From an uncultured Barnesiella sp. (GTDB lineage Bacteria; Bacteroidota; Bacteroidia; Bacteroidales; Barnesiellaceae_A), in the NCBI GenBank assembly GCA_944321085.1, contig CALUJY010000003.1, forward strand, positions 62,001 through 126,000: a stretch of DNA of 64,000 nucleotides, written 5' to 3'. The notes under the pieces were generated by a model that was not told the DNA's origin, searched no databases, and worked only from the letters and a program-made list of their open reading frames with translations. A program made the position numbers and the translations under genes. Below are positions 1-64,000 of this stretch, one piece after another (position 1 is the first letter of the stretch; every line of letters begins with the position of its first letter).

Positions 1-705
1 GCTGCTACGCTCGACGATTATCGTTCGCTCCCGGTATTGGAGATAGGTCCCGGTATGGGCGTACTTACGCGTCCGTTGCTCGACAAGGGGCATAATCTCA
101 TGGTGATAGAGCTCGATACCGAGTCGGTAGAATATCTTAGCCAACATTTTCCCGAGTTGGAAGGTCGTATATTGTGTGAAGACTTTCTCCGATGCGATTT
201 ATCGTCTCTTTTCCCCGGAGAGTTTTGTGTGATAGGTAATTATCCCTATAATATATCGAGCCAGATTTTCTTCAAAGTACTCGATTATAAAGACCGCATA
301 CCGTGTTGCAGCGGAATGATACAAAAAGAGGTAGCCGAACGGTTGGCGTCGCCACCGGGCAACAAATCGTATGGCATACTGAGTGTATTGTTGCAAGCGT
401 GGTACGACATAGAGTATCTTTTCACCGTCTCGGAAGAGGTTTTCTTGCCGCCGCCCAAAGTGAAATCGGCCGTCATACGCATGACACGCAACAACCGCAC
501 GACATTGGGCTGCGACGAGTCGCTTTTCAAACAAGTGGTAAAAACGGCTTTCAATCAGCGTCGCAAAACATTGCGCAACTCGTTGAGCTCGCTGCTGAAC
601 AAAGAGTTTATGGAAGATGCTGCCTATAATCGTCGCCCGGAGGAGTTGTCGGTAGAAGAGTTTATCTCGCTCACGCGTAAGGTCGATGAGGCGCGTGGTA
701 AATAG
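1..705 (+). CDS. rsmA: 16S rRNA dimethyladenosine transferase RsmA/KsgA (5' end cut by window)
   Basis: This enzyme dimethylates two adjacent adenines in the 3'-terminal hairpin of 16S rRNA using S-adenosylmethionine, a late step of small-subunit assembly. The reading frame is open from base 1, so the true start lies outside the window; in-frame residues before the SAM motif (LEIGPGMGVLT) fit the family. The catalytic motif GNYPYNISS follows the pattern N-x-P-Y of adenine-N6 methyltransferases, and the C-terminal helical domain contains the family segment FNQRRKTLRNSL. About 234 residues are visible of roughly 265 expected. mgtE begins 32 bases downstream on the same strand, suggesting co-transcription. 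Confidence 0.95.
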   Translation, partial: AATLDDYRSLPVLEIGPGMGVLTRPLLDKGHNLMVIELDTESVEYLSQHFPELEGRILCEDFLRCDLSSLFPGEFCVIGNYPYNISSQIFFKVLDYKDRIPCCSGMIQKEVAERLASPPGNKSYGILSVLLQAWYDIEYLFTVSEEVFLPPPKVKSAVIRMTRNNRTTLGCDESLFKQVVKTAFNQRRKTLRNSLSSLLNKEFMEDAAYNRRPEELSVEEFISLTRKVDEARGK

Positions 706-737
706 GAGTACTCGGTAAGATAAATACAAATAGAAAA

Positions 738-2084
738 ATGGAGCAATTTTCACAAGATTATATCAAAGAGTTCCGCACTATTATCGATAATAAAGATAAA
801 GAGCGTGCGCTGGAACTGCTTAACGAATTGCACCCTGCCGATATTGCAGCATTGTATCAGGAGCTCGACTTGGATGAGGCAGAGTTTGTCTATCTTTTGC
901 TCGATGCCGATAAGGCTGCTGACGTGTTGCTCGAACTCGACGAGGACGACCGTCGCAAGATGCTGAAACATCTGCCTGTCGATGTGATTGCCAAGCAATT
1001 CATCGACCACATGGACTCTGACGATGCCGTAGATGTGATACGTGACCTCGACGAAGATGCACAGGAAGAAATTCTTTCGCACATAGACGACGTAGAGCAG
1101 GCGGGCGATATTGTCGATTTGTTGAAGTACGACGAAGATACCGCCGGCGGTATCATGGGTACTGAGATGGTTATCGTCAACGAGAATTGGAGTATGCCCG
1201 AGTGTCTCAACGAGATGCGCAGGCAGGCCGAGACGATGGACGAGATATATTATGTATATGTCGTCGATGATGACGAGCGGCTGCGAGGCATTTTCCCGTT
1301 GAAGAAGATGATAACCAATCCTAATGCTTCGAAGATAAAGCATGTCATGGAGAAAGACCCCATATCGGTGAAGACCGATACATCGATAGAGGAGGTCGCA
1401 CAAATCATAGAGAAATACGATATTGTGGCTGTACCGGTTGTCGACAGCATAGGCCGTTTGGTAGGGCGCATTACCGTAGACGATGTGATGGACGAGGTGC
1501 GCGAGCAGTCGGAACGCGACTATCAATTAGCTTCGGGTATCTCGCAAGACGTGGAGAGTGCCGATAATGTCTTTACACAGACGTCGGCGCGCCTGCCGTG
1601 GTTGCTCATAGGAATATGCGGAGGTATAGCCAGCGCTGCCATTTTGGGCGGTTTCAAGAGTAATTTTGCAGCCAATCCGGCTTTGGCTCTATTCATACCG
1701 CTTATAGGCGGTACGGGAGGAAACGTAGGTATTCAGTCGTCGGCTATCGTTGTACAAGGTTTGGCTAATGGTACTCTCGACATCAAGCATGCCGGTCAGC
1801 AATTAGTAAAGGAGAGTGGCGTGGCTCTTATCAATGCTGCCATCATATCGTTGCTGGTATTTCTATATAATTGGTTTTTCATGGGCAACAATCTCATTAC
1901 GGCAGTAGTATCGTTGTCGTTACTGGCAGTAGTGCTGTTTGCTTCCATATTCGGTACGATAGTTCCCTTGACGTTAGAGAGATTAAAGATAGATCCGGCT
2001 TTGGCTACGGGGCCGTTTATTACTATAACAAACGACATCATAGGAGTGCTTATTTATATGGGTATGTGTAAGCTCCTGTTGTAG
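738..2084 (+). CDS. mgtE: MgtE-family magnesium transporter
   Basis: This is a Mg2+ channel/transporter of the inner membrane, 448 residues, the usual MgtE length. The order is an acidic, helical MgtE_N domain (about residues 30-130, rich in Asp/Glu such as LDEDDRR), a pair of CBS domains (about 135-260, including KYDIVAVPVVDSIGRLVGRIT) and five hydrophobic segments after residue 280, the first beginning LPWLLIGICGGIASA. The pore-region motif GGNVGIQSS is clear. In known MgtE proteins the N and CBS domains bind Mg2+ and close the pore. No Mg2+ riboswitch is visible in the 32-base gap after rsmA, so the gene probably relies on read-through. Confidence 0.95.
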   Translation: MEQFSQDYIKEFRTIIDNKDKERALELLNELHPADIAALYQELDLDEAEFVYLLLDADKAADVLLELDEDDRRKMLKHLPVDVIAKQFIDHMDSDDAVDVIRDLDEDAQEEILSHIDDVEQAGDIVDLLKYDEDTAGGIMGTEMVIVNENWSMPECLNEMRRQAETMDEIYYVYVVDDDERLRGIFPLKKMITNPNASKIKHVMEKDPISVKTDTSIEEVAQIIEKYDIVAVPVVDSIGRLVGRITVDDVMDEVREQSERDYQLASGISQDVESADNVFTQTSARLPWLLIGICGGIASAAILGGFKSNFAANPALALFIPLIGGTGGNVGIQSSAIVVQGLANGTLDIKHAGQQLVKESGVALINAAIISLLVFLYNWFFMGNNLITAVVSLSLLAVVLFASIFGTIVPLTLERLKIDPALATGPFITITNDIIGVLIYMGMCKLLL

Positions 2085-2108
2085 AACAAAGGTAAAAAAG
2101 AGTATATT

Positions 2109-2924
2109 ATGAAACAGAATGTAATAGATATAGATGATGTAAAAACATTAATCCCCGAATTGCAGAATGAGAAACTTATAAAAATATTATTTGACGTGCT
2201 GCATGTGACAGATGCCAATACGTTACATGCGAGGCATTGCGACAAGCAAGGTGCAGATTTTACCGATGCCATCCTGCACGATTTGGGGATAACATTACAA
2301 ATAGAAAACGCTGAACGTCTGCAACATTTGCCCGAAGGTTCGTTTGTGACAGTAGCTAATCATCCCTTTGGCGCCCTTGATGGTCTTATCAATATTTCGC
2401 TTTTTGCTCGTTATCGACCTGAGTATAAGGTGATGGTAAATCGTATCCTTACCTATATAGGTGCTATGCGTGATAATTTCATCGCTGTCGAACCGGTTCC
2501 TACCGAGGCGGGCAAGTCGGTGTCGATGAATGGATTGCGCGAGGCCATACAACAAGTACGCAACGGCTATCCCATAGGGTTTTTTCCGGCAGGAGCCGTG
2601 TCGAAACTTACATGGAGATTGACTACCGAAGACCGCGAATGGCAGCCCAACATCATGCGTCTTATCAAACAATTCAAAAAACCTGTTGTCCCTGTCCATT
2701 TTTATGGCCGTAATAGCTTGTCGTTCTATTTTTTGCGCAACATATCGTGGAAACTTAGTTCGATGAGTCTTGCCACCCAGTTGTTTAACAAGCACGGCAA
2801 GACCATTCGTGTGTTTATTGGCGAAACGATACAGCCCGAGGAGTATCTCCATATCGAGGACGAGCATGAGTTGGGAAAATTTTTCCGTGCCAAATCTTTT
2901 GCGTTGCGCGATGAAATGAAATAA
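2109..2924 (+). CDS. Lysophospholipid acyltransferase-like protein (PlsC/LPLAT superfamily)
   Basis: This 271-residue protein is likely a membrane-associated acyltransferase that esterifies a lysolipid. The acceptor motif is NHPFGALDG (residues 84-92); His85 and Asp91 are separated by five residues, as in the haemolysin-like/lyso-ornithine-lipid branch, rather than the four of classical PlsC. A second conserved block is IGFFPAGAVSK (about 158-168), equivalent to the glycerol-phosphate binding FPEGTRS motif, followed by KKPVVPVHFYGRN. The exact acceptor (phosphatidic-acid precursor or an amino-acid lipid) cannot be told from sequence. It starts 24 bases after mgtE and is probably in the same transcript. 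Confidence 0.8.
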   Translation: MKQNVIDIDDVKTLIPELQNEKLIKILFDVLHVTDANTLHARHCDKQGADFTDAILHDLGITLQIENAERLQHLPEGSFVTVANHPFGALDGLINISLFARYRPEYKVMVNRILTYIGAMRDNFIAVEPVPTEAGKSVSMNGLREAIQQVRNGYPIGFFPAGAVSKLTWRLTTEDREWQPNIMRLIKQFKKPVVPVHFYGRNSLSFYFLRNISWKLSSMSLATQLFNKHGKTIRVFIGETIQPEEYLHIEDEHELGKFFRAKSFALRDEMK

Positions 2925-2968
2925 TTATAAAAATATTGCTGCGAGATAAGCTCTTACCGTATTTTCAT

Positions 2969-2976
2969 TATTTTTG
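2969..2976 (+). promoter_or_regulatory. Putative -7 box (TATTTTTG) before the sigma-54 activator gene
   Basis: The octamer fits the Bacteroidota -7 consensus TAnnTTTG. No TTG is found at the expected 17-23 base distance upstream, so only half of a promoter is visible. It is followed by AAGGAGG at 2986-2992, an unusually good Shine-Dalgarno sequence for this phylum. Confidence 0.35.
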
Positions 2977-2996
2977 TAAAGGAATAAGGAGGTATT

Positions 2997-4256
2997 ATGA
3001 TTTCATCTGAAATACAACAGGTAAAGCAACGTTTCGGGATTATAGGCAATACGCCGGCTTTGTTGCAGGCGGTAGAGCGTGCCGTACAAATTGCTCCCAT
3101 CGACGATGTGGATGTGCTTGTCACGGGTGAGAGCGGTGTCGGAAAAGAATTTTTCCCTCAGATTATACATGCTTACAGTGTGCGCAAGCATGGCAAGTAT
3201 ATAGCCGTTAACTGCGGAGCAATACCAGAGGGCACTATCGACTCGGAGCTGTTCGGTCACGAAAAAGGTGCATTTACCGGAGCTGTGGCAGCTCGTAAAG
3301 GATACTTTGAGGAGGCTGATGGCGGTACGATTTTTCTCGATGAAGTAGGCGAATTGCCCTTGACGACACAAGCACGACTGTTACGTGTGTTGGAGAGTGG
3401 CGAGTTTCTGCGTGTAGGTTCTTCGGCAGTATTGAAGACCAATGTGCGAGTCGTAGCAGCTACAAACCTCGATATGGTGAAAGCTATTTCAGAAGGGCGT
3501 TTCCGTGAGGATTTGTATTATCGTCTGAATACCGTACACATTGAAGTACCGCCGTTGCGCGACCGCGCCGAAGACATTCCCTTGCTGTTCCGTAAATTTG
3601 CTACCGACTTTGCCGAGCGTTACCGTATGCCGGCTATACAACTTACCGATGATGCCCGTCATGCGCTTATGTCTTATCGCTGGCCGGGCAATGTAAGGCA
3701 GTTGAAAAATATAGCCCGGCAAATATCTATATACGAGACTTCGCGAGAAATATCGGGCGATATTCTCAAAAGCTATTTACCCCAATATACGGTAGGTTAT
3801 CTGCCGGCATTGCACCGTGGAACCGGGGCGGGCGAGGCGAATACCGATATGTTTGCGAATGAGCGCAAGATGATTTATGAGGCAATTTTCAAGATGCAAA
3901 AAGAGTTGAGTTCTTTGCGTGCCGATGTAGATCGCTTGCTTGCCGAACGACAAATGCCCGTCGTCTCCGAGACACCTCGTATGCTTGTACATCCCACGGG
4001 TACCACTACGCACATCGCATATCCGCCGGTCGTGTCGGTGAATAATGAGGCACACAACCCAGCCGAGATTCCGCATGGCGAGGTGATTTCTACCGAATAT
4101 TATGAGGAACAACCTGCCTCTCTCGAAGATACAGAGCGTGAAACTATCCGCCGGGCTTTGGCTCGAAATAACGGTAAGCGCAAAAAAACAGCCGAGGAGT
4201 TGTGCATTTCGGAACGTACGCTCTATCGCAAGATAAAAGAGTATAACCTTGAATAA
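2997..4256 (+). CDS. Sigma-54-dependent transcriptional activator without a receiver domain
   Basis: This 419-residue bacterial enhancer-binding protein remodels RNA polymerase carrying sigma-54. The AAA+ domain starts almost at the N-terminus: Walker A GESGVGKE at residues 44-51, sigma-54 contact loop GAFTGA at 91-96, Walker B IFLDEV around Asp115. A variable linker (about 270-360) with Gln/Arg/Asp-rich sequence follows, then a Fis-type helix-turn-helix at the C-terminus (RRALARNNGKRKKTAEELCISERTLYRKIKEY). There is no response-regulator or ligand-sensing N-terminal domain, so the input signal is unknown. A good Shine-Dalgarno site (AAGGAGG) precedes the ATG. lptE starts 5 bases after the stop, so the two are probably co-translated. 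Confidence 0.92.
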   Translation: MISSEIQQVKQRFGIIGNTPALLQAVERAVQIAPIDDVDVLVTGESGVGKEFFPQIIHAYSVRKHGKYIAVNCGAIPEGTIDSELFGHEKGAFTGAVAARKGYFEEADGGTIFLDEVGELPLTTQARLLRVLESGEFLRVGSSAVLKTNVRVVAATNLDMVKAISEGRFREDLYYRLNTVHIEVPPLRDRAEDIPLLFRKFATDFAERYRMPAIQLTDDARHALMSYRWPGNVRQLKNIARQISIYETSREISGDILKSYLPQYTVGYLPALHRGTGAGEANTDMFANERKMIYEAIFKMQKELSSLRADVDRLLAERQMPVVSETPRMLVHPTGTTTHIAYPPVVSVNNEAHNPAEIPHGEVISTEYYEEQPASLEDTERETIRRALARNNGKRKKTAEELCISERTLYRKIKEYNLE

Positions 4257-4261
4257 AGAAT

Positions 4262-4762
4262 ATGAAGAAATTTGCTTCGTGCCTGATTATATTGCTGTTG
4301 TCGTCTTGTACGATTTCTTATAAGTTCAACGGCGCTTCTATCAACTATAATCTGATAAAAACCATCTCGGTGAGTGATTTCCCCATCCGGGCAGCATTGG
4401 TATATCCGCCCTTGTCGGAAGTCTTTACTAATTCGCTGAAAGATGCTTACACGCAGCAAACCGCATTGCAGATGGTCGATGTCAACGGCGATTTGCAGGT
4501 CGAGGGAGAGATTACCGGTTACGACCTCTCGCCTCAGGCGGTGGGTACCGATGCTTATGCTACGATGACGCGTCTCACGATTACCGTAAAAGTACGTTTC
4601 ACGAATACCAAAGAACCTCAATACGATTTCGACCGCACGTTCTCGGCATATCAGGATTTTTCCAGTACCCAAATGCTTACCGACGTGCAAGATGGCTTAA
4701 TAGAGACTATTACCGATGAGTTGGTTGACCTTATCTTTAATGCAACGGTAGCAAACTGGTAA
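4262..4762 (+). CDS. lptE: LPS-assembly lipoprotein LptE-like
   Basis: This 166-residue lipoprotein is probably the LptE partner of the LptD outer-membrane lipopolysaccharide translocon. The N-terminus is a lipoprotein signal peptide with lipobox LSSC and Cys16 as the predicted lipidated residue. The following CTISYKFNGASI, the segment on a conserved Val-Ser-Asp-Phe motif and the predicted alternating beta-strands match the LptE family of Bacteroidota. It sits between the sigma-54 activator and a TPR-like gene and ahead of secG; this gene order, from memory, is common in the phylum. Identity rests on signal peptide, length and context more than on strong sequence motifs. Confidence 0.8.
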   Translation: MKKFASCLIILLLSSCTISYKFNGASINYNLIKTISVSDFPIRAALVYPPLSEVFTNSLKDAYTQQTALQMVDVNGDLQVEGEITGYDLSPQAVGTDAYATMTRLTITVKVRFTNTKEPQYDFDRTFSAYQDFSSTQMLTDVQDGLIETITDELVDLIFNATVANW

Positions 4763-4765
4763 AGG

Positions 4766-5587
4766 ATGAACGAGTTGTTGGATTTAACCCGTTTGTTAGA
4801 GCCTCAGATGGCAGGTCGAGAGCCTGTCACTTGTGAGCAGGTTGAGAAGTGGCGTGAGCTTTATCCCTACTTCTCATTGCCGTTGTTGCTCTATTTGCAG
4901 CAGAATAGAGATTGTGATGCCGCCCTGTATGCGAGAGCTACGGCTATGATGGGCGATTTGGAATGTCTGGCTTCGCTTGCCGGTAAGATGGAAGACTTTA
5001 CGTCGATTTATCCGCCCGAGCGACAAGTACGTGCCGAGACGACCGACGATGCCATAGAACTCTTTTTGCAAACTTATGGCAAAAATGATGATAGTGGCGA
5101 TAATGCCCTGCTTATCGAGACCGATGATACGCCGCAACCGCAAGAAACAGTTATCAGGAAGGACGATGCAGAAAATGTCGCACCTCGCTCGGTGAGCGAA
5201 AATGATACCGATACGTCTTTTGTTGCCATACCGGCGTACGACTATACTGGCATGTTAGAGGCTATGCCCGATGCTGCTGATGCGTCGCCGATGCAGGGTG
5301 ACGACCTTTTATCGCGATTTATCGAAGCCGATGAGAGCGGCGAGAGAATGTTCTTGAAATCTGCGACCGACAAGCAGCCACCGACCGCCCTGCCTGAGAA
5401 AGACAAAGAGCTTGATTCTGAGCCACTTTTCACAGAGAGCCTTGCTAAAATATATATTCGCCAACGCAAGTATGCCAAGGCGTTGGAAATTATTCGCAAG
5501 TTAAGTTTGAATAATCCGGAAAAAAATATTTACTTTGCAGACCAAATCCGGTTCCTTGAGAAACTGATTATTAACATCAAAAACTAA
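4766..5587 (+). CDS. TPR-like protein of the lptE-secG cluster, function unknown
   Basis: This 273-residue protein has no signal peptide and no enzymatic motif. The N-terminal 90 residues look helical (MNELLDLTRLLEPQM), the middle (about 95-210) is acidic and low in predicted structure, and the last 55 residues hold a tetratricopeptide-like helix pair (SLAKIYIRQRKYAKALEIIRKL and a following helix). The C-terminal segment suggests a cytoplasmic protein-interaction role. It starts 3 bases after lptE and ends 8 bases before secG, so it is tightly embedded in an envelope-biogenesis operon. I cannot assign a function beyond that context. Confidence 0.75.
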   Translation: MNELLDLTRLLEPQMAGREPVTCEQVEKWRELYPYFSLPLLLYLQQNRDCDAALYARATAMMGDLECLASLAGKMEDFTSIYPPERQVRAETTDDAIELFLQTYGKNDDSGDNALLIETDDTPQPQETVIRKDDAENVAPRSVSENDTDTSFVAIPAYDYTGMLEAMPDAADASPMQGDDLLSRFIEADESGERMFLKSATDKQPPTALPEKDKELDSEPLFTESLAKIYIRQRKYAKALEIIRKLSLNNPEKNIYFADQIRFLEKLIINIKN

Positions 5588-5595
5588 ACTATAAA

Positions 5596-5955
5596 ATGTC
5601 AACATTTCTTACTATTCTGATTCTTATTGCATCTTTGTTGATGATAGGGGTCGTGCTTATACAAAAATCAAAAGGAGGAGGCTTAGCTTCGAACTTCGCT
5701 TCGTCCAATCAAATCATGGGTGTTCGCAAAACGACCGATGTGGTAGAGAAAGCTACATGGACTATTGCTGTTATTATCATGGTGTTGAGTGTAGCAACAG
5801 TGTTCTTTATGCCTTCGCATCGTGCTTCATCTGATGCAGAACAATCATTGATAGAGATACCCACTTTGCCGGCTGCTCCTGCTACTTCGGGCTTCGAGAC
5901 GGCTCCTTCTGCCGAAACTCCCGCTCAGGATCCGGTTGAAACTCCTGCTCAATAA
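5596..5955 (+). CDS. secG: Preprotein translocase subunit SecG
   Basis: This is the small auxiliary subunit of the SecYEG channel. Two hydrophobic segments (about residues 3-22 and 53-75) flank the family loop IQKSKGGGLASNFASSNQIMGVRKTTDVVEKATW. The protein is 119 residues, longer than the enteric protein, because of an Ala/Pro/Glu-rich tail of about 35 residues after the second membrane segment, which is common in Bacteroidota SecG. It is the last gene of the upstream operon and is followed 25 bases later by a strong hairpin terminator. Confidence 0.93.
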   Translation: MSTFLTILILIASLLMIGVVLIQKSKGGGLASNFASSNQIMGVRKTTDVVEKATWTIAVIIMVLSVATVFFMPSHRASSDAEQSLIEIPTLPAAPATSGFETAPSAETPAQDPVETPAQ

Positions 5956-5980
5956 AAGCGCGGCGACAGAATAATGATAA

Positions 5981-6028
5981 ACAAGAAAGAGGTGCTGCCT
6001 ATTATAGGCAGCACCTCTTTCTTGTTTT
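5981..6028 (+). terminator. Strong terminator after secG (22-bp perfect palindrome)
   Basis: The arms ACAAGAAAGAGGTGCTGCCT (5981-6000, plus two further bases) and their exact complement (ending 6025) form a 22-bp palindrome with one central base, so the practical loop is the AT-rich centre. It is followed by TTTT. The right-arm sequence GCACCTCTTTCTTG (6011-6024) is repeated once more at 6031-6044. Confidence 0.9.
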
Positions 6029-6044
6029 ATGCACCTCTTTCTTG

Positions 6045-6276
6045 CTGCGTATTTCTCTTTTTAAGATATTGCCTTAGTATTCCGGCATAGAGATAAAATC
6101 GGCCGGCTTAACCTCGTAATGAGGCAGTCGGCCAATCTTATGTTATCTCTTGAATCTCTCTTTTTGAAATATCTCCGTTGCTTTTGTTACGAGGTATTTT
6201 TAGTCCTTCTTTCGCCTTGTGGCGATTATTTTCGAAGGCTTAACGGCTGAGATTGAGAGACGTCGTAAGGTGTGTA
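6045..6276. other. Intergenic stretch with nothing recognised
   Basis: Together with the terminator this makes a 321-base gap between secG and the convergent outer-membrane protein gene. I find no start codon with a plausible frame, RNA gene or promoter octamer in it. It lies at the end of two convergent transcripts. Confidence 0.6.
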
Positions 6277-6996
6277 TCAGTCTAACGGCAGCGTATAACC
6301 TATACTTACCATGATATTGCCGGTCTTGATGCTACCGCCATAAGCAAGGTCTTTGGCGGTAATGTCGAATAAGCCCAAGTCATACGCTGCACCAATGAAA
6401 AATTCTTTGTACGAGAAGCCTATGCCGAATTGCAGTCCCGCATCGAAACGGTGCAGGCCGCCTTCTCCTTTTACAAAGGGATTACCCAGAAAATCGCCTA
6501 TGTCGATGATTTCGCTTTTCAGGATAACATCTTTTACATTACCGCCCACGCCGCAGGCTACAAATGCACCGGTATTGAGTTGTAGCTTGAAGTCGTCGGC
6601 CAGTTCTATGCGAAACGATGCCAGCACCGGAATCTCTAAGTAATATAATTCGTATAGTCTTCTCCAACTATATTCGAGTTCTTTTTCTTTATCTGAGAGG
6701 TAAAAATCGAAACTTTTGGTTGTGAAATATACACCGGGTTGTATGTAGAACCAGTCGGTGATGCCTATATCGGCGATGACACCAAAATGCCCGCCGAATT
6801 CTTCGTCGAAGCGGGTGTCTATGCCTTGTTTGGCCAATTCTTTTACGAGGTTGCCGTTATAAGAGCCGCGAGACGACGAGATGTTCAGTCCGCCGCGAAA
6901 ACCTATGGCAATGTCTTCGCGCTCTATTCTGTCGGCAACGGCAGTATGGCAGATGCAGCATAAGCTCAACAGTGTAATGATGATGTTTCTTCTCAT
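6277..6996 (-). CDS. Outer-membrane beta-barrel protein (porin/PorT-like family)
   Basis: This 239-residue protein has a Sec signal peptide (MRRNIIITLLSLCCICHTAVA) and then alternating hydrophobic beta-strands ending in an aromatic/hydrophobic residue, typical of the outer-membrane barrel domain family common in Bacteroidota. Features include IAIGFRGGLNISSSRGSYNG near the N-terminus, FYIQPGVYFTTKSFDF, and a final strand MVSIGYTLPLD. It probably forms an eight-stranded barrel. Transport or immune-type function is unknown. It starts 27 bases after the stop of the cytidylate-kinase-like gene and is likely co-transcribed with it. Confidence 0.8.
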   Translation of the reverse strand: MRRNIIITLLSLCCICHTAVADRIEREDIAIGFRGGLNISSSRGSYNGNLVKELAKQGIDTRFDEEFGGHFGVIADIGITDWFYIQPGVYFTTKSFDFYLSDKEKELEYSWRRLYELYYLEIPVLASFRIELADDFKLQLNTGAFVACGVGGNVKDVILKSEIIDIGDFLGNPFVKGEGGLHRFDAGLQFGIGFSYKEFFIGAAYDLGLFDITAKDLAYGGSIKTGNIMVSIGYTLPLD

Positions 6997-7023
6997 ATTT
7001 ATCAGTGGTATTGTTGGGTGTGA

Positions 7024-7650
7024 TTATCGTGACATTTTTTCTTTGACGAATGCGGCTATCCATTCGGCCGTCTTTTGGCAGCCTAAGATAGAGGCGTTGA
7101 TGCACATATCGTATGATGCTCCGTCTCCCCATATTTTATCGGTATAGAAGTTATAGTATGCCGAGCGTACTTTGTTGCGCTTCGTAGCCAACTCTTCGGC
7201 CTCTTTTTCGGTAACGCCGGTATTGCGGCCTACAATACGTTGTATGCAGTCGTGCATGGGCGCGTGAATGAATACACTGAAACAGTTGGGATTATCGCGC
7301 AAGATATAGTCGGCGCAACGTCCTACGATGACGGCGGGATGTGCCTCGGCAATTTTACGTATGACATCCGATTGCAGCTTGAAGATAATCTCTTCCGACA
7401 ATCCGCCTACGGCCGGTATGCCGTTTATACCGGCCATCCACCCCATCGATATGGCATTGATAAATCTGTTGGGCGCTTTTTCGTCGGCACGTTCAAAGTG
7501 TTCGGTACATAGCCCGCTTGCTTTCGATGCTTCGTAAATGAGCTCTTTGTCGTAGTATTTCACATCGAGCAGTTCGGCGAGCATCTTGCCTATTTCACGA
7601 CCGCCGCTACCGAATTGCCGTCCTATGGTGATAACCAAATTTTGGCTCAT
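7024..7650 (-). CDS. Cytidylate-kinase-like family protein
   Basis: This 208-residue P-loop protein belongs to the cytidylate-kinase-like family widespread in gut anaerobes. It starts MSQNLVITIGRQFGSGG: the G-R-Q-F-G-S-G-G-R-E nucleotide loop replaces the usual GPSGAGKGT of Cmk and lacks the canonical GKS/T lysine. A conserved VIVGRCADYIL segment and an arginine-rich lid region (ATKRNKVRSAYYNFYTDKIWG) follow. A start at the Met at 7650 is preferred because the longer frame upstream is low-complexity, contains no conserved residues and runs over a putative promoter. Substrate is unknown; ordinary Cmk is expected elsewhere in the genome. Confidence 0.85.
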   Translation of the reverse strand: MSQNLVITIGRQFGSGGREIGKMLAELLDVKYYDKELIYEASKASGLCTEHFERADEKAPNRFINAISMGWMAGINGIPAVGGLSEEIIFKLQSDVIRKIAEAHPAVIVGRCADYILRDNPNCFSVFIHAPMHDCIQRIVGRNTGVTEKEAEELATKRNKVRSAYYNFYTDKIWGDGASYDMCINASILGCQKTAEWIAAFVKEKMSR

Positions 7651-7770
7651 AGTGTAATGATTTTTAGGATAATAATTTTCTGTATGTTGCTTGTGACAGG
7701 TATCGGACAAGGTTTTTCTCTCCTTCTCGTGGGGAAGAGGTAGTACCTGTCTTACTTCTCTCTTAGAGAA

Positions 7771-7802
7771 CAAATTTATAAATAAAATGATGTATTGACA
7801 AT
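7771..7802 (-). promoter_or_regulatory. Putative promoter of the cytidylate-kinase-like gene
   Basis: On the minus strand TTG (7799-7801) is followed after 20 bases by TAAATTTG (7771-7778), a full match to the Bacteroidota TTG-N17-23-TAnnTTTG pattern. It leaves a 5' untranslated region of roughly 115 bases and supports the start at 7650. Confidence 0.55.
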
Positions 7803-7805
7803 AAC

Positions 7806-8996
7806 TTATAAAAAGTTTTTTCTTTCTACGATGATATAGGCATGGTATAAGGTGTCGTCGTGAAGCGGTGTTAGAGGCAGGTAGCCCGAGACGATGCGCC
7901 TGCCTTCGATGACCAGTGGGTGTTGCGCATACATGGCGCGATGCCGTTCGATATGTTGTGCTGGCGACGGTGCATACGCTACGTGATAGCTGCCGCTGCT
8001 TCCTTCTGCCATGAAGCGGCTGGCTATGCAATGGGCTACGAGTCCCATGTTCATACGTAAATTCAACTCTATACAGGGGTACAATCGCAGTGCAGTATCG
8101 TCATCGCGGTATATGATGGCATCTATACCGAAATACCCTTTGTAGTGAGGCGCAATGAGCTCGGTAGTGATGTGTTGCAATGCTGCTTGTGTGGCGTGTA
8201 GCGTGGCGGGCGATATAGAGCGCGATAGGTATCGCTCTATCGCCGTGTCGGGGGCGAGTATATTGCCGGTGTAGCTTCCGTGTCGGTCGGTATTGAAAAG
8301 CGAATAACCTGCAAATCGGGTTTGTATGCCGTTGCTGTAAAATTCAAAGGCAAGGTCGGCTGTTTTGTCGAGAAGTACTTCGCCCATGATGTAGCCTTGC
8401 TTGCGCAGTATGCCCTCGGCTTGTCGGGCTGTCGAGGTGTCGTATAGACCATTGACGCGGATAATGCCGCGACCGCTGCTCGACCATGGCGCTTTGAGCA
8501 ATGTGGCGCGATGCGAGGTCGCAAATCGTTCTGTGCTTGCGGCATCGTACAGTATTTCGGGTATCGGTGGCAACGGATAGTCGGGGATTAGTTCGGCAAA
8601 GCGTTGCAATATGTCGCGGGTTGTGGCGCGTCCCGACAGTCGGCGTATCTCTGTTATTTGTTTGTCGTCGGGTAGTTGCCGGCTTTCTATGCCGGCTTTT
8701 TCGAGTTGTTGGCATGTGTAGGCACTCCATCCCCATGGGCAGCATTCCCATTCACCGGGAGGCAGAGCGGGCGCTGTGCGTGAGGTGATGCCTAATCGTT
8801 CTATCGTTTGTTGCAGCTCGTCAGATGGCGGCCGTTGCGATAGTATGATACTCTCTTCGTCGGCATACCATATCGGTAGCAGAGCCAAGTCGGCAGCTAT
8901 CTTGCGGGCAGCCGGCGGCGGTGTGTAGTATCGCTTGCCCGAGGCGAGTGCTGTATCGTTTTCGGGAGCGAAGAGATAGACTTTTTGCAGCGCCAT
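7806..8996 (-). CDS. ATP-grasp-like protein of unknown substrate
   Basis: This 396-residue protein carries features of the ATP-grasp fold in its C-terminal half: a lysine/strand segment LLKAPWSSSGRGIIRV (about residues 195-210) resembling the phosphate-binding loop, VLLDKTADLAFEFY, and the acidic metal-binding strand CIELNLRMNMGLVA near residues 315-330, where E-x-N is typical of Mg-ATP ligands. The N-terminus (MALQKVYLFAPENDTALASG) looks like a Rossmann-type start. I choose the Met at 8996 because the preceding 20 residues are unlike the rest. No ligase partner or substrate can be named. The gene precedes the cytidylate-kinase-like gene on the same strand, though a promoter lies between them. 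Confidence 0.7.
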   Translation of the reverse strand: MALQKVYLFAPENDTALASGKRYYTPPPAARKIAADLALLPIWYADEESIILSQRPPSDELQQTIERLGITSRTAPALPPGEWECCPWGWSAYTCQQLEKAGIESRQLPDDKQITEIRRLSGRATTRDILQRFAELIPDYPLPPIPEILYDAASTERFATSHRATLLKAPWSSSGRGIIRVNGLYDTSTARQAEGILRKQGYIMGEVLLDKTADLAFEFYSNGIQTRFAGYSLFNTDRHGSYTGNILAPDTAIERYLSRSISPATLHATQAALQHITTELIAPHYKGYFGIDAIIYRDDDTALRLYPCIELNLRMNMGLVAHCIASRFMAEGSSGSYHVAYAPSPAQHIERHRAMYAQHPLVIEGRRIVSGYLPLTPLHDDTLYHAYIIVERKNFL

Positions 8997-9087
8997 AGAG
9001 TGTATTTGTGATGCAAAATTACGAAAAAACTCCTTTTGTAAGGCTTTATGGTGCAAGAGACGGTATATAGGTATTTCCTGATGTAAT

Positions 9088-9129
9088 AAGAAAAAGGGCT
9101 GTTTCTGAATTTTGTGTCAGAAACAGCCC
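9088..9129 (-). terminator. Rho-independent terminator of the galactose operon
   Basis: Arms GGGCTGTTTCTGA (9096-9108) and TCAGAAACAGCCC (9117-9129) enclose an 8-base loop. On the minus strand the hairpin is followed by TTTTTCTT. It lies 26 bases beyond the stop of the permease gene. Confidence 0.9.
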
Positions 9130-9154
9130 CGTAAATGTGTCGATAAGAGAATTA

Positions 9155-10372
9155 TTATTTTGTCCTTATCTTAGAACCTGCAAGGGTAAACCACAAAATG
9201 TAGGCATAGTAGATAAAGAGTGTGCCTACGGCTACACCGATACCCAGTGCCGGGCTGTCAACGATGCTACCCATGATAAGGGGCAAGATGGCAGCTCCTA
9301 TCACGCCTGTGTTGATGACACCCGATGCCTCTTTGGTGTTAGGACCGAGGTCTTGCAACCCGAGGTTGAAGATGAGCGGCCACATCACAGAGTGGAACAG
9401 TCCGGTGACGATGAGGGCATAGATGCTGTAAATACCCGGTAATGCAAACGAGAGCGCTACGCAGACTGCCGCAATGGTGAGGCAGGAGGCAAGCAGCGGG
9501 CGAGCTTTGAAGCGTGTAAGCACGATAGTACCTAATGCACGTCCTACGAGCATGCCGCCCCAATAGAACGAGAGTAGGGAGGTGGGGTCTCCTTCGATAC
9601 CTAAAGAACGTATCTTGGCAGGCAGGAGGCTGGGTATGCCGATTTCTACACCCATGTATGCTATGATACCTATAAGAGCAAGCCATACGTGGGGATATTT
9701 GTAGGCACTCGATTTGTAAGTAACGTTGCCCGACGCCTTGCCTTCTGTCTCTTCTTTTGACTCATTAATCTCGGGTAATTTCAGTTTGAGAAGGATGAGG
9801 CAAAGGATGAGGGTGAAGATACCAAGACCGAGGAATGGGAACTTGATAGATGCTGCGCTGTAACCTTCACTTCCCGATACGATAAGCATCGATACGAACA
9901 ATGGGGCTACCGTTGTGGCGAGCGAGTTGAAAGTTTGGCTCAGGGTCATACGGAAAGCACCTTTCTCGGGGGCTCCCAGAACCATTACGTAGGGATTCGA
10001 TACTAATTGCAGCAATACTATACCTATGGCTACGCAGAACATGCAGCACAAGAAGATGTAGTAGATGCCCGATGTTTCGCCCCACAGTGCAATACCGCCG
10101 AAGTTGAGTACAAAACCTAAGGTAATGATGGCAAGACCCAGCACGAGCGTGGTTTTGTAACCTAATCTCTTCATGAGAATGCCCAGCGGGATAGAAAGAA
10201 TGTACGCGCCGTAGAAAGCGGTATTGACAAGTTGTCCTTGTGTCTCGGTGAGTCCGAACGTTTGTTTGCAGAAGTCTATCATAGAGTTGTTCATCGTCGT
10301 TACGAAGCCGAGCAAGAAACAAACGATGATGACAACCGTCAAGGCAAACGTGTAATTGGGTTGTTGTTTCAT
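9155..10372 (-). CDS. Sugar:H+ symporter of the FHS/MFS family (glucose/galactose or fucose permease type)
   Basis: This 405-residue major-facilitator protein has twelve hydrophobic segments and resembles the FucP/GluP group: FALTVVIIVCFLLGFVTTMNNSM at the N-terminus, the loop GYKTTLVLGLAIITLGF, LVSNPYVMVLGAPEKGAFRM (the N-P-Y motif after membrane segment 4 is typical of the group) and a long charged central loop (ESKEETEGKASG). It probably imports galactose and/or glucose, as it is the last gene of the galM-galK operon, 17 bases after the nucleotidyltransferase gene, and precedes the operon's terminator. Substrate assignment is from context. Confidence 0.88.
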   Translation of the reverse strand: MKQQPNYTFALTVVIIVCFLLGFVTTMNNSMIDFCKQTFGLTETQGQLVNTAFYGAYILSIPLGILMKRLGYKTTLVLGLAIITLGFVLNFGGIALWGETSGIYYIFLCCMFCVAIGIVLLQLVSNPYVMVLGAPEKGAFRMTLSQTFNSLATTVAPLFVSMLIVSGSEGYSAASIKFPFLGLGIFTLILCLILLKLKLPEINESKEETEGKASGNVTYKSSAYKYPHVWLALIGIIAYMGVEIGIPSLLPAKIRSLGIEGDPTSLLSFYWGGMLVGRALGTIVLTRFKARPLLASCLTIAAVCVALSFALPGIYSIYALIVTGLFHSVMWPLIFNLGLQDLGPNTKEASGVINTGVIGAAILPLIMGSIVDSPALGIGVAVGTLFIYYAYILWFTLAGSKIRTK

Positions 10373-10389
10373 GAGTTTTTATTTGGAAT

Positions 10390-11295
10390 TTACGCAAAAA
10401 GTTTTTCAGGATATTCGCCGGCATCGACAAGTTGCTGTATCTTATCGACAACCGATTGGCGGTCGGCTGCATAGGTTACGCCAAACCAGCGGGCTGTCGT
10501 GTCGAGAACCTTGACAGTCGATGTACCTTCTTTGATAAGTTTATTTACCATCAACGGGATAAAAAATTCGGCTTTCAGATTGGCAATGTTCTCGTTGAGG
10601 AACTCCGAGAAGAAGGCTTCCGAGTGGTCGAAATAGTCGGGTGTGAAGCCCCACATATTCATCGATACGGGTGTGTTGTCGTCTATGGCAACCCATTGGT
10701 CGTTTTCGTCTTTGTATTTTACTACACCGTCGATGCGTTGTATTTGCGTTCGTTCCACTACATCGGTGAGCATGCGGTTGCTATCCATGGCACATACGCC
10801 GCGGGCTACGCTGCCGCTCTCTGAGAGGGTGTTACCCACGCGGTAACCTACCATGCAATATTGGTTTTGAGTACCTTCCATGGCTGCAAGTGCCTTGCCC
10901 AATACGGCAAAACTGTCGCGTCCGTAGAAGTCGTCGGCGTTGATAACGGCAAACGGTTCTTTGATGACATCTTTACCCATGAGTACGGCGTGGTTGGTTC
11001 CCCACGGTTTCACACGGTCGGCGGGGCAGCTGAATCCCTCGGGCAGTTTGTCGAGCGATTGGAATACGAGCTCTACCGGTATGTGGTTGATGTATTTGTT
11101 GAGAACTTTTTCGCGGAAATCTTGCTCGAAATCTTTTCTGATTACGAACACGACTTTTCCGAATCCGCCACGGATGGCATCGAAGATAGAATAGTCCATG
11201 ATGGTCTCGCCGTTGGGTCCTAAGCCGTCGAGCTGTTTGAGACCTCCGTATCGGCTACCCATACCGGCAGCCAAGACAAATAGTGTAGGTTTCAT
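10390..11295 (-). CDS. Sugar-1-phosphate nucleotidyltransferase of the galactose operon
   Basis: This 301-residue enzyme has a GT-A-type nucleotidyltransferase fold: LFVLAAGMGSRYGGLKQLDG (signature G-x-G-T/S-R with the downstream lysine), DYSIFDAIRGGFGKVVFVIR, and the metal-binding AVINADDFYGRDSF. It is distinct from GalU, which is shorter in the first loop and lacks the YGGLKQ segment. The start at 11295 is chosen because the Met precedes the conserved strand. The gene lies between galK and the sugar permease, where galT is expected in a Leloir operon. I infer it may convert galactose-1-phosphate (or glucose-1-phosphate) to the UDP-sugar with UTP. This is not shown by sequence alone. Confidence 0.8.
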   Translation of the reverse strand: MKPTLFVLAAGMGSRYGGLKQLDGLGPNGETIMDYSIFDAIRGGFGKVVFVIRKDFEQDFREKVLNKYINHIPVELVFQSLDKLPEGFSCPADRVKPWGTNHAVLMGKDVIKEPFAVINADDFYGRDSFAVLGKALAAMEGTQNQYCMVGYRVGNTLSESGSVARGVCAMDSNRMLTDVVERTQIQRIDGVVKYKDENDQWVAIDDNTPVSMNMWGFTPDYFDHSEAFFSEFLNENIANLKAEFFIPLMVNKLIKEGTSTVKVLDTTARWFGVTYAADRQSVVDKIQQLVDAGEYPEKLFA

Positions 11296-11327
11296 GATTA
11301 GTAGTATATTATTTGTATTTGTTCCGA

Positions 11328-12482
11328 TTAGCATATTTTACGGGCGCCGTCCGATATAACTACGTCGTATACCTTGGGAAGTTTACCATATTTTGCGCGA
11401 TAGGCTTCTTTGGCGCGGGTGATGAATGCGTCGTAGAGTTCGTTTTTCACCAAGTTGATGGTGCAACCGCCGAAGCCTCCACCCATGACGCGCGAACCGG
11501 TAACGCCGCATTCGCGGGCTATATCGTTGAGGAAGTCGAGCTCTTCGCAGCTTACTTCGTAGAGTTTGCTCATGCCGTGGTGGGTTTCGTACATTTTCTG
11601 TCCTACGGTTTCGTAGTCACCGCGTTCGAGTGCATCGCACACGTCGAGCACGCGTTGTATCTCTTCGATTACATATTCGGCACGCATGTAGTCTTCGGCC
11701 GATACCTCGCCTTTCACCTCTTGGAGCATCTCCATGCTGGCATCGCGCAGGAATTCTACGTGGGGGTGTTTCTTTTGCATGGCAGCAACCACAGCCTCAC
11801 AGCTTTGGCGACGTTTGTTGTATGCACTCGATGCCAGCTCGTGTTTCACAACCGAGTCGAGCAGAACGAGGCGGTAGCCTTCGGGTTTGAAGGGGAAGTA
11901 TTGATATTCGAGGGAACGGCAATCGAGTCGTATCAGGCTGCCTGCTTTGCCGAATACCGAGGCAAATTGGTCCATAATACCGCAGTTTACGCCGCAGTAG
12001 TTGTGCTCGGTGGCTTGCCCTACCTTGGCCAACTCGAATTTGTCTACTTTGTTATCGCCGAAGAGGTCGTTGAGGGCGTATGCGTAGGTGCTTTCCAATG
12101 CTGCCGACGACGACATGCCGGCACCGAGGGGAACATCGCCGGCAAAGGCCGTATTGAAGCCTTTTACATCTACGCCGCGTTTAATCATTTCGCGGCAAAC
12201 GCCGAAGATGTAGCGAGCCCATGATGTGCGCGGGGCGTCTTCTTCTTTGAGCCTGAACTCTACGTAGTCTTTCATATCTATCGAATAGGCGCGTACTTTG
12301 TCAGTTCCGTTGGGGCGAATCTCTGCCATCATGCCTTTGTCTATGGCGCCGGGGAATACGTAACCGCCATTATAGTCGGTGTGTTCGCCTATGAGGTTGA
12401 TACGGCCGGGCGAGGCATATATATTGCCGGTTTGTCCGTCGAAATGTTTGATAAATCTGCTTCTTACAAATTCTATATCCAT
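11328..12482 (-). CDS. galK: Galactokinase
   Basis: GalK phosphorylates alpha-D-galactose at C1. The 384-residue protein has the galactokinase signature GRINLIGEHTDYNGGYVFP near the N-terminus, the GHMP ATP loop VPLGAGMSSSAALE, and the C-terminal motif GSRVMGGGFGGCTINLV. The Met at 12482 (MDIEFVRSRF) is taken as start; nine extra upstream residues are not conserved. It lies 47 bases after galM and 32 bases before the nucleotidyltransferase gene on the same strand, so the four genes very likely form one transcript. Confidence 0.97.
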   Translation of the reverse strand: MDIEFVRSRFIKHFDGQTGNIYASPGRINLIGEHTDYNGGYVFPGAIDKGMMAEIRPNGTDKVRAYSIDMKDYVEFRLKEEDAPRTSWARYIFGVCREMIKRGVDVKGFNTAFAGDVPLGAGMSSSAALESTYAYALNDLFGDNKVDKFELAKVGQATEHNYCGVNCGIMDQFASVFGKAGSLIRLDCRSLEYQYFPFKPEGYRLVLLDSVVKHELASSAYNKRRQSCEAVVAAMQKKHPHVEFLRDASMEMLQEVKGEVSAEDYMRAEYVIEEIQRVLDVCDALERGDYETVGQKMYETHHGMSKLYEVSCEELDFLNDIARECGVTGSRVMGGGFGGCTINLVKNELYDAFITRAKEAYRAKYGKLPKVYDVVISDGARKIC

Positions 12483-12529
12483 AATATTAATTATTAAGGG
12501 GGTTAACAATGAAATTTATTTTTCTCTCT

Positions 12530-13609
12530 CTATTTTTCTATGCCGAATGCGAAGGTGGTGCGGCTTGTGAATGTTTCGCCTTTACGCAAGAGTGTAGTGG
12601 GGTATTGCGGATGGTTCGGCGAATCGGGGAAGTGTTGGGTCTCTAAGCAGAATGCCGATTGAGAGGGGTAGAATAGGCCTTTTTTCCCTTCTGATTTGCC
12701 TGCAAGCCAATTAGCGGTGTATAGTTGGATACCCGGTTCGGTGGTACATACTGTCATGACGATACCTGTGCGGGGTGATGAGCAGCGAGCTCCTTCGGCG
12801 TATGAGCCGTTACCTTTGTCGAGGACGTAGCAGTGGTCGTATCCGCGACCGAAGATGAGTTGTTCGAACGGTTCGTCGATGCGTTCGCCTATGGTATGCG
12901 GGGTGGAGAAGTCCATCGGCGTCCCTGCTACCGGTACGGGGTCGCCGTAGGGTATGGCGGTGTCGTCGGCAGGAAGGTATTTCGATGCGTGTATCGTGAG
13001 CACGTGGTCGTGTACGGTGGGTGTCCCTGCTCCCGAGAGATTGAAGAAAGCGTGGTTTGTCAGGTTCAGTACCGTGTCTTTGTCGGTAGTGGCTTGGTAG
13101 GTGAGTTCTACCTCGTTGTTGTCGGTCAGACGGTAGGTGACCGTGACGTGCAGTGTGCCGGGGAAGCCTTCTTCGCCGTCGGGCGAGGTGTAATGCAGCA
13201 AAAGGGTCTGCTCGTCGGGTTGCTCGGCATCCCATACTTTCGAGTTGAATCCTTTGATGCCTCCATGCAGATTGTTGGGGCCATTGTTGATGGCGAGTTT
13301 GTCATATACGACACCGTCGATTTCGAAACGGCCGCGGGCTATGCGGTTGGCATAGCGTCCGCATACGGCGCCGAAATAGGGCTCTTCGGTCGTAAGATAG
13401 TCGGCAATAGATGAGTGCCCGGTGACAACATCGGTCATCGCACCGTTGCGGTCGGGTACTAAAAGCGAAACGATGCGGGCTCCATAGGTACAAATGGTTA
13501 GCTCGCATCCGTTATGATTGGTTAAAGTATACAGACAGGATTCCTTTCCGTCGATGGTCGTGCGGAACTTTTTATTATCCAATCCCGACAGAGTCAGTTT
13601 ATTAGACAT
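12530..13609 (-). CDS. galM: Aldose 1-epimerase (mutarotase)
   Basis: GalM interconverts alpha and beta galactose so that galactokinase receives the alpha anomer. The 359-residue protein shows family motifs GCELTICTYGARIVSLLVPDR, YFGAVCGRYANRIARG (substrate-binding Arg), GGIKGFNSKVWD and LTNHAFFNLSG (catalytic His), and the final FCLETQHFPDSPNHP containing the catalytic Glu. No signal peptide is seen, so it is cytoplasmic. It is the first gene of the galM-galK-nucleotidyltransferase-permease operon. Confidence 0.96.
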   Translation of the reverse strand: MSNKLTLSGLDNKKFRTTIDGKESCLYTLTNHNGCELTICTYGARIVSLLVPDRNGAMTDVVTGHSSIADYLTTEEPYFGAVCGRYANRIARGRFEIDGVVYDKLAINNGPNNLHGGIKGFNSKVWDAEQPDEQTLLLHYTSPDGEEGFPGTLHVTVTYRLTDNNEVELTYQATTDKDTVLNLTNHAFFNLSGAGTPTVHDHVLTIHASKYLPADDTAIPYGDPVPVAGTPMDFSTPHTIGERIDEPFEQLIFGRGYDHCYVLDKGNGSYAEGARCSSPRTGIVMTVCTTEPGIQLYTANWLAGKSEGKKGLFYPSQSAFCLETQHFPDSPNHPQYPTTLLRKGETFTSRTTFAFGIEK

Positions 13610-13676
13610 GCGTGTATTAGATTTTACAGATTAACCTTATTAATTCCTATTGAAGGGCGTTGCCCTAATTGTGCCC

Positions 13677-13684
13677 CAAAGTTA
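13677..13684 (-). promoter_or_regulatory. Putative -7 box of the galactose operon
   Basis: Minus-strand TAACTTTG fits TAnnTTTG about 68 bases before the galM start. No good -33 TTG is at the right distance. A short inverted repeat, AGGGC-GTT-GCCCT, lies between this box and galM. The rest of the 324-base gap 13610-13933 holds only the hairpin at 13861-13890. Confidence 0.4.
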
Positions 13685-13860
13685 ACTAAAAATACCCTAC
13701 ACCTGTAAAGTTTTTCTCCATAAAATGTTAAAACGTGTGATTTCTTCGAAATGCTGCCCCCTATCGGTTGTGTGCGCTGATATTTTTGCGGATGTGCACT
13801 TTATTTATGCGGTATTTGCTTCGCTGCCATCATTTTGTGAGGCCGGTTGCAACGGAAACA

Positions 13861-13890
13861 ACAAGCGCGACTCTCCCGAGCCGCGCTTGT
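13861..13890 (-). terminator. Hairpin after the pectate-lyase gene, probable terminator
   Basis: Arms ACAAGCGCG (13861-13869) and CGCGCTTGT (13882-13890) form a GC-rich 9-bp stem with a 12-base loop. On the minus strand it is followed by TGTTTCC, a weak U-tract. It lies 44 bases past the lyase stop codon. Confidence 0.55.
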
Positions 13891-13933
13891 GTTTGAAAGT
13901 GATAGTTATAAAAGTGGTATTAATTTTGAGATA

Positions 13934-16147
13934 TTAATGTTTTACGAATTTATAGGTACTGCGGTTTCCGGCTCTATCGTATGCCGTAGCGATATAGATG
14001 CCTGCGGGAAGAGCGGCAATCTCTACCACTTGCATGTTGCGTGACGATGCTACCTTGCGACCTGTCAGGTCGTAAACGTTGATGGCTGCTGTTTCTCCGT
14101 AGCAGATGAGAGCTGTGTGGGTAAGGTAGAAGTCCATCTCGGTAGTTTTTACGTCTGTTACATTGTCGTAGCCGTTGAGGTATTCATATCCGCTGATGTA
14201 GAGGTCGGTGATATGCATGTCGCCCGTGCCTATGTTGGTGATGCGTATCTCCACGGGTTCTTTGCTCTTTATGGCCATGGAGGCTACGTCTACGGTATGA
14301 GTGCCTTTCTTATACTCTGCACTTTGCTCGGTCCACGATGTTTCGCCCGCAGCGCGGCTCTCGACTTTGAGCGTGCGTCCGCCGGTGATGTACATGCGCA
14401 TTTGGAAAGCGTGGAGGCATGGGAGTGTAAATTCGGCAGTGCCGTTTTTCGATATGGCGAGGGCGCCTGTTGTGCATCCGGTATAGTCAACGGTACCATT
14501 GCCGGCATATTCGGGTTTTATTGTCCAAGTTCCGCCGGTGATGAGCGAAGCGATAGAGTCGGGCATGACGGTGTCTTGGAAAGGATACCAGTTGCTCAGA
14601 ATTTTCTCGCCATAGACGATATTGCCCTCTTCGTCTCTGAAATCGGCGTAGGGGTCGTCGGGCTCTTCGTCTTCTACGCTACCGTCGTTTTCGGGGTATA
14701 TGAGAGTATATTCGTTGTTGTCTATGCCATATTCGAAGGCTCCCATGTCGGCCGATGTACCGTTGTAGGGAAGCGAGACGATGCTGCTGTATTCGGGATT
14801 TTTAATGTCGGCCGCATCGTATTGGTCGATGATGACGCCCGTATCGATAAAGTCGGAACCCTCTTTGAGACGGCCGAATCTGAGAGGCAGCGAGCCGTCG
14901 GCTTGACGGTCGGCAAGGGCATCTTCGTAAGTGAGGCTCACAAATTGGTTTGTGCGGTCTGTCGTGCTCTTGTTCAATCCGGTTTCGCCGGTATAGGGGT
15001 CGCTTCCGTCGCGGTCGCTATACGGGCTGCAATGGTCGAGTGTAGTCCAGCTGCAATATTGTATGTCGGCGCGAGGTTCCGAGGGTGAATCCTTGTAGTT
15101 GAATTGGTGATTGCGTTCTTCGCCGGCAAAGCCTATGCAATTACGCAATACCCAGTTGCCATACTCGGGGATGGCATTGTTGAAACCGTAGTTTACGCCG
15201 TTGCGTACCGATACGCAGTTGAAGAGATACGTACCTTCGTTGTGATTGTTTTGGTCGAAGCCTTTGTTGACGTTGTCGATGGAGATGCAGCGGGTGAAGA
15301 TGTGTGCGCCGAACGATGTTTTTTTGTCGTTGCTGCCACCCATTTTGAATCCGTTACCGTTGCCTTTGTTGTATCCGTTGTTCATCGTCCAGCAGTTGTC
15401 TACAACGATGGGATATACCGTGTAGTAGAAATCCCATCCGTCGTCGCTGTTGTACCATGAACGGCATCCGTGAAATTCGTTGCCGGGGCCCGGGAAGAGT
15501 TTTACGGCAAAACCATCGGCATCGCCGCCGTTGCTCCATACGTCGCAGTTGTTATAGCTGTCGCAGTTGAGTACGATGTTATAGCGTCCGTACTTGAAGT
15601 CGGGGTTACGGGTGTTTTCGCCATTGTCGCCTTTGCCGAATCCTTGTTGCAGGCCGGTATCGCCATTGTCGTGGAAGACACACTCTTCTACGACACAGAA
15701 GCTACCTTCTAATTTGAGTGCATTGTCGGGTGCGTTGCAGAACTCTATGCCGCGATAATGCCAATAGTTGGCGCCTATTTTGTGCATGATACCGCGGTTG
15801 TTTTTGGCAACATCTTCTATTTCGCGTTCAAGACGGTTGAAGTCGAATACGGGTTTTTCGCCTTCGGCGGCAAAGAGGCATATCCGTGCATCTTTTGTTC
15901 CGGTTTGTTGTATATTGATGGTTGCGTCGGGCTCGTAGGTGCCGCCATGTACCCAAATGGTATCGCCCGGCATGACAATGGTCAATACCTTTGTCAGCGT
16001 TGCAAAGGGTTGCTCTTCCGTACCGGTATTGTTATCGTCGCCATTGGTGGCGAGATGTAATTGACGAGCTTCGGTTGTGAAGTAGGTAAATAATGATGTT
16101 AAGATGCACAATGTGAGTGCTTTCAATCTAAGAGTAGAACTTTTCAT
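13934..16147 (-). CDS. Secreted right-handed beta-helix polysaccharide lyase (PL9-like pectate lyase) with C-terminal sorting tail
   Basis: This 737-residue exported protein probably cleaves pectic homogalacturonan by beta-elimination. A Sec signal peptide (KALTLCILTSLFTYFTTEA) is followed by a beta-helix (about residues 30-490) with family-9 motifs: ATNGDDNNTGTEEQPFATL, NCDSYNNCDVWSNGGDADGF, HGCRSWYNSDDGWDFY and the asparagine-rich turns NNGYNKGNGNGFKMGG. The last 60 residues (YDLTGRKVASS...LPAGIYIATAYD) resemble a C-terminal sorting domain of the type IX or related export route. A Met at 16147 directly before the signal peptide is chosen over one 9 codons upstream. The gene stands alone, with terminator-like and promoter-like elements on either side. 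Confidence 0.85.
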   Translation of the reverse strand: MKSSTLRLKALTLCILTSLFTYFTTEARQLHLATNGDDNNTGTEEQPFATLTKVLTIVMPGDTIWVHGGTYEPDATINIQQTGTKDARICLFAAEGEKPVFDFNRLEREIEDVAKNNRGIMHKIGANYWHYRGIEFCNAPDNALKLEGSFCVVEECVFHDNGDTGLQQGFGKGDNGENTRNPDFKYGRYNIVLNCDSYNNCDVWSNGGDADGFAVKLFPGPGNEFHGCRSWYNSDDGWDFYYTVYPIVVDNCWTMNNGYNKGNGNGFKMGGSNDKKTSFGAHIFTRCISIDNVNKGFDQNNHNEGTYLFNCVSVRNGVNYGFNNAIPEYGNWVLRNCIGFAGEERNHQFNYKDSPSEPRADIQYCSWTTLDHCSPYSDRDGSDPYTGETGLNKSTTDRTNQFVSLTYEDALADRQADGSLPLRFGRLKEGSDFIDTGVIIDQYDAADIKNPEYSSIVSLPYNGTSADMGAFEYGIDNNEYTLIYPENDGSVEDEEPDDPYADFRDEEGNIVYGEKILSNWYPFQDTVMPDSIASLITGGTWTIKPEYAGNGTVDYTGCTTGALAISKNGTAEFTLPCLHAFQMRMYITGGRTLKVESRAAGETSWTEQSAEYKKGTHTVDVASMAIKSKEPVEIRITNIGTGDMHITDLYISGYEYLNGYDNVTDVKTTEMDFYLTHTALICYGETAAINVYDLTGRKVASSRNMQVVEIAALPAGIYIATAYDRAGNRSTYKFVKH

Positions 16148-16171
16148 GGTATATCTCTCCAAAACTTGCTG

Positions 16172-16179
16172 CAAAGTTA
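16172..16179 (-). promoter_or_regulatory. Putative -7 box of the pectate-lyase gene
   Basis: Minus-strand TAACTTTG fits TAnnTTTG 25 bases before the chosen ATG. The box is identical to the one before galM. No -33 element is recognisable. Its position within the longer frame argues for the start at 16147. Confidence 0.4.
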
Positions 16180-16260
16180 ACCCTTAAATTGCTAACTCGA
16201 GTTGTATTTTTAGCTTGTTTATGTGTATTATTTAGTCATATTGAATAGAAATAGCAGAAG

Positions 16261-18285
16261 CTATCCTTTTTTCTTTTTGTTTTCGCGTATTTCTTCGGCG
16301 ATATTCCATTGGCGGGTTGCCATATCCGGCATATTGAGTTGCATGAATGTGTCGCCGAGGCGTTCATGAACTGCCGCATGAAGGGGCTTTTGTGCTACGG
16401 CTTTGGCGAAGTCGGACAAGGCTTCTTCGTAGTCCTTGCATTCATATCTGAGTTTCCCGCGATTGTAGAGGGCTTTGAAGTTGAGCGGACTGAGGCGTAT
16501 GGCCTCGTTGAAGCATTCCATCCCTTTGATGCGGTCGCCGCAATCGACGAGCGTGACGCCCTTACGTACCCACGCGTCAACCAATGTAGGGTCGAGTGTG
16601 AGGGCTTTGTCGAAGTTGGCGAGTGCTGCCCGGTAGTCGCGGGCTTTCACGACGCATTCGTTGCCCATTTCGTAGTATTCTTGGGCATATTGTCGCAACA
16701 TAGCGTTGCGTTTGTGCGAGGTTTCAAGCAGGAGACGGTTTTCTTCTTTCAGTTTTTTGATGATACCCAATTTGCGGCGTATGTATCGCCGTATGGCGGG
16801 TTTCTCTATGTCGTAGCGCAGGTGTATGGCTTTGAAAAATTCGTCGAGGAAAAGTTCTATATCGTCGTTGTCGAAGGCTTCGGCTGCGGCATGGTAGCGG
16901 CGGTCGGCTTCGGCTTGTTGCAGGGCTTGCCTGATGAGAGTCGGGTTGTTGAAGCTGTTGCTGAAACGGACAATCTCGGGGTTGACGAATATCTCTTTGA
17001 GCGAGATAGGACGGGTGAGCGTGATGCCGCCGAGCGAAGTGCAGCGGCTCAGTGCCACGTAGGCTTGTCCTCCGGCAAAGGTGCCGCCCGTAAAGTCGAT
17101 GGTGACGTGGTTGAAGGTGAGGCCTTGGCTCTTGTGTATGGTGATAGCCCATGCCAACTTTATGGGGTATTGCCGGTATCGGCCTAATACTTTCTCTTCT
17201 ATGCGTTGCTCTTTCTCGTTATAGGAGTATCGTATGTTTTCCCATGTGGCGGGTTCTATGAAGCATTCGTCGCCGTTTTCGAGCAATATGTTGATGCGTT
17301 GTCCGTCGATGATTTCCGACACGATACCCAGCGAGCCGTTTACCCAGCGATGTTCGGTGTCGTTTTTGATAAACATGATCTGCGCACCTGTTTTCAACTC
17401 CAATTTCAGCGGGGTCGGGAGGCTGCTGTCGGGGAAGTCGCCCGTTATCTCGCCTTCGAAGGTATATGCCTCGCCCTCGATTTTTTCCAAATGGCTTTCG
17501 TTGATGGCATCGACATGGTCGCGGCGTGTAGCGAGTGTGATGGAGAAATTCTCCTCTTCGCCGGTTGGCTGTTCCGGTTGGCAACGGGTGTTGAGGATGG
17601 CTATTTCGTCGAGGCCAGCTTTGTTGCAACGTATCTTGTCGAGCAAGGCCACGAACAGCGGGTCGCTTTGCCGGTATGTTTTGCGCAGTTCTATGGGCAC
17701 CAACGACATCTCCTTGAATACTCGTGCCGAGAAGAAGAACGGTGTAGGGTAGAAGCGTGCCAATATATCGCGCATATCGGCGGTGACAACAGGTTCGAGC
17801 TGATATACGTCGCCTACCAACAGTATCTGCTTGCCGCCGAAAGGGTCGCGCATGTTTCCCGAGAATACACGCAGCACACGGTCTATGAAGTCTATCATGT
17901 CGGCACGAACCATCGAAATCTCGTCTATGATGATGAGTTCCACCTCTTTGAGCATCTTGCGTTGTTGTTTGCTATATTTCAGCATTTCGTAGATGCGGCT
18001 ACCTTTCAAACTCAAATCGGGGTCGTCGGGGAGGATAGGTCTGAACGGCATTTTGAAAAACGAGTGTATGGTGCTGCCTCCGGCATTGATGGCGGCAATG
18101 CCGGTTGGGGCAAGTACGACGTATCGTTTGCGTATGTTGTCGCAAATATAGCGCAGGAAAGTCGATTTTCCCGTTCCGGCTTTCCCTGTGAGGAATACCG
18201 ATTGTCGCGTGTATTTCAAGAGTGCGTAGGCATCTTGAAACTCGCGATTGTCTGTGTCGATAGATGATGTCGTGTAACTGTTCAT
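16261..18285 (-). CDS. PIF1/RecD-type DNA helicase with C-terminal TPR repeats
   Basis: This 674-residue protein has the superfamily-1B helicase core: Walker A GKAGTGKST at residues 34-42, motif Ia LAPTGIAAINAGGSTIHSFF, Walker B LIIIDEISM, motif III LLVGDVYQLEPV, and the C-terminal motif AWAITIHKSQGLTFNHV with VALSRCTSLGGITL typical of PIF1-like enzymes. After a helical linker (about 450-530) come at least three tetratricopeptide units (for example ALANFDKALTLDPTLVDAWVRKG and ECFNEAIRLSPLNFKALYNRG). The helicase core would act on DNA 5'-3'; the TPR tail suggests recruitment to a protein partner. The gene has no obvious operon partner. Confidence 0.9.
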   Translation of the reverse strand: MNSYTTSSIDTDNREFQDAYALLKYTRQSVFLTGKAGTGKSTFLRYICDNIRKRYVVLAPTGIAAINAGGSTIHSFFKMPFRPILPDDPDLSLKGSRIYEMLKYSKQQRKMLKEVELIIIDEISMVRADMIDFIDRVLRVFSGNMRDPFGGKQILLVGDVYQLEPVVTADMRDILARFYPTPFFFSARVFKEMSLVPIELRKTYRQSDPLFVALLDKIRCNKAGLDEIAILNTRCQPEQPTGEEENFSITLATRRDHVDAINESHLEKIEGEAYTFEGEITGDFPDSSLPTPLKLELKTGAQIMFIKNDTEHRWVNGSLGIVSEIIDGQRINILLENGDECFIEPATWENIRYSYNEKEQRIEEKVLGRYRQYPIKLAWAITIHKSQGLTFNHVTIDFTGGTFAGGQAYVALSRCTSLGGITLTRPISLKEIFVNPEIVRFSNSFNNPTLIRQALQQAEADRRYHAAAEAFDNDDIELFLDEFFKAIHLRYDIEKPAIRRYIRRKLGIIKKLKEENRLLLETSHKRNAMLRQYAQEYYEMGNECVVKARDYRAALANFDKALTLDPTLVDAWVRKGVTLVDCGDRIKGMECFNEAIRLSPLNFKALYNRGKLRYECKDYEEALSDFAKAVAQKPLHAAVHERLGDTFMQLNMPDMATRQWNIAEEIRENKKKKG

Positions 18286-18404
18286 GCGCTGTGTGTAGCG
18301 ATATGCGGCAATACGATGCGTGCATTTGCCGATACGAAATTACGCTTTTTCGAGCAAAACAGGCCGTTCCCGGCTCGAAAACTTGCAGACAATCGTTTCT
18401 CGTG

Positions 18405-19802
18405 TCACTCTTTCGGTTTGTTATTTGCCTCGGGTGTGTCTTCTTGCCGTATGTCGTGCTCCTTTTTCAGGTCGTCGCCCCAATGTGTTACAGTTTCGCG
18501 CTTCTCTCTCTCGATGACCTCCTTGGCCTTCTTCGCATATAAGATGATGCGCAGCGATTGGTCGTATGAGAAATAGTTCCATATCCAGTTGAGCAGGATA
18601 TTTATTTTATTGCGTACTCCTAATATGGGACGCAGGTGTACGGTGAGCCACAAAAACCACGCTACGATCCCTTGTGTTTTTATACATCCTATTTCGGCTA
18701 CGGCGCGGTTGCGGCCTATCGTAGCCATAGTGCCGAGATTTTTGTAACGGAAAGGTTGCATGGGCTTGTCATGCGCGAGGCGTATAAGATTTTGAGCAAG
18801 GAGTTTGCCTTGCTGTATGGCGACCTGCGCCAGTTGCGGATGACCGTCGGGATAGTTGGTATCGCAAGTCATGATACATTGGTCGCCTATGGCAAAGATG
18901 TTATCGGCAACTTCGGTACGGTTGCAGGCGTCTACTTTCAGCCGTCCGCCGCGACCGAAACAGAACTCGGGCAGGTTGTCGGTTGCTACGGCCTTTACGC
19001 CACTTACCCATATAAGCGTGCGGGTGGGGATGGCAGTGCCGTCTTTGAGTATGACTTGATGGGCATGGTAGTCGGTGACGAGTTCGCCGAGCCGTACATC
19101 GACGCCCATTTCCCTTAAAAATTTTTCGGCTTTTTGCGACGATATGGGCGACATGTTTCCCAGCAGACGTTCTCCGGCTTCTATGAGGTATATGTGCAAC
19201 AGCTCTTTGTCCATATCGGGATAATCGGCCGGGAGTATATACCGTTTCATTTCCGATAATGCGCCTGCAATTTCCACCCCGGTTGCGCCGCCGCCAACGA
19301 TGACGATATTGAGCAGCTCGCGGCGTTCTTGCTCTGTGGCGCAGGTGATGCTCCGCTCTAAGTTCGACAGCAGGGCGTTGCGCAAGCCCATGGCCTCGGA
19401 CAAGGTTTTCATGGGAATGGCCTCTTCCTCGATATGCTTGTTGCCGAAGAAGTTGCTTGTAGTGCCTGTTGCCAACACGAGGTAGTCATAGTCGATTTTT
19501 CCGATAGAGGTTTGTATGATGTTTTTTTCGGGAAATATCGACCGCAACTCGGCCATGCGGAAGTGGACATTTTTACATCCGTGAAACAGTTTCCTGAAAG
19601 GGAATGCAATAGCACTCGGTTCGAGGCCGGCCGAGGCTATTTGGTAGATGAGAGGTGGAAATTGGTGGTAGTTGTTCTTGTCTATCAGGATGACCTGATA
19701 CGGCGATTGGCGTAACGCATTGGCTACTTTGAGGCCTCCGAAACCTCCGCCAACGATGACGACTCTCTTTTGAGCCCCGTTTCTTGCAATGTTGAAACTC
19801 AT
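18405..19802 (-). CDS. ndh: Type II NADH:quinone oxidoreductase (Ndh-like)
   Basis: This 465-residue flavoprotein transfers electrons from NADH to quinone without pumping ions. It has two dinucleotide-binding folds: VVIVGGGFGGLKVANAL at residues 13-29 (FAD) and NIVIVGGGATGVEIAGAL (NADH), plus the FAD-closing segment NIFAIGDQC. A hydrophobic C-terminal segment around VAWFLWLTVHLRPILGVRNKINILLNWIWNYF matches the membrane anchor of the family. The Met at 19802 is used; the 33 upstream codons overlap the neighbouring terminator and are not conserved. The C-terminus carries a charged tail (REKRETVTHWGDDLKKEHD). Confidence 0.9.
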   Translation of the reverse strand: MSFNIARNGAQKRVVIVGGGFGGLKVANALRQSPYQVILIDKNNYHQFPPLIYQIASAGLEPSAIAFPFRKLFHGCKNVHFRMAELRSIFPEKNIIQTSIGKIDYDYLVLATGTTSNFFGNKHIEEEAIPMKTLSEAMGLRNALLSNLERSITCATEQERRELLNIVIVGGGATGVEIAGALSEMKRYILPADYPDMDKELLHIYLIEAGERLLGNMSPISSQKAEKFLREMGVDVRLGELVTDYHAHQVILKDGTAIPTRTLIWVSGVKAVATDNLPEFCFGRGGRLKVDACNRTEVADNIFAIGDQCIMTCDTNYPDGHPQLAQVAIQQGKLLAQNLIRLAHDKPMQPFRYKNLGTMATIGRNRAVAEIGCIKTQGIVAWFLWLTVHLRPILGVRNKINILLNWIWNYFSYDQSLRIILYAKKAKEVIEREKRETVTHWGDDLKKEHDIRQEDTPEANNKPKE

Positions 19803-19882
19803 GGTTGTATATTGTAAATATGTCGATATTCCATCTTCATGTAAAGAAGTCTTCTCGCTTTCATCGCGGTGCTTCTGTCCAT

Positions 19883-19932
19883 AAAAAAAGAACCATAGCA
19901 TCCTTGAAAGTAGAGTTTGCTATGGTTCTTTT
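19883..19932 (-). terminator. Terminator after the FadL-like porin gene
   Basis: Arms AAAAGAACCATAGCA (19886-19900) and TGCTATGGTTCTTTT (19918-19932) form a 15-bp stem with a 17-base loop. On the minus strand it ends in a run of seven T (19883-19889), a canonical intrinsic terminator. Confidence 0.9.
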
Positions 19933-20011
19933 ATATCAGTAGGTTATAATCTATAACTTCTCAGGGGGTATTTTGGTTTTGCCGTACCCCGCATAGTAAT
20001 CTGTTTTGTTA

Positions 20012-21616
20012 TCAGAATTTATATCCTATGGTCAGTTTTACCATGTTGTGACGCATGTCCATTGTACTCGACAAGGGGGCGAGGTCGCCCTCAAACGGGG
20101 TAAACGGATATATGTCGTACTTCTGCATGCGATGTACATAGGCTACGTCGAGCGAGATGTTGTTGATACGGTATCCTAAACCGCAACTGATGTTGTGTGC
20201 ATCGTGCGGCAGATAATAGGTGGTGAGTGTCCCTTCTACAATCTCGGGCGTGACGGCATGGTTGAGTATCGAGTTATTGAGTTGCGAGCCTTCGTAGGCA
20301 TATCCGGCACGCAGACTCAGCATGGGCAATATGCGCACTTCGCCGCCGACGCGTACCGTACTCATGCCTGCCATGTAGTTATTTATATTGGTGTTTGTGA
20401 CGGTGTAGTCGAGGCTACCACTGCTGCCATAGCTCATGTTTTTGGCATTGGAGTATTCGTAATCGACGCTCAATAATCCTACTTTACCTATGACGGCGGC
20501 AACGCTGCCTATGATACGCCACGGTGAATGATATTCATAGCTTGCTATGCCTACGTCGGTATAGTTGCTCTCGGTCGTACCTCGGTGTGAGCCTACGTTA
20601 TAGTCGGTACCTGCCCAATAAGTGTCGGTCAGACGGTAGTATGTGGGTGAGTGATAGGCAAATCCTATGCGCAGGAACGAGACGGGGCGGAAGATGAGTC
20701 CTAATTTTACACCGAATCCGTAACCGTTGGTGCGCAATGTGTTTGCCAATTCATAGTCGGCATTGACCGTTTCGCGTATGATATTGCCTTGTCCGTCTTC
20801 CTCAAAAAGGAGCGCGTTTTGCAATGTCTCGCCGTAGTAGCTCTCTATGCGGTAGTCTATGTTGGTGAGCCCCAAGGTAAGTCCCCAATATAGCATATCG
20901 CTGATGTTGCCGCTTACGTTGATGTCGTACTCGTCGATACTTCCACTTGTGGTGTTGTACAGGCTGGCGTTGCCGGTGGTATTGTTCGACGGTGAGAATA
21001 TCCCTTCGTATTGCGTGGCCTCTTCTCCGCCGAGCGAATTGATGAGGAATGCGTTGTATCCTAAGATGGAGAGCCACGGAGTCCACGAATCGCTATACGG
21101 ATTGTAGCTCGAATTGCCTATCATCTCGTTGGGTAATACGCCGGCAGCCGTTGTTTGTTGGGCAATGAGCTGGGTCAGCGACGACCCTATGTTATTCCAG
21201 TCGGCACGGTAGCTGTTGTTGAAGCTGGCCACGTTGTTGTAGGAGAAACCGAAGTTCAGCGTACGCAGCGCATTGTTGCGGAAGCGTATGGTTCCTACAA
21301 ATCCCAAGTTGTCGCCCGAGAAGTAGAAACCCGAGTTGGTATTGGTTCGGCTGCTCGTTTGTGTCGAGTTATTGTAGAAATTCAGTCCTCCGGTTACTGT
21401 GATTTCCGAGCTGCGGTATATACCTAATCCTGCCGGGTTCTGTCTGATAGTGCTTATATCGCCACCTAATGCGCCGAAAGCTCCTCCCATGGCAGTGTAG
21501 CGAGCCGTCCCTTTCAGTTGGCTGGTAGTCATGGGGAGGGCGTCCAATGCGCCTTGCCCCATGCAGGAGAGGCTGCTTGCAATCAATAATGATGTTATGA
21601 TGATGGATTGTTTCAT
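20012..21616 (-). CDS. OmpP1/FadL/TodX-family outer-membrane transport protein
   Basis: This 534-residue outer-membrane barrel has a signal peptide (MKQSIIITSLLIASSLSCMGQG) followed by the family N-terminal hatch segment ARYTAMGGAFGALGGDISTIRQNPAGLGIYRSSEITVTGG, in which the N-P-A-G-L motif is diagnostic. The rest is strand-rich with serine/threonine/asparagine loops. Members take up hydrophobic compounds; in Bacteroidota annotations it is often called a haemin receptor, but nothing here shows haem binding. It begins 27 bases after the stop of the low-complexity protein gene and is presumably co-transcribed with it. Confidence 0.85.
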   Translation of the reverse strand: MKQSIIITSLLIASSLSCMGQGALDALPMTTSQLKGTARYTAMGGAFGALGGDISTIRQNPAGLGIYRSSEITVTGGLNFYNNSTQTSSRTNTNSGFYFSGDNLGFVGTIRFRNNALRTLNFGFSYNNVASFNNSYRADWNNIGSSLTQLIAQQTTAAGVLPNEMIGNSSYNPYSDSWTPWLSILGYNAFLINSLGGEEATQYEGIFSPSNNTTGNASLYNTTSGSIDEYDINVSGNISDMLYWGLTLGLTNIDYRIESYYGETLQNALLFEEDGQGNIIRETVNADYELANTLRTNGYGFGVKLGLIFRPVSFLRIGFAYHSPTYYRLTDTYWAGTDYNVGSHRGTTESNYTDVGIASYEYHSPWRIIGSVAAVIGKVGLLSVDYEYSNAKNMSYGSSGSLDYTVTNTNINNYMAGMSTVRVGGEVRILPMLSLRAGYAYEGSQLNNSILNHAVTPEIVEGTLTTYYLPHDAHNISCGLGYRINNISLDVAYVHRMQKYDIYPFTPFEGDLAPLSSTMDMRHNMVKLTIGYKF

Positions 21617-21643
21617 TTTGTAGATTATATATCGTTGATTGTT

Positions 21644-23077
21644 TTATCTTCTGCCGCGGCTACCTCCCGAACTCATGCTTCCGCTGCGGGAACTGCCTAC
21701 TGAGCCTCTCGAACTGCCTACCGAGCTCCTCGATGTATTGCCGCGCGAGGGCGAATAACTATTGCGGGAGGTGCTGCTCGACGGGGTGTTGTAACTCCGA
21801 ACCGATGTTGACGAAGGTCGGCTTGTCGAGGTACCTCTGTATGAGTTTTGCGTGTTGATAGTGGTACGGCCTGTCGAAGTGCTGCTTGTGCCTCTACCGG
21901 TGGTACTTATCGATGTCGATGGACGACGGGTGCCGGTAGTGCTGCCCGAGGGTGTACTAATGGAACTCGACCCCGTTACGCCACGGCGACCACTGTCGAT
22001 GATGTTGCCGTTTGTGGTGCTTGTGCCGCGGCGACCATTATTGATAGTGGTAGTGCTGCCTCCTCTTCTGCCGGTCGATTCTATGTTGTCACGACCGTTC
22101 GATGGCGTTGTGTAACGTTGTCCTCGTGTGCCGCTCTCAGACGACGAGCCCGAGGTGATACCTTCTCGGCGTGACGGCATGCTGTTGCCTCTTGTACCGG
22201 CGGTGTATGTGCCTCCGTAGCGGGTACTGCTGCTGCCGGGACGTGCGGGAGCGTCGTTTCTCCATTGCCGCGGTCCTCGGCCGTTGGCCGTGTAGTACCA
22301 GTCGTTATGCCATCCGTAGTGAGGGTATCCCCAGCCATAGTATCCGTGATAGGGGTATCCCCATCCGTAATATCCGGGATATGGATAGCCCCATCCATAG
22401 CTGAAATACCACGGGTCGTAGTAGCCCCATGATGTCCAGCCGTAGTTCCATCGCCATGCCCAGCTCGAATAAGAGTAGGGTGCCCACATATAGTTCCAGT
22501 ACCAAGGATTGGTCCACGTTGGGGTTACCCATGCGTAGTTGCCCTCGATATAGACATTCCAGTCGTTGTTGTCGAGGAAGTATATGTCGGTATATGCCGG
22601 GTCGCTTATGTTGATGGCATAGCGCGGGTCATAAAAGCGGTGTATGCGTATGGTGTATTCGTAGTCGTCGAGCGACCCGTTGAAGTCGTCGAGGTAATAG
22701 CCTTCCTCGGGTTGTATATATACGGTATCGCCCGGGGCTACTTCGTCGCTTTGGTATGTAAAGGTTGTGCCTATGACGGTGCCGTCGTCGGTGGCATCGG
22801 CATACGCACTTGTGTCGTCTGAGTATGAGCCTCGGCGGTTATATTCGTCGACATCTCTTTCGGCAGGTGCCGTTGTCGTCGTGGTGGTTGTGGTGGTGAC
22901 AGTTGTTGTGGTTACCGCAGCAGCCTCTTTCTCTTTCTTTTTTTGTTCTATTACGGGATTCTCCTCTCCGGGGGTATAATAGATGTCATCTTCTATGTAA
23001 TAGCTTTGAGCCATAGAAGGAGATAACATGTTAGCCCCTAAAACGGTTAACGCGATGATAATACTTCTCTTTTTCAT
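21644..23077 (-). CDS. Secreted low-complexity protein with Thr-run, Tyr/Trp/Gly-rich and Ser/Arg/Gly-rich regions
   Basis: This 477-residue protein of unknown function begins with a signal peptide (MKKRSIIIALTVLGANMLSPSMA). In order it has an acidic region, a threonine run (residues about 55-70), a folded-looking domain (about 105-175, with YYLDDFNGSLDDYEYTIRIHRFYDPRYAINISDPAYTD), a Tyr/Trp/Gly/Pro-rich block of near repeats (GWGYPYPGYYGWGYPYHGYY) and a tail rich in Ser, Arg, Gly and Thr to the end. The tail is basic and probably disordered. Such composition suggests a surface or cell-wall-associated role, but no family is recognised. The FadL-like porin gene follows 27 bases downstream. Confidence 0.75.
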   Translation of the reverse strand: MKKRSIIIALTVLGANMLSPSMAQSYYIEDDIYYTPGEENPVIEQKKKEKEAAAVTTTTVTTTTTTTTTAPAERDVDEYNRRGSYSDDTSAYADATDDGTVIGTTFTYQSDEVAPGDTVYIQPEEGYYLDDFNGSLDDYEYTIRIHRFYDPRYAINISDPAYTDIYFLDNNDWNVYIEGNYAWVTPTWTNPWYWNYMWAPYSYSSWAWRWNYGWTSWGYYDPWYFSYGWGYPYPGYYGWGYPYHGYYGWGYPHYGWHNDWYYTANGRGPRQWRNDAPARPGSSSTRYGGTYTAGTRGNSMPSRREGITSGSSSESGTRGQRYTTPSNGRDNIESTGRRGGSTTTINNGRRGTSTTNGNIIDSGRRGVTGSSSISTPSGSTTGTRRPSTSISTTGRGTSSTSTGRTTINTQNSYRGTSTSRPSSTSVRSYNTPSSSTSRNSYSPSRGNTSRSSVGSSRGSVGSSRSGSMSSGGSRGRR

Positions 23078-23180
23078 AAGTCAAAATCCTCCTGTCGTCT
23101 ATGGTTTATAATATGACTCTCGGCAGGCGTTAAGGTTTAAGCCTTTAACCTTAAATAGCACCAAAGAATAATATTGCAAA

Positions 23181-23188
23181 CAAAGGTA
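23181..23188 (-). promoter_or_regulatory. Putative -7 box of the low-complexity protein / porin operon
   Basis: Minus-strand TACCTTTG fits TAnnTTTG, about 104 bases before the ATG at 23077. A TTG at 23205-23207 is 16 bases away, one base short of the usual range. Confidence 0.4.
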
Positions 23189-23317
23189 TTTAACTTTGGC
23201 GAAACAACGCGGTAAAATAACGTTTTTAACGTTCGATTAGGAGTGTTATGTTTGCTTATAACCGCGTTTCGGTTTATCGGGCGGTATTGCCGACAAATTT
23301 GTCTGTATATCGGCGGG

Positions 23318-24043
23318 TTATGGTTGTTGCCCGAGTTTGAGGTAGAAATCGCGTGTGAGAGCGATGTACTCTTGTGTGTATTCGCCCGGTTGTTTTTCTA
23401 TGGTGAGGTACGATACTGCGGGGCGTGGCAGCAAGGCATGCCGCCACTCGCATAGCATGCGTTTGGGAGGCTTCCCGGGCAGCGTGTTTACGACGAGCTG
23501 CCGCGATAGGCTCCATCCTGTCAGCATAGCCGTTTCGTCGATACGGTCGAATAACTTTGCCGGGAAGACGAGTGAAAGGGTGCCACCGTCTTGCAGCAGC
23601 ATGCGAGAGAGACCGAAAATGGCATCGTATTGCAACGTGATGGCGTGCCGTGCTGTCCTGCGGGCAGCATCGGGCGGGAGCAAGTCGTCGAAGTAAGGCG
23701 GGTTGGAGAGTATGGCGTCAAACCGGGAGCCGGTAGAGCGGGCAAATAGGTTGAAGTCGGCATGTTCTATCGTGATGCGTTCTTTCCACGGGCAGGCACA
23801 GCAGTTTTCCCGGGCTTGTTGCGCTGCATCGGCATCTATCTCTATCCCCGTTATGGCTGTATGGCGGGAGCGTTGGGCTGCCATTATGGCAAGAATACCA
23901 GTACCGGTGCCTATATCGAGAATGTTGCCTTCGTGCGGAAGTGCTGCCCATGCCCCTAACAATACGCTGTCGGTGCCTACTTTCATGGCACAACGTTCTT
24001 GACGTATCGAGAATTGCCGGAAGTGGAATATATTTGCAGACAT
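23318..24043 (-). CDS. trmN6: tRNA1(Val) (adenine-37-N6)-methyltransferase (TrmN6/YfiC-like)
   Basis: This 241-residue SAM-dependent methyltransferase has motif I NILDIGTGTGILAIMAA and motif IV ILSNPPYF, where N-P-P-Y marks amino-group methylation. The N-terminus FHFRQFSIRQERCAMKVGTDSVLLGAWA is characteristic of the YfiC group, as is the ending EYIALTRDFYLK. The Met at 24043 (MSANIF) is chosen over one ten codons upstream because a putative -7 box lies at 24071-24078. lon is divergent, 200 bases away. A broader rRNA/tRNA substrate cannot be excluded. Confidence 0.88.
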   Translation of the reverse strand: MSANIFHFRQFSIRQERCAMKVGTDSVLLGAWAALPHEGNILDIGTGTGILAIMAAQRSRHTAITGIEIDADAAQQARENCCACPWKERITIEHADFNLFARSTGSRFDAILSNPPYFDDLLPPDAARRTARHAITLQYDAIFGLSRMLLQDGGTLSLVFPAKLFDRIDETAMLTGWSLSRQLVVNTLPGKPPKRMLCEWRHALLPRPAVSYLTIEKQPGEYTQEYIALTRDFYLKLGQQP

Positions 24044-24070
24044 TATATGGCAGTTCGTAGGTATGACATG

Positions 24071-24078
24071 CAAAAATA
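24071..24078 (-). promoter_or_regulatory. Putative -7 box of trmN6
   Basis: Minus-strand TATTTTTG fits TAnnTTTG, 27 bases before the trmN6 start. No -33 TTG at the expected distance is seen. Confidence 0.35.
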
Positions 24079-24170
24079 CGTATAAAAAGCGAGGTGCCGA
24101 AATTTTTTATGATTTCAGAAAGTTTGGCATATTACTTGTGGGATAACCCAAATGCACGAGAAGAATTGTG

Positions 24171-24178
24171 TATCTTTG
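24171..24178 (+). promoter_or_regulatory. Putative -7 box of lon
   Basis: TATCTTTG (followed by CA) is a perfect TAnnTTTG element 65 bases before the lon ATG. The -33 position carries no clear TTG. No heat-shock CIRCE-like inverted repeat is seen in the 200-base divergent region. Confidence 0.5.
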
Positions 24179-24243
24179 CAAATTCTGACAGCGTATGACA
24201 GAATGGCATTTTTTAGATAAATATTATAAAAGGACAATATATT

Positions 24244-26676
24244 ATGTTTTGTGACAGCGACGAAAAATCTTCACCTATTATGCCGATTTTTGCCGAAGTA
24301 AATATACCTCAGAATGACGAAAATTGTACCGATGTCAATTCTGACGATTTGCCTATATTGACTCTGCGCAATATGGTACTTTTCCCCGGTGTAGCCATGC
24401 CGGTGTTGGTGGGGCGCGAGAAAACGATGCAGCTTGTCAAGGAGGCGCAACGTAAGCATACCTCTATCGGTGTCGTCTGCCAAGTCGATGCCGAGATAGA
24501 AGACCCTACGGTGAAAGATTTATATCCCGTAGGTGTGGTGGCTGATGTCATCAAAGTGTTGGAGATGCCCGACGAGACAACGACAGTCATTTTGCAAGGT
24601 CGGCGACGTTTCCTTCTGAGTGAGCAAACAGAGTCGTATCCTTATTTGCGGGCACGGGTTCGTTTGCTCGACGATGAATTGCCCGAGAAAAAAGATAAGG
24701 AGTATGAGGCGCTTATACTCTCTATCAAAGAGCTTACGTTGAAGATGTTGCGCACCATCGGCGACCAGACCAAAGAGATGGCGTTTGCTGTCAATAACAT
24801 AGACAATGCCATATATCTTACCAACTTCGTATGTTGCAATTCACCCTTCGAGCCTGCCGAGAAGCAAGAAATGTTGGCCATAGACGACCTGAAAGCTCGG
24901 GCATACCGCCTCTATGAGGCTCTCAGCCGCGAGGCTCAGCTTTTGGATATAAAGGCCGACATACAATCCAAGACCCGTGAAGGTATCAACCAGCAGCAAC
25001 GCGAGCATTTCCTGCAACAGCAGATACGTACTATTCAGGAAGAGTTGGGCGGCGACGGTGTAGAGCAGGAGATACAGGAATTGCGCGACCGCGCCGAGAC
25101 TAAAAATTGGAGTGAGAGCGTAGCCGAAACGTTTGAGAAGGAGGTGCGCAAGTTGGAACGCTTGCATCCGCAAACGCCCGACTACTCCGTACAATATAGT
25201 TACCTCGAAACCTTGCTCAACCTGCCGTGGGGCGATTGCAGCCAAGACTCTATCAACCTTAAAGAGGCACGCGAAGAGCTCGATAAAGACCATTACGGGC
25301 TTGAAAAGGTAAAAGAGCGCATCATAGAGCATTTGGCCGTGGTGAAGCTGACAAGTCTCTCACACGCTCCTATCTTGTGCTTGTATGGCCCTCCCGGTGT
25401 GGGTAAAACGTCGTTGGGCAAGAGCATTGCACAGGCATTGCACCGCGAGTATGTACGCATTTCGTTGGGCGGTTTGCACGACGAAGCCGAGATACGCGGG
25501 CATCGCCGTACGTACATAGGTGCTATGCCGGGACGTATTATGCAGGCTCTTGTCAAGGCCAAAAAGAGTAACCCTGTTTTTGTCCTCGATGAGATAGACA
25601 AGATTGGCAACGACTTCAAGGGCGACCCGGCATCGGCTTTGTTGGAGGTACTCGACCCTGAACAAAACTCGACTTTCCACGATAATTATATCGATATAGA
25701 CTATGACCTATCAAATGTCTTTTTCATCGCTACTGCCAACGACCTGAGTACGATTTCTCGTCCTTTGCTCGACCGTATGGAACTGATAGACATCAGCGGT
25801 TATATTCTTGAAGAGAAGATAGAGATTGCCCGTCGCCACCTTATTCCTAAGCAGATGAAAGCCCACGGTTTGGAAAAAGGCGATGTAGATATTCCCAAAA
25901 AGACTATTGCCGCCATTATAGACCGTTATACCCGCGAGTCGGGTGTAAGGCTTTTGGACAAGATGCTTGCCAAGATAATGCGTAAGATAGCCTTGAAGAA
26001 AGCCGAGGAGACTGTCTATAATCCGACGATTGCTGTCGATGACCTGCGCGAATATCTGGGTATCCCCACTTGCCAAAGCGACAAGTACGAGGGTAACGAG
26101 TATGCCGGTGTCGTCACAGGGCTTGCATGGACGGCCGTAGGTGGTGAGATTTTGTTTGTAGAGTCGAGCCTGAGCAAAGGCAAGGGCGAGAAACTTACGC
26201 TTACCGGAAACTTGGGCGATGTGATGAAGGAGTCGGCTGTGCTGGCGTTGCAATACATCAAGGCTCATGCCGATATATTGGGTATCTCGGAAGAGGTATT
26301 CGAGAAGTGGAACGTACACATCCACGTACCCGAGGGCGCTATACCCAAAGACGGTCCGTCGGCCGGTATCACTATGGCTACATCGTTGGCGTCGGCATTT
26401 ACGCAACGCAAGGTAAAAGCGCGTCTTGCCATGACGGGCGAAATCACCCTGCGTGGTAAGGTACTCCCTGTGGGCGGCATCAAGGAGAAAATTCTGGCTG
26501 CCAAACGCTCGGGTATCAAAGAGGTCATTCTCTCGGAAGAGAATCGCAAGGATATAGAAGAGATTAACGAAATGTATCTCAAAGGGTTGACATTCCATTA
26601 CGTCAATACCATTAAAGATGTTTGGGATATAGCGTTGACATCGCAAAAAGTACCTCATGCCTTAAATATAGAATAG
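24244..26676 (+). CDS. lon: ATP-dependent protease Lon
   Basis: Lon degrades misfolded and regulatory proteins in the cytoplasm as a hexamer. The 810-residue protein has the N-terminal substrate domain (about 35-240; [20 protein letters not shown]), a coiled helical region (about 240-345), the AAA+ module with Walker [10 protein letters not shown] (Lys388) and Walker [12 protein letters not shown], and the Ser-Lys protease domain with PKDGPSAG (Ser706) and GGIKEK (Lys749), the spacing expected from E. coli Lon. An N-terminal extension of about 30 residues precedes the domain, as in other Bacteroidota. A D-2-hydroxyacid dehydrogenase gene starts one base after the stop codon. Confidence 0.98.
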
Positions 26677-26677
26677 T

Positions 26678-27652
26678 ATGGAAAAGACAGGTAAGAAAAT
26701 ACGTATTGTAGTTCTCGACGGCTATACGCTCAATCCCGGTGACCTTTCGTGGAATGCTCTCGAAAGCGCGGGCGATTGTGTCATTTATGAGCGCACGTCC
26801 CCATCGGAGGTGGTAGAGCGTTGTCGCGATGCCGAGGTGGTGTTGACCAATAAAGTGCCCGTCATGGCGGCTGAGATAGAGCAGCTGCCGCGCCTTGCAT
26901 ATATAGGTGTGTTGGCTACGGGATATAATGTTGTAGATTTGCAGGCTGCATCGCGTCGTGGTATTGTGGTGACCAATATTCCGGCATATAGTACCGATTC
27001 GGTGGTGCAGATGGTATTTGCGCATCTGCTCAACGTGACCAATGCCGTGCAACTTCACAGCGATAGTGTGCGTCGGGGCGATTGGACACATTGTGCAGAT
27101 TTCAGCTATACCCTTTCGCGACAAACCGAATTGGTGGGTAAGACTATCGGTATTGTAGGTTTGGGACATATAGGAAGCCGTGTGGCTGCCGTAGCCTATG
27201 CCATGGGGATGAAAGTGGTGGCAAGCACCTCGAAAAGTCGCGATGAATTGCCGGCATATATCACGCCGCTTGCTTGGGATGACTTTTTGGCGGCAAGCGA
27301 TGTGTTGTCGTTGCATTGTCCGCTTACCGACCGTACGCGTCATTTGATAGATGCTGCATCCATAGCCAAGATGAAAGAGAGCGCTATACTTATCAATACA
27401 GGCCGCGGACCGCTGCTCGACGAGCAAGCTGTTGCCGATGCGCTCGAAAGCGGTAAGCTGGCCGCTGTATGCGTCGATGTGCTCTCTACCGAGCCGCCCG
27501 CTGCCGATAATCCGCTCTTGACGGCGCGGAACTGTTATATAACGCCGCATATTGCATGGGCTACATACGAGGCTCGTGTGCGTCTCATGCAGATAGCTGT
27601 CGCTAATATAGAGGCTTACCTTGCAGGGGCTCCGGTCAACAGGGTGGGCTGA
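26678..27652 (+). CDS. D-2-hydroxyacid dehydrogenase (glycerate dehydrogenase/hydroxypyruvate reductase type)
   Basis: This 324-residue NAD(P)-dependent oxidoreductase belongs to the family of phosphoglycerate, glycerate and D-lactate dehydrogenases. It shows the substrate-domain strand LAYIGVLATGYNVVDL, the Rossmann motif GIVGLGHIGSRVA, the arginine segment ILINTGRGPLLDEQAVADAL (catalytic Arg), CVDVLSTEPP (catalytic Glu) and ITPHIAWAT (catalytic His). The last motif and the length favour the glycerate/hydroxypyruvate reductase branch, but exact substrate is not certain. It abuts lon, with one base between stop and start, and is followed by a terminator, so the two form a transcript. Confidence 0.9.
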   Translation: MEKTGKKIRIVVLDGYTLNPGDLSWNALESAGDCVIYERTSPSEVVERCRDAEVVLTNKVPVMAAEIEQLPRLAYIGVLATGYNVVDLQAASRRGIVVTNIPAYSTDSVVQMVFAHLLNVTNAVQLHSDSVRRGDWTHCADFSYTLSRQTELVGKTIGIVGLGHIGSRVAAVAYAMGMKVVASTSKSRDELPAYITPLAWDDFLAASDVLSLHCPLTDRTRHLIDAASIAKMKESAILINTGRGPLLDEQAVADALESGKLAAVCVDVLSTEPPAADNPLLTARNCYITPHIAWATYEARVRLMQIAVANIEAYLAGAPVNRVG

Positions 27653-27675
27653 GAAATATATTCGATATGATATGA

Positions 27676-27710
27676 TAAGGATGCGTCTCGTTGGAGCGCA
27701 TCCTTATTTT
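27676..27710 (+). terminator. Terminator of the lon operon
   Basis: Arms TAAGGATGCG (27676-27685) and CGCATCCTTA (27697-27706) form a 10-bp stem with an 11-base loop, followed by TTTTTA on the plus strand. Confidence 0.88.
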
Positions 27711-27790
27711 TATGATGCTGTTGTGCCTTTTCTTTTGTAACGGCACATCGGTTTCTGTCGCCGGTTACGACCGAGGTTGTAAGGGGAAAT

Positions 27791-27831
27791 AAAAATGAGA
27801 CTGTCGCCGGTTTCTTGCGGGACAGTCTCAT
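27791..27831 (-). terminator. Terminator of nhaD
   Basis: Arms ATGAGACTGTC (27795-27805) and GACAGTCTCAT (27821-27831) form an 11-bp stem with a 15-base loop. On the minus strand it is followed by TTTTTATTTCC. It faces the lon-operon terminator, so the two convergent transcripts are separately closed. Confidence 0.88.
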
Positions 27832-27873
27832 GTCAGTAACAGTTAAGTTATGATTAAAAGTAGAATTTCTTTA

Positions 27874-29292
27874 TCAGAACCCGTGGAAAGTGTGGATGGG
27901 CGGGAACAAGATTACCTCGGCAATGAGTACGGCAGCTCCGGCGAGATAGCCTAAGAGTGCCAGCCACGAAATGTGTTTCATATACCAACCGAAGTTCATT
28001 TTTTCCAGTCCCATGACTACTACACCTGCGGCTGAGCCTATGATGAGCATGCTGCCGCCTACACCAGCACAGTAAGAGAGTAACAACCAGAAGCTGCCGT
28101 CTTCTACGAAGCTCAGGCGGTATATCTCGCCGGCAGCCAGCAAGTCGGGAACTTGGTCAAACGGTACAATCTCGTACATACCCATAGCGGCTGCTACGAG
28201 GGGCACGTTGTCTATGATAGACGATATACAACCCAGCAGTACATTGATGATGTATATGTTGTGTACCTTTTTATCTAACCAGTCGGCCATGCTGCCCAAG
28301 ATACCCGATGCCTGCAATACGGCTACTGCCATGAGGATACCCAGAAAGAAGAGTATCGTAGGTATGTCTATGCGTTGCAGGATACGAGAAAGACGGTTTT
28401 GGGGTTCGCCGCTTGTCAAAGATTTCTTGTTGTACATCAGCTCGGTATATATCCAAATGATACCCAAAACGAAGAGCATGCCTATGAACGGAGGTAAGTG
28501 GGTTATGGTTTTGAAGATAGGAACGAAAATCAAGCCGCCGACACCCAGATAGAACAGTGTGCTGCGCTCTTTGGCGCTTATTATGCCGACTTTGTCGTTT
28601 TGGCCGTTTGTTGCGAGTGCAGGGAGTCGTCCGCGCAATTTAGAGCTGATAAACAGCAGGGGTATCAAGAGGGCAACCAAGCTGGGTAGCAGTACGTAGC
28701 AGATAAGTGCGCCGGCGGAGACATTGTTGTTGACCCATAGCATGATGGTCGTGATATCGCCGATAGGCGACCATGCACCTCCTGCATTGGCGGCGATGAT
28801 AATCATGCTGGCATAGAGCCACCGTTCGTGTTGGTCGTTGACTAATTTGCGCAGCAACATCACCATGACAATAGCCGTTGTGAGGTTGTCGAGTACCGAT
28901 GACATAAAGAATGTGATAAACGACAAAATCCACACCAAACGCAGTTTGTCGCGTGTCGTGATGCGTCGCGTTATGATGGTAAATCCTCCGTGTGTGTCTA
29001 TGAGTTCTACGATGGTCATAGCACCGATAAGGAAGAATAAGGTTGATGATATGTCGCCCAAGTGTCCTATGATTTCCACATGATTGACATAGTCTGTCAG
29101 ATGCGAAACATCATATCCATGCTGCGCGGCTTGTTCAACAACATACGGAATGGAGTCGGCTCCTAAGATAAATAATACCCACATGAGCATGCCCAAAAGC
29201 AAGGCAGTTGCCGACTTGTCGATTTTGATAGAGTGTTCCATCGCTATGCAGAAATAGCCTATTATGAACACTACAACGAGAGCTACAAGCAT
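27874..29292 (-). CDS. nhaD: Na+/H+ antiporter NhaD-type
   Basis: This 472-residue inner-membrane ion transporter exchanges Na+ (or Li+) for H+. It has about 12 hydrophobic segments and NhaD-family motifs: FIIGYFCIAMEHSIKIDKSATALLLGM at the N-terminus, IGHLGDISSTLFFLIGAMTIVELIDTH, FFMSSVLDNLTTAIVMV, IIAANAGGAWSPIGDITTIMLW and the second-half repeat SIIDNVPLVAAAMGMY. The two D-N-x-T/P motifs are the unwound helix crossings of the ion-transporter superfamily. It is monocistronic between its own -7 box and terminator. Confidence 0.93.
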   Translation of the reverse strand: MLVALVVVFIIGYFCIAMEHSIKIDKSATALLLGMLMWVLFILGADSIPYVVEQAAQHGYDVSHLTDYVNHVEIIGHLGDISSTLFFLIGAMTIVELIDTHGGFTIITRRITTRDKLRLVWILSFITFFMSSVLDNLTTAIVMVMLLRKLVNDQHERWLYASMIIIAANAGGAWSPIGDITTIMLWVNNNVSAGALICYVLLPSLVALLIPLLFISSKLRGRLPALATNGQNDKVGIISAKERSTLFYLGVGGLIFVPIFKTITHLPPFIGMLFVLGIIWIYTELMYNKKSLTSGEPQNRLSRILQRIDIPTILFFLGILMAVAVLQASGILGSMADWLDKKVHNIYIINVLLGCISSIIDNVPLVAAAMGMYEIVPFDQVPDLLAAGEIYRLSFVEDGSFWLLLSYCAGVGGSMLIIGSAAGVVVMGLEKMNFGWYMKHISWLALLGYLAGAAVLIAEVILFPPIHTFHGF

Positions 29293-29327
29293 ATTTGATA
29301 TTAGATTTAGATGGTTTTTTATGTGTG

Positions 29328-29335
29328 CAAAAGTA
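29328..29335 (-). promoter_or_regulatory. Putative -7 box of nhaD
   Basis: Minus-strand TACTTTTG fits TAnnTTTG, 35 bases before the nhaD ATG. No -33 element is visible. Confidence 0.35.
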
Positions 29336-29459
29336 ATACAATATCTTGAAATGAGTTTGCTCTGTGAAAAAAATCACCTATTCAGTGAAAATACTATACT
29401 TTTAGTTGAATGTATAAATTTTTACAGAATGCTTTGTTGATGTTTATACATCATGCCAT

Positions 29460-29786
29460 TCAGTGTGATACCCATTTCAGCCCGATGATAGAAGCTATCA
29501 GAGTAGTGATAAAAAACAGTCGTGCCATCGTGGCTGGTTCGTGAAAAAAGACAATACCTAATATCACCGTACCTACTGCTCCTATACCTGTCCATACGGG
29601 ATATGCCGTTCCTATGGGCAGTGTCTGTACGGCTTTGGCAAGGAGTACCATGCTTAATATCAGACATACGAGAAACCCTGCGCCCCATGCGTAATATTCC
29701 GTTCCCGTAGTTCCTTTCATTTTTCCTAAACAGAAAGCGAAGCCCGATTCGAAGAGCCCTGCAATAATCAAAATAATCCAATTCAT
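29460..29786 (-). CDS. sugE: SMR-family exporter, SugE/Gdx type
   Basis: This 108-residue small multidrug-resistance protein has four membrane helices. Glu13 in IIAGLFESGFAF is the proton/substrate-binding glutamate, and LPIGTAYPVWTGIGAVGTVILG matches the SugE/Gdx branch, whose studied members export guanidinium rather than broad cationic drugs. The ATG at 29786 is used because the 23 upstream codons carry no membrane segment or conserved residue. Two AraC-type regulator genes lie upstream on the same strand; about 200 bases separate them from sugE. No guanidine riboswitch fold was recognised in that gap. Confidence 0.88.
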   Translation of the reverse strand: MNWIILIIAGLFESGFAFCLGKMKGTTGTEYYAWGAGFLVCLILSMVLLAKAVQTLPIGTAYPVWTGIGAVGTVILGIVFFHEPATMARLFFITTLIASIIGLKWVSH

Positions 29787-29986
29787 AAAATCTCTTTTTA
29801 TACCTTGTCGTTTGGTTGTGATGTTGAGATTGTCGGGTGGTGATGTCGGTATCAACTCTTACCCGATGTGCGGGTGCAAATTTACGTTATTTTTGCATCG
29901 GAGGAAACAGGGTACGCGCGAGAGGGGTGTTTTAGGAGAGATGGTTATACTGCCTGCCGGGTCGGGTAGTGAAAGTTTGCAGGAAA

Positions 29987-30877
29987 CTAATTTTGCAATC
30001 GGTATTCGAGCGGCGTGTAGCCGGTCAGTTTCTTAAAAAGATGGCAGAAGTATTGTGTTGACGGAAATCTTAATTCACAAGCTATGGTATGGATGCTTTT
30101 AGTGGTTTGCATCAGCTGTTTGCGAGCCATTTCAATGCGTTTTATCTGTATGAATTCCGTACTGCAATAGCCGGTCTCGTGTATGAGTAGCGTTTCTAAA
30201 TAATCGGTTGAATGATTCAGCGTTCGTGCTATGTTCGCTACGGTGGGTAGCTTTTGCCTGCAAGAAGACGCCGGCAGGAAATAGCTCTCTATGATGCGTT
30301 CGGCTTGGACTATAAGCTCGCGATTCAATTCATGTCGAGTAATGAATTGCCGTTTGTAGAAGCGTAAGCAGTAGTTGAGCAGTAAGGTCAGTCGGTTTAC
30401 GAGTATGGTGCGGCTATATTCGTCGATACCCCAGTTTAATTCGCTGCGGAGGAACTCTATCTCATTGCAGAGAATGTTGCGTTCGCGTATCGAGAGGTGT
30501 AGAGCTTCGGTAGGGCTGAAATGAAAAAACGCATATTTTTTTATTCCTTCTTCTAAGAGAGTTCCTTTCAATAGCAACGGATGAAGTAACAGCAGGTAGC
30601 CTTTTGCCGTTTGTAATATGCTGCTCCTGTCGGCCATGATGAATTTTTCGGGAGAAAAAGCGATAAGCGTGGCGTCGCAATAGTCGCACTCTTTCCATCC
30701 GTTGTTGTGGCAGCAAGCGGTGTTGTTACGCAGCAATATGGCGTACAGCTCCGTTTGCATAGAGGGCAGACAAGCGCCGCCATCCAAACGAATGATGCTG
30801 ATAAGCGGATGTCGTGTCTTCTCATGCAACAAGTCGTTGCATTGCGATATGGAGCTTATTTTTATTGCTTCTTCCAT
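29987..30877 (-). CDS. AraC-family transcriptional regulator (first of a tandem pair)
   Basis: This 296-residue protein ends in a two-helix-turn-helix AraC DNA-binding domain (about 195-296: TVANIARTLNHSTDYLETLLIHETGYCSTEFIQIKRIEMARKQL, SIHTIACELRFPSTQYFCHLFKKLTGYTPLEYR). The N-terminal 170 residues are a cupin-like sensor with no recognised ligand motif; the Cys/His-containing stretch NNTACCHNNGWKECDYCDATL is unusual but unproved as a metal site. It follows its paralogue by 12 bases. Shared segments (LLNYCLRFYKRQFITR) indicate a duplication. sugE is the next gene downstream. Confidence 0.88.
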   Translation of the reverse strand: MEEAIKISSISQCNDLLHEKTRHPLISIIRLDGGACLPSMQTELYAILLRNNTACCHNNGWKECDYCDATLIAFSPEKFIMADRSSILQTAKGYLLLLHPLLLKGTLLEEGIKKYAFFHFSPTEALHLSIRERNILCNEIEFLRSELNWGIDEYSRTILVNRLTLLLNYCLRFYKRQFITRHELNRELIVQAERIIESYFLPASSCRQKLPTVANIARTLNHSTDYLETLLIHETGYCSTEFIQIKRIEMARKQLMQTTKSIHTIACELRFPSTQYFCHLFKKLTGYTPLEYRLQN

Positions 30878-30889
30878 GATTGCGTACTG

Positions 30890-31789
30890 TCACGTAGGTA
30901 GTTTGCGATATTCGCTGGGGGTACAGCCTACTCGTTTCTTGAAGATACGCGTGAAGTGTTGCGGGTATTGGAACCCCAATTCGTAGGCTATCTGGTTGAC
31001 TGTTTTCTCCGAACCGATAATCTTCTCTTTTGCCAAATCTATGATTTTGTTTTGAATGTACTCTTGGGGAGACTTGCCGGTCTCTTTCTTGACCAAGTCG
31101 CCGAAATAGTTGGGCGATAAGCATATCTTATCGGCAAAGTATTTTACCGAAGGCAATCCGTTTTGCATAGCTCTGTCGTCGATGAAATAGTTATCGAGCA
31201 ACTCTTCGAATTGTGTCAGAGCATCTTTGTTGACAGTCTGTCGGGTAATGAATTGTCGTTCGTAGAAGCGCATGCAATAATCGAGCAACAACTCTATGTT
31301 GCGCGATATAAGCCGTTTGCTGTGCTTGTCGATAGGATGTTGCAGCTCGCGGGCTATTTTGTCTAAGCAGTCGGTGAAGATATCTTTTTCTTCATCGGAG
31401 AGGTGCAAGGCTTCGTTAGAATTATACGAGAAAAAAGAGTAACGTCTTATCTCTTGTCCTAACGAAGTGCCTCGTATCAAGTCGGGATGGAATAGGAGCC
31501 CTTTTGCCAGAGGTTTTACGCCTTCGGCCATTTCGACCGCACTTACCTGTCCCGGAGCGAAACTCGTCACTGTGCCTTCCTGATAGTCGTAGATTTGTCG
31601 GCCATAGCGTATATCGCCGCATTTTACTTGTTTTAAGAATAGGGCATATATACCGTAGTGCAAGGTAAATCGAGAGGGAAACCGCGTGGCTTGCGATAGG
31701 TCTATGACACTGACCAATGGGTGCATCGTTTCCAATCCGAACAGTTTGTTGTACACGTCTACCGTGTCGAGTTTTATGACATCTTCCAT
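30890..31789 (-). CDS. AraC-family transcriptional regulator (second of a tandem pair)
   Basis: This 299-residue regulator has the same layout as its neighbour: an N-terminal cupin-like sensor (FGLETMHPLVSVIDLSQATRFPSRF) and a C-terminal AraC domain (YFADKICLSPNYFGDLVKKETGKSPQEYIQNKIIDLAKEKI and VNQIAYELGFQYPQHFTRIFKKRVGCTPSEYRKLP). A Met at 31789 is preferred to one nine codons upstream because a TATCTTTG -7 box at 31814-31821 would place transcription start after the upstream ATG. It is the first gene of the regulator pair. The regulated targets are not evident. Confidence 0.87.
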   Translation of the reverse strand: MEDVIKLDTVDVYNKLFGLETMHPLVSVIDLSQATRFPSRFTLHYGIYALFLKQVKCGDIRYGRQIYDYQEGTVTSFAPGQVSAVEMAEGVKPLAKGLLFHPDLIRGTSLGQEIRRYSFFSYNSNEALHLSDEEKDIFTDCLDKIARELQHPIDKHSKRLISRNIELLLDYCMRFYERQFITRQTVNKDALTQFEELLDNYFIDDRAMQNGLPSVKYFADKICLSPNYFGDLVKKETGKSPQEYIQNKIIDLAKEKIIGSEKTVNQIAYELGFQYPQHFTRIFKKRVGCTPSEYRKLPT

Positions 31790-31813
31790 AAGGCCGTTTG
31801 CTGTTATATGTAG

Positions 31814-31821
31814 CAAAGATA
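31814..31821 (-). promoter_or_regulatory. Putative -7 box of the AraC pair
   Basis: Minus-strand TATCTTTG is a perfect TAnnTTTG element 25 bases before the ATG at 31789. It overlaps the alternative upstream start codon, which it argues against. No -33 TTG is seen. Confidence 0.45.
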
Positions 31822-31944
31822 ATTAATATCGCAATAAGTGGAACATACCTCCTCTCGAATCCGTAAATCGGTTACAAAGTTCAGTAATATATATGTTTAT
31901 TAAGAGCTGTATAAAACTTTGTATAATATTGTAATAAAATATAA

Positions 31945-31988
31945 GCAACATTCCTGTTAGCAGCAAAAGCTGCTAACAGGAATGTTGC
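31945..31988 (-). terminator. 20-bp perfect hairpin terminator after the cohesin-like gene
   Basis: The arms (31945-31964 and 31969-31988; core CTGTTAGCAGC) are perfectly complementary over 20 bp around an AAAA/TTTT loop. On the minus strand it is followed by TTATATTTTATT. It lies 11 bases past the stop codon of the 864-residue protein. Confidence 0.88.
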
Positions 31989-31999
31989 CAAAGAAGAAA

Positions 32000-34594
32000 T
32001 TAATGCAATGTTCCGATAAGTACTTTTTTACCGTTTATAATATATATGCCTCTTGCAAGGTTATATAGGTCGTTTATATCGGCATTCAGGTTAATGAGTA
32101 TACCTTTTATATCATATATTGTATATCGGGTTTCTTTATCGGTGTACAGAGCCTCGATGCTTGATATAAACGAGCCATTTACTTCTATATCATGTGCCGG
32201 CATAGGGTCGCCTTCATGTATGGATGAAATCCATCCTCCGAATATCATACCTTCTTTTATGGGGTCATCTATAAAATATACAGGAGTGCCGTAAATTACA
32301 TATTCGTGGTAATATTCCTCATCATCAAGATAATAAATCACGCAATATTCGTTTATCTCGAACGAACCATAAATTACAACATCATGAGCAGGCATTGTTT
32401 CGGGAATTTCGCTCCATCCGACAAATGAGTATCCCTCTTTTATGGGATCATTTATCGGTGGAATGTTTGAACCATAAGCTACGGATTGGCAGGCAACAGT
32501 ATCGTTGTCGATAATATAAACAACGGTGTAAAGTTCTGCTTCAAACTTGGGGGTGAGGGTGGTGTCGGCACTCAGTGTAAGTTCTAGTGGATTTTCTGTC
32601 ACTCCGTTTGACCATGTTACGAAGCGATATCCTTCATCGGCTATGGCATGGAGTCTCAGCACAGTGCCTGCCTTATAGCGTCCCGGGGTTGCTTCTACGA
32701 TGCCATGCTCTGCATCACCTACTGTCAGAGTGTAGTAAGGAGTGCCGTATTCGACAGGTACTGTTATAGTCGTGTGCGTACTCATATTGATGCCGTTAAT
32801 ATTGCTCATCACTACATTGTCAAGGGTAACTGTTGTTGAAGTGGATGTAGTAGGGGAGAACGCGATGGTAAAAAGCGCTCCAGAATTTCCTTTTACTGTT
32901 TCGTTGCTTAACGAGTAAATAACAACTCGGTAGCTTCCATCACCCATTTGCGACAGCACTGTATTGTGTGCAGCTAACCTTTCGGTAACAGTGAGTTCCG
33001 TTTTCTCCTCCGAGGTGTTTATAAGCCCGTACAGATCAAGTTGTAGTGCCACTATTTCGGTATAGTTTTCCATACTTATGGTTACTAAGCAGTCGCCATT
33101 ATCGGTAGTTGTAACCTCTATTTGTAGGCTATTGGGTTCTATCACTGTGCCGTATATAGCAACATTCTTCATGCGCAGTTCTGGGTCGTTCGAGTAGAGT
33201 TGCATTGTAGTGGAGAATTCACCTGCAACTTGTGGGTTATATCTTACCTGAAGAGTGTCACTAGCACCGGCGGGTATGTTGAGCGGTAGCGGGGTGCACA
33301 TCTCGTACCCTTCTGATAGAAATACCGCCTGCTCTATGTTGAGGGGGGCGTACCCGATATTGTGCACTTCGTATTCAGTCGTCACATCGTCTGTTATAGG
33401 CTGGTTACCAAAGTCGATCGTATCATTGCTGCTCAACTGGGGGCTCTTTATCTCTACCGTTCCGCCACTTGTAGCCGATATCATGTTTTCCATTGCAATA
33501 TTGCTAAGTATTACGTTGTATGGCTCTATGCTGTATGTACCGCTCCTGCCGTCGAGTCGTAATTCTATTGAGAGTAGGTCACCTTCATTGCCTGCAAAGG
33601 CGGTGTTGTAAGGCGAGTAGACAAAGATTTGCAGCACTCCATTGTGGATTGTTGTCTCCACGTGGTGGTCGATACTGCGGTTGAGCAGCGTCGCGCTCCC
33701 TTCTACGTATGTTATTACTTCGGGTAACTTTACGTCGCATTGCATGGCCACAATGGGCTCCATGTTTTGCATCGAGAAGGTTAGCGTAACCGTTCCATCG
33801 CTTATCCCTGAAGCCGACGAGAGGTGTAATTCGTTCACCGAGAAAGGCTCGGCTGTTACTGTTGCCGTTTGGATGCCGTTTACGGCATTGCTTGTGATGT
33901 ATATGTTGCTGGTAAATTTGCCGCGTTGTGTGGGCGAGAATAGTACTTCTATGTGGTGGGTCTCTCCCGCTTCTATGGTGAAGGTATCCTCTTCAGCTGT
34001 CAGCCATTCGCTGTCGCTTGTTATCTCTGTTATCTGCAAGGGTAGGTTGCCGCTATTTTGCAAGGTCAGTGAGGCGTGGTGAGTATTGCAAATGGGAACC
34101 AATCCGTAGTCGATGTTTGGAGTGACAAGAGTCAGTTTGGGGGCGACAATGACAACTTCGCCGGTGTCGGTGTCAAGAGGCAATGCCTCACCGGCGGCAT
34201 TGCTCAGTAGCACTGTCGGGGTGAGTTTATAAGTACCGGGTTGGTATCCGAGGCGGAGTCGTAGAGAAAACAGTTTGCCTGAGTTGCCTTTGAAAGGGTG
34301 TTGCGCCAGGCTGTAAGCATAGATGCGTAGCTCTCCGTCTACCACTGCGGCGACAAGGCTGTGTCCGTCACTGCGTACCTCGTTAAGTTGGCAAGAGCCA
34401 TCGACATACGTGAGGTTAGAATCCAAGGCGATATGTGTCTCTATGGCTGTTGCCGCATCGTCGTTGTCGAGTTGCAGCGTTATCTCTACTTCGTTGCCAG
34501 GGCTTCCGCTAGCACTTGCAATTGTCAAGGTGTTGGCTGCAAACATGGCGTGCCACAGACATGTTATGCAAGATATCAGAAACAGTTTTTTCAT
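32000..34594 (-). CDS. Secreted multidomain protein with three cohesin-like domains and InlB-type repeats
   Basis: This 864-residue exported protein starts with a signal peptide (MKKLFLISCITCLWHAMFAA). Three related modules of about 130 residues begin NTLTIASASGSPGNEVEIT (about 21), NELHLSSASGISDGTVTLT (about 255) and NSLQIEVTTTDNGDCLVTI (about 490); each ends in a strand like PTVLLSNAAGE or NVVMSNINGIN, a pattern typical of cohesins. Between them lie two Ig-like modules (IDYGLVPICNTHHASLTLQNSG; IDFGNQPITDDVTTEYEVHN). Then come a bacterial repeat domain (TLTVGDAEHGIVEATPGRYK) and two Listeria-Bacteroides repeats (PPINDPIKEGYSFVGW). The last 40 residues (YTIYDIKGILIN...LARGIYIINGKKV) resemble a sorting tail. 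It follows the dockerin-bearing gene by 19 bases, so the two are likely one operon. Confidence 0.8.
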   Translation of the reverse strand: MKKLFLISCITCLWHAMFAANTLTIASASGSPGNEVEITLQLDNDDAATAIETHIALDSNLTYVDGSCQLNEVRSDGHSLVAAVVDGELRIYAYSLAQHPFKGNSGKLFSLRLRLGYQPGTYKLTPTVLLSNAAGEALPLDTDTGEVVIVAPKLTLVTPNIDYGLVPICNTHHASLTLQNSGNLPLQITEITSDSEWLTAEEDTFTIEAGETHHIEVLFSPTQRGKFTSNIYITSNAVNGIQTATVTAEPFSVNELHLSSASGISDGTVTLTFSMQNMEPIVAMQCDVKLPEVITYVEGSATLLNRSIDHHVETTIHNGVLQIFVYSPYNTAFAGNEGDLLSIELRLDGRSGTYSIEPYNVILSNIAMENMISATSGGTVEIKSPQLSSNDTIDFGNQPITDDVTTEYEVHNIGYAPLNIEQAVFLSEGYEMCTPLPLNIPAGASDTLQVRYNPQVAGEFSTTMQLYSNDPELRMKNVAIYGTVIEPNSLQIEVTTTDNGDCLVTISMENYTEIVALQLDLYGLINTSEEKTELTVTERLAAHNTVLSQMGDGSYRVVIYSLSNETVKGNSGALFTIAFSPTTSTSTTVTLDNVVMSNINGINMSTHTTITVPVEYGTPYYTLTVGDAEHGIVEATPGRYKAGTVLRLHAIADEGYRFVTWSNGVTENPLELTLSADTTLTPKFEAELYTVVYIIDNDTVACQSVAYGSNIPPINDPIKEGYSFVGWSEIPETMPAHDVVIYGSFEINEYCVIYYLDDEEYYHEYVIYGTPVYFIDDPIKEGMIFGGWISSIHEGDPMPAHDIEVNGSFISSIEALYTDKETRYTIYDIKGILINLNADINDLYNLARGIYIINGKKVLIGTLH

Positions 34595-34613
34595 TGTTGT
34601 ATTGTTACGGCGG

Positions 34614-37478
34614 TTATTTCATGTATATCAGCTTTGCAGTCTGTATTTTCACACCATCCACATAGAGTGTGGCAAGGTAGATGCCTTGCGGAAGTGATTC
34701 TTCGGGTTGCCATGTGTAACTGTGTTGTCCGTAACTTTCGTGTGAGCTGTGTTCGGTCACTATGCACCCCGAAATATTGGTTATGACTATGCGTGTATCG
34801 TGGGAACCTTCGCTACCTATCATGTATGCTATGCTCACCTCATGTCCAAAGGGATTGGGCGCGGGTAGACGCATTTGAGCTTGTTTAATTGCGCCTAAAC
34901 CACTTACGCCGCCGTCAATTGCTACGATGTTGTTACCGCGTGGATCGGAGAGGATAACCTCATCGACAGTTGCACCGCCGAGTTTCAACAAGGCGTGTTT
35001 TCCTGCCGGAATACAGTCTCCTTCCAAGGAGTAGGTCAGGTAGATATAGCCTCCATCAACAGTACTGCAAACACTCTCAAATCCGGCAAAGTTTGCCAGA
35101 GTCGTTACTGTTTCGCTGTTGGCGGTTTTTATCATGCTCTGTATGCCACCCAAGGCGATGGGTGAGTCGAGGTAGAGTGTGTCGCCGCTTATGCTGTATG
35201 TTGCACTTTGTTCCATTGAAGCTATTTGTGCGGCGGTTGTCGTATGTGGAGTAAGTATTATATTTATTGTACCTACTACGTCGAGAATGTTAATAACAAG
35301 GTCATTGTTTACATCGGCAGCTTCATAAATAAAAGGTTGTGGTTCTTGTCCTGTAAGATAACTTATTTCTGTTACCACGTCGGCAACATCTACTGTCATA
35401 CTTCCATTGGCATCGCCTTTGATAATTGTAGAATTATGATAGTTAACATCGCATTGTGCCGCATTAACTATTTCCCCGGTTTCTATGTCTATAAGTAAAG
35501 CTATTACCTGACAGTTGTCAGGTACGAATACATTTTCCGGTAGTTCTAGCTCACGATTGTATTGGTATGTTACTCCACATTGTACCTCTTTGGGTATACT
35601 ACCCTTTATGCCGGTTTGCACATTGTCGTATATGGCACGAGCCACTTTTTGATAATACATTTGTGCAGCAGGTATTGTGCTGGGTAAGTTTTCGTAACCA
35701 CCCATTGGGCCGTATGAGCCGCCCGAGTAATAGTTCGATTGATCGTAGTTGCTGTCGCCGGGTCTGTTGACGTCATTTTCTATAATAACCAATGCAAGCT
35801 GCATACCAATATCGTTACTTGATGTGGCAAATGTCGTAGAGGTTTGTGTATGCAGTTTTGTCTTGTTCTCGTCGGCCCATTCAGCGTAGATTGATATATC
35901 TGCCCATGCGGGTTTGTTTATGTGGGTGTTGTAGAAGGTGGGCATATATTGGGGGTCGCCTTTTGTGTTTGTGCTACGCATGCACATGTAGAAAGGATAG
36001 CCCGTGGTGTAAGCGCTGAGGTAATTCATATAACTATCTAGCTGCATGGGGTCTCCACCGTGTACAGCAATGCCGATGAAGTTGTCTGGGTAAAGTTCAT
36101 TCATTAGTTCCATATAATAGATACCCCTTACACAATATCCGCACCATGTACCTGTAAGCTCTTCAACGACAACTCGTTTGGTAGGTTGGTAAGCTTGAGT
36201 GAGGATGCAACCTTCTTCTTCTACGGTCTCTCCTTGATTGACGGTTACCGATACGGTGAAGTTCTGCGGTTCGCCGGGGGTGGGAGCGGGCAGTGATTCG
36301 TTGAAGATAAATGTATGTGTGGCGTTCGGTTCTACATTGAGACCTTCATAGGTACGCGAGGTGGAAAAGTCGCCGCAGGTGAGTGTAGCCGTATATTCGG
36401 TGATGGTGGTGGCTCCGCCTGCTGTAACGGTACCCGATAAGCGTTGTCCGGTAGAAGCATTATCTTGCAGACGTTCGTAGCTGAGGGCTATTTCGGCAAC
36501 CGGCGGTATACCTACAAAGATATCGTCGACGATAAGGAAATCTTTGGCCATTGATACATTGACGAAAGCGATGTATATTGTTTGTCCGGCATAAGCACTC
36601 AAATCATAGCTGTATTTGGCTACGTTGGAACGGATAGACAAATTTTCTGCCAGTACGTCCGTGAAGTCAGCTGTCTCGACACCGGTAGTGGAAACAAGTA
36701 CATTCAGTTTGCCTATCTTGGTAGATGTACTGAGGGAGTATGTTTGTGACTTGAATGTCAATGTCTGCCCTTCACCTACGACGATAGCCGGTGTGATGAG
36801 CCAGTCTTCTGCCAAACCTATGGGAGTGTACGAAGAGTTACTTACGGCAGCAGGATTGTGATTGATTTCTATTACTTGCCATGCAATGCCCGGAGCAAAG
36901 CCATATTGTTGGGCAGCACTTGTGGGGGTTCTGCCGTCGATGTCGTATGTGGTGAAACCTTCTAGAGCATCAGAAAAATTGCATTCAAAGGCTGGTGTAG
37001 ATTCTGTTTCACCTGATAAATAAGCCGGATAGTCGTATGTTACAGTTACGGTTTGTCTATCGTATCCTGTTTCATCATTGATGTTGATTATTGTATATTG
37101 TGCAATGGCTTTCGATGTTTCACCATTAGGTATGAATTGTGTGTGGAAATCGGTTGTTTCACCCCCTGCTGGCACAGTGATTACGCTGGTTTCTGTTGCA
37201 GTAGGAGCATAGCAAGAGCTTCCTACGCAGAGGGCTAAAAAGCTGTTGTCTTCATTGGAGATTACGCTGGTTTGTATGACGATGTTTACATCGTGGTCGG
37301 TCATGTTGCGCAAGGTAGGCGCCCATTCCATTTGTCCCATTATTTCGTCATATTCATACAGCCTTATGTTGGCGTCGTTTTCAATAATTTCGCCGTTTTG
37401 TACGAAACGCACCGATTGCGCTTGCATGTATCCTATGGCGCAAAGGGCAATCGATGCCAAAAGTAATGTTCTCTTCAT
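34614..37478 (-). CDS. Secreted Omp28-type thioredoxin-fold protein with dockerin and C-terminal sorting tail
   Basis: This 954-residue exported protein has a signal peptide (MKRTLLLASIALCAIGYMQA), strand-rich modules including a jelly-roll-like domain (about 165-325, GRTPTSAAQQYGFAPGIAWQVIE...DFLIVDDIFVG), and an Omp28-like thioredoxin fold with CxxC motif Cys446-Gly-Tyr-Cys449 in VEELTGTWCGYCVRG. A dockerin follows: two calcium-loop repeats, D689-x-N-x-S-x3-D-x2-D700 and D722-x-N-x-D-x3-N-x2-D733. The C-terminus (APNPFGHEVSIAYMI...LPQGIYLATLYVDGVKIQTAKLIYMK) is a type A sorting-domain-like tail. It is first in the operon with the cohesin-like protein, suggesting that they bind each other outside the cell. 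Confidence 0.82.
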   Translation of the reverse strand: MKRTLLLASIALCAIGYMQAQSVRFVQNGEIIENDANIRLYEYDEIMGQMEWAPTLRNMTDHDVNIVIQTSVISNEDNSFLALCVGSSCYAPTATETSVITVPAGGETTDFHTQFIPNGETSKAIAQYTIININDETGYDRQTVTVTYDYPAYLSGETESTPAFECNFSDALEGFTTYDIDGRTPTSAAQQYGFAPGIAWQVIEINHNPAAVSNSSYTPIGLAEDWLITPAIVVGEGQTLTFKSQTYSLSTSTKIGKLNVLVSTTGVETADFTDVLAENLSIRSNVAKYSYDLSAYAGQTIYIAFVNVSMAKDFLIVDDIFVGIPPVAEIALSYERLQDNASTGQRLSGTVTAGGATTITEYTATLTCGDFSTSRTYEGLNVEPNATHTFIFNESLPAPTPGEPQNFTVSVTVNQGETVEEEGCILTQAYQPTKRVVVEELTGTWCGYCVRGIYYMELMNELYPDNFIGIAVHGGDPMQLDSYMNYLSAYTTGYPFYMCMRSTNTKGDPQYMPTFYNTHINKPAWADISIYAEWADENKTKLHTQTSTTFATSSNDIGMQLALVIIENDVNRPGDSNYDQSNYYSGGSYGPMGGYENLPSTIPAAQMYYQKVARAIYDNVQTGIKGSIPKEVQCGVTYQYNRELELPENVFVPDNCQVIALLIDIETGEIVNAAQCDVNYHNSTIIKGDANGSMTVDVADVVTEISYLTGQEPQPFIYEAADVNNDLVINILDVVGTINIILTPHTTTAAQIASMEQSATYSISGDTLYLDSPIALGGIQSMIKTANSETVTTLANFAGFESVCSTVDGGYIYLTYSLEGDCIPAGKHALLKLGGATVDEVILSDPRGNNIVAIDGGVSGLGAIKQAQMRLPAPNPFGHEVSIAYMIGSEGSHDTRIVITNISGCIVTEHSSHESYGQHSYTWQPEESLPQGIYLATLYVDGVKIQTAKLIYMK

Positions 37479-37814
37479 ATTTGTATCCTTTCTTTTATTA
37501 GGGGTGGGTATTTATTCTATTGTTTGTTCGGGTATTTCTGTGCATTCGTTGCATTGCAGAACGACGTGGTTGCCGCTATTTTCGCAGGCAAAAGCTATGA
37601 TGTGGCAGTTGTTGGTTTTTATTCTGCAGATATTCCCTTATGGAACTGTTATTGGCAGAATTGTCGTAAAAGTTCTGAATGTTTCCATGTCGAAAGTGGA
37701 TTATATGCTTGATGAATTGTCTGTTTAATTGATTGATTTTTAATTTATATTGTATTTTACGTAAGATTGTCGTAGAATAAAAGAATATTAGGCCATAAAA
37801 AAACTGTGAAAAAA
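37479..37814. other. AT-rich intergenic stretch before tRNA-Asp, no gene seen
   Basis: About 340 bases separate the Omp28-dockerin gene from the tRNA promoter. No TAnnTTTG box for the leftward operon was found in it, although its promoter should be here. Short frames in it lack conserved features. Confidence 0.5.
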
Positions 37815-37846
37815 TTTGCATACTATATATATTCATTATATTTTTG
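37815..37846 (+). promoter_or_regulatory. Promoter of tRNA-Asp
   Basis: TTTG (37815-37818), a 20-base spacer and TATTTTTG (37839-37846) match the complete Bacteroidota promoter pattern. Transcription would start a few bases later, shortly before the mature tRNA 5' end at 37865. Confidence 0.8.
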
Positions 37847-37864
37847 CACCGCATAACCAAAAAA

Positions 37865-37938
37865 GGTGCGTTAGTTCAGCTGGTTAGAATACATGCCTGT
37901 CACGCATGGGGTCACGGGTTCGAGTCCCGTACGCACCG
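37865..37938 (+). tRNA. tRNA-Asp (anticodon GTC)
   Basis: The 74 bases fold into a standard cloverleaf. The acceptor stem is GGTGCGT paired with ACGCACC, discriminator base G. The D stem is GTTC/GAAT with the AGCTGGTTA loop. The anticodon stem is CATGC/GCATG, with loop CTGTCAC reading GTC. The T stem is ACGGG/CCCGT, with loop TTCGAGT. CCA is not encoded. The identity GTC with discriminator G fits aspartate. Confidence 0.97.
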
Positions 37939-37949
37939 CAAAGTAATAG

Positions 37950-37990
37950 GCGGCTTTGGAATGGAAAACTCCAAGGTCGCTTTTCTATTT
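37950..37990 (+). terminator. Terminator after tRNA-Asp
   Basis: Arms GCGGCTTTGGA (37950-37960) and TCCAAGGTCGC (37970-37980) pair over 11 positions with two G-U pairs and a 9-base loop, followed by TTTTCTATTT. Confidence 0.8.
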
Positions 37991-38510
37991 GTTGCCATAG
38001 AACCAACCTTTTATATGACACGCTATGGTGTGTAATAAAGTGTTCTCTATTATATGTGGCATAATTGATTTTTGTATTATGAGTGTAGTTGTCCGCAGTC
38101 ATGGTATTTATAGCTTCCTTTTCCCCTTTATTCTGATAGTGTATTTTTGTTAAAAGTCATACGAATCCAATTACAAATATATGGAAAATATTGTAATTTA
38201 ATGCTTTGTGATATAATGTTTTTTTTGTGTTATAAAGCAGTTGTTAAATTCGATTGTTTAGTGTGTAATGGTTTATATACTGATTTGTAATTTCTAGTTT
38301 AAAAAGTTAAAAATATTTATAAATACTAATATATAACAATATAAAATAGATATATTTTGTGTTCGTTTATCAACAAAGCCTTGTATGTCTTAATATATAA
38401 ATAATTTATGTTTCTATTTTATAATAGAGTGGGTCTTGTAGCTTCGTTTTTATGGTGTGCGACGCTATAATTGGTTATTGAATTTTATTATGTTGTTTCC
38501 GTATATGCCA
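37991..38510. other. Strongly AT-rich gene-free stretch downstream of tRNA-Asp
   Basis: About 520 bases between the tRNA terminator and the hairpin after rho hold no convincing gene. The composition is strikingly AT-rich compared with flanking genes, most clearly at 38150-38440. No second tRNA, tRNA 3'-end duplication or transposase remnant was found. Confidence 0.6.
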
Positions 38511-38541
38511 CGGGGCTGCACAATATATTGTTGCAGCCCCG
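38511..38541 (-). terminator. GC-rich hairpin 3' of rho
   Basis: Arms CGGGGCTGCA (38511-38520) and TGCAGCCCCG (38532-38541) form a 10-bp stem. No U-tract follows on either strand, so it is either a poor intrinsic terminator or a 3'-end stabilising structure. It is about 72 bases past the rho stop codon. Confidence 0.5.
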
Positions 38542-38613
38542 TAGAGTATGGTGTGACGTTTGTGTCGGTTATGCTCTTTTGGAAAGAGTATGTGAAGATA
38601 CCTCCCTGTTTTG

Positions 38614-40722
38614 TCAGTCGTTCATAGAGAGTAGGAATTCCTCGTTGCTCGATGTGCGTTCGAGGCGGTCTTTGAGAAATTCCATAGCCTCTACCGAGTT
38701 CATGTCGGCAAGGTAACGGCGCAAAATCCACATGCGGTTGAGGGTCTCTTTGTCGAGCAGTAGGTCGTCGCGGCGTGTGCTGGATGCATTGATGTCGACG
38801 GCGGGGAAGATACGCTTGTTAGAGAGCTTGCGGTCTAATTGCAATTCCATGTTACCCGTACCCTTGAATTCCTCGAAGATTACTTCGTCCATCTTGGAAC
38901 CCGTATCTATAAGGGCGGTGGCTATGATGGTGAGGCTGCCGCCATTCTCTATGTTGCGTGCTGCACCGAAGAAGCGTTTGGGTTTGTGCAGGGCATTGGC
39001 GTCGACACCTCCCGAGAGCACTTTACCCGATGCCGGCGACACGGTGTTGTAGGCGCGGGCAAGGCGGGTGATAGAGTCTAAAAGGATGACTACGTCGTGG
39101 CCGCACTCTACCATACGTTTGGCTTTTTCGAGCACGATATTGGTAACTTTTACGTGGCGCTCAGCGGGCTCGTCGAAGGTCGATGAGATGACCTCGGCTT
39201 TCACGCTGCGAGCCATGTCGGTAACCTCCTCGGGACGTTCGTCGATGAGCAGTATTATCATGTACACCTCGGGGTGATTTTCCGATATGGCGTTGGCAAT
39301 ATCTTTCAGAATTACGGTTTTACCGGTTTTAGGTTGTGCTACGATGAGGCCGCGTTGTCCTTTGCCTATGGGCGAGAACATGTCGACTACGCGGGTGGAG
39401 AGGTTGCACGATTTACCGCTTGTGAGGTCGAATTTCTCGTTGGGGAAGAGCGGTGTAAGGTGGTCGAACGGTACGCGGTCGCGTACGAACTCGGGCGAGC
39501 GTCCGTTGATGCGATCTACCTTGGCCAGCGGGAAGTATTTTTCGCCCTCTTTGGGGGGACGGATAGGTCCTTCTACCACGTCGCCTGTTTTAAGTCCGAA
39601 TAGTTTTATTTGCGATTGCGACACGTATATGTCGTCGGGCGAGGTGAGGTAGTTGTAGTCGGGTGAACGGAGGAAGCCGTACCCGTCGGGCATCATTTCC
39701 AATACGCCCGATCCCATGAGTATTCCTTCGAAGTCGAAGGGGCGTTCTGCGGGGTTATTACGCTGCTCGTCGGCTGCTTTGGCGTTGTTTCCGGCGTTTG
39801 CGTTGTTATTATTATTATTATTGTTGTTGTTATTGTTGCGTTTGTTTTCTTTGTTACCGGCTGCCGGCGTTATTTGTTGGGTGAATACGTGCCCGTTTTT
39901 GTCGCGCGAGATGAAGCGTGTTGCCTTGGGGAAGAATGCCGAAAGTCCGGGTGAAGCGGGGAGCTCTTTCTCTTCTTCTTGGGCGGCCGGGACAGGCTCG
40001 TCATAGTCGTCCTCCTCTAAGTCTTGCGGTACAAGTTGTTGAGGTTCTTGCTGTTCTTGCATGGGGGGTAAGAGCGGCTCGTTGATGTTTGTGACAGCTT
40101 CGGTCTCTTTTTTAGCAGTTTGTTTTTTCCCTGTCTTTCCGTTGTTTTGAGGTACAGGGGCTTGTATAGGCTCTTGCTCTGCTATGGCTGGTTCTGTTTT
40201 GTCGTCTTGCGAAATAGCATTTGACTCGGAATGAATCGACGAGAACAGTTCGTCTACCGACTCTAAGAGGGCAGGGTGGCTTGCCGGGAGCGAGGTTTGT
40301 TCGTTTTCTTGCGGCGCATCGGTCTTTGCGCTTTCGGCTTGGGTTTGTTTCTTTTTGCGACCCGGTTTGTTTTTGCGAGGAGCGGGTTCAGCCTTTTCGC
40401 TGTCGTTGTTGTCGATAGAGGCGTCTTCGGCCGGTGAGGCGGTCTTGCTGTCGTTTGCAACGATTTCTTCTTCTTTTATGTCTTGTGCAGGGGCATCGTC
40501 GGCCTTAGAGTTGTCGGCCTTGGCCGTACGTGTTCTTTTTTTCTTTTTTTTGCCTTCGTTGTTCTGGGCCGAGACTTTGCTTGCCGATATAGCCTGTTCG
40601 TCGAGAATAGTATATACCAAATCCTCGGCTTGTGTATTATTATTTACTTGGATGCCTAATTGTGTGGCAATTTCTTTTAGTTCAGGTAAGGTTTTTGATT
40701 TAAGTTCAAAAATGTTGTACAT
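38614..40722 (-). CDS. rho: Transcription termination factor Rho with long disordered insert
   Basis: Rho is the hexameric RNA-dependent ATPase that ends transcription. The 702-residue protein has the Rho N-terminal helical domain (residues 1-45, [19 protein letters not shown]), then an insert of about 290 residues rich in Lys, Glu, Gln, Pro and Asn, including twelve consecutive Asn at 296-307. The cold-shock RNA-binding domain follows (about 335-410, [15 protein letters not shown]), then the ATPase with Walker [10 protein letters not shown], Walker [17 protein letters not shown], and Q/R-loop region [17 protein letters not shown]. Enteric Rho is about 419 residues. A long insert is known from Bacteroides, where it has been linked to phase separation. 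The gene is monocistronic. Confidence 0.98.
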
Positions 40723-40863
40723 CGAGTGCTCGTAATTTGATTATAACGAAAAAATGACAATCTCAGCTACGGATTGCAATTTGTTCTAATTTTGTAAATG
40801 GAAATATGTGGAAAATGAATTAAAAGAGAAAAAGAATTACAATTATCTCTTTCGTTTATGTGG

Positions 40864-40871
40864 CAAATATA
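40864..40871 (-). promoter_or_regulatory. Putative -7 box of rho
   Basis: Minus-strand TATATTTG fits TAnnTTTG about 140 bases before the rho ATG; no -33 element is seen. It would give a long 5' leader, as expected if rho is autoregulated. Confidence 0.35.
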
Positions 40872-40927
40872 CGGTTAATTTTATTAAGAAAGGGCTTTTG
40901 TAGGTGCCGTGGAATGCTGTTTTAACA

Positions 40928-42277
40928 TTATTTATGTACGTCGTCGTTTGCTATGGATACCAATAGTATATGGCGGGTGTGCGGTGTGATACGTGCCGTC
41001 GAGGCGGCGCGACGGCCTACGACCCACAATATTTCTGTGGTGTCGCACAGCAGTAGTTGTTCTTCTTTTTCTATAATAGACATTTTGTTGTCACTGAAAA
41101 AGTCGCTTATTTTTTTGCGACCTCTCATGCCGAAAGGAGCGAAAGTGTCGCCCTTGCGCCAGTGACGCAGCGTAAGCGGATAATGTAGACGGTCGGCATC
41201 GAAACAGGCGTATAGCGGTGAGCGGGGTATTACGAACCCTTCGGCCGGGTGGTACGATATGCTTATGCCGGCAGCATTGTGCGTCTCGCCTTTGTCCCAT
41301 GTAGCTACCGGTAGCTCGGTAGTATTCTCTGTCAACCGACTTACAATAAGTGTTTTACGGTCGCATATAAGACGGCGGTCTGTGCCGATGAATATTTTGC
41401 CCGGTTGGGGTGAGTCGCAGCAAACTAAAATGTCTGTAATCTGCGATGCGTTGAAGCCATAGGGTGCTAATATCTCGAATAGCAAGGCTTCGGGAGAGGG
41501 TGTGGTTTGTAGTTGTGCTATGTCAATAGAAAAGGTGTCGCCTTTTGTGTGGCATACTTTTTCTTGCAGTTGGCCGATGGCGTAACGATATATCTTTTCG
41601 CTTTCGGCAAGGTTGTTTATGGTACGTTCGATGCTTTCGTCTACTGCGGGGTTGAGCGTGCGCAATAGAGGCAGTACTTCCAATCGTATTTTGTTTCGGG
41701 TGTAGAGCGTCTCTGCATTGGTGCTGTCGTTGACGTAAGTGAGATTGTGGCGCGTGAGGAATGCCAATATCTCTTGTCGCGATATTTCCAATAAGGGGCG
41801 TACGATATGGCCGTTGCGAGGTTTCATGCCGGTGAGCCCGGCTATTCCTGTGCCGCGCGAGAGGTTGAGCAACAAGGTCTCTACGTTATCGTCGCGGTGG
41901 TGTGCCACGGCAATGGCATCGGCATTGTAACGGATGCGCATCTCTTCGAACCAGCGATAGCGCAATTCACGTGCCGCCATCTCTATGGAAATACCATTGT
42001 TGCGAGCATAGTTTGTGGTGTCGAATGTGGTTTCGCAAAATGGCACGTCCAACTTTGCTGCTATACGGGCTGCATGGTTGCGGTCGCGCATACTTTCGTC
42101 GCCGCGCAACATGAAGTTGCAATGGCAAGCGATGACGTCGTATCCGAGTTGTTTCAGTATGGCAAGTAGTGCTACTGAATCGGCGCCGCCGCTGAGCCCT
42201 GTTATTACGGGATGGTCATTGTCGAGGAGTTTGTGCGATGCGATGTAGTTGGCGATATGTCGGGTTGTCGAGTCCAT
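40928..42277 (-). CDS. tilS: tRNA(Ile)-lysidine synthase
   Basis: TilS modifies the wobble cytidine of tRNA-Ile (CAU) to lysidine, using ATP and lysine, so that AUA is read as isoleucine. The 449-residue protein has the PP-loop SGGADS at residues 29-34, the conserved ACHCNFMLRGDES and IAVAHHRDDNVETLLLNLSRGTGIAGLTGM, the TilS central domain and a C-terminal domain (FAPFGMRGRKKISDFFSDNKMS). The Met at 42277 is chosen over one 43 codons upstream, since the upstream segment lacks conservation and crosses toward a hairpin. Confidence 0.95.
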   Translation of the reverse strand: MDSTTRHIANYIASHKLLDNDHPVITGLSGGADSVALLAILKQLGYDVIACHCNFMLRGDESMRDRNHAARIAAKLDVPFCETTFDTTNYARNNGISIEMAARELRYRWFEEMRIRYNADAIAVAHHRDDNVETLLLNLSRGTGIAGLTGMKPRNGHIVRPLLEISRQEILAFLTRHNLTYVNDSTNAETLYTRNKIRLEVLPLLRTLNPAVDESIERTINNLAESEKIYRYAIGQLQEKVCHTKGDTFSIDIAQLQTTPSPEALLFEILAPYGFNASQITDILVCCDSPQPGKIFIGTDRRLICDRKTLIVSRLTENTTELPVATWDKGETHNAAGISISYHPAEGFVIPRSPLYACFDADRLHYPLTLRHWRKGDTFAPFGMRGRKKISDFFSDNKMSIIEKEEQLLLCDTTEILWVVGRRAASTARITPHTRHILLVSIANDDVHK

Positions 42278-42393
42278 AAGTCGGGGGCATAAACCGCGTG
42301 AGCGTTGCGAAAGTATTTGGTAACGTAGGTGTAATGATGCAGGTTGTCGTGTCGATTGTTTTTCCTGTTTTGAAAGGTCAGCCGTATTCAATG

Positions 42394-42429
42394 GGGGCTG
42401 TGGCAAATTATCGATTCTGCCACAGCCCC
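42394..42429 (-). terminator. Hairpin after the methylmalonyl-CoA mutase operon
   Basis: Arms GGGGCTGTGGCA (42394-42405) and TGCCACAGCCCC (42418-42429) form a perfect 12-bp stem with a 12-base loop, 45 bases past the mutB stop. No U-tract follows on the minus strand, so termination may be partial. Confidence 0.65.
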
Positions 42430-42473
42430 TTCATATCAATTAGGTACGCTCTTTAAGTGAACGCGATACCATA

Positions 42474-44621
42474 TCAGGCATTTTCTCCTAAGAGAATTTC
42501 AAGGATTTGCCAAGCCGAACGCGATACGGGAGAGCCCGGACCGAAGATGGCGGCAACACCGGCTTTGTAGAGGAAATCGTAGTCTTGCGGGGGTATTACA
42601 CCGCCGGCTATGACTATGATGTCTTCACGGCCGAGTTTCTTCAACTCGTCGATTACTTGCGGTATGAGCGTCTTGTGTCCGGCAGCAAGCGACGATACGC
42701 CCAATACGTGAACGTCGTTTTCTACTGCTTGGCGGGCAGCCTCGGCAGGAGTTTGGAACAAGGGACCCATATCTACGTCGAAACCGCAGTCGGCATAACC
42801 CGTAGCACATACTTTGGCACCCCGGTCGTGGCCGTCTTGTCCCATCTTGGCAATCATGATACGGGGTTGACGACCCTCGCGTTTGGCGAATTTTTCGCAC
42901 AACTCGGTTGCTTTCTTGAAGTCGTCGCTTTGTTTGTTTTCTGATGAATACACGCCTGAAATAGTTCTAATGACAGCTTTATAACGGCCTACAACTTTCT
43001 CGCAGGCATCCGATATTTCACCCAAAGTAGCGCGCACGCGGGCTGCTTTTACGGCAAGGTCGAGCAGGTTGCCTTCTTTCGTCTCCACACACTTGGTGAT
43101 AGCTTCGAGAGCTGCTTTCACAGCGTCGTTGTCGCGGTGAGCTTTCAGGTCAACAAGTCGTGCTACTTGCGATTCGCGTACGGCAGTGTTGTCTATTTCG
43201 AGGATATCGATGGGGTCTTCCTTAGCGAGGCGATATTTGTTTACACCTACGATAGTCTGTTTGCCCGAGTCGATACGAGCCTGCGTACGAGCGGCAGCCT
43301 CCTCGATGCGGAGTTTGGGTATTCCCGTCTCAATGGCTTTTGCCATACCGCCGAGTTTCTCAATCTCTTGTATGTGCTCCCATGCTTTGTGTGCGATTTC
43401 GTTGGTGAGCCATTCTACATAGTAAGAGCCTGCCCACGGGTCAATCTCTTTGGTGATGTAGGTCTCTTCTTGTATGTAGATTTGCGTATTGCGGGCAATA
43501 CGTGCCGAGAAGTCGGTAGGCAGAGCGATGGCTTCGTCGAGAGCGTTGGTGTGCAACGATTGTGTGTGGCCGAGGGCGGCGCCCATAGCTTCTATACAGG
43601 TACGTCCAACGTTGTTGAAGGGGTCTTGCTCGGTGAGCGACCAGCCCGATGTCTGGCAGTGTGTGCGCAGGGCGAGCGATTTGGGATTCTTGGGATTGAA
43701 TTGTTTTACAATCTTAGCCCACAACATACGTGCGGCACGCATCTTGGCAACCTCCATGAAGAAGTTCATACCTATTGCCCAAAAGAACGAGAGACGCGGA
43801 GCGAACGAGTCGATGTCCAGTCCGGCATTTACACCGGCACGGAGGTATTCGAGACCGTCGGCTAGCGTGTAAGCCAACTCGATGTCGGCAGTGGCGCCGG
43901 CTTCCTGCATGTGGTAACCCGAGATGGAGATAGAGTTGAACTTGGGCATGTTCTTCGAGGTGTACTCGAAAATGTCGGCGATGATACGCATCGAGAACTC
44001 GGGCGGATAGATATAGGTGTTGCGCACCATAAACTCTTTCAAGATGTCGTTTTGTATCGTACCGGCCATCTCTTCGAGCTTGGCACCTTGTTCGAGTCCG
44101 GCGTTGATGTAGAATGCCATAATGGGCAGTACGGCGCCGTTCATGGTCATAGAAACCGACATTTTGTTCAGAGGAATACCGTCGAAGAGTACTTTCATAT
44201 CTTCAATCGAGCATATCGATACACCGGCTTTACCTACATCGCCTACTACACGGGGATGGTCGGCATCGTAACCGCGGTGTGTAGCGAGGTCGAATGCTAC
44301 CGAAAGACCTTTTTGTCCCGAGGCAAGGTTGCGGCGATAGAATGCGTTTGACTCTTCTGCGGTGGAGAATCCGGCATATTGACGGATTGTCCAAGGACGT
44401 ATGGCGTACATGGCGCTATACGGGCCACGCAAGAAGGGGGGTAATCCGGCAACGTAGTGGAGGTGCTCCATGCCTTCGATGTCGGCGCGGGTGTATGTGG
44501 GCTTAACGGGGATAAGTTCGGGGGTTATCCATTTCTCGTTTTCGTTGCAAGGTATAGAGCCGCAAGCCTGCTGGCCGAAAGCATCGGCCTTGATATCTAT
44601 ATTCTTAAAATTGGGTCTCAT
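42474..44621 (-). CDS. mutB: Methylmalonyl-CoA mutase, large (catalytic) subunit
   Basis: With adenosylcobalamin this enzyme interconverts succinyl-CoA and methylmalonyl-CoA in the succinate-to-propionate pathway. The 715-residue protein has the TIM-barrel domain (including [43 protein letters not shown] and [19 protein letters not shown]) and the C-terminal cobalamin domain with D-x-H-x-x-G around residues 596-601 (DGHDRG; His598 is the expected cobalt ligand). It follows the small-subunit gene by 23 bases on the minus strand. Confidence 0.97.
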
Positions 44622-44644
44622 TTTTTACTTGTGTTTTTAATTCG

Positions 44645-46507
44645 TTAGATAGATAATTGGGCGTTGAAGCTTTTGAGCGTGTCCAATACGTTGCTGCGTA
44701 CGTGGATAAATTCTGTAATGCCGATGGCTTTGAGCTCTTCGGTGCATGCCGGGGCTCCGGCTACAACAAAGAGTGCGCGGCCGTTGAGGTACTTGAATGC
44801 TTCGGGTGCGAGCGTTGCATATTCATCGTCGCTCGAACAGAGTACCACGATGTCGGCTTTGGCTTCGAGAGCAGCATCTATACCGGCTTCTACGGTATCG
44901 AAACCGAGGTTGTCTATGATTTTATATCCTGCGCAACCGAAAAAGTTGGTAGCGAATTGCGAGCGGGCGAGGCGCATGGCAAGGTTGCCTATGGTGAGCA
45001 TGAATACTACGGGTTGGTGCGAAGCCTTTTCCGTAGCGAGGCGCAATGCCTCGAATTCGCTCGATGCCCGTTTGAAGTCGAGGTGGGGCAGGGTAGGTGC
45101 GCTGCAATTTCCTTGGCAACCGCAGTTGTGGGTATCTTCTTTACCTGCAACTTTGTCGAGTGCTTTGTCGTTGAGGTTGGGATATTGGTTGCTGCCGAGG
45201 AGTATCTCTTTGCGGCGCGCAACGTTGGTGTGGCGTTCGGCCGACACGGCGTTGACTTGCTCTTGTACATACCCGGCTTGCAATGCTGCATGGAAACCGC
45301 CCCGCTCCTCGATGTCGAGGAATATCTTCCACGCTTGCTCGGCGATGGATACGGTGAGGTTTTCGATATAATACGAACCTGCTCCGGGGTCTGTGATTTT
45401 GTCTATATGTGACTCTTCTTTGAGCAACAGTTGTTGGTTGCGGGCGATACGTTCCGAGAAGTCGTCGGGAGTGGCATATACTTTGTCGAACGGCAAAGTG
45501 GTGATGGAGTCTACGCCGCCGAGAGCTGCGCTCATGGTCTCGGTCTGCGTACGCAATAGGTTGACGTACGAGTCGTAGAGCGTTTGGTTGAATTCCGATG
45601 TGGTGGCGTGAGCCATCATCTTGCATGCGTTTACGTCGGCCGGATTGTATTGTTTTACGATTTGAGCCCACAACATGCGAGCGGCACGGAATTTGGCTAT
45701 CTCCATGAAATAGTTCGACGAGATACCGAAATTGAATTTGATACGTAATGCAGCTTCGTCGGGGGTAAATCCGGCGTCGGTGAGCATGGCCATCCATTCG
45801 TTACCCCAAGCGAGGGCGTAACCGAGTTCTTGGGTGATGTGACCGCCTGCGTTGTTGATGAGCAGTGCATCTACGGCAAAGACGCGGTAGTTTTTCAGGG
45901 CAGCGGCAGCCTGCATCACTTCACGGGCGCGGTCGGCCATGTCGGTAACGTCTTTTCCTTTTTTGAGAATGCGTTTGTAGGGGTCGAAGTTGATAGAGCC
46001 GCGTAACGTGGCAAGGTCGTACCCTTTTTTCTTGTAATATTCTGTGAGGAGGGTGGCGAGGCTTGCGGCATTGCGTATGCAAGTGAGGAAGTTAATTTCT
46101 ATGCAGTCGGCATGGATGCCGTCGAGCAAAGCCTCTATACATTCGGGGGTGATTTGCTCGCTTTGCAGGTGGAAACCTAATGAGTCGACGCCTTTGTCGA
46201 GGATGTCGAGCGCTTTGGCATTGGCTGCTTTTACGTCGGTAACGTCGATGTCTTGACGGGTGAGCCACTCGTTGTCGGTGCGAGTGCCGCGCACGAAGGG
46301 ATATTCTCCCGGGAGCGAGTTCAGCGTTTTTAAGCTCTCGATGTCTTCTTCGCGATACATCGGTTGTACATTGAAGCCCTCAGACGTCCTCCATACGAGT
46401 TTTTTGTCGAAGTCGGCTCCTTTCAAGTCTGCTATCGCTTTCTCTTTCCACTCCTGTGTGGAGACGGGAGGAAATTGATCGAACAGTTTTTCTTTACTTA
46501 CTGCCAT
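44645..46507 (-). CDS. mutA: Methylmalonyl-CoA mutase, small subunit
   Basis: This 620-residue subunit partners MutB. It is a paralogue of the large subunit but its cobalamin-like domain lacks the D-x-H-x-x-G motif (the aligned region reads ARSQFATNFFGCAGYKIIDNLGF), as in known MutA proteins, so it is structural. A linker Cys/His cluster (EDTHNCGCQGNCSAPTLPHLDF, about residues 465-485) is notable and could bind metal. No promoter box was found in the 180-base gap to the pectinesterase gene upstream. Confidence 0.95.
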   Translation of the reverse strand: MAVSKEKLFDQFPPVSTQEWKEKAIADLKGADFDKKLVWRTSEGFNVQPMYREEDIESLKTLNSLPGEYPFVRGTRTDNEWLTRQDIDVTDVKAANAKALDILDKGVDSLGFHLQSEQITPECIEALLDGIHADCIEINFLTCIRNAASLATLLTEYYKKKGYDLATLRGSINFDPYKRILKKGKDVTDMADRAREVMQAAAALKNYRVFAVDALLINNAGGHITQELGYALAWGNEWMAMLTDAGFTPDEAALRIKFNFGISSNYFMEIAKFRAARMLWAQIVKQYNPADVNACKMMAHATTSEFNQTLYDSYVNLLRTQTETMSAALGGVDSITTLPFDKVYATPDDFSERIARNQQLLLKEESHIDKITDPGAGSYYIENLTVSIAEQAWKIFLDIEERGGFHAALQAGYVQEQVNAVSAERHTNVARRKEILLGSNQYPNLNDKALDKVAGKEDTHNCGCQGNCSAPTLPHLDFKRASSEFEALRLATEKASHQPVVFMLTIGNLAMRLARSQFATNFFGCAGYKIIDNLGFDTVEAGIDAALEAKADIVVLCSSDDEYATLAPEAFKYLNGRALFVVAGAPACTEELKAIGITEFIHVRSNVLDTLKSFNAQLSI

Positions 46508-46687
46508 AGTGTTATAATTGATTAAGTGTACTATAAGTGTTTTTCGTCGTTGTTGCTACAACCGGTGGCGGGGCGTTTTGCGCGGTGCTGCCGTTACAGG
46601 TTGTAAATCGGCTGTAAATGTACGATTTATTATTGATAAAAACTACTGTACGGGGTCTGTTTTTTTATCTTGTCGGTTTTGTACTTA

Positions 46688-48343
46688 CTATTTTTCTCTT
46701 TTTTGTTCGGCAACAGCTTCGGCATCCCATTTGTCACTGCCTGTAAGTACTTGTGCTGCGGTGTATTTCTGCGGGTCGGTGATGATTTTTGCCCACTTGG
46801 CACGTTGACCTTTCGCACCTGCTCCGGTCGACCCGTATTCGCCCATGAAGGGTGTGTCGAGGTCGTTTTTATTGTGCCATACGCGCCATCCGTCGGGGTG
46901 GATGTGGCTTGCCATCTCGCAGTTGATATAGACGGCGCTGCCATATTCGCGCCACGGGCGGCCTAAATATACCTTCTCGACGCCTTCGCCGGCTGTCAGT
47001 TTGCAATGGTTGAATACAAATCCGTAAGGTGTTCCCTGCCGTGTGGCGGGAGCTGCTATGTATCCTTTCCCGATGCTGTGTATGGTGCAGTCGTCGAAAT
47101 AGGCCGTAGCCCAGCCGAAAATGAAATCGACCGTGCCTTCTATGTGGCACTCTTTGTAATACTGGCGGATGTCCCGGTCTTTCCCGTATGGGTAAAGGGT
47201 GTCTTGGAATCCGCGGAAGGTGCAGCGGTAGAATATGGCGCGGTCGCTGTCTATGAGGGCGGCTACGGCTTGCCCCACGGCGCCGGCGGTGTTGGCGAAG
47301 GTGATATTTTCGGCATAGAAGTCGTCGCCGTAAATATAGCATGTGGCCGAGCCTGATGTTCCCATAGGCTCACCCAGCGCGTTTTTCTTTTGTGCATAAT
47401 CGTTGCCCGTGACGATGACACCCTCTTGTCCGATGAGCGACACGTATTGTTTCGATGGTGCTACAATCAGTTTTTCATGGTATGTGCCTTTGCGTATGAG
47501 TATACGGGTCTCGCGACCTTTGCTGTAATCGGGTACGAGTGCAATGGCTTCCTGTATGGTAAAGACATCGCCGCTGCCGTCTTGTGCTACAACGATGTCG
47601 TAGTGTCGCATATAGGGCTTCAAGGCGGGTACGGCGTTGGCCAGTTCCCGTACGGCTATGGCTGCAACAGCCTTGGCACCTTGTATGTTGAGGTGTGTGT
47701 CGTCTTTTTTCCCTTCGGGACAGCAGGCGAGCTGGCCGGGTTCTACCCACATGAAGTAGCAACGCGATTTCTCATCGCCCAGCGATGCCACCCACTCGTG
47801 CGTGAGGGCGTTCATGTCTATAAAGGGTACGCCCATTTCTTGTGCTACGCGCCGTGGAGCTTCGCGGTACTCGCCGTGGGTGTCGGTCAGTATGCCGTCG
47901 ACGAAGTTGCGGCGTACGATAGAGTTGAACAGTACGGGGATGCCTCCTTTTTCGCGTGTCTCGTTGACGAACTTGCGCAGGTTGTCGTCGAATGTCGAGC
48001 CGGGGTCGGTGTGGCGTTTTTCGTCGCTTTTCTCGTCGTTGTGCCCGAATTGTATGAATACGTAATCGCCTTTCTTTATACGGTTGCGCACGGTTTCCCA
48101 GCGTCCTTCGTCAATGAAACTTTTGGTGCTTCGGCCGTTCTGTGCATGGTTTTCTATAACCACCTCTTCCGAGAAGAAACCGGGCAGTACGAAACCCCAT
48201 CCGCGTTCGGGGTTTCCACCGTCGAGTTTTTTGTTGGCCATGGTAGAGTCGCCTATCATGAAGATTGTGAACTCGCGTTCGTTACGGCCGCTCAATAACA
48301 GCAGGAGTGCGACAAAGAGCAGCGGGAGGGTAAATTTTTTCAT
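46688..48343 (-). CDS. Bifunctional CE12 acetylesterase - CE8 pectin methylesterase
   Basis: This 551-residue exported enzyme fuses two pectin esterases. After a hydrophobic N-terminus (MKKFTLPLLFVALLLLLSG) comes an SGNH-hydrolase (CE12, about 25-240): GDSTM (nucleophile Ser), NHAQNGRSTKSF, QFGHND and DDTHLNIQGA (catalytic Asp/His). A CE8 pectinesterase beta-helix follows (about 248-545): GDVFTIQEAIALVPD, GQAVAALIDSDRAIFYRC, GFQDTLYPY, GTVDFIFG and VYLGRPWREYG. It would remove acetyl and methyl groups from pectin so that the polygalacturonase and pectate lyase can act. It is divergent from the GH28-uxaBAC operon. Confidence 0.92.
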   Translation of the reverse strand: MKKFTLPLLFVALLLLLSGRNEREFTIFMIGDSTMANKKLDGGNPERGWGFVLPGFFSEEVVIENHAQNGRSTKSFIDEGRWETVRNRIKKGDYVFIQFGHNDEKSDEKRHTDPGSTFDDNLRKFVNETREKGGIPVLFNSIVRRNFVDGILTDTHGEYREAPRRVAQEMGVPFIDMNALTHEWVASLGDEKSRCYFMWVEPGQLACCPEGKKDDTHLNIQGAKAVAAIAVRELANAVPALKPYMRHYDIVVAQDGSGDVFTIQEAIALVPDYSKGRETRILIRKGTYHEKLIVAPSKQYVSLIGQEGVIVTGNDYAQKKNALGEPMGTSGSATCYIYGDDFYAENITFANTAGAVGQAVAALIDSDRAIFYRCTFRGFQDTLYPYGKDRDIRQYYKECHIEGTVDFIFGWATAYFDDCTIHSIGKGYIAAPATRQGTPYGFVFNHCKLTAGEGVEKVYLGRPWREYGSAVYINCEMASHIHPDGWRVWHNKNDLDTPFMGEYGSTGAGAKGQRAKWAKIITDPQKYTAAQVLTGSDKWDAEAVAEQKREK

Positions 48344-48600
48344 GGTTGTCTGTTGTCTGGTTGGATTGATGATGCGAATTTACAATATTTTGTTGAGACG
48401 AGTAGAATGGGGCCGAAAAAATTGAGACGGCACAGCGTGCTCATCCCCTCTCCGGGGGGATGAGGCGCGTGTTGTTTTTGCGGTATTGTCGTGCTGTCGG
48501 GCAGAGCGAATAGCGCCTCGCAGAGGTGTGTATAATCTGTTTAATCTTGTAGAGAATTTGTTTTTGTCAATATAATGGATAATAAAAGCACTATTCTAAA
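48344..48600. other. Divergent intergenic region between the pectinesterase fusion and the GH28 operon
   Basis: Apart from a hairpin (arms CTCATCCCC 48440-48448 and GGGGATGAG 48456-48464, followed by GCGCGTGTTGTTTTTG) and the promoter candidate listed separately, I see no gene or RNA. Both flanking genes belong to pectin use, so regulator binding sites are expected, but no clear inverted repeat for one was identified. Confidence 0.5.
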
Positions 48601-48631
48601 TTGCAAGGCACAGCGATAATTGCTAATATTG
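48601..48631 (+). promoter_or_regulatory. Putative promoter of the GH28-uxaBAC operon
   Basis: TTG (48601-48603), 20 bases, then TAATATTG (48624-48631), one mismatch from TAnnTTTG. It lies about 53 bases before the GH28 start codon. Confidence 0.45.
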
Positions 48632-48683
48632 CACTCTGTAAAGAAACCCGCAGTGGGTTGCTTGATAATGCCATAAACACATC

Positions 48684-50240
48684 ATGTATCGTAGTAAAAT
48701 TAATTTATTCTCTCCCATTGGTATTTTGCTGGCTTGCACTCTTGCCGGATGTGAAGTACAAGAAGAAAAGAGTGGCGAATTTGACGCATATTACAAAGAT
48801 GTGCCGTTCGAGACCATACCGGTGGAGCGTCCCGTGTTTAATGATTATACCGTGTCGGTAACCGACTTTGGAGCCGTAGGCGATGGTATTGCCGATGATA
48901 CCGAAGCGATAAATGCCGCCATTACCGCCGTGTCGGACAAAGGCGGCGGCAGGGTGGTTATACCTGCCGGAATATGGTATGTGGGCCCGATAGAACTCAA
49001 AAGCAATGTAGAGTTGCATGCCCGTCGCAATGCGTTGGTCATCTTCAACGATGACCCCGAAGCCTATCCTATCATAGAGACTTCGTTCGAGGGGTTGAAT
49101 ACACGCCGTTGCACATCGCCTATCTGGGCACGCAATGCCGAGAATATAGCCTTGACGGGTGAGGGCGTTTATGACGGAGCCGGCGACAGCTGGCGCTTTG
49201 TGCGTCGCGAGAAGGTGACCGGCCCGCAGTGGGAAGAATTGCTGTCGCGTCCCGGATGCTATGTGGATGGCGACCTTTGGTATCCGAGCAAAGAGTCGTA
49301 TGAAGGACACCGCATTTGCGATGCCTTCAACAATCCGCAAGGCTTGCAGAGCGACGAGGAGTGGGAGGCGATACGCCATTGGCTGCGTCCTGTGATGCTG
49401 AGTTTCGTAGAATGCCGCAATGTTGTGATAGAGGATGTCACGTTGCGTAATTCTCCGGCGTGGATGTTGCACCCTTTGATGTGCGAAAACGTGATTATAA
49501 AGAATGTGAAGATATTCAACCCGTGGTATTCGCAAAACGGCGATGCCCTCGATGTGGAGTCGTGCAACCGCGTGCTTGTGGCCGATTGCCTCTTCGATGC
49601 CGGCGATGACGGCATCTGCATCAAGTCGGGAAAAGATGCCGATGGCCGCGAGCGTGCCATGCCTTGCAGTCATGTGGTCGTACGCAACACCCAAGTGCTG
49701 CACGGGCATGGAGGTTTTGTCGTAGGTAGCGAAATGTCGGGCGGAGTGAATCATATTTACGTAGAAAATTGTACCTTTACGGGCACCGATGTCGGCTTGC
49801 GCTTCAAGAGCACTCGCGGGCGCGGAGGTGTGGTAGAGGATATCTATATCGAGAATATAAATATGTGCGACATACCCACCGATGCACTGACGTTTAATCT
49901 CTATTACAGCGGCAAGTCGGCGACGGAAGACGACGGAAGCGGTATAAAAGGCGTCGTAGAGGAGCCTGTGACCGAAGAGACGCCTGAGTTTAGGAACATA
50001 TATATCAAAAACATAAAATGCCGCAATGCAAATAGGGCGATGTATTTCCACGGATTGCCCGAGATGCCATTGAATAACATCGTCATAGAAGATGTTGACA
50101 TTACGGCAAGCCAAAGCGGGCGGTTCGCTTACAGCGACAGCATCACCATGCGTCGCGTGCGCATCAAAGACGCATCTGCCGGGTTTACATTCAGTAATTG
50201 CAACGCGGTAGATACCGTTGGAATAGAATATATAAAATAA
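48684..50240 (+). CDS. Polygalacturonase (GH28), lipoprotein
   Basis: This 518-residue enzyme hydrolyses alpha-1,4-galacturonan. The N-terminus is a lipoprotein signal with lipobox LAGC (Cys23), so it is probably anchored to a membrane facing the periplasm or the surface. The GH28 catalytic set is complete: N-x-D (NGDALD, Asp287/Asp290), DD at 308-309 (GDDGICIKSG), His342 in GHGGFVVGSE and the substrate-binding R-F-K near 373-375. The start SVTDFGAVGDGIADDTEAINAAI is typical of pectin-type beta-helices. It leads the operon with uxaB, uxaA and uxaC; the next gene begins 31 bases later. Confidence 0.93.
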   Translation: MYRSKINLFSPIGILLACTLAGCEVQEEKSGEFDAYYKDVPFETIPVERPVFNDYTVSVTDFGAVGDGIADDTEAINAAITAVSDKGGGRVVIPAGIWYVGPIELKSNVELHARRNALVIFNDDPEAYPIIETSFEGLNTRRCTSPIWARNAENIALTGEGVYDGAGDSWRFVRREKVTGPQWEELLSRPGCYVDGDLWYPSKESYEGHRICDAFNNPQGLQSDEEWEAIRHWLRPVMLSFVECRNVVIEDVTLRNSPAWMLHPLMCENVIIKNVKIFNPWYSQNGDALDVESCNRVLVADCLFDAGDDGICIKSGKDADGRERAMPCSHVVVRNTQVLHGHGGFVVGSEMSGGVNHIYVENCTFTGTDVGLRFKSTRGRGGVVEDIYIENINMCDIPTDALTFNLYYSGKSATEDDGSGIKGVVEEPVTEETPEFRNIYIKNIKCRNANRAMYFHGLPEMPLNNIVIEDVDITASQSGRFAYSDSITMRRVRIKDASAGFTFSNCNAVDTVGIEYIK

Positions 50241-50271
50241 AAACTATCATATAAACTAAAATCATAATACA

Positions 50272-51714
50272 ATGAAACCATTAAACAAAGAGACGGCATC
50301 TAAGACCGTGCGCCCCGAGCGTATTATTCAATTTGGCGAAGGTAACTTCTTGCGTGCTTTCGTAGATTGGATTATTTTTAACATGGACGAAAAGACCGAC
50401 TTCAACAGCAGTGTTGTAGTCGTTCAACCGATAGACCGTGGCATGGTAGATATGCTCAACGCACAAGATTGCCTCTATCACGTCAATCTTCAAGGTATAG
50501 ACAAGGGCGAGTCGGTAAACAGCCTTACTAAAATAGACGTTATAAGCCGTGCGTTGAATCCCTACACCCAGAACGCCGAGTTTATGGCACTTGCAGACCA
50601 ACCCGAGATGCGTTTCGTTATCTCCAATACGACCGAGGCCGGCATTACGTTCGACCCCTCTTGCAAGCTCGACGATGCACCCGCTTCGTCATATCCCGGC
50701 AAGTTGACACAGTTGCTCTACCGTCGCTACAAAACTTTCAATGGCGACATGAGCAAGGGTCTTATCATCTTCCCCTGTGAGCTTATCTTCCTGAACGGTC
50801 ACAAGCTGAAAGAGACTATTTACCAATACATAGAGCTGTGGAACCTCGGTAACGACTTCAAAGAGTGGTTCGAGAAGGCTTGCGGCGTATATGCAACGTT
50901 GGTAGACCGCATCGTACCGGGATTCCCCCGCAAAGATATCGACGCAATCAAAGAGAAATTGCAATACGACGACAACCTGGTAGTACAAGCCGAGATATTC
51001 CACCTCTGGGTAATTGAGGCTCCGCAAGAGGTAGCCAAAGAGTTCCCTGCCGACAAAGCCGGTTTGAACGTATTGTTCGTACCTTCGGAAGAGCCCTATC
51101 ACGAGCGTAAAGTGACGCTGCTCAACGGCCCGCACACCGTATTGTCGCCCGTGGCATATCTCTCGGGTATCAATATCGTACGCGACGCTTGCCAGCACCC
51201 CGTTGTAGGACGCTATATCCATCGTGTGATGTTCGACGAGCTGTTGGAGACTCTCAACCTCCCGAAAGAGGAGCTCGTGAAGTTTGCCAACGATGTGCTC
51301 GACCGCTTCAACAACCCGTTCGTCGACCATCAGGTAACCTCTATCATGCTCAACTCTTTCCCCAAATATCAGACCCGCGACCTCCCCGGCTTGAAGGTTT
51401 ACCTGCAACGCAAGGGCGAGCTGCCCAAAGGCTTGGTTCTCGGTCTGGCCGCCATCATTACCTATTACAAAGGCGGTGTGCGCGAAGACGGAGCCGAAAT
51501 CGTTCCCAACGACTCGCAAGAGATTATGGACCTGCTCAAAGAGTTGTGGGCTACCGGCGATACCCGCAAGGTGGCAGAGGGCGTGTTGGCCGCAGAGTTT
51601 ATCTGGGGTGAGAACCTCAACAACATACCCGGGCTTGCCGACGCTGTGAAAGGTTACCTCGACTCGATACAGGAGAAAGGCATGCTCGAAACAGTAAAAG
51701 CTATTTTGGACTAA
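50272..51714 (+). CDS. uxaB: Tagaturonate reductase (altronate oxidoreductase)
   Basis: UxaB reduces D-tagaturonate to D-altronate with NADH, the second step of galacturonate catabolism. The 480-residue protein belongs to the mannitol-dehydrogenase-like long-chain group: N-terminal RIIQFGEGNFLRAFVDWII (Rossmann motif), the conserved VKNRI-like segment replaced here by RKVTLLNGPHTVLSPVAYLSG (Lys/Asn/His catalytic region), and a C-terminal helical domain. It is preceded by the polygalacturonase gene and followed by uxaA after 19 bases. Confidence 0.93.
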   Translation: MKPLNKETASKTVRPERIIQFGEGNFLRAFVDWIIFNMDEKTDFNSSVVVVQPIDRGMVDMLNAQDCLYHVNLQGIDKGESVNSLTKIDVISRALNPYTQNAEFMALADQPEMRFVISNTTEAGITFDPSCKLDDAPASSYPGKLTQLLYRRYKTFNGDMSKGLIIFPCELIFLNGHKLKETIYQYIELWNLGNDFKEWFEKACGVYATLVDRIVPGFPRKDIDAIKEKLQYDDNLVVQAEIFHLWVIEAPQEVAKEFPADKAGLNVLFVPSEEPYHERKVTLLNGPHTVLSPVAYLSGINIVRDACQHPVVGRYIHRVMFDELLETLNLPKEELVKFANDVLDRFNNPFVDHQVTSIMLNSFPKYQTRDLPGLKVYLQRKGELPKGLVLGLAAIITYYKGGVREDGAEIVPNDSQEIMDLLKELWATGDTRKVAEGVLAAEFIWGENLNNIPGLADAVKGYLDSIQEKGMLETVKAILD

Positions 51715-51733
51715 TACAGCCCGTTACAACAAC

Positions 51734-53221
51734 ATGAATACATATATAAAGATAAATCCTGCCGATAACGTAGTAGTGGCTATCGACCCGCTTAAAGCGG
51801 GCGATACCATTACCGTCGACGGCGAAGATATAACCCTGCGCAGCGATGTGCCCGCCGGTCACAAGGTAGCGCTCAAAGAGTTTGCCGAGGGCGACAATAT
51901 CATCAAGTATGGTTGTCCCATAGGCCACGCACGCATGGCGATAGCCAAGGGCGACTGGGTGAACGAAAAGAACATAAAGACCAATCTCGAAGGTCTGCTC
52001 GATTATACCTACAATCCCGTAGATACTACGCTCGACATACCTCACAGAGAGCTCACCTTCGACGGTTATCGTCGCAAAAACGGCGATGTGGGTGTGCGCA
52101 ACGAAATATGGATTATCCCTACGGTAGGCTGCGTAAACGGGGTGGTCAATCAGTTGGCCGAGTCGCTCCGTGCCGAGACCGGCAGCAAGGGCGTCGATGC
52201 CATCGTAGCTTTCCCACACAACTACGGCTGTTCGCAACTGGGTAATGACCATGAGAATACGCGCAAGGTATTGCGCGACATGTGCCTGCATCCCAATGCC
52301 GGAGCCGTGTTGGTCGTAGGATTGGGTTGCGAAAACAACCAGCCCGATGCCTTCCGTGAAATGCTGGGCGACTACGATACCGAACGCATCCGCTTCATGG
52401 TGACCCAGCGCGTGCACGACGAGCATGAGGAGGGTATGAAGATATTGCGCGAATTGTATGCCATCGCATCGCAGGACAAACGCGAGAGCGTGCCTTTGAG
52501 CGAGTTGCGCGTGGGCTTGAAATGCGGCGGTTCCGACGGTTTCTCGGGCATTACGGCCAATCCCATGCTGGGCGTCTTCTCAGACTTCCTCATCGCCCAA
52601 GGCGGAACGTCGGTGCTCACCGAGGTTCCCGAGATGTTTGGCGCCGAGACCCAGCTGATGAATCGTTGCGATACGGTAGAGCTCTTCGATAAAACCGTAC
52701 ATCTTATCAACGATTTCAAGGCATACTTTATGGCCAACAAGCAGCCCATCTACGAGAATCCCTCGCCCGGAAACAAAGCCGGCGGTATATCGACCCTCGA
52801 AGAGAAGTCGCTCGGTTGCACACAGAAGTGCGGCAAATCGGGTGTAAAAGATGTGCTGATGTATGGCGACCGTCTCAAAACCCGTGGCCTCAACCTCCTG
52901 AGTGCCCCCGGCAACGACCTTGTGGCTGCCACGGCACTGGCCTCGGCAGGCTGCCACATGGTACTCTTCACGACAGGCCGCGGCACACCCTTCGGCACCT
53001 ACGTCCCCACGGTGAAAGTATCTACCAATACCAACCTCTTTAACAACAAGCCCGGCTGGATAGACTTCAATGCCGGCACGCTGGTAGAGGGCGAGAGCAT
53101 GGAGTCGCTGAGCAACCGCTTCATCGACTATATCATCGAAGTGGCAAGCGGCCGCTTCACCAACAACGAACGCAAGGGCTATCACGAGATAGCCATCTTC
53201 AAGACAGGCGTTACGTTGTGA
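51734..53221 (+). CDS. uxaA: Altronate dehydratase
   Basis: UxaA dehydrates D-altronate to 2-keto-3-deoxygluconate. The 495-residue protein has an N-terminal SAF domain (about 5-85, DVPAGHKVALKEFAEGDNIIKYGCPIGHA) and the large catalytic domain with GYRRKNGDVGVRNEIWIIPTVGCVN, SQLGNDHENTRKVL, GCENNQPDAFREML and LKCGGSDGFSGITANPMLG. The signature FTTGRGTPFGTYVPTVKVSTN is close to the C-terminus. A hairpin lies between uxaA and uxaC. Genes for KDG kinase and aldolase are not in this window. Confidence 0.95.
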   Translation: MNTYIKINPADNVVVAIDPLKAGDTITVDGEDITLRSDVPAGHKVALKEFAEGDNIIKYGCPIGHARMAIAKGDWVNEKNIKTNLEGLLDYTYNPVDTTLDIPHRELTFDGYRRKNGDVGVRNEIWIIPTVGCVNGVVNQLAESLRAETGSKGVDAIVAFPHNYGCSQLGNDHENTRKVLRDMCLHPNAGAVLVVGLGCENNQPDAFREMLGDYDTERIRFMVTQRVHDEHEEGMKILRELYAIASQDKRESVPLSELRVGLKCGGSDGFSGITANPMLGVFSDFLIAQGGTSVLTEVPEMFGAETQLMNRCDTVELFDKTVHLINDFKAYFMANKQPIYENPSPGNKAGGISTLEEKSLGCTQKCGKSGVKDVLMYGDRLKTRGLNLLSAPGNDLVAATALASAGCHMVLFTTGRGTPFGTYVPTVKVSTNTNLFNNKPGWIDFNAGTLVEGESMESLSNRFIDYIIEVASGRFTNNERKGYHEIAIFKTGVTL

Positions 53222-53241
53222 TGCAAATCATTGAATAATCC

Positions 53242-53268
53242 GGCATGCAGCCCGAAAGGCTGCATGCC
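53242..53268 (+). terminator. Intra-operon hairpin between uxaA and uxaC
   Basis: Arms GGCATGCAGCC (53242-53252) and GGCTGCATGCC (53258-53268) form a perfect 11-bp stem with a CGAAA loop. There is no U-tract after it, so it may reduce read-through or protect the upstream messenger, rather than terminate fully. Confidence 0.5.
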
Positions 53269-53294
53269 GTCAAACATTAAAAAAGAGACAGAAT

Positions 53295-54701
53295 ATGAAA
53301 CCTTTTATGGACGAAAACTTTTTGCTGCAAACAGAGACTGCACAAAAGTTATACCACGAACATGCGGCCAAAATGCCTATCATAGACTACCACTGCCATC
53401 TTGTCCCTAAAATGGTAGCAGACGATTACCGCTTCCGTTCCATCACCGAGCTTTGGTTGGGTGGCGACCATTACAAATGGCGTGCCATGCGTTCCAACGG
53501 CGTCGACGAGCGTTACTGCACCGGCACCGATACGACCGACTGGGAGAAGTTCGAGAAATGGGCCGAGACCGTACCCTATACGCTGCGCAACCCCCTCTAT
53601 CACTGGACACACCTCGAACTGAAAACGGCTTTCGGTATCAACAAGATACTCAAACCCGAGACTGCTCGTGAAATCTTCGATGAGTGCAACGAGAAGTTGG
53701 CTCAACCCGGTTACACAGCCCGTGGATTTATGCGCCGTTACAACGTAGAGTGCGTATGTACCACCGACGACCCCGTAGATAGCCTCGAATATCACAAAGC
53801 TACACGCGAGAGCGGTTTCGAGATAAAAATGCTCCCCACATGGCGTCCCGACAAGGCCATGGCCGTAGAGGTACCTGCCGAATTCCGTGCATACGTAGAG
53901 AAACTTGCCGAGGTAAGCGGCGTGACCATCAGCACCTTCGACGATATGATCGAGGCCCTGCGTCGTCGTCACAAATTCTTCGAGGAGATGGGTTGCCGCC
54001 TGAGCGACCACGGTATCGAAGAGTTCTATGCCGAAGAGTATACCGATGCCGAGATACGCGCCATATTCAACAAAGTATATGGAGGCAAGGAGCTTACGCA
54101 CGAAGAAATTCTCAAATTCAAGTCGGCCATGCTCGTAGCCTTTGGCGAGATGGATTGGGAAACCGGTTGGACACAACAATTTCACTACGGCGCCATCCGC
54201 AACAACAACACGTTGATGTACAAGAAACTCGGTCCCGATACCGGTTTCGACTCGATAGGCGAGTTTACAACCGCCAAAGCTATGTCGAAATACCTCGACC
54301 GCCTCAACAGCGAGGGCAAGCTCACCAAGACGATATTGTATAATCTCAATCCGTCGGCCAACGAAGTGATAGCTACCATGTTGGGTAATTTCCAAGACGG
54401 CAGCGTGCCGGGCAAGATACAATTCGGCTCGGGCTGGTGGTTCCTCGACCAGAAAGACGGTATGGAGAAGCAGATGAATGCCCTCTCGTTGCTGGGCTTG
54501 CTGAGCCGCTTTGTGGGTATGCTCACCGACTCGCGCAGCTTCCTCTCTTATCCGCGTCACGAGTACTTCCGCCGTACCCTTTGCAACCTCTTGGGTCGCG
54601 ATATGGAGAATGGCGAAATACCCGCTTCGGAACTCGACTTCGTAGGTCGTATGGTAGAAGACATCTGCTACAACAACGCAAAACGTTTCTTCAACTTCTA
54701 A
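53295..54701 (+). CDS. uxaC: Glucuronate (uronate) isomerase
   Basis: UxaC isomerises D-galacturonate to D-tagaturonate (and D-glucuronate to D-fructuronate), the entry step of the pathway. The 468-residue protein shows family motifs KMPIIDYHCHLVPKMVADDYRF near the N-terminus, including the H-x-H metal site (HCH), DYHKWRAMRSNGV-like DHYKWRAMRSNGVDE, TTDDPVDSLEYH, and the C-terminal FGSGWWFLDQKDGMEKQMNALSLLGLLSRFVGMLTDSRSFLSYPRHEYFRR. It ends the galacturonate operon, which is closed by a hairpin about 50 bases later. Confidence 0.96.
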   Translation: MKPFMDENFLLQTETAQKLYHEHAAKMPIIDYHCHLVPKMVADDYRFRSITELWLGGDHYKWRAMRSNGVDERYCTGTDTTDWEKFEKWAETVPYTLRNPLYHWTHLELKTAFGINKILKPETAREIFDECNEKLAQPGYTARGFMRRYNVECVCTTDDPVDSLEYHKATRESGFEIKMLPTWRPDKAMAVEVPAEFRAYVEKLAEVSGVTISTFDDMIEALRRRHKFFEEMGCRLSDHGIEEFYAEEYTDAEIRAIFNKVYGGKELTHEEILKFKSAMLVAFGEMDWETGWTQQFHYGAIRNNNTLMYKKLGPDTGFDSIGEFTTAKAMSKYLDRLNSEGKLTKTILYNLNPSANEVIATMLGNFQDGSVPGKIQFGSGWWFLDQKDGMEKQMNALSLLGLLSRFVGMLTDSRSFLSYPRHEYFRRTLCNLLGRDMENGEIPASELDFVGRMVEDICYNNAKRFFNF

Positions 54702-54749
54702 GTCTCGCATAACCCCAATCTACATTCCTGCTCGTAGGCAGGAAATAAA

Positions 54750-54795
54750 ACAGGGAGCTGTTCACGGTGTCGTGGGCAGCTCCCGCTTGTTTATA
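54750..54795 (+). terminator. Terminator after uxaC
   Basis: Arms GGGAGCTG (54753-54760) and CAGCTCCC (54777-54784) form an 8-bp GC-rich stem, extended by AAACA/TTGTTT flanks with a mismatch, followed by GCTTGTTTATAT. It separates the uxa operon from the CRISPR locus and faces the tracrRNA terminator. Confidence 0.7.
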
Positions 54796-54859
54796 TGCAA
54801 CTGCTGTTGGTGAAGCGATTTATATAGCCATGCTCTTGCTTTGTTGCTGTTGCCATATT

Positions 54860-54956
54860 AAAAAAAGGAGGAGGAACTTCCCGAAAAATCGGAGTTCCCC
54901 CAACTCAATGTTTTCACAACGGAATAATCCTTATTGTGATTTGATGAATTTTTATG
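54860..54956 (-). ncRNA. tracrRNA of the type II-C CRISPR system
   Basis: The plus-strand sequence TTGTGATTTGATGAATTTTT (54934-54953) is identical to 20 consecutive bases of the reverse-complemented CRISPR repeat, so the transcript running leftward is its anti-repeat. On the minus strand the anti-repeat is followed by a short nexus-like hairpin (AAGGATTATTCCG) and a terminator hairpin (GGAACT/AGTTCC outer stem at 54873-54878 and 54893-54898, CCGA/TCGG inner stem with AAAA loop) ending in seven T (54860-54866). The RNA is about 95 nt. It would guide Cas9 and allow RNase III processing of crRNA. It is divergent from cas9. The 5' end is inferred from the promoter, not measured. Confidence 0.92.
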
Positions 54957-54959
54957 TTA

Positions 54960-54991
54960 CAAAATTAGACGATATTTTTTATAAATACAAA
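54960..54991 (-). promoter_or_regulatory. tracrRNA promoter
   Basis: On the minus strand TTTG (54988-54991), a 20-base spacer and TAATTTTG (54960-54967) give a full Bacteroidota promoter. The expected start, a few bases downstream, falls at the first base of the anti-repeat. The spacing is the same as in the tRNA-Asp promoter. Confidence 0.85.
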
Positions 54992-55010
54992 TGTTTGGAA
55001 TAAAAATTTG

Positions 55011-55018
55011 TATATTTG
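55011..55018 (+). promoter_or_regulatory. Putative -7 box of cas9
   Basis: TATATTTG fits TAnnTTTG, 41 bases before the cas9 ATG. No -33 TTG at the expected distance is seen. The cas9 and tracrRNA promoters are back to back within about 60 bases. Confidence 0.5.
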
Positions 55019-55059
55019 ATGAAGAAATATTTGAATAATCATTTTTTGAAAAGCATGCC

Positions 55060-58000
55060 ATGAAACGAATTTTAGGTTTAGACTTAGGAGCTAACAGTAT
55101 AGGGTGGGCTGTGGTAAACGAGGCCGAGAATAGTGATGAGAAATCGTCTATTATAAGATTGGGGGTAAGAGTAAATCCCTTGACGGTAGATGAAAAAAAT
55201 AATTTTGAGAGTGGAAAGTCTGTTACGACACAAGCCGATAGGAGAACCAATCGCTCGGCGCGGCGTAATTTGCAGCGTTATAAGTTACGTCGTGAATGTC
55301 TGCGTGAAGTTTTGATAGAGGGAGGCGCGATTACTTCCGAAACGGTGTGTGCAGAGCAAGGCAAAGGTTCTACTCACGAAACATATCGTCTGAGGGCTAT
55401 GGCCGTAACCGAGCCGGTAACCTTAGAGGAATTTGCGAGGATATTGTTTGCCATCAACAAGAAGCGGGGCTACAAAAGCAATCGTAAGGCTAATAAAGAA
55501 GATGGTGTGGCCATAGATAGCATGTCGGTAGCAAAAGAATTATACGATAGAGAAATAACTCCGGGACAGTATTGTTATGAGTTGTTGCAAAAAGGAAAAA
55601 AGAAATTGCCCGATTTCTACCGTTCAGATTTACAAGTAGAATTGGATAAGATATGGTCGTATCAACGTTGTTTCTATCCCGATATTTTCACCGACCAATT
55701 GCAAGAGCAACTCGTCGGTAAGTCGCAGCAGCAATCGGTAGCCATTATGACCAAGTGCGGTATAAATCTTGCCGAGAATAAAGGGAAAGAGAAAAAGCTG
55801 CAATATTACAAGTGGCGAAGCGAAGCAGTATGTAACAAGCTCGATATAGGCGAAGTTGCGTTGGTAATATGTATGTTGAATGGCGAAATAAATGCTTCGA
55901 GTGGTTATTTGGGCAATATAGGTGACCGGAGTAAGAAACTCTATTTCAACCGACAGACAATCGGGCAGTATTTGTATAGTCTGTTGTGTCAGAGCAGGCA
56001 CAACTCTTTGAAGAATCTTGTATTCTACCGTCAGGATTATTTAGATGAGTTTGAGGCAATATGGCAAGAACAGAGTAAGTATCATCCCGAACTCACGTAT
56101 GCGTTGAAAAAGAAGGTGCGCGACACAATTATTTTCTATCAACGCCCGCTGAAAAGTGCAAAGGGATTGGTAAGTATATGTGAGCTGGAAGGCCATATCC
56201 AAGAGATAGATAAAGATGGCAAGAAAGTGCTGCGGACGGTAGGACCGAAGGTATCCCCCAAGTCGTCGCCTATATTTCAGGAGTTTAAGATATGGCAACG
56301 TCTGAATGATACCCGTCTTACCGAGATAGTGCGACATCCCATTACGCACCGTATAGAACGTATAGTGCGAGAACTGTCGATAGAGGAGAAAAATATATTG
56401 TGTACAGAACTCTCTATCGTAGGTGGGCTTGAAAAAGGAGACGTGTTGAGGTTGCTTTTCGGAACTGCTGAGAACTATGATTTGAACTTCAAAGAATACG
56501 AAGGCAATAAGACATTTAGCGCCTTGTTTGCCAAGTATCGACAAATTGCCGAGCTGGCAGGGGGGAATATGTCGAAATGTAAAACAGCCCGAGAGAAGAT
56601 AGAAGCAGTAGAGAGAGTTTTCGATACGTGTAATTACGAGACACAACTTCTTCACTTTGACTCTTCGTTGCCTTCTCACGATTGCTATTTGCAACCGGCT
56701 TATATGTTGTGGCATCTGTTATACTCTTATGAAGGTGACAATTCCAAGTCGGGATTAGAAGGGTTGATAAGAAAGATTATGGAATTGACAAGGATGGAGC
56801 GAGAGTATGCTGCAATGATTGCAGGGGTCTCGTTCGAGTCGGATTACAGTAGCCTGAGTAACAAGGCTATGCTGAAAATACTGCCTTTTATGAAAGATGG
56901 CAACGATTACGGCGTGGCTTGCTGCTATGCCGGATACCGACATTCCAAAAATTCATTGACCAAGGAAGAGAACGAGAATAGGCCACTCAAAACACACCTC
57001 GATATATTGCCCCGCAATGCGTTGCGTAATCCGGTGGTTGAGAAGATACTAAACCAGATGGTACACGTTGTGAATGACGTTATAGATAAGTATGGCCCAT
57101 TGGATGAGATACGTGTAGAGATGGCACGTGAGATAAAAAGCTCGGCACAAGAGCGTGAGGACAAGTATAAAGCCATGAACGACGCGGCTCACAAGCACGA
57201 GGCGATACGAAAGATATTACGTGAAGAGTTTCATATTGAGCATCCGAGCCGTAACGATATTATACGATATAAATTGTATGAAGAGCTCGAAATGAATGGG
57301 CATAAGACATTATATACCGATACTTATATATCGCGTGAGAGTATTTTCAGTAAAGAGTTCGACATCGAGCATATTATACCGAAAGCGCGCTTGTTTGACG
57401 ACTCTTTCTCAAACAAGACATTAGAGGTGCGCAAAGCGAATATAGAGAAGGGCGATATGACAGCCTATGACTATGTAGCCACGTTGGGTGCCGAGGCTTT
57501 GGCAGCCTATGAAGGGCGGGTCGATTATTTGTATAAAAAGAAAAAAATATCGGAGGGTAAATGGAAGAAGCTGAGAATGAAGCAGGCCGATATTCCTGAT
57601 GACTTTATCGACAGGGACTTACGCAACACGCAGTACATAGCCCGATATGCGATAGGCATGTTGCGCGATGTTGTAAGAGTCGTTGTTCCTACGGTTGGAG
57701 CAATAACAAGCCGATTGCGTGAAGACTGGCAGCTGGTAGATGTGATGAAAGAGCTCAATCGCAATAAATACGAGCGATTGGGGCTGGTAGAGTATTATCG
57801 CGATAGAGATGGTCGTCTATTGTGGCAAATAAAAGATTGGAGCAAGCGCAACGACCATCGCCATCATGCCATGGATGCTCTGACGGTCGCTTTTACAAAG
57901 ATGTCTTATGTGCAATATCTCAACAATCTGAATGCACGTAGCGATAAGTCGTCGAGCATATATGCCATAGAAAAGGCCGAACTAAGTCGGTCGGGTTATG

Positions 58001-59178
58001 GCGGACAACTGCGTTTCAATCCTCCTATCCCCGATTTTAGGCGAGAGGCTTTGCGGCACTTGCAAACGGTGTTAGTATCGATTAAAGCTAAAAACAAGGT
58101 AGTTACACTCAATCTTAATAAAACAAAACGCAAGGGCAGTAATGAAGGGTGCATGCAACTGACACCCCGTGGCAGCCTGCATAAAGAGACGGTATATGGT
58201 ATGCGACGACAGGTCTCGGTGATAACCAAGACGATAGGTGCTACGTTTACTGCCGATGTGATACAGCGAGTGACAAACAGACGGTATCGCGAAGCGTTAC
58301 TGCAACGGTTGGCACAGTTCGACGGCGATGCCAAGAAGGCATTTACCGGCAAAAACCGTCTCGATAAGAACCCCGTATATTGCGATGAGGCTCATCGGCA
58401 AGTTGTTCCTATGGCAGTAAAGGTATTTACCTATGAGGTTATATATACTGTGCGCAAGAGTGTTGCCGATAAGTTGAATATTGAGAAGGTTGTTGATAGT
58501 GGCGTCAGAAAAAAATTACAAGAGCATATCGACAAATACGGCGAGGCCTCATTTTCTGACCTTGAAGCACATCCTATCTATCTTGATGAGGAGAAAGGGA
58601 TAACCATTAAAAAAGTTACGGTTAAAGGATTGAACAATGCTGTGCCTTTGCACGATAAATGCGACTATGCCGGTAGATATATTACCGACGCCGCCGGCCG
58701 CCGCATTCCTGCCGATTATGTAAGTACCGGAAACAACCATCATGTAGCTATTTTTAGAGATGCCGATGGCAAGTTGCAAGAACATGTCGTTTCTTTTATG
58801 GAGGCCGTAGCACGTTGCGTGCAAGGATTGCCGGTCGTAGATAAGGCATACAACAGAGAGGTAGGTTGGACATTCCTTTTCACCATGAAACAGAATGAAT
58901 ATTTCCTATTTCCCGATGAGGAGTCAGGGTTCAATCCCCAAGAAATAGACCTGTCAGACCCTGAAAATTATGCCCGTATTTCGCCGCATCTGTTCCGGGT
59001 GCAGAAGTTTACTACTAAATATTATGTATTCAGGCATCACTTAGAAACGACTATCGACGATGATAATAGGTTGCAAGATATTACATGGAAAAGAATAACG
59101 AATATGCAAGCCCTTGAAGGCATTGTAAAAGTGCGTATCAATCATATTGGTGAAATCGTACATGTAGGAGAAGAGTAG
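55060..59178 (+). CDS. cas9: CRISPR-associated endonuclease Cas9, type II-C
   Basis: Cas9 cuts DNA matching a crRNA spacer when bound to crRNA and tracrRNA. The 1372-residue protein has RuvC-I RILGLDLGANSIGWAVV (Asp8), an arginine-rich bridge helix (about 56-85, RRTNRSARRNLQRYKLRREC), a recognition lobe, RuvC-II IRVEMARE (Glu687), the HNH domain FDIEHIIPKARLFDD (His771, with Asn in FSNKTL and KANIEKGD), and RuvC-III HHAMDALTV (His936, Asp939). All catalytic residues are present, so it should be an active nuclease. It is much larger than the Neisseria II-C protein but normal for Bacteroidota. cas1 starts one base after the stop. No csn2 or cas4 is present. Confidence 0.98.
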   Translation: MKRILGLDLGANSIGWAVVNEAENSDEKSSIIRLGVRVNPLTVDEKNNFESGKSVTTQADRRTNRSARRNLQRYKLRRECLREVLIEGGAITSETVCAEQGKGSTHETYRLRAMAVTEPVTLEEFARILFAINKKRGYKSNRKANKEDGVAIDSMSVAKELYDREITPGQYCYELLQKGKKKLPDFYRSDLQVELDKIWSYQRCFYPDIFTDQLQEQLVGKSQQQSVAIMTKCGINLAENKGKEKKLQYYKWRSEAVCNKLDIGEVALVICMLNGEINASSGYLGNIGDRSKKLYFNRQTIGQYLYSLLCQSRHNSLKNLVFYRQDYLDEFEAIWQEQSKYHPELTYALKKKVRDTIIFYQRPLKSAKGLVSICELEGHIQEIDKDGKKVLRTVGPKVSPKSSPIFQEFKIWQRLNDTRLTEIVRHPITHRIERIVRELSIEEKNILCTELSIVGGLEKGDVLRLLFGTAENYDLNFKEYEGNKTFSALFAKYRQIAELAGGNMSKCKTAREKIEAVERVFDTCNYETQLLHFDSSLPSHDCYLQPAYMLWHLLYSYEGDNSKSGLEGLIRKIMELTRMEREYAAMIAGVSFESDYSSLSNKAMLKILPFMKDGNDYGVACCYAGYRHSKNSLTKEENENRPLKTHLDILPRNALRNPVVEKILNQMVHVVNDVIDKYGPLDEIRVEMAREIKSSAQEREDKYKAMNDAAHKHEAIRKILREEFHIEHPSRNDIIRYKLYEELEMNGHKTLYTDTYISRESIFSKEFDIEHIIPKARLFDDSFSNKTLEVRKANIEKGDMTAYDYVATLGAEALAAYEGRVDYLYKKKKISEGKWKKLRMKQADIPDDFIDRDLRNTQYIARYAIGMLRDVVRVVVPTVGAITSRLREDWQLVDVMKELNRNKYERLGLVEYYRDRDGRLLWQIKDWSKRNDHRHHAMDALTVAFTKMSYVQYLNNLNARSDKSSSIYAIEKAELSRSGYGGQLRFNPPIPDFRREALRHLQTVLVSIKAKNKVVTLNLNKTKRKGSNEGCMQLTPRGSLHKETVYGMRRQVSVITKTIGATFTADVIQRVTNRRYREALLQRLAQFDGDAKKAFTGKNRLDKNPVYCDEAHRQVVPMAVKVFTYEVIYTVRKSVADKLNIEKVVDSGVRKKLQEHIDKYGEASFSDLEAHPIYLDEEKGITIKKVTVKGLNNAVPLHDKCDYAGRYITDAAGRRIPADYVSTGNNHHVAIFRDADGKLQEHVVSFMEAVARCVQGLPVVDKAYNREVGWTFLFTMKQNEYFLFPDEESGFNPQEIDLSDPENYARISPHLFRVQKFTTKYYVFRHHLETTIDDDNRLQDITWKRITNMQALEGIVKVRINHIGEIVHVGEE

Positions 59179-59179
59179 T

Positions 59180-60465
<1,286 letters not shown>

Positions 60466-60466
60466 A

Positions 60467-60500
60467 ACAAATAAACCTGCCCGATGGCAGGTTTATTTGT
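60467..60500. terminator. Bidirectional hairpin between cas2 and the CRISPR array
   Basis: Arms ACAAATAAACCTGCC (60467-60481) and GGCAGGTTTATTTGT (60486-60500) form a perfect 15-bp stem with a CGAT loop, starting one base after the cas2 stop. The AT-rich outer arms give T-rich tracts on both strands. It could end cas transcription from the left and array transcription from the right. Confidence 0.8.
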
Positions 60501-60573
60501 ATTACATACGGTCGTTTTTTTTATTCTATTTCTTGTTGTAAGTTTCTGATGTGCAGCTGTATACATGCATTGT
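60501..60573. other. Probable CRISPR leader on the cas2 side
   Basis: This 73-base AT-rich stretch (with a run of eight T) separates the hairpin from the first perfect repeat. GCTGTAT at 60556-60562, 18 bases before the array, copies the first seven bases of the repeat and may be an integration-related motif or chance. No promoter reading into the array was found here on the plus strand. Confidence 0.55.
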
Positions 60574-61752
60574 GCTGTATGTAATCACATCAAAGATACA
60601 AAAATTCATCAAATCACAACATCTTCACCTACCAGCCCTGTACTTCCGCGCTGTATGTAATCACATCAAAGATACAAAAATTCATCAAATCACAACGATT
60701 TTTTCAGAACTCAAAATTTGTCCTTTGCTGTATGTAATCACATCAAAGATACAAAAATTCATCAAATCACAACGGCATGAGAGTTATTTCCGACAGCAAA
60801 ACAGCTGTATGTAATCACATCAAAGATACAAAAATTCATCAAATCACAACATCGCTCGGAGAGCCTGTAAAGGTAGGACGGCTGTATGTAATCACATCAA
60901 AGATACAAAAATTCATCAAATCACAACTTCCCTCATATAGACAATTCAAGCCCTATGCTGTATGTAATCACATCAAAGATACAAAAATTCATCAAATCAC
61001 AACGAATACGAAATTAGAGCGTTAAAGATGGCGGCTGTATGTAATCACATCAAAGATACAAAAATTCATCAAATCACAACCGTTGCGGTAAACATAATCA
61101 ATTCTTGCGTGCTGTATGTAATCACATCAAAGATACAAAAATTCATCAAATCACAACTTGACAACATCCTTGCTGCAATTTGCTCTTGCTGTATGTAATC
61201 ACATCAAAGATACAAAAATTCATCAAATCACAACTCATAATCTTATTTTATTAGTCGTTAAATGCTGTATGTAATCACATCAAAGATACAAAAATTCATC
61301 AAATCACAACCGACCGGGTGCAATACGTTGAGGGCAAAAGGCTGTATGTAATCACATCAAAGATACAAAAATTCATCAAATCACAACTGTAATCATTAAT
61401 TATTTGCTCGTCAATAGCTGTATGTAATCACATCAAAGATACAAAAATTCATCAAATCACAACCCCAGTGTGTTGATGTTTACATTTTCGGGCGCTGTAT
61501 GTAATCACATCAAAGATACAAAAATTCATCAAATCACAACTATCGGACAAAATTATATATCCCTTTTATGGCTGTATGTAATCACATCAAAGATACAAAA
61601 ATTCATCAAATCACAACACTTGAAGCATAGTATCGACATAGCTTTCAGCTGTATGTAATCACATCAAAGATACAAAAATTCATCAAATCACAACGATAAT
61701 GTCGAGAATATAGGTTGCAAGGCTGCTGTATGTAATCATATCAAAGATACAA
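60574..61752 (-). CRISPR. CRISPR array: 15 identical 47-nt repeats, one degenerate terminal repeat, 15 spacers
   Basis: On the plus strand the repeat begins GCTGTATGTAATCACATC and ends TTCATCAAATCACAAC. Fifteen copies are identical: they start at 60574, 60650, 60727, 60804, 60881, 60957, 61034, 61111, 61188, 61264, 61341, 61417, 61494, 61571 and 61648. Spacers are 29 or 30 nt. The last copy, 61725-61752, keeps only the first 28 bases with one C-to-T change. Strand is set to minus because the anti-repeat requires crRNA to read GTTGTGATTTGATG... Each repeat in that direction holds TTG-N18-TATCTTTG, a promoter match. Spacer targets could not be searched. Confidence 0.98.
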
Positions 61753-61779
61753 CATATTTGTTTACCCAAGTTGCGTATA

Positions 61780-62508
61780 TTACAGATTATACCGAGTTAC
61801 AAAGTTATTGGCAGCTGCGAGGGTGTCGATTTTACCTACGTCGAGCATTGCAAAGTCGTCAGGTTGGTATGCGGCGATGGTTTCGTTGTGCATGGCTTCT
61901 AAATAGAAGTCGATGATGGAGAACTTGTCGGGATAATCGGCCATGAGGGCGAAGATGCGTGGCGACACGAGGTGTATGCCGGCAAAGGCGTAGGGGTGTA
62001 GTGCTGTGGTGTCGATGCCCGGTGGACGTGTAGCGCCTGTGTTGACGTTGTGCCATCCGGCCAAACGGTTGTCGTTGTCGAAGAGAAGGTAGCGGCTGGT
62101 AGGGCGTTCGCTTACGACGACTTGCGCCAGACAATCGGGACGAAATGTTGCCGTGAAATGGTCGAGCGACAGGTTGGAGAGGATGTCGACGTTGTGTAGC
62201 AGTATGGGTTCGTCACCGGGGAATAGCGAGGCTGCGTGGCGTAGCCCGCCGCCGGTGTCGAGCAGCATATCGCTCTCGTCCGATATGTCGATGCGCATAT
62301 TGTAGTCGTGGTTGGCAAGGAAGTCGACGATTTGCCCTGCGTGATGGTGTACGTTGACTACGGCATGGGTGCAGCCTGCGGCGTGCAGCTTCGTGAGCAG
62401 ACGGTGCAATAAAGGAACGCCGCCCACGGGTACAAGGGCTTTGGGCCGGCGGTCGGTGAGCGGACGCAGACGGGTGCCTAATCCGGCGGCAAAAATCATG
62501 GCTCTCAT
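61780..62508 (-). CDS. murU: N-acetylmuramate-1-phosphate uridylyltransferase-like (MurU-type) nucleotidyltransferase
   Basis: This 242-residue sugar-1-phosphate nucleotidyltransferase has [27 protein letters not shown] (G-x-G-T-R-x2-P-x-T and Pro-Lys signature), TGGGLRHAA, and the metal-binding LLHNVDILS. The short length and the neighbour, an AmgK-like sugar kinase, point to MurU, which forms UDP-MurNAc from MurNAc-1-phosphate in peptidoglycan recycling. The ATG at 62508 overlaps the stop of the upstream kinase gene (ATGA), indicating translational coupling. Mannose-1-phosphate guanylyltransferase is the alternative, as annotation pipelines often call this group. Confidence 0.82.
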
Positions 62509-63950
62509 GGTGTGGTACGGGGTGGGTAGGTGTTTGTAATGTGTTGCTCGCGGTGTATAAGTCGCACTTCTATATCGGGATACTTTTCGTGCAGATGGCG
62601 AGCTAATGCTTGCGCCGAATATACCGAGCGGTGTCGGCCTCCGGTACATCCGAATGCAGCTTGCAGATGCGTAAATCCTCGTTTCAGATATTTCTCAACG
62701 GCAGCGTCTACCAAGGCGCAGGCGTGATTGATGAAGGGGAGTATCTCGCCATCGTCTTCGAGAAAACGTATCACGGCATCGTCCAGTCCTGTGAGGGTGG
62801 TATATTGGGCATATCGTCCGGGGTTGTGTATGGCGCGGCAGTCGAAAACGAATCCGCCTCCGTTGCCGCTTTCGTCGTCGGGGATACCCATGCGGTATGA
62901 GAAGCTGTACACGGTGACGCATAGTGTCGTGCGGGGTGTTGCAGGGGCAAAACGGGGCATGGACACCAGCTTGTCGAGTGTGGCTTTCAGGTAAGGGTAG
63001 TCGTCGGCAGCGCCGTCATGCAACTGTCGCCGCAGGCTCCCGATGGCTTGGCTTATGCTTTGCAGGAATAGCGACTTGCGTTCGTAATAGCCGCGGAATC
63101 CGTAGGCTCCCAAGACTTGCAAGGTGCGGAAGAGGACAAAGCGGGCAAGGTCGCGACGGAAAGCTGTGTTGTCGATGGCGATGCCTTTGGTTTGCAAGGC
63201 GGCAAGGTATTCGTTCAATAAGCGTTCGCGCAAGTCGTCGGGGTAGAGAGCGCGAGCCTGCCACAGGAACGAGGCAACGTCGTAGTGTATCGGTCCGCGA
63301 CGTCCACTCTGAAAGTCGATAAACCACGGTTTGCCATCTTTTGTCATGACGTTGCGGCTCTGGAAGTCGCGGTACATAAACCCGACCGGATGGGCTTCGA
63401 GCAACTGTCGTGACAACCGCTCGAAATCGTCTTGCAGACTGTTTTCGTCGTATTCCAAGCCCGATGCTTTGAGAAAGCAGTACTTGAAGTAGTTGAGGTC
63501 GAACATGATGGCACGTTCGTCGAATCGGCTCACCGGGTAGCACGTCGTATCGTAGTCGAGCCCCTTGTCGCCATCTATTTGCATGGCGGCAAGTTGTCTC
63601 ATCGTTTCGGCCAGCAGACGGTAAGCCTCATCGTCGTAGATTCCCGTGGTACGGCAGGTTGCCAAGCGGTCGTAGAGCGACAGGTCGCCCAAGTCGGTTT
63701 GTAAGTAAGCCATGCAGTCGTTGCTTACGGCTACAACTTGCGGTACGTTGAAACCTTTGGCAGCCAAGTGTCGCGACAGTGCAATGAAAGCGCGGTTTTC
63801 GTCGGCCGATGACCCCTGCACTCCTATCAACGTCCCGGTCGGCGACGTGAGCCTGTAATAGCGCCGTGGCGAGCCTGCGCCGGCAATAGGTTGCACGAGG
63901 GTCGCATCGTGCCCGGTGTATGACGAGTATAGTTGTTCTATGGTATTCAT
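62505..63950 (-). CDS. AmgK-like sugar kinase fused to a RapZ C-terminal domain
   Basis: This 481-residue protein joins two modules. Residues about 1-335 form an aminoglycoside-phosphotransferase-type kinase like AmgK, which phosphorylates MurNAc/GlcNAc at C1: [13 protein letters not shown] in the glycine-rich loop area, catalytic loop [12 protein letters not shown] (Tyr in place of the usual His before Arg-Asp) and metal-binding [11 protein letters not shown]. Residues about 345-475 match the RapZ C-terminal domain: [14 protein letters not shown] and [11 protein letters not shown]. In E. coli that domain binds glucosamine-6-phosphate and small RNAs. The Met at 63950 begins the conserved segment. 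Coupling to murU by ATGA overlap supports a cell-wall recycling role. Confidence 0.82.
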
Positions 63951-64000
63951 AGGTCGGTATGATATGCTGCCCATCATGGGGCGGCTGATTTTTGTTTTGC

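Follow-up and report, generated by a model that had tools for sequence, protein, structure and literature searches.

Predicted Bacteroidota-type promoters inside the repeats of a type II-C CRISPR array from an uncultured Barnesiella sp.

Are the spacers of a long-repeat CRISPR array in the Bacteroidota transcribed from one promoter outside the array, or does every spacer have a promoter of its own? The question is raised by a type II-C array in a 64,000-nt stretch of DNA from an uncultured Barnesiella sp. (order Bacteroidales), the whole of which is referred to as the window. The original prediction held that a promoter of the Bacteroidota type is embedded in each repeat of this array, and that interpretation is supported by the comparisons described below. 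Each full repeat would, with high probability, constitute a complete sigma-ABfr promoter with a start ~12 nt before every spacer, providing every spacer with its own primary transcript. Transcription of each spacer from its own predicted repeat promoter, and not from one promoter outside the array, is thus the likely answer.

The array, its direction and the sequence of its repeats

The array (60574..61752, crRNA sense on the minus strand) consists of 15 full 47-nt repeats and one truncated repeat, with spacers of 29-30 nt. It is located downstream of cas9 (55060..59178, plus strand; 1372 aa, TIGR01865 above cut-off), cas1 (59180..60112, plus strand; TIGR03639, type II, above cut-off) and cas2 (60133..60465, plus strand; TIGR01573 above cut-off). 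The type II-C assignment is supported by the presence of these three genes, by the lack of any other gene (e.g. csn2 or cas4) between cas9 and the array, and by a tracrRNA that has its anti-repeat nearby. The anti-repeat (54934..54953, minus strand) lies upstream of cas9 and is complementary to repeat positions 2-21; the crRNA strand is therefore the minus strand, which upholds the direction assumed originally. The tracrRNA body would continue to a T-run at about 54860. The cas genes and the crRNA strand are opposed, as in 110 of the 114 long-repeat loci (window counted).

Between cas2 and the array is a hairpin with a 15-bp stem (60467..60501, listed on the plus strand) that can form on either strand (z -5.6 and -5.4). 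It may separate or end two converging transcripts, although the terminator scan listed none at this site. No Rfam family scored above threshold within 50000-64000. On the other side, a gene for a MurU-like nucleotidyltransferase (61780..62508, minus strand) runs in the crRNA direction and ends 27 bp before the array, for which it is a possible source of read-through. This gene adjoins one for a protein with AmgK-like and RapZ-like parts (together 61780-63977, minus strand; all below curated cut-offs), and the pair heading toward the array perhaps serves cell-wall recycling.

Read in the crRNA sense, the 47-nt repeat is GTTGTGATTTGATGAATTTTTGTATCTTTGATGTGATTACATACAGC. The arrangement predicted for it, with TTG at positions 2-4 and TATCTTTG at positions 23-30, 18 nt apart, was found in 15 of 15 full repeats: the first of these has it at 61665..61693 on the minus strand (TTG 61691-61693, 18 nt, TATCTTTG 61665-61672), and the same TTG-N18-TATCTTTG recurs in 14 more repeats, as far as 60591-60619. 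TATCTTTG conforms to TAnnTTTG, given in the relevant passage of PMC7366714 as the -7 consensus of Bacteroidota sigma-ABfr promoters. A TTG is also present at N18, but it falls inside the tracrRNA-pairing part of the repeat, and its conservation is therefore uninformative on a role as the -33 element. The window has 17 exact matches to TTGN18TANNTTTG, and 15 of these are in the array, one per full repeat and all on the minus strand; 100 shuffled windows have a mean of 0.87 and a maximum of 4. Since 15 identical repeats amount to one observation copied, chance has to be judged across species. The plus-strand reading of the repeat had been said to contain no such element, and TTG-N18-TATCTTTG was indeed found on the crRNA strand only.

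The 16th, oldest ('extra') repeat (61725..61752, minus strand) retains positions 20-47 with one mismatch and has lost positions 1-19 including its own TTG, with TATCTTTG intact at 61742-61749. Every repeat, the truncated 16th among them, thus has the box on the crRNA strand, but the complete predicted promoter sequence, with a TTG of the repeat's own, is limited to the 15 full repeats, which corrects the original 'every repeat'. A TTG in the flank (61767..61769, minus strand), 17 nt upstream of the truncated repeat's box, is a possible substitute for the -33 element.

In the proposed mechanism, the host RNA polymerase with its primary sigma factor would bind each repeat, and the RNA would start near repeat position 35. 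After the last 12-13 nt of its own repeat and a 30-nt spacer, it would extend through the 5' half of the following repeat, pair there with the tracrRNA and be cut by RNase III. The start at position 35 follows from the placement of the -7 box at -12 to -5 relative to the start, as stated in the part of PMC9723704 consulted, and falls within the 34-38 originally proposed. The oldest repeat would need its promoter half only. Since its 5' half could yield only a spacer-less crRNA, an idea of PMC12080349 in the portion consulted, that half would be free, or even favoured, to be lost.

The use of the host's own divergent consensus was another element of the original prediction, and it is supported by the genome of the same organism, in which TTG-N18-21-TATCTTTG is ~10 times more frequent than its reversed control: TTGN18-21TATCTTTG has 130 sites (15 of them the array) vs 11 for the reversed pattern. 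The counts are 67 vs 5 for TATATTTG and 46 vs 18 for TATTTTTG, making TATCTTTG the commonest of the three boxes counted; by eye, ~10 of the 100 sites listed fall in one interspersed element. That element, of ~80 nt and ending in TTG-N20-TATCTTTG, was seen in host genome contigs L246, L247 and L251, apparently in tandem in L246. Upstream of genes in 80 loci, nearly all of the order, TAnnTTTG has a density of 1.96/kb vs 0.45 in shuffled and 0.26 in coding sequences, although these regions also have many occurrences on their other strand (111 vs 168). With CRISPR sequences masked, TATCTTTG (nn = TC) is the variant most enriched there, 12-fold over shuffles. If the box were strictly a promoter, its nn bases should be free to vary, yet TC was found in 53 of 64 repeat boxes vs 15 of 96 tracrRNA boxes. 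A second constraint on nn was considered and dropped, because TC also leads the enrichment upstream of genes and is the commonest of the three variants counted in the own genome. A 16S gene was sought in the assembly as a promoter yardstick, and none was found there.

The tracrRNA has a predicted promoter of the same kind (54960..54990, minus strand; TTG 54988-54990, 20 nt, TAATTTTG 54960-54967), the box of which begins 14 nt before the anti-repeat. The full box occurs in such predicted tracrRNA promoters in 82 of 105 loci, with a mode of 12 nt before the anti-repeat, as compared with 3 of 105 in a control window.

Conservation of the box in related repeats

For comparison across species, a Cas9 search was applied to 395 genomes of the phylum (65 over cut-off) and 393 genomes of the order (134 over cut-off). 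Of the 100 places whose surroundings were fetched, 65 represent 65 of the 134 order genomes with a match, and 35 come from elsewhere in the phylum; the best-scoring matches and long contigs had priority, so that the locus set is not random. Arrays were found in 91 of 157 sequences, short duplicates included, resulting in 81 loci once duplicates were dropped. A second set was obtained by a Cas9-alignment scan of named genomes, taking the best 80 of 531 relatives, 59 of which have arrays. Repeats were oriented by their conserved 5' end; the best anti-repeat match disagreed with this rule in 15 of 81 loci, which we judged to be stray repeats or weak matches, and for one 36-nt repeat (L060) the rule seems to give the wrong orientation. 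One locus (L071) was trimmed by hand.

The order is represented by 40 loci with long repeats, the window being one of them; TAnnTTTG is present in 33, and the other 7 are without a full box. Among distinct long II-C repeats of the order, it is located at positions 23-27 in 32 of 39 and is found in none on the other strand, as compared with a mean of 1.55 and a maximum of 8 in 2000 trials in which these 39 repeats were shuffled after position 17. The first 17 positions and the end of the repeat are conserved, as expected from tracrRNA pairing and from repeat ends, respectively; between them the TAnnTTTG box, preceded by a T-rich patch, is the strongest island, its columns having information contents of 1.1-2.0 bits and the three columns directly after it 0.08-0.40 bits. 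In 20 random-order subsets, each made up of 9-14 repeats with 3' tails below 50% identity, the full box is kept by 7-12 repeats. Pairing with the tracrRNA was considered as the reason for this conservation and rejected, since in 65 loci an unbroken duplex includes no more than 4 of the 8 box bases and stops short of the TTTG.

The second set shows the same distribution. Loci assigned to Bacteroidales by their titles (two of which read Bacteroidia only) have the full box in 29 of 33 cases, or 27 of 31 without repeats already counted. The other 24 loci include 3 with the full box and 19 that match 5 or more of its 6 fixed bases. Outside the order, the first set contains the full box in 2 of 10 long repeats from the class and in 2 of 7 from other classes; variants common outside the order are TATTTTTA, TATCTTTA, TATCTTAG and TAGCTTAG. 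Taken together, the 111 distinct long repeats comprise 66 with the full box and 96 with at least 5 of its bases (2.6 and 19.7 when shuffled), and the other strand has 1 full box. Conservation of TAnnTTTG across the II-C repeats of Bacteroidota, named originally as a check, is therefore seen in the long repeats of the order, but it becomes rarer outside the order and is absent from the 36-nt repeats of the order and class (0 of 12).

The inferred start is 10-13 nt from the repeat end in 41 of the 43 repeats that match the box at 5 or more of its 6 fixed bases. A pyrimidine-purine step at the expected start was considered as an additional signal and rejected as not robust: 36 of 64 repeats have it, as compared with a shuffle mean of 16.7, but among non-redundant tails the number falls to 11 of 26, a count reached by 278 of 5000 shuffles, and other offsets are equally good. 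Variants of internal repeats (10 of 1118) are too few to be informative and are biased by the exact-word array finder. One further locus (L189) is titled Candidatus Fibrimonadaceae, which we take to be Fibrobacterota; its Cas9 is 51% identical to that of the window, and its 45-nt repeats have TAAATTTA at the box position, pointing to transfer between phyla or to mis-binning.

Outside promoters, oldest repeats and competing explanations

The explanation that survives best after repeat-embedded promoters, although still an unlikely one, combines one long transcript from outside the array, e.g. by read-through from 61780-62508, with a role of TATCTTTG and the 3' half of the repeat as a signal for 5'-trimming of the crRNA. 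The co-directional gene ending 27 bp from the array would suit such a transcript, and a trimming signal would be kept in the first repeat too, but trimming leaves it unexplained that the word is the commonest host box, is the one most enriched upstream of genes and precedes the tracrRNA. The transcript from outside can be assessed by the position of TAnnTTTG in type II-C as compared with type I arrays of the order. Type I arrays can be oriented by the ATTGAAA end of their repeats, and this rule was applied to the 23 arrays found in 40 fetched cas3 loci. Their repeats, which are shorter and less A/T-rich than the long II-C repeats, contain the box in 0 of 23 on either strand. Within 200 nt upstream of the array, TAnnTTTG is present in 11 of 23 type I cases (shuffle mean 3.4, max 9), 8 of 23 having it at a distance of 57-58 nt from the first repeat, as expected of a leader promoter in a fixed place, whereas boxed II-C arrays have it in 8 of 48 (shuffle mean 4.4, max 10), no clear excess. 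These counts indicate that the box, where it can be placed, is in the leader of type I arrays and in the repeat of type II-C arrays.

An outside promoter was also considered for arrays without a full box and rejected, the counts (9 of 40, shuffle mean 4.1, max 10) providing no clear excess. The 36-nt repeats have the box in 0 of 12 cases in the order and class and in 3 of 12 in other classes. Ten loci of the 36-nt II-C class (L097-L102, L107, L111, L129 and L135) contain no TAnnTTTG, and in most of them the repeat finishes with GATATT, GATATACAAC or a related word that resembles a sigma-70 -10 box more closely. The 36-nt repeats of the order and class must have another route of expression.

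The oldest repeat, which in II-C arrays is at the upstream end, provides a further line of evidence. This analysis leaves out arrays that run off their contig on the 5' side, as well as L094, which contains a run of N. It covers 90 closed, distinct long arrays, 50 of which have an oldest repeat shortened at its 5' end. We considered the 43 of these in which the consensus has at least 5 of 6 box bases, leaving out the other 7; the truncation ends at or before the first box base in 41 of 43, as compared with 58% for uniform breakpoints (p = 2.8e-8). The breakpoint search requires a 3' piece scoring at least 9 and misses shorter remnants; the null ends 8 nt before the repeat end. The two exceptions pass the boundary by one base (L166) and by nine (L179), an earlier, smaller test gave 25 of 26, and the truncated repeat of the window agrees with the pattern. 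In 50 arrays with a full-box consensus, the terminal repeat has the box intact in 45 and the first 8 nt intact in 20. In truncated terminal repeats, the box is kept no better than the sequence that follows it; these data therefore locate the outer boundary of the part that is needed and not its core. A TTG at the right distance after truncation occurs in 12 of 40 terminal repeats vs 5.7 expected, a weak excess.

Some oldest repeats are altered by inserts. The terminal repeat of L066 has an element similar to the ~80-nt one of the host exactly at its TATCTTTG, and the same perhaps applies to L064; in L066, and perhaps L064, the inserted element may supply the box itself. The oldest repeats of L080, L081, L112, L152 and probably L173 are split or displaced by inserts, mostly G/C-rich, and three of them (L080, L112 and L152) have the missing 5' half complete at a distance of 29-65 nt on the outer side. 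The breakpoint counts are 39 of 41 without L064 and L066, and 34 of 36 without seven arrays judged to hold inserts.

The same repeats bear on a second explanation, somewhat less probable still, by which TATCTTTG is not a promoter but a DNA motif for Cas1-Cas2 during repeat copying. Repeats are integrase substrates, and the nearly fixed distance of the word from the 3' end (10-13 nt from the start to the end of the repeat in 41 of 43) would be natural for such a motif, but the oldest repeat lies away from cas2, where acquisition is unexpected, and it nevertheless keeps the box in 45 of 50 cases vs 20 of 50 for the first 8 nt. Insertion of new spacers next to cas2 is described for Riemerella in the portion of PMC6008519 consulted. 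Finally, a functionless match due to descent or A/T-rich composition deserves hardly any credence: repeats share ancestry and the 111 distinct long ones are not independent, but the box occurs in 32 of 39 vs 1.55 in shuffles, persists where the tails are less than 50% identical and is absent from the 23 type I repeats of the order, shorter and less A/T-rich as these are.

Relation to known type II-C systems

The embedded promoters predicted here have precedents, for which the comparison with sigma-70 phyla rests on literature. Within the Bacteroidota, Riemerella anatipestifer has a type II-C system with long repeats, given as 47 nt in PMC5006608 and being 46 nt in the strain included here (L206). 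The part of PMC5006608 consulted reports no potential promoter in the CRISPR1 repeats of this species, and leaders screened with the BDGP tool; the L206 repeat has TATCTTTG at positions 25-32. For Flavobacterium columnare (PMC8092290) and F. psychrophilum (PMC10309648), TTG has been proposed as a repeat-encoded promoter. As far as the available parts of these papers go, the proposals differ from ours in that they concern TTG alone, 33 or 35 bp before the spacer, with TAnnTTTG applied to cas9 and not to the repeat. The F. columnare repeat of 36 nt belongs to the length class found here to be without the box, and that of F. psychrophilum has 46 nt; eight RNA-seq reads toward the leader are mentioned for F. 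columnare in the same part of PMC8092290.

Loss within the oldest repeat has likewise been described: according to the portion of PMC12080349 consulted, the extra repeat of II-C arrays mutates mostly in its first 15 nt, and its authors suggest that the promoter must persist. Neither 'Bacteroid' nor 'Flavobacter' appears in the main text of that paper, and our analysis differs from it in mapping the retained part in Bacteroidota, where truncations end at the -7 box. Among the matches listed in the open-licence literature, as far as their text was available, no paper names a -7 box in Bacteroidota repeats, which leaves its absence from the literature unproven.

If the proposed mechanism is true, the making of crRNA in a major group of gut bacteria becomes clear in outline, with no leader promoter, one promoter per spacer and the use of the phylum's own sigma factor. 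It would correct the published statement on Riemerella, and add, for long-repeat arrays, the -7 box absent from the Flavobacterium proposals. The crRNA strand of most such arrays would be readable from sequence alone, and the frequent half-loss of the oldest repeat would be explained. It would also suggest that E. coli may not express such arrays, for which a different promoter should then be supplied in heterologous tests. More speculatively, and with the odds somewhat against it, the 46-48-nt II-C repeats of Bacteroidota could be viewed as self-contained cassettes that comprise a tracrRNA-pairing 5' half, a host-consensus promoter and ~12 nt transcribed first. Such a design would free the promoter from the spacer sequence, explain the length of these repeats over the 36-nt repeats of sigma-70 bacteria, and limit the phyla that can express a transferred array.

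The closest known system is the type II-C array of Campylobacter jejuni with its repeat-embedded crRNA promoters, described in the consulted part of PMC3656092, where Neisseria meningitidis is named as similar. It has in common with the arrays considered here the type II-C machinery and a promoter per repeat on the crRNA strand, predicted in our case; in C. jejuni the 3' end is produced by RNase III with tracrRNA. The C. jejuni promoter has an extended -10 box (GGTAAAAT) at the very end of the repeat and a measured start at spacer position 5, whereas the box considered here is of the Bacteroidota -7 type, has its end 16-17 nt away from that of the repeat in 32 of 43 cases, and would direct a start 8-13 nt inside the repeat, before the spacer (position 35 of 47 in the window). 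As compared with the C. jejuni start at spacer position 5, the product would thus have a longer 5' piece, which may need trimming. Repeat-embedded promoters as such are established for C. jejuni; the present analysis adds the Bacteroidota -7 box in the repeats.
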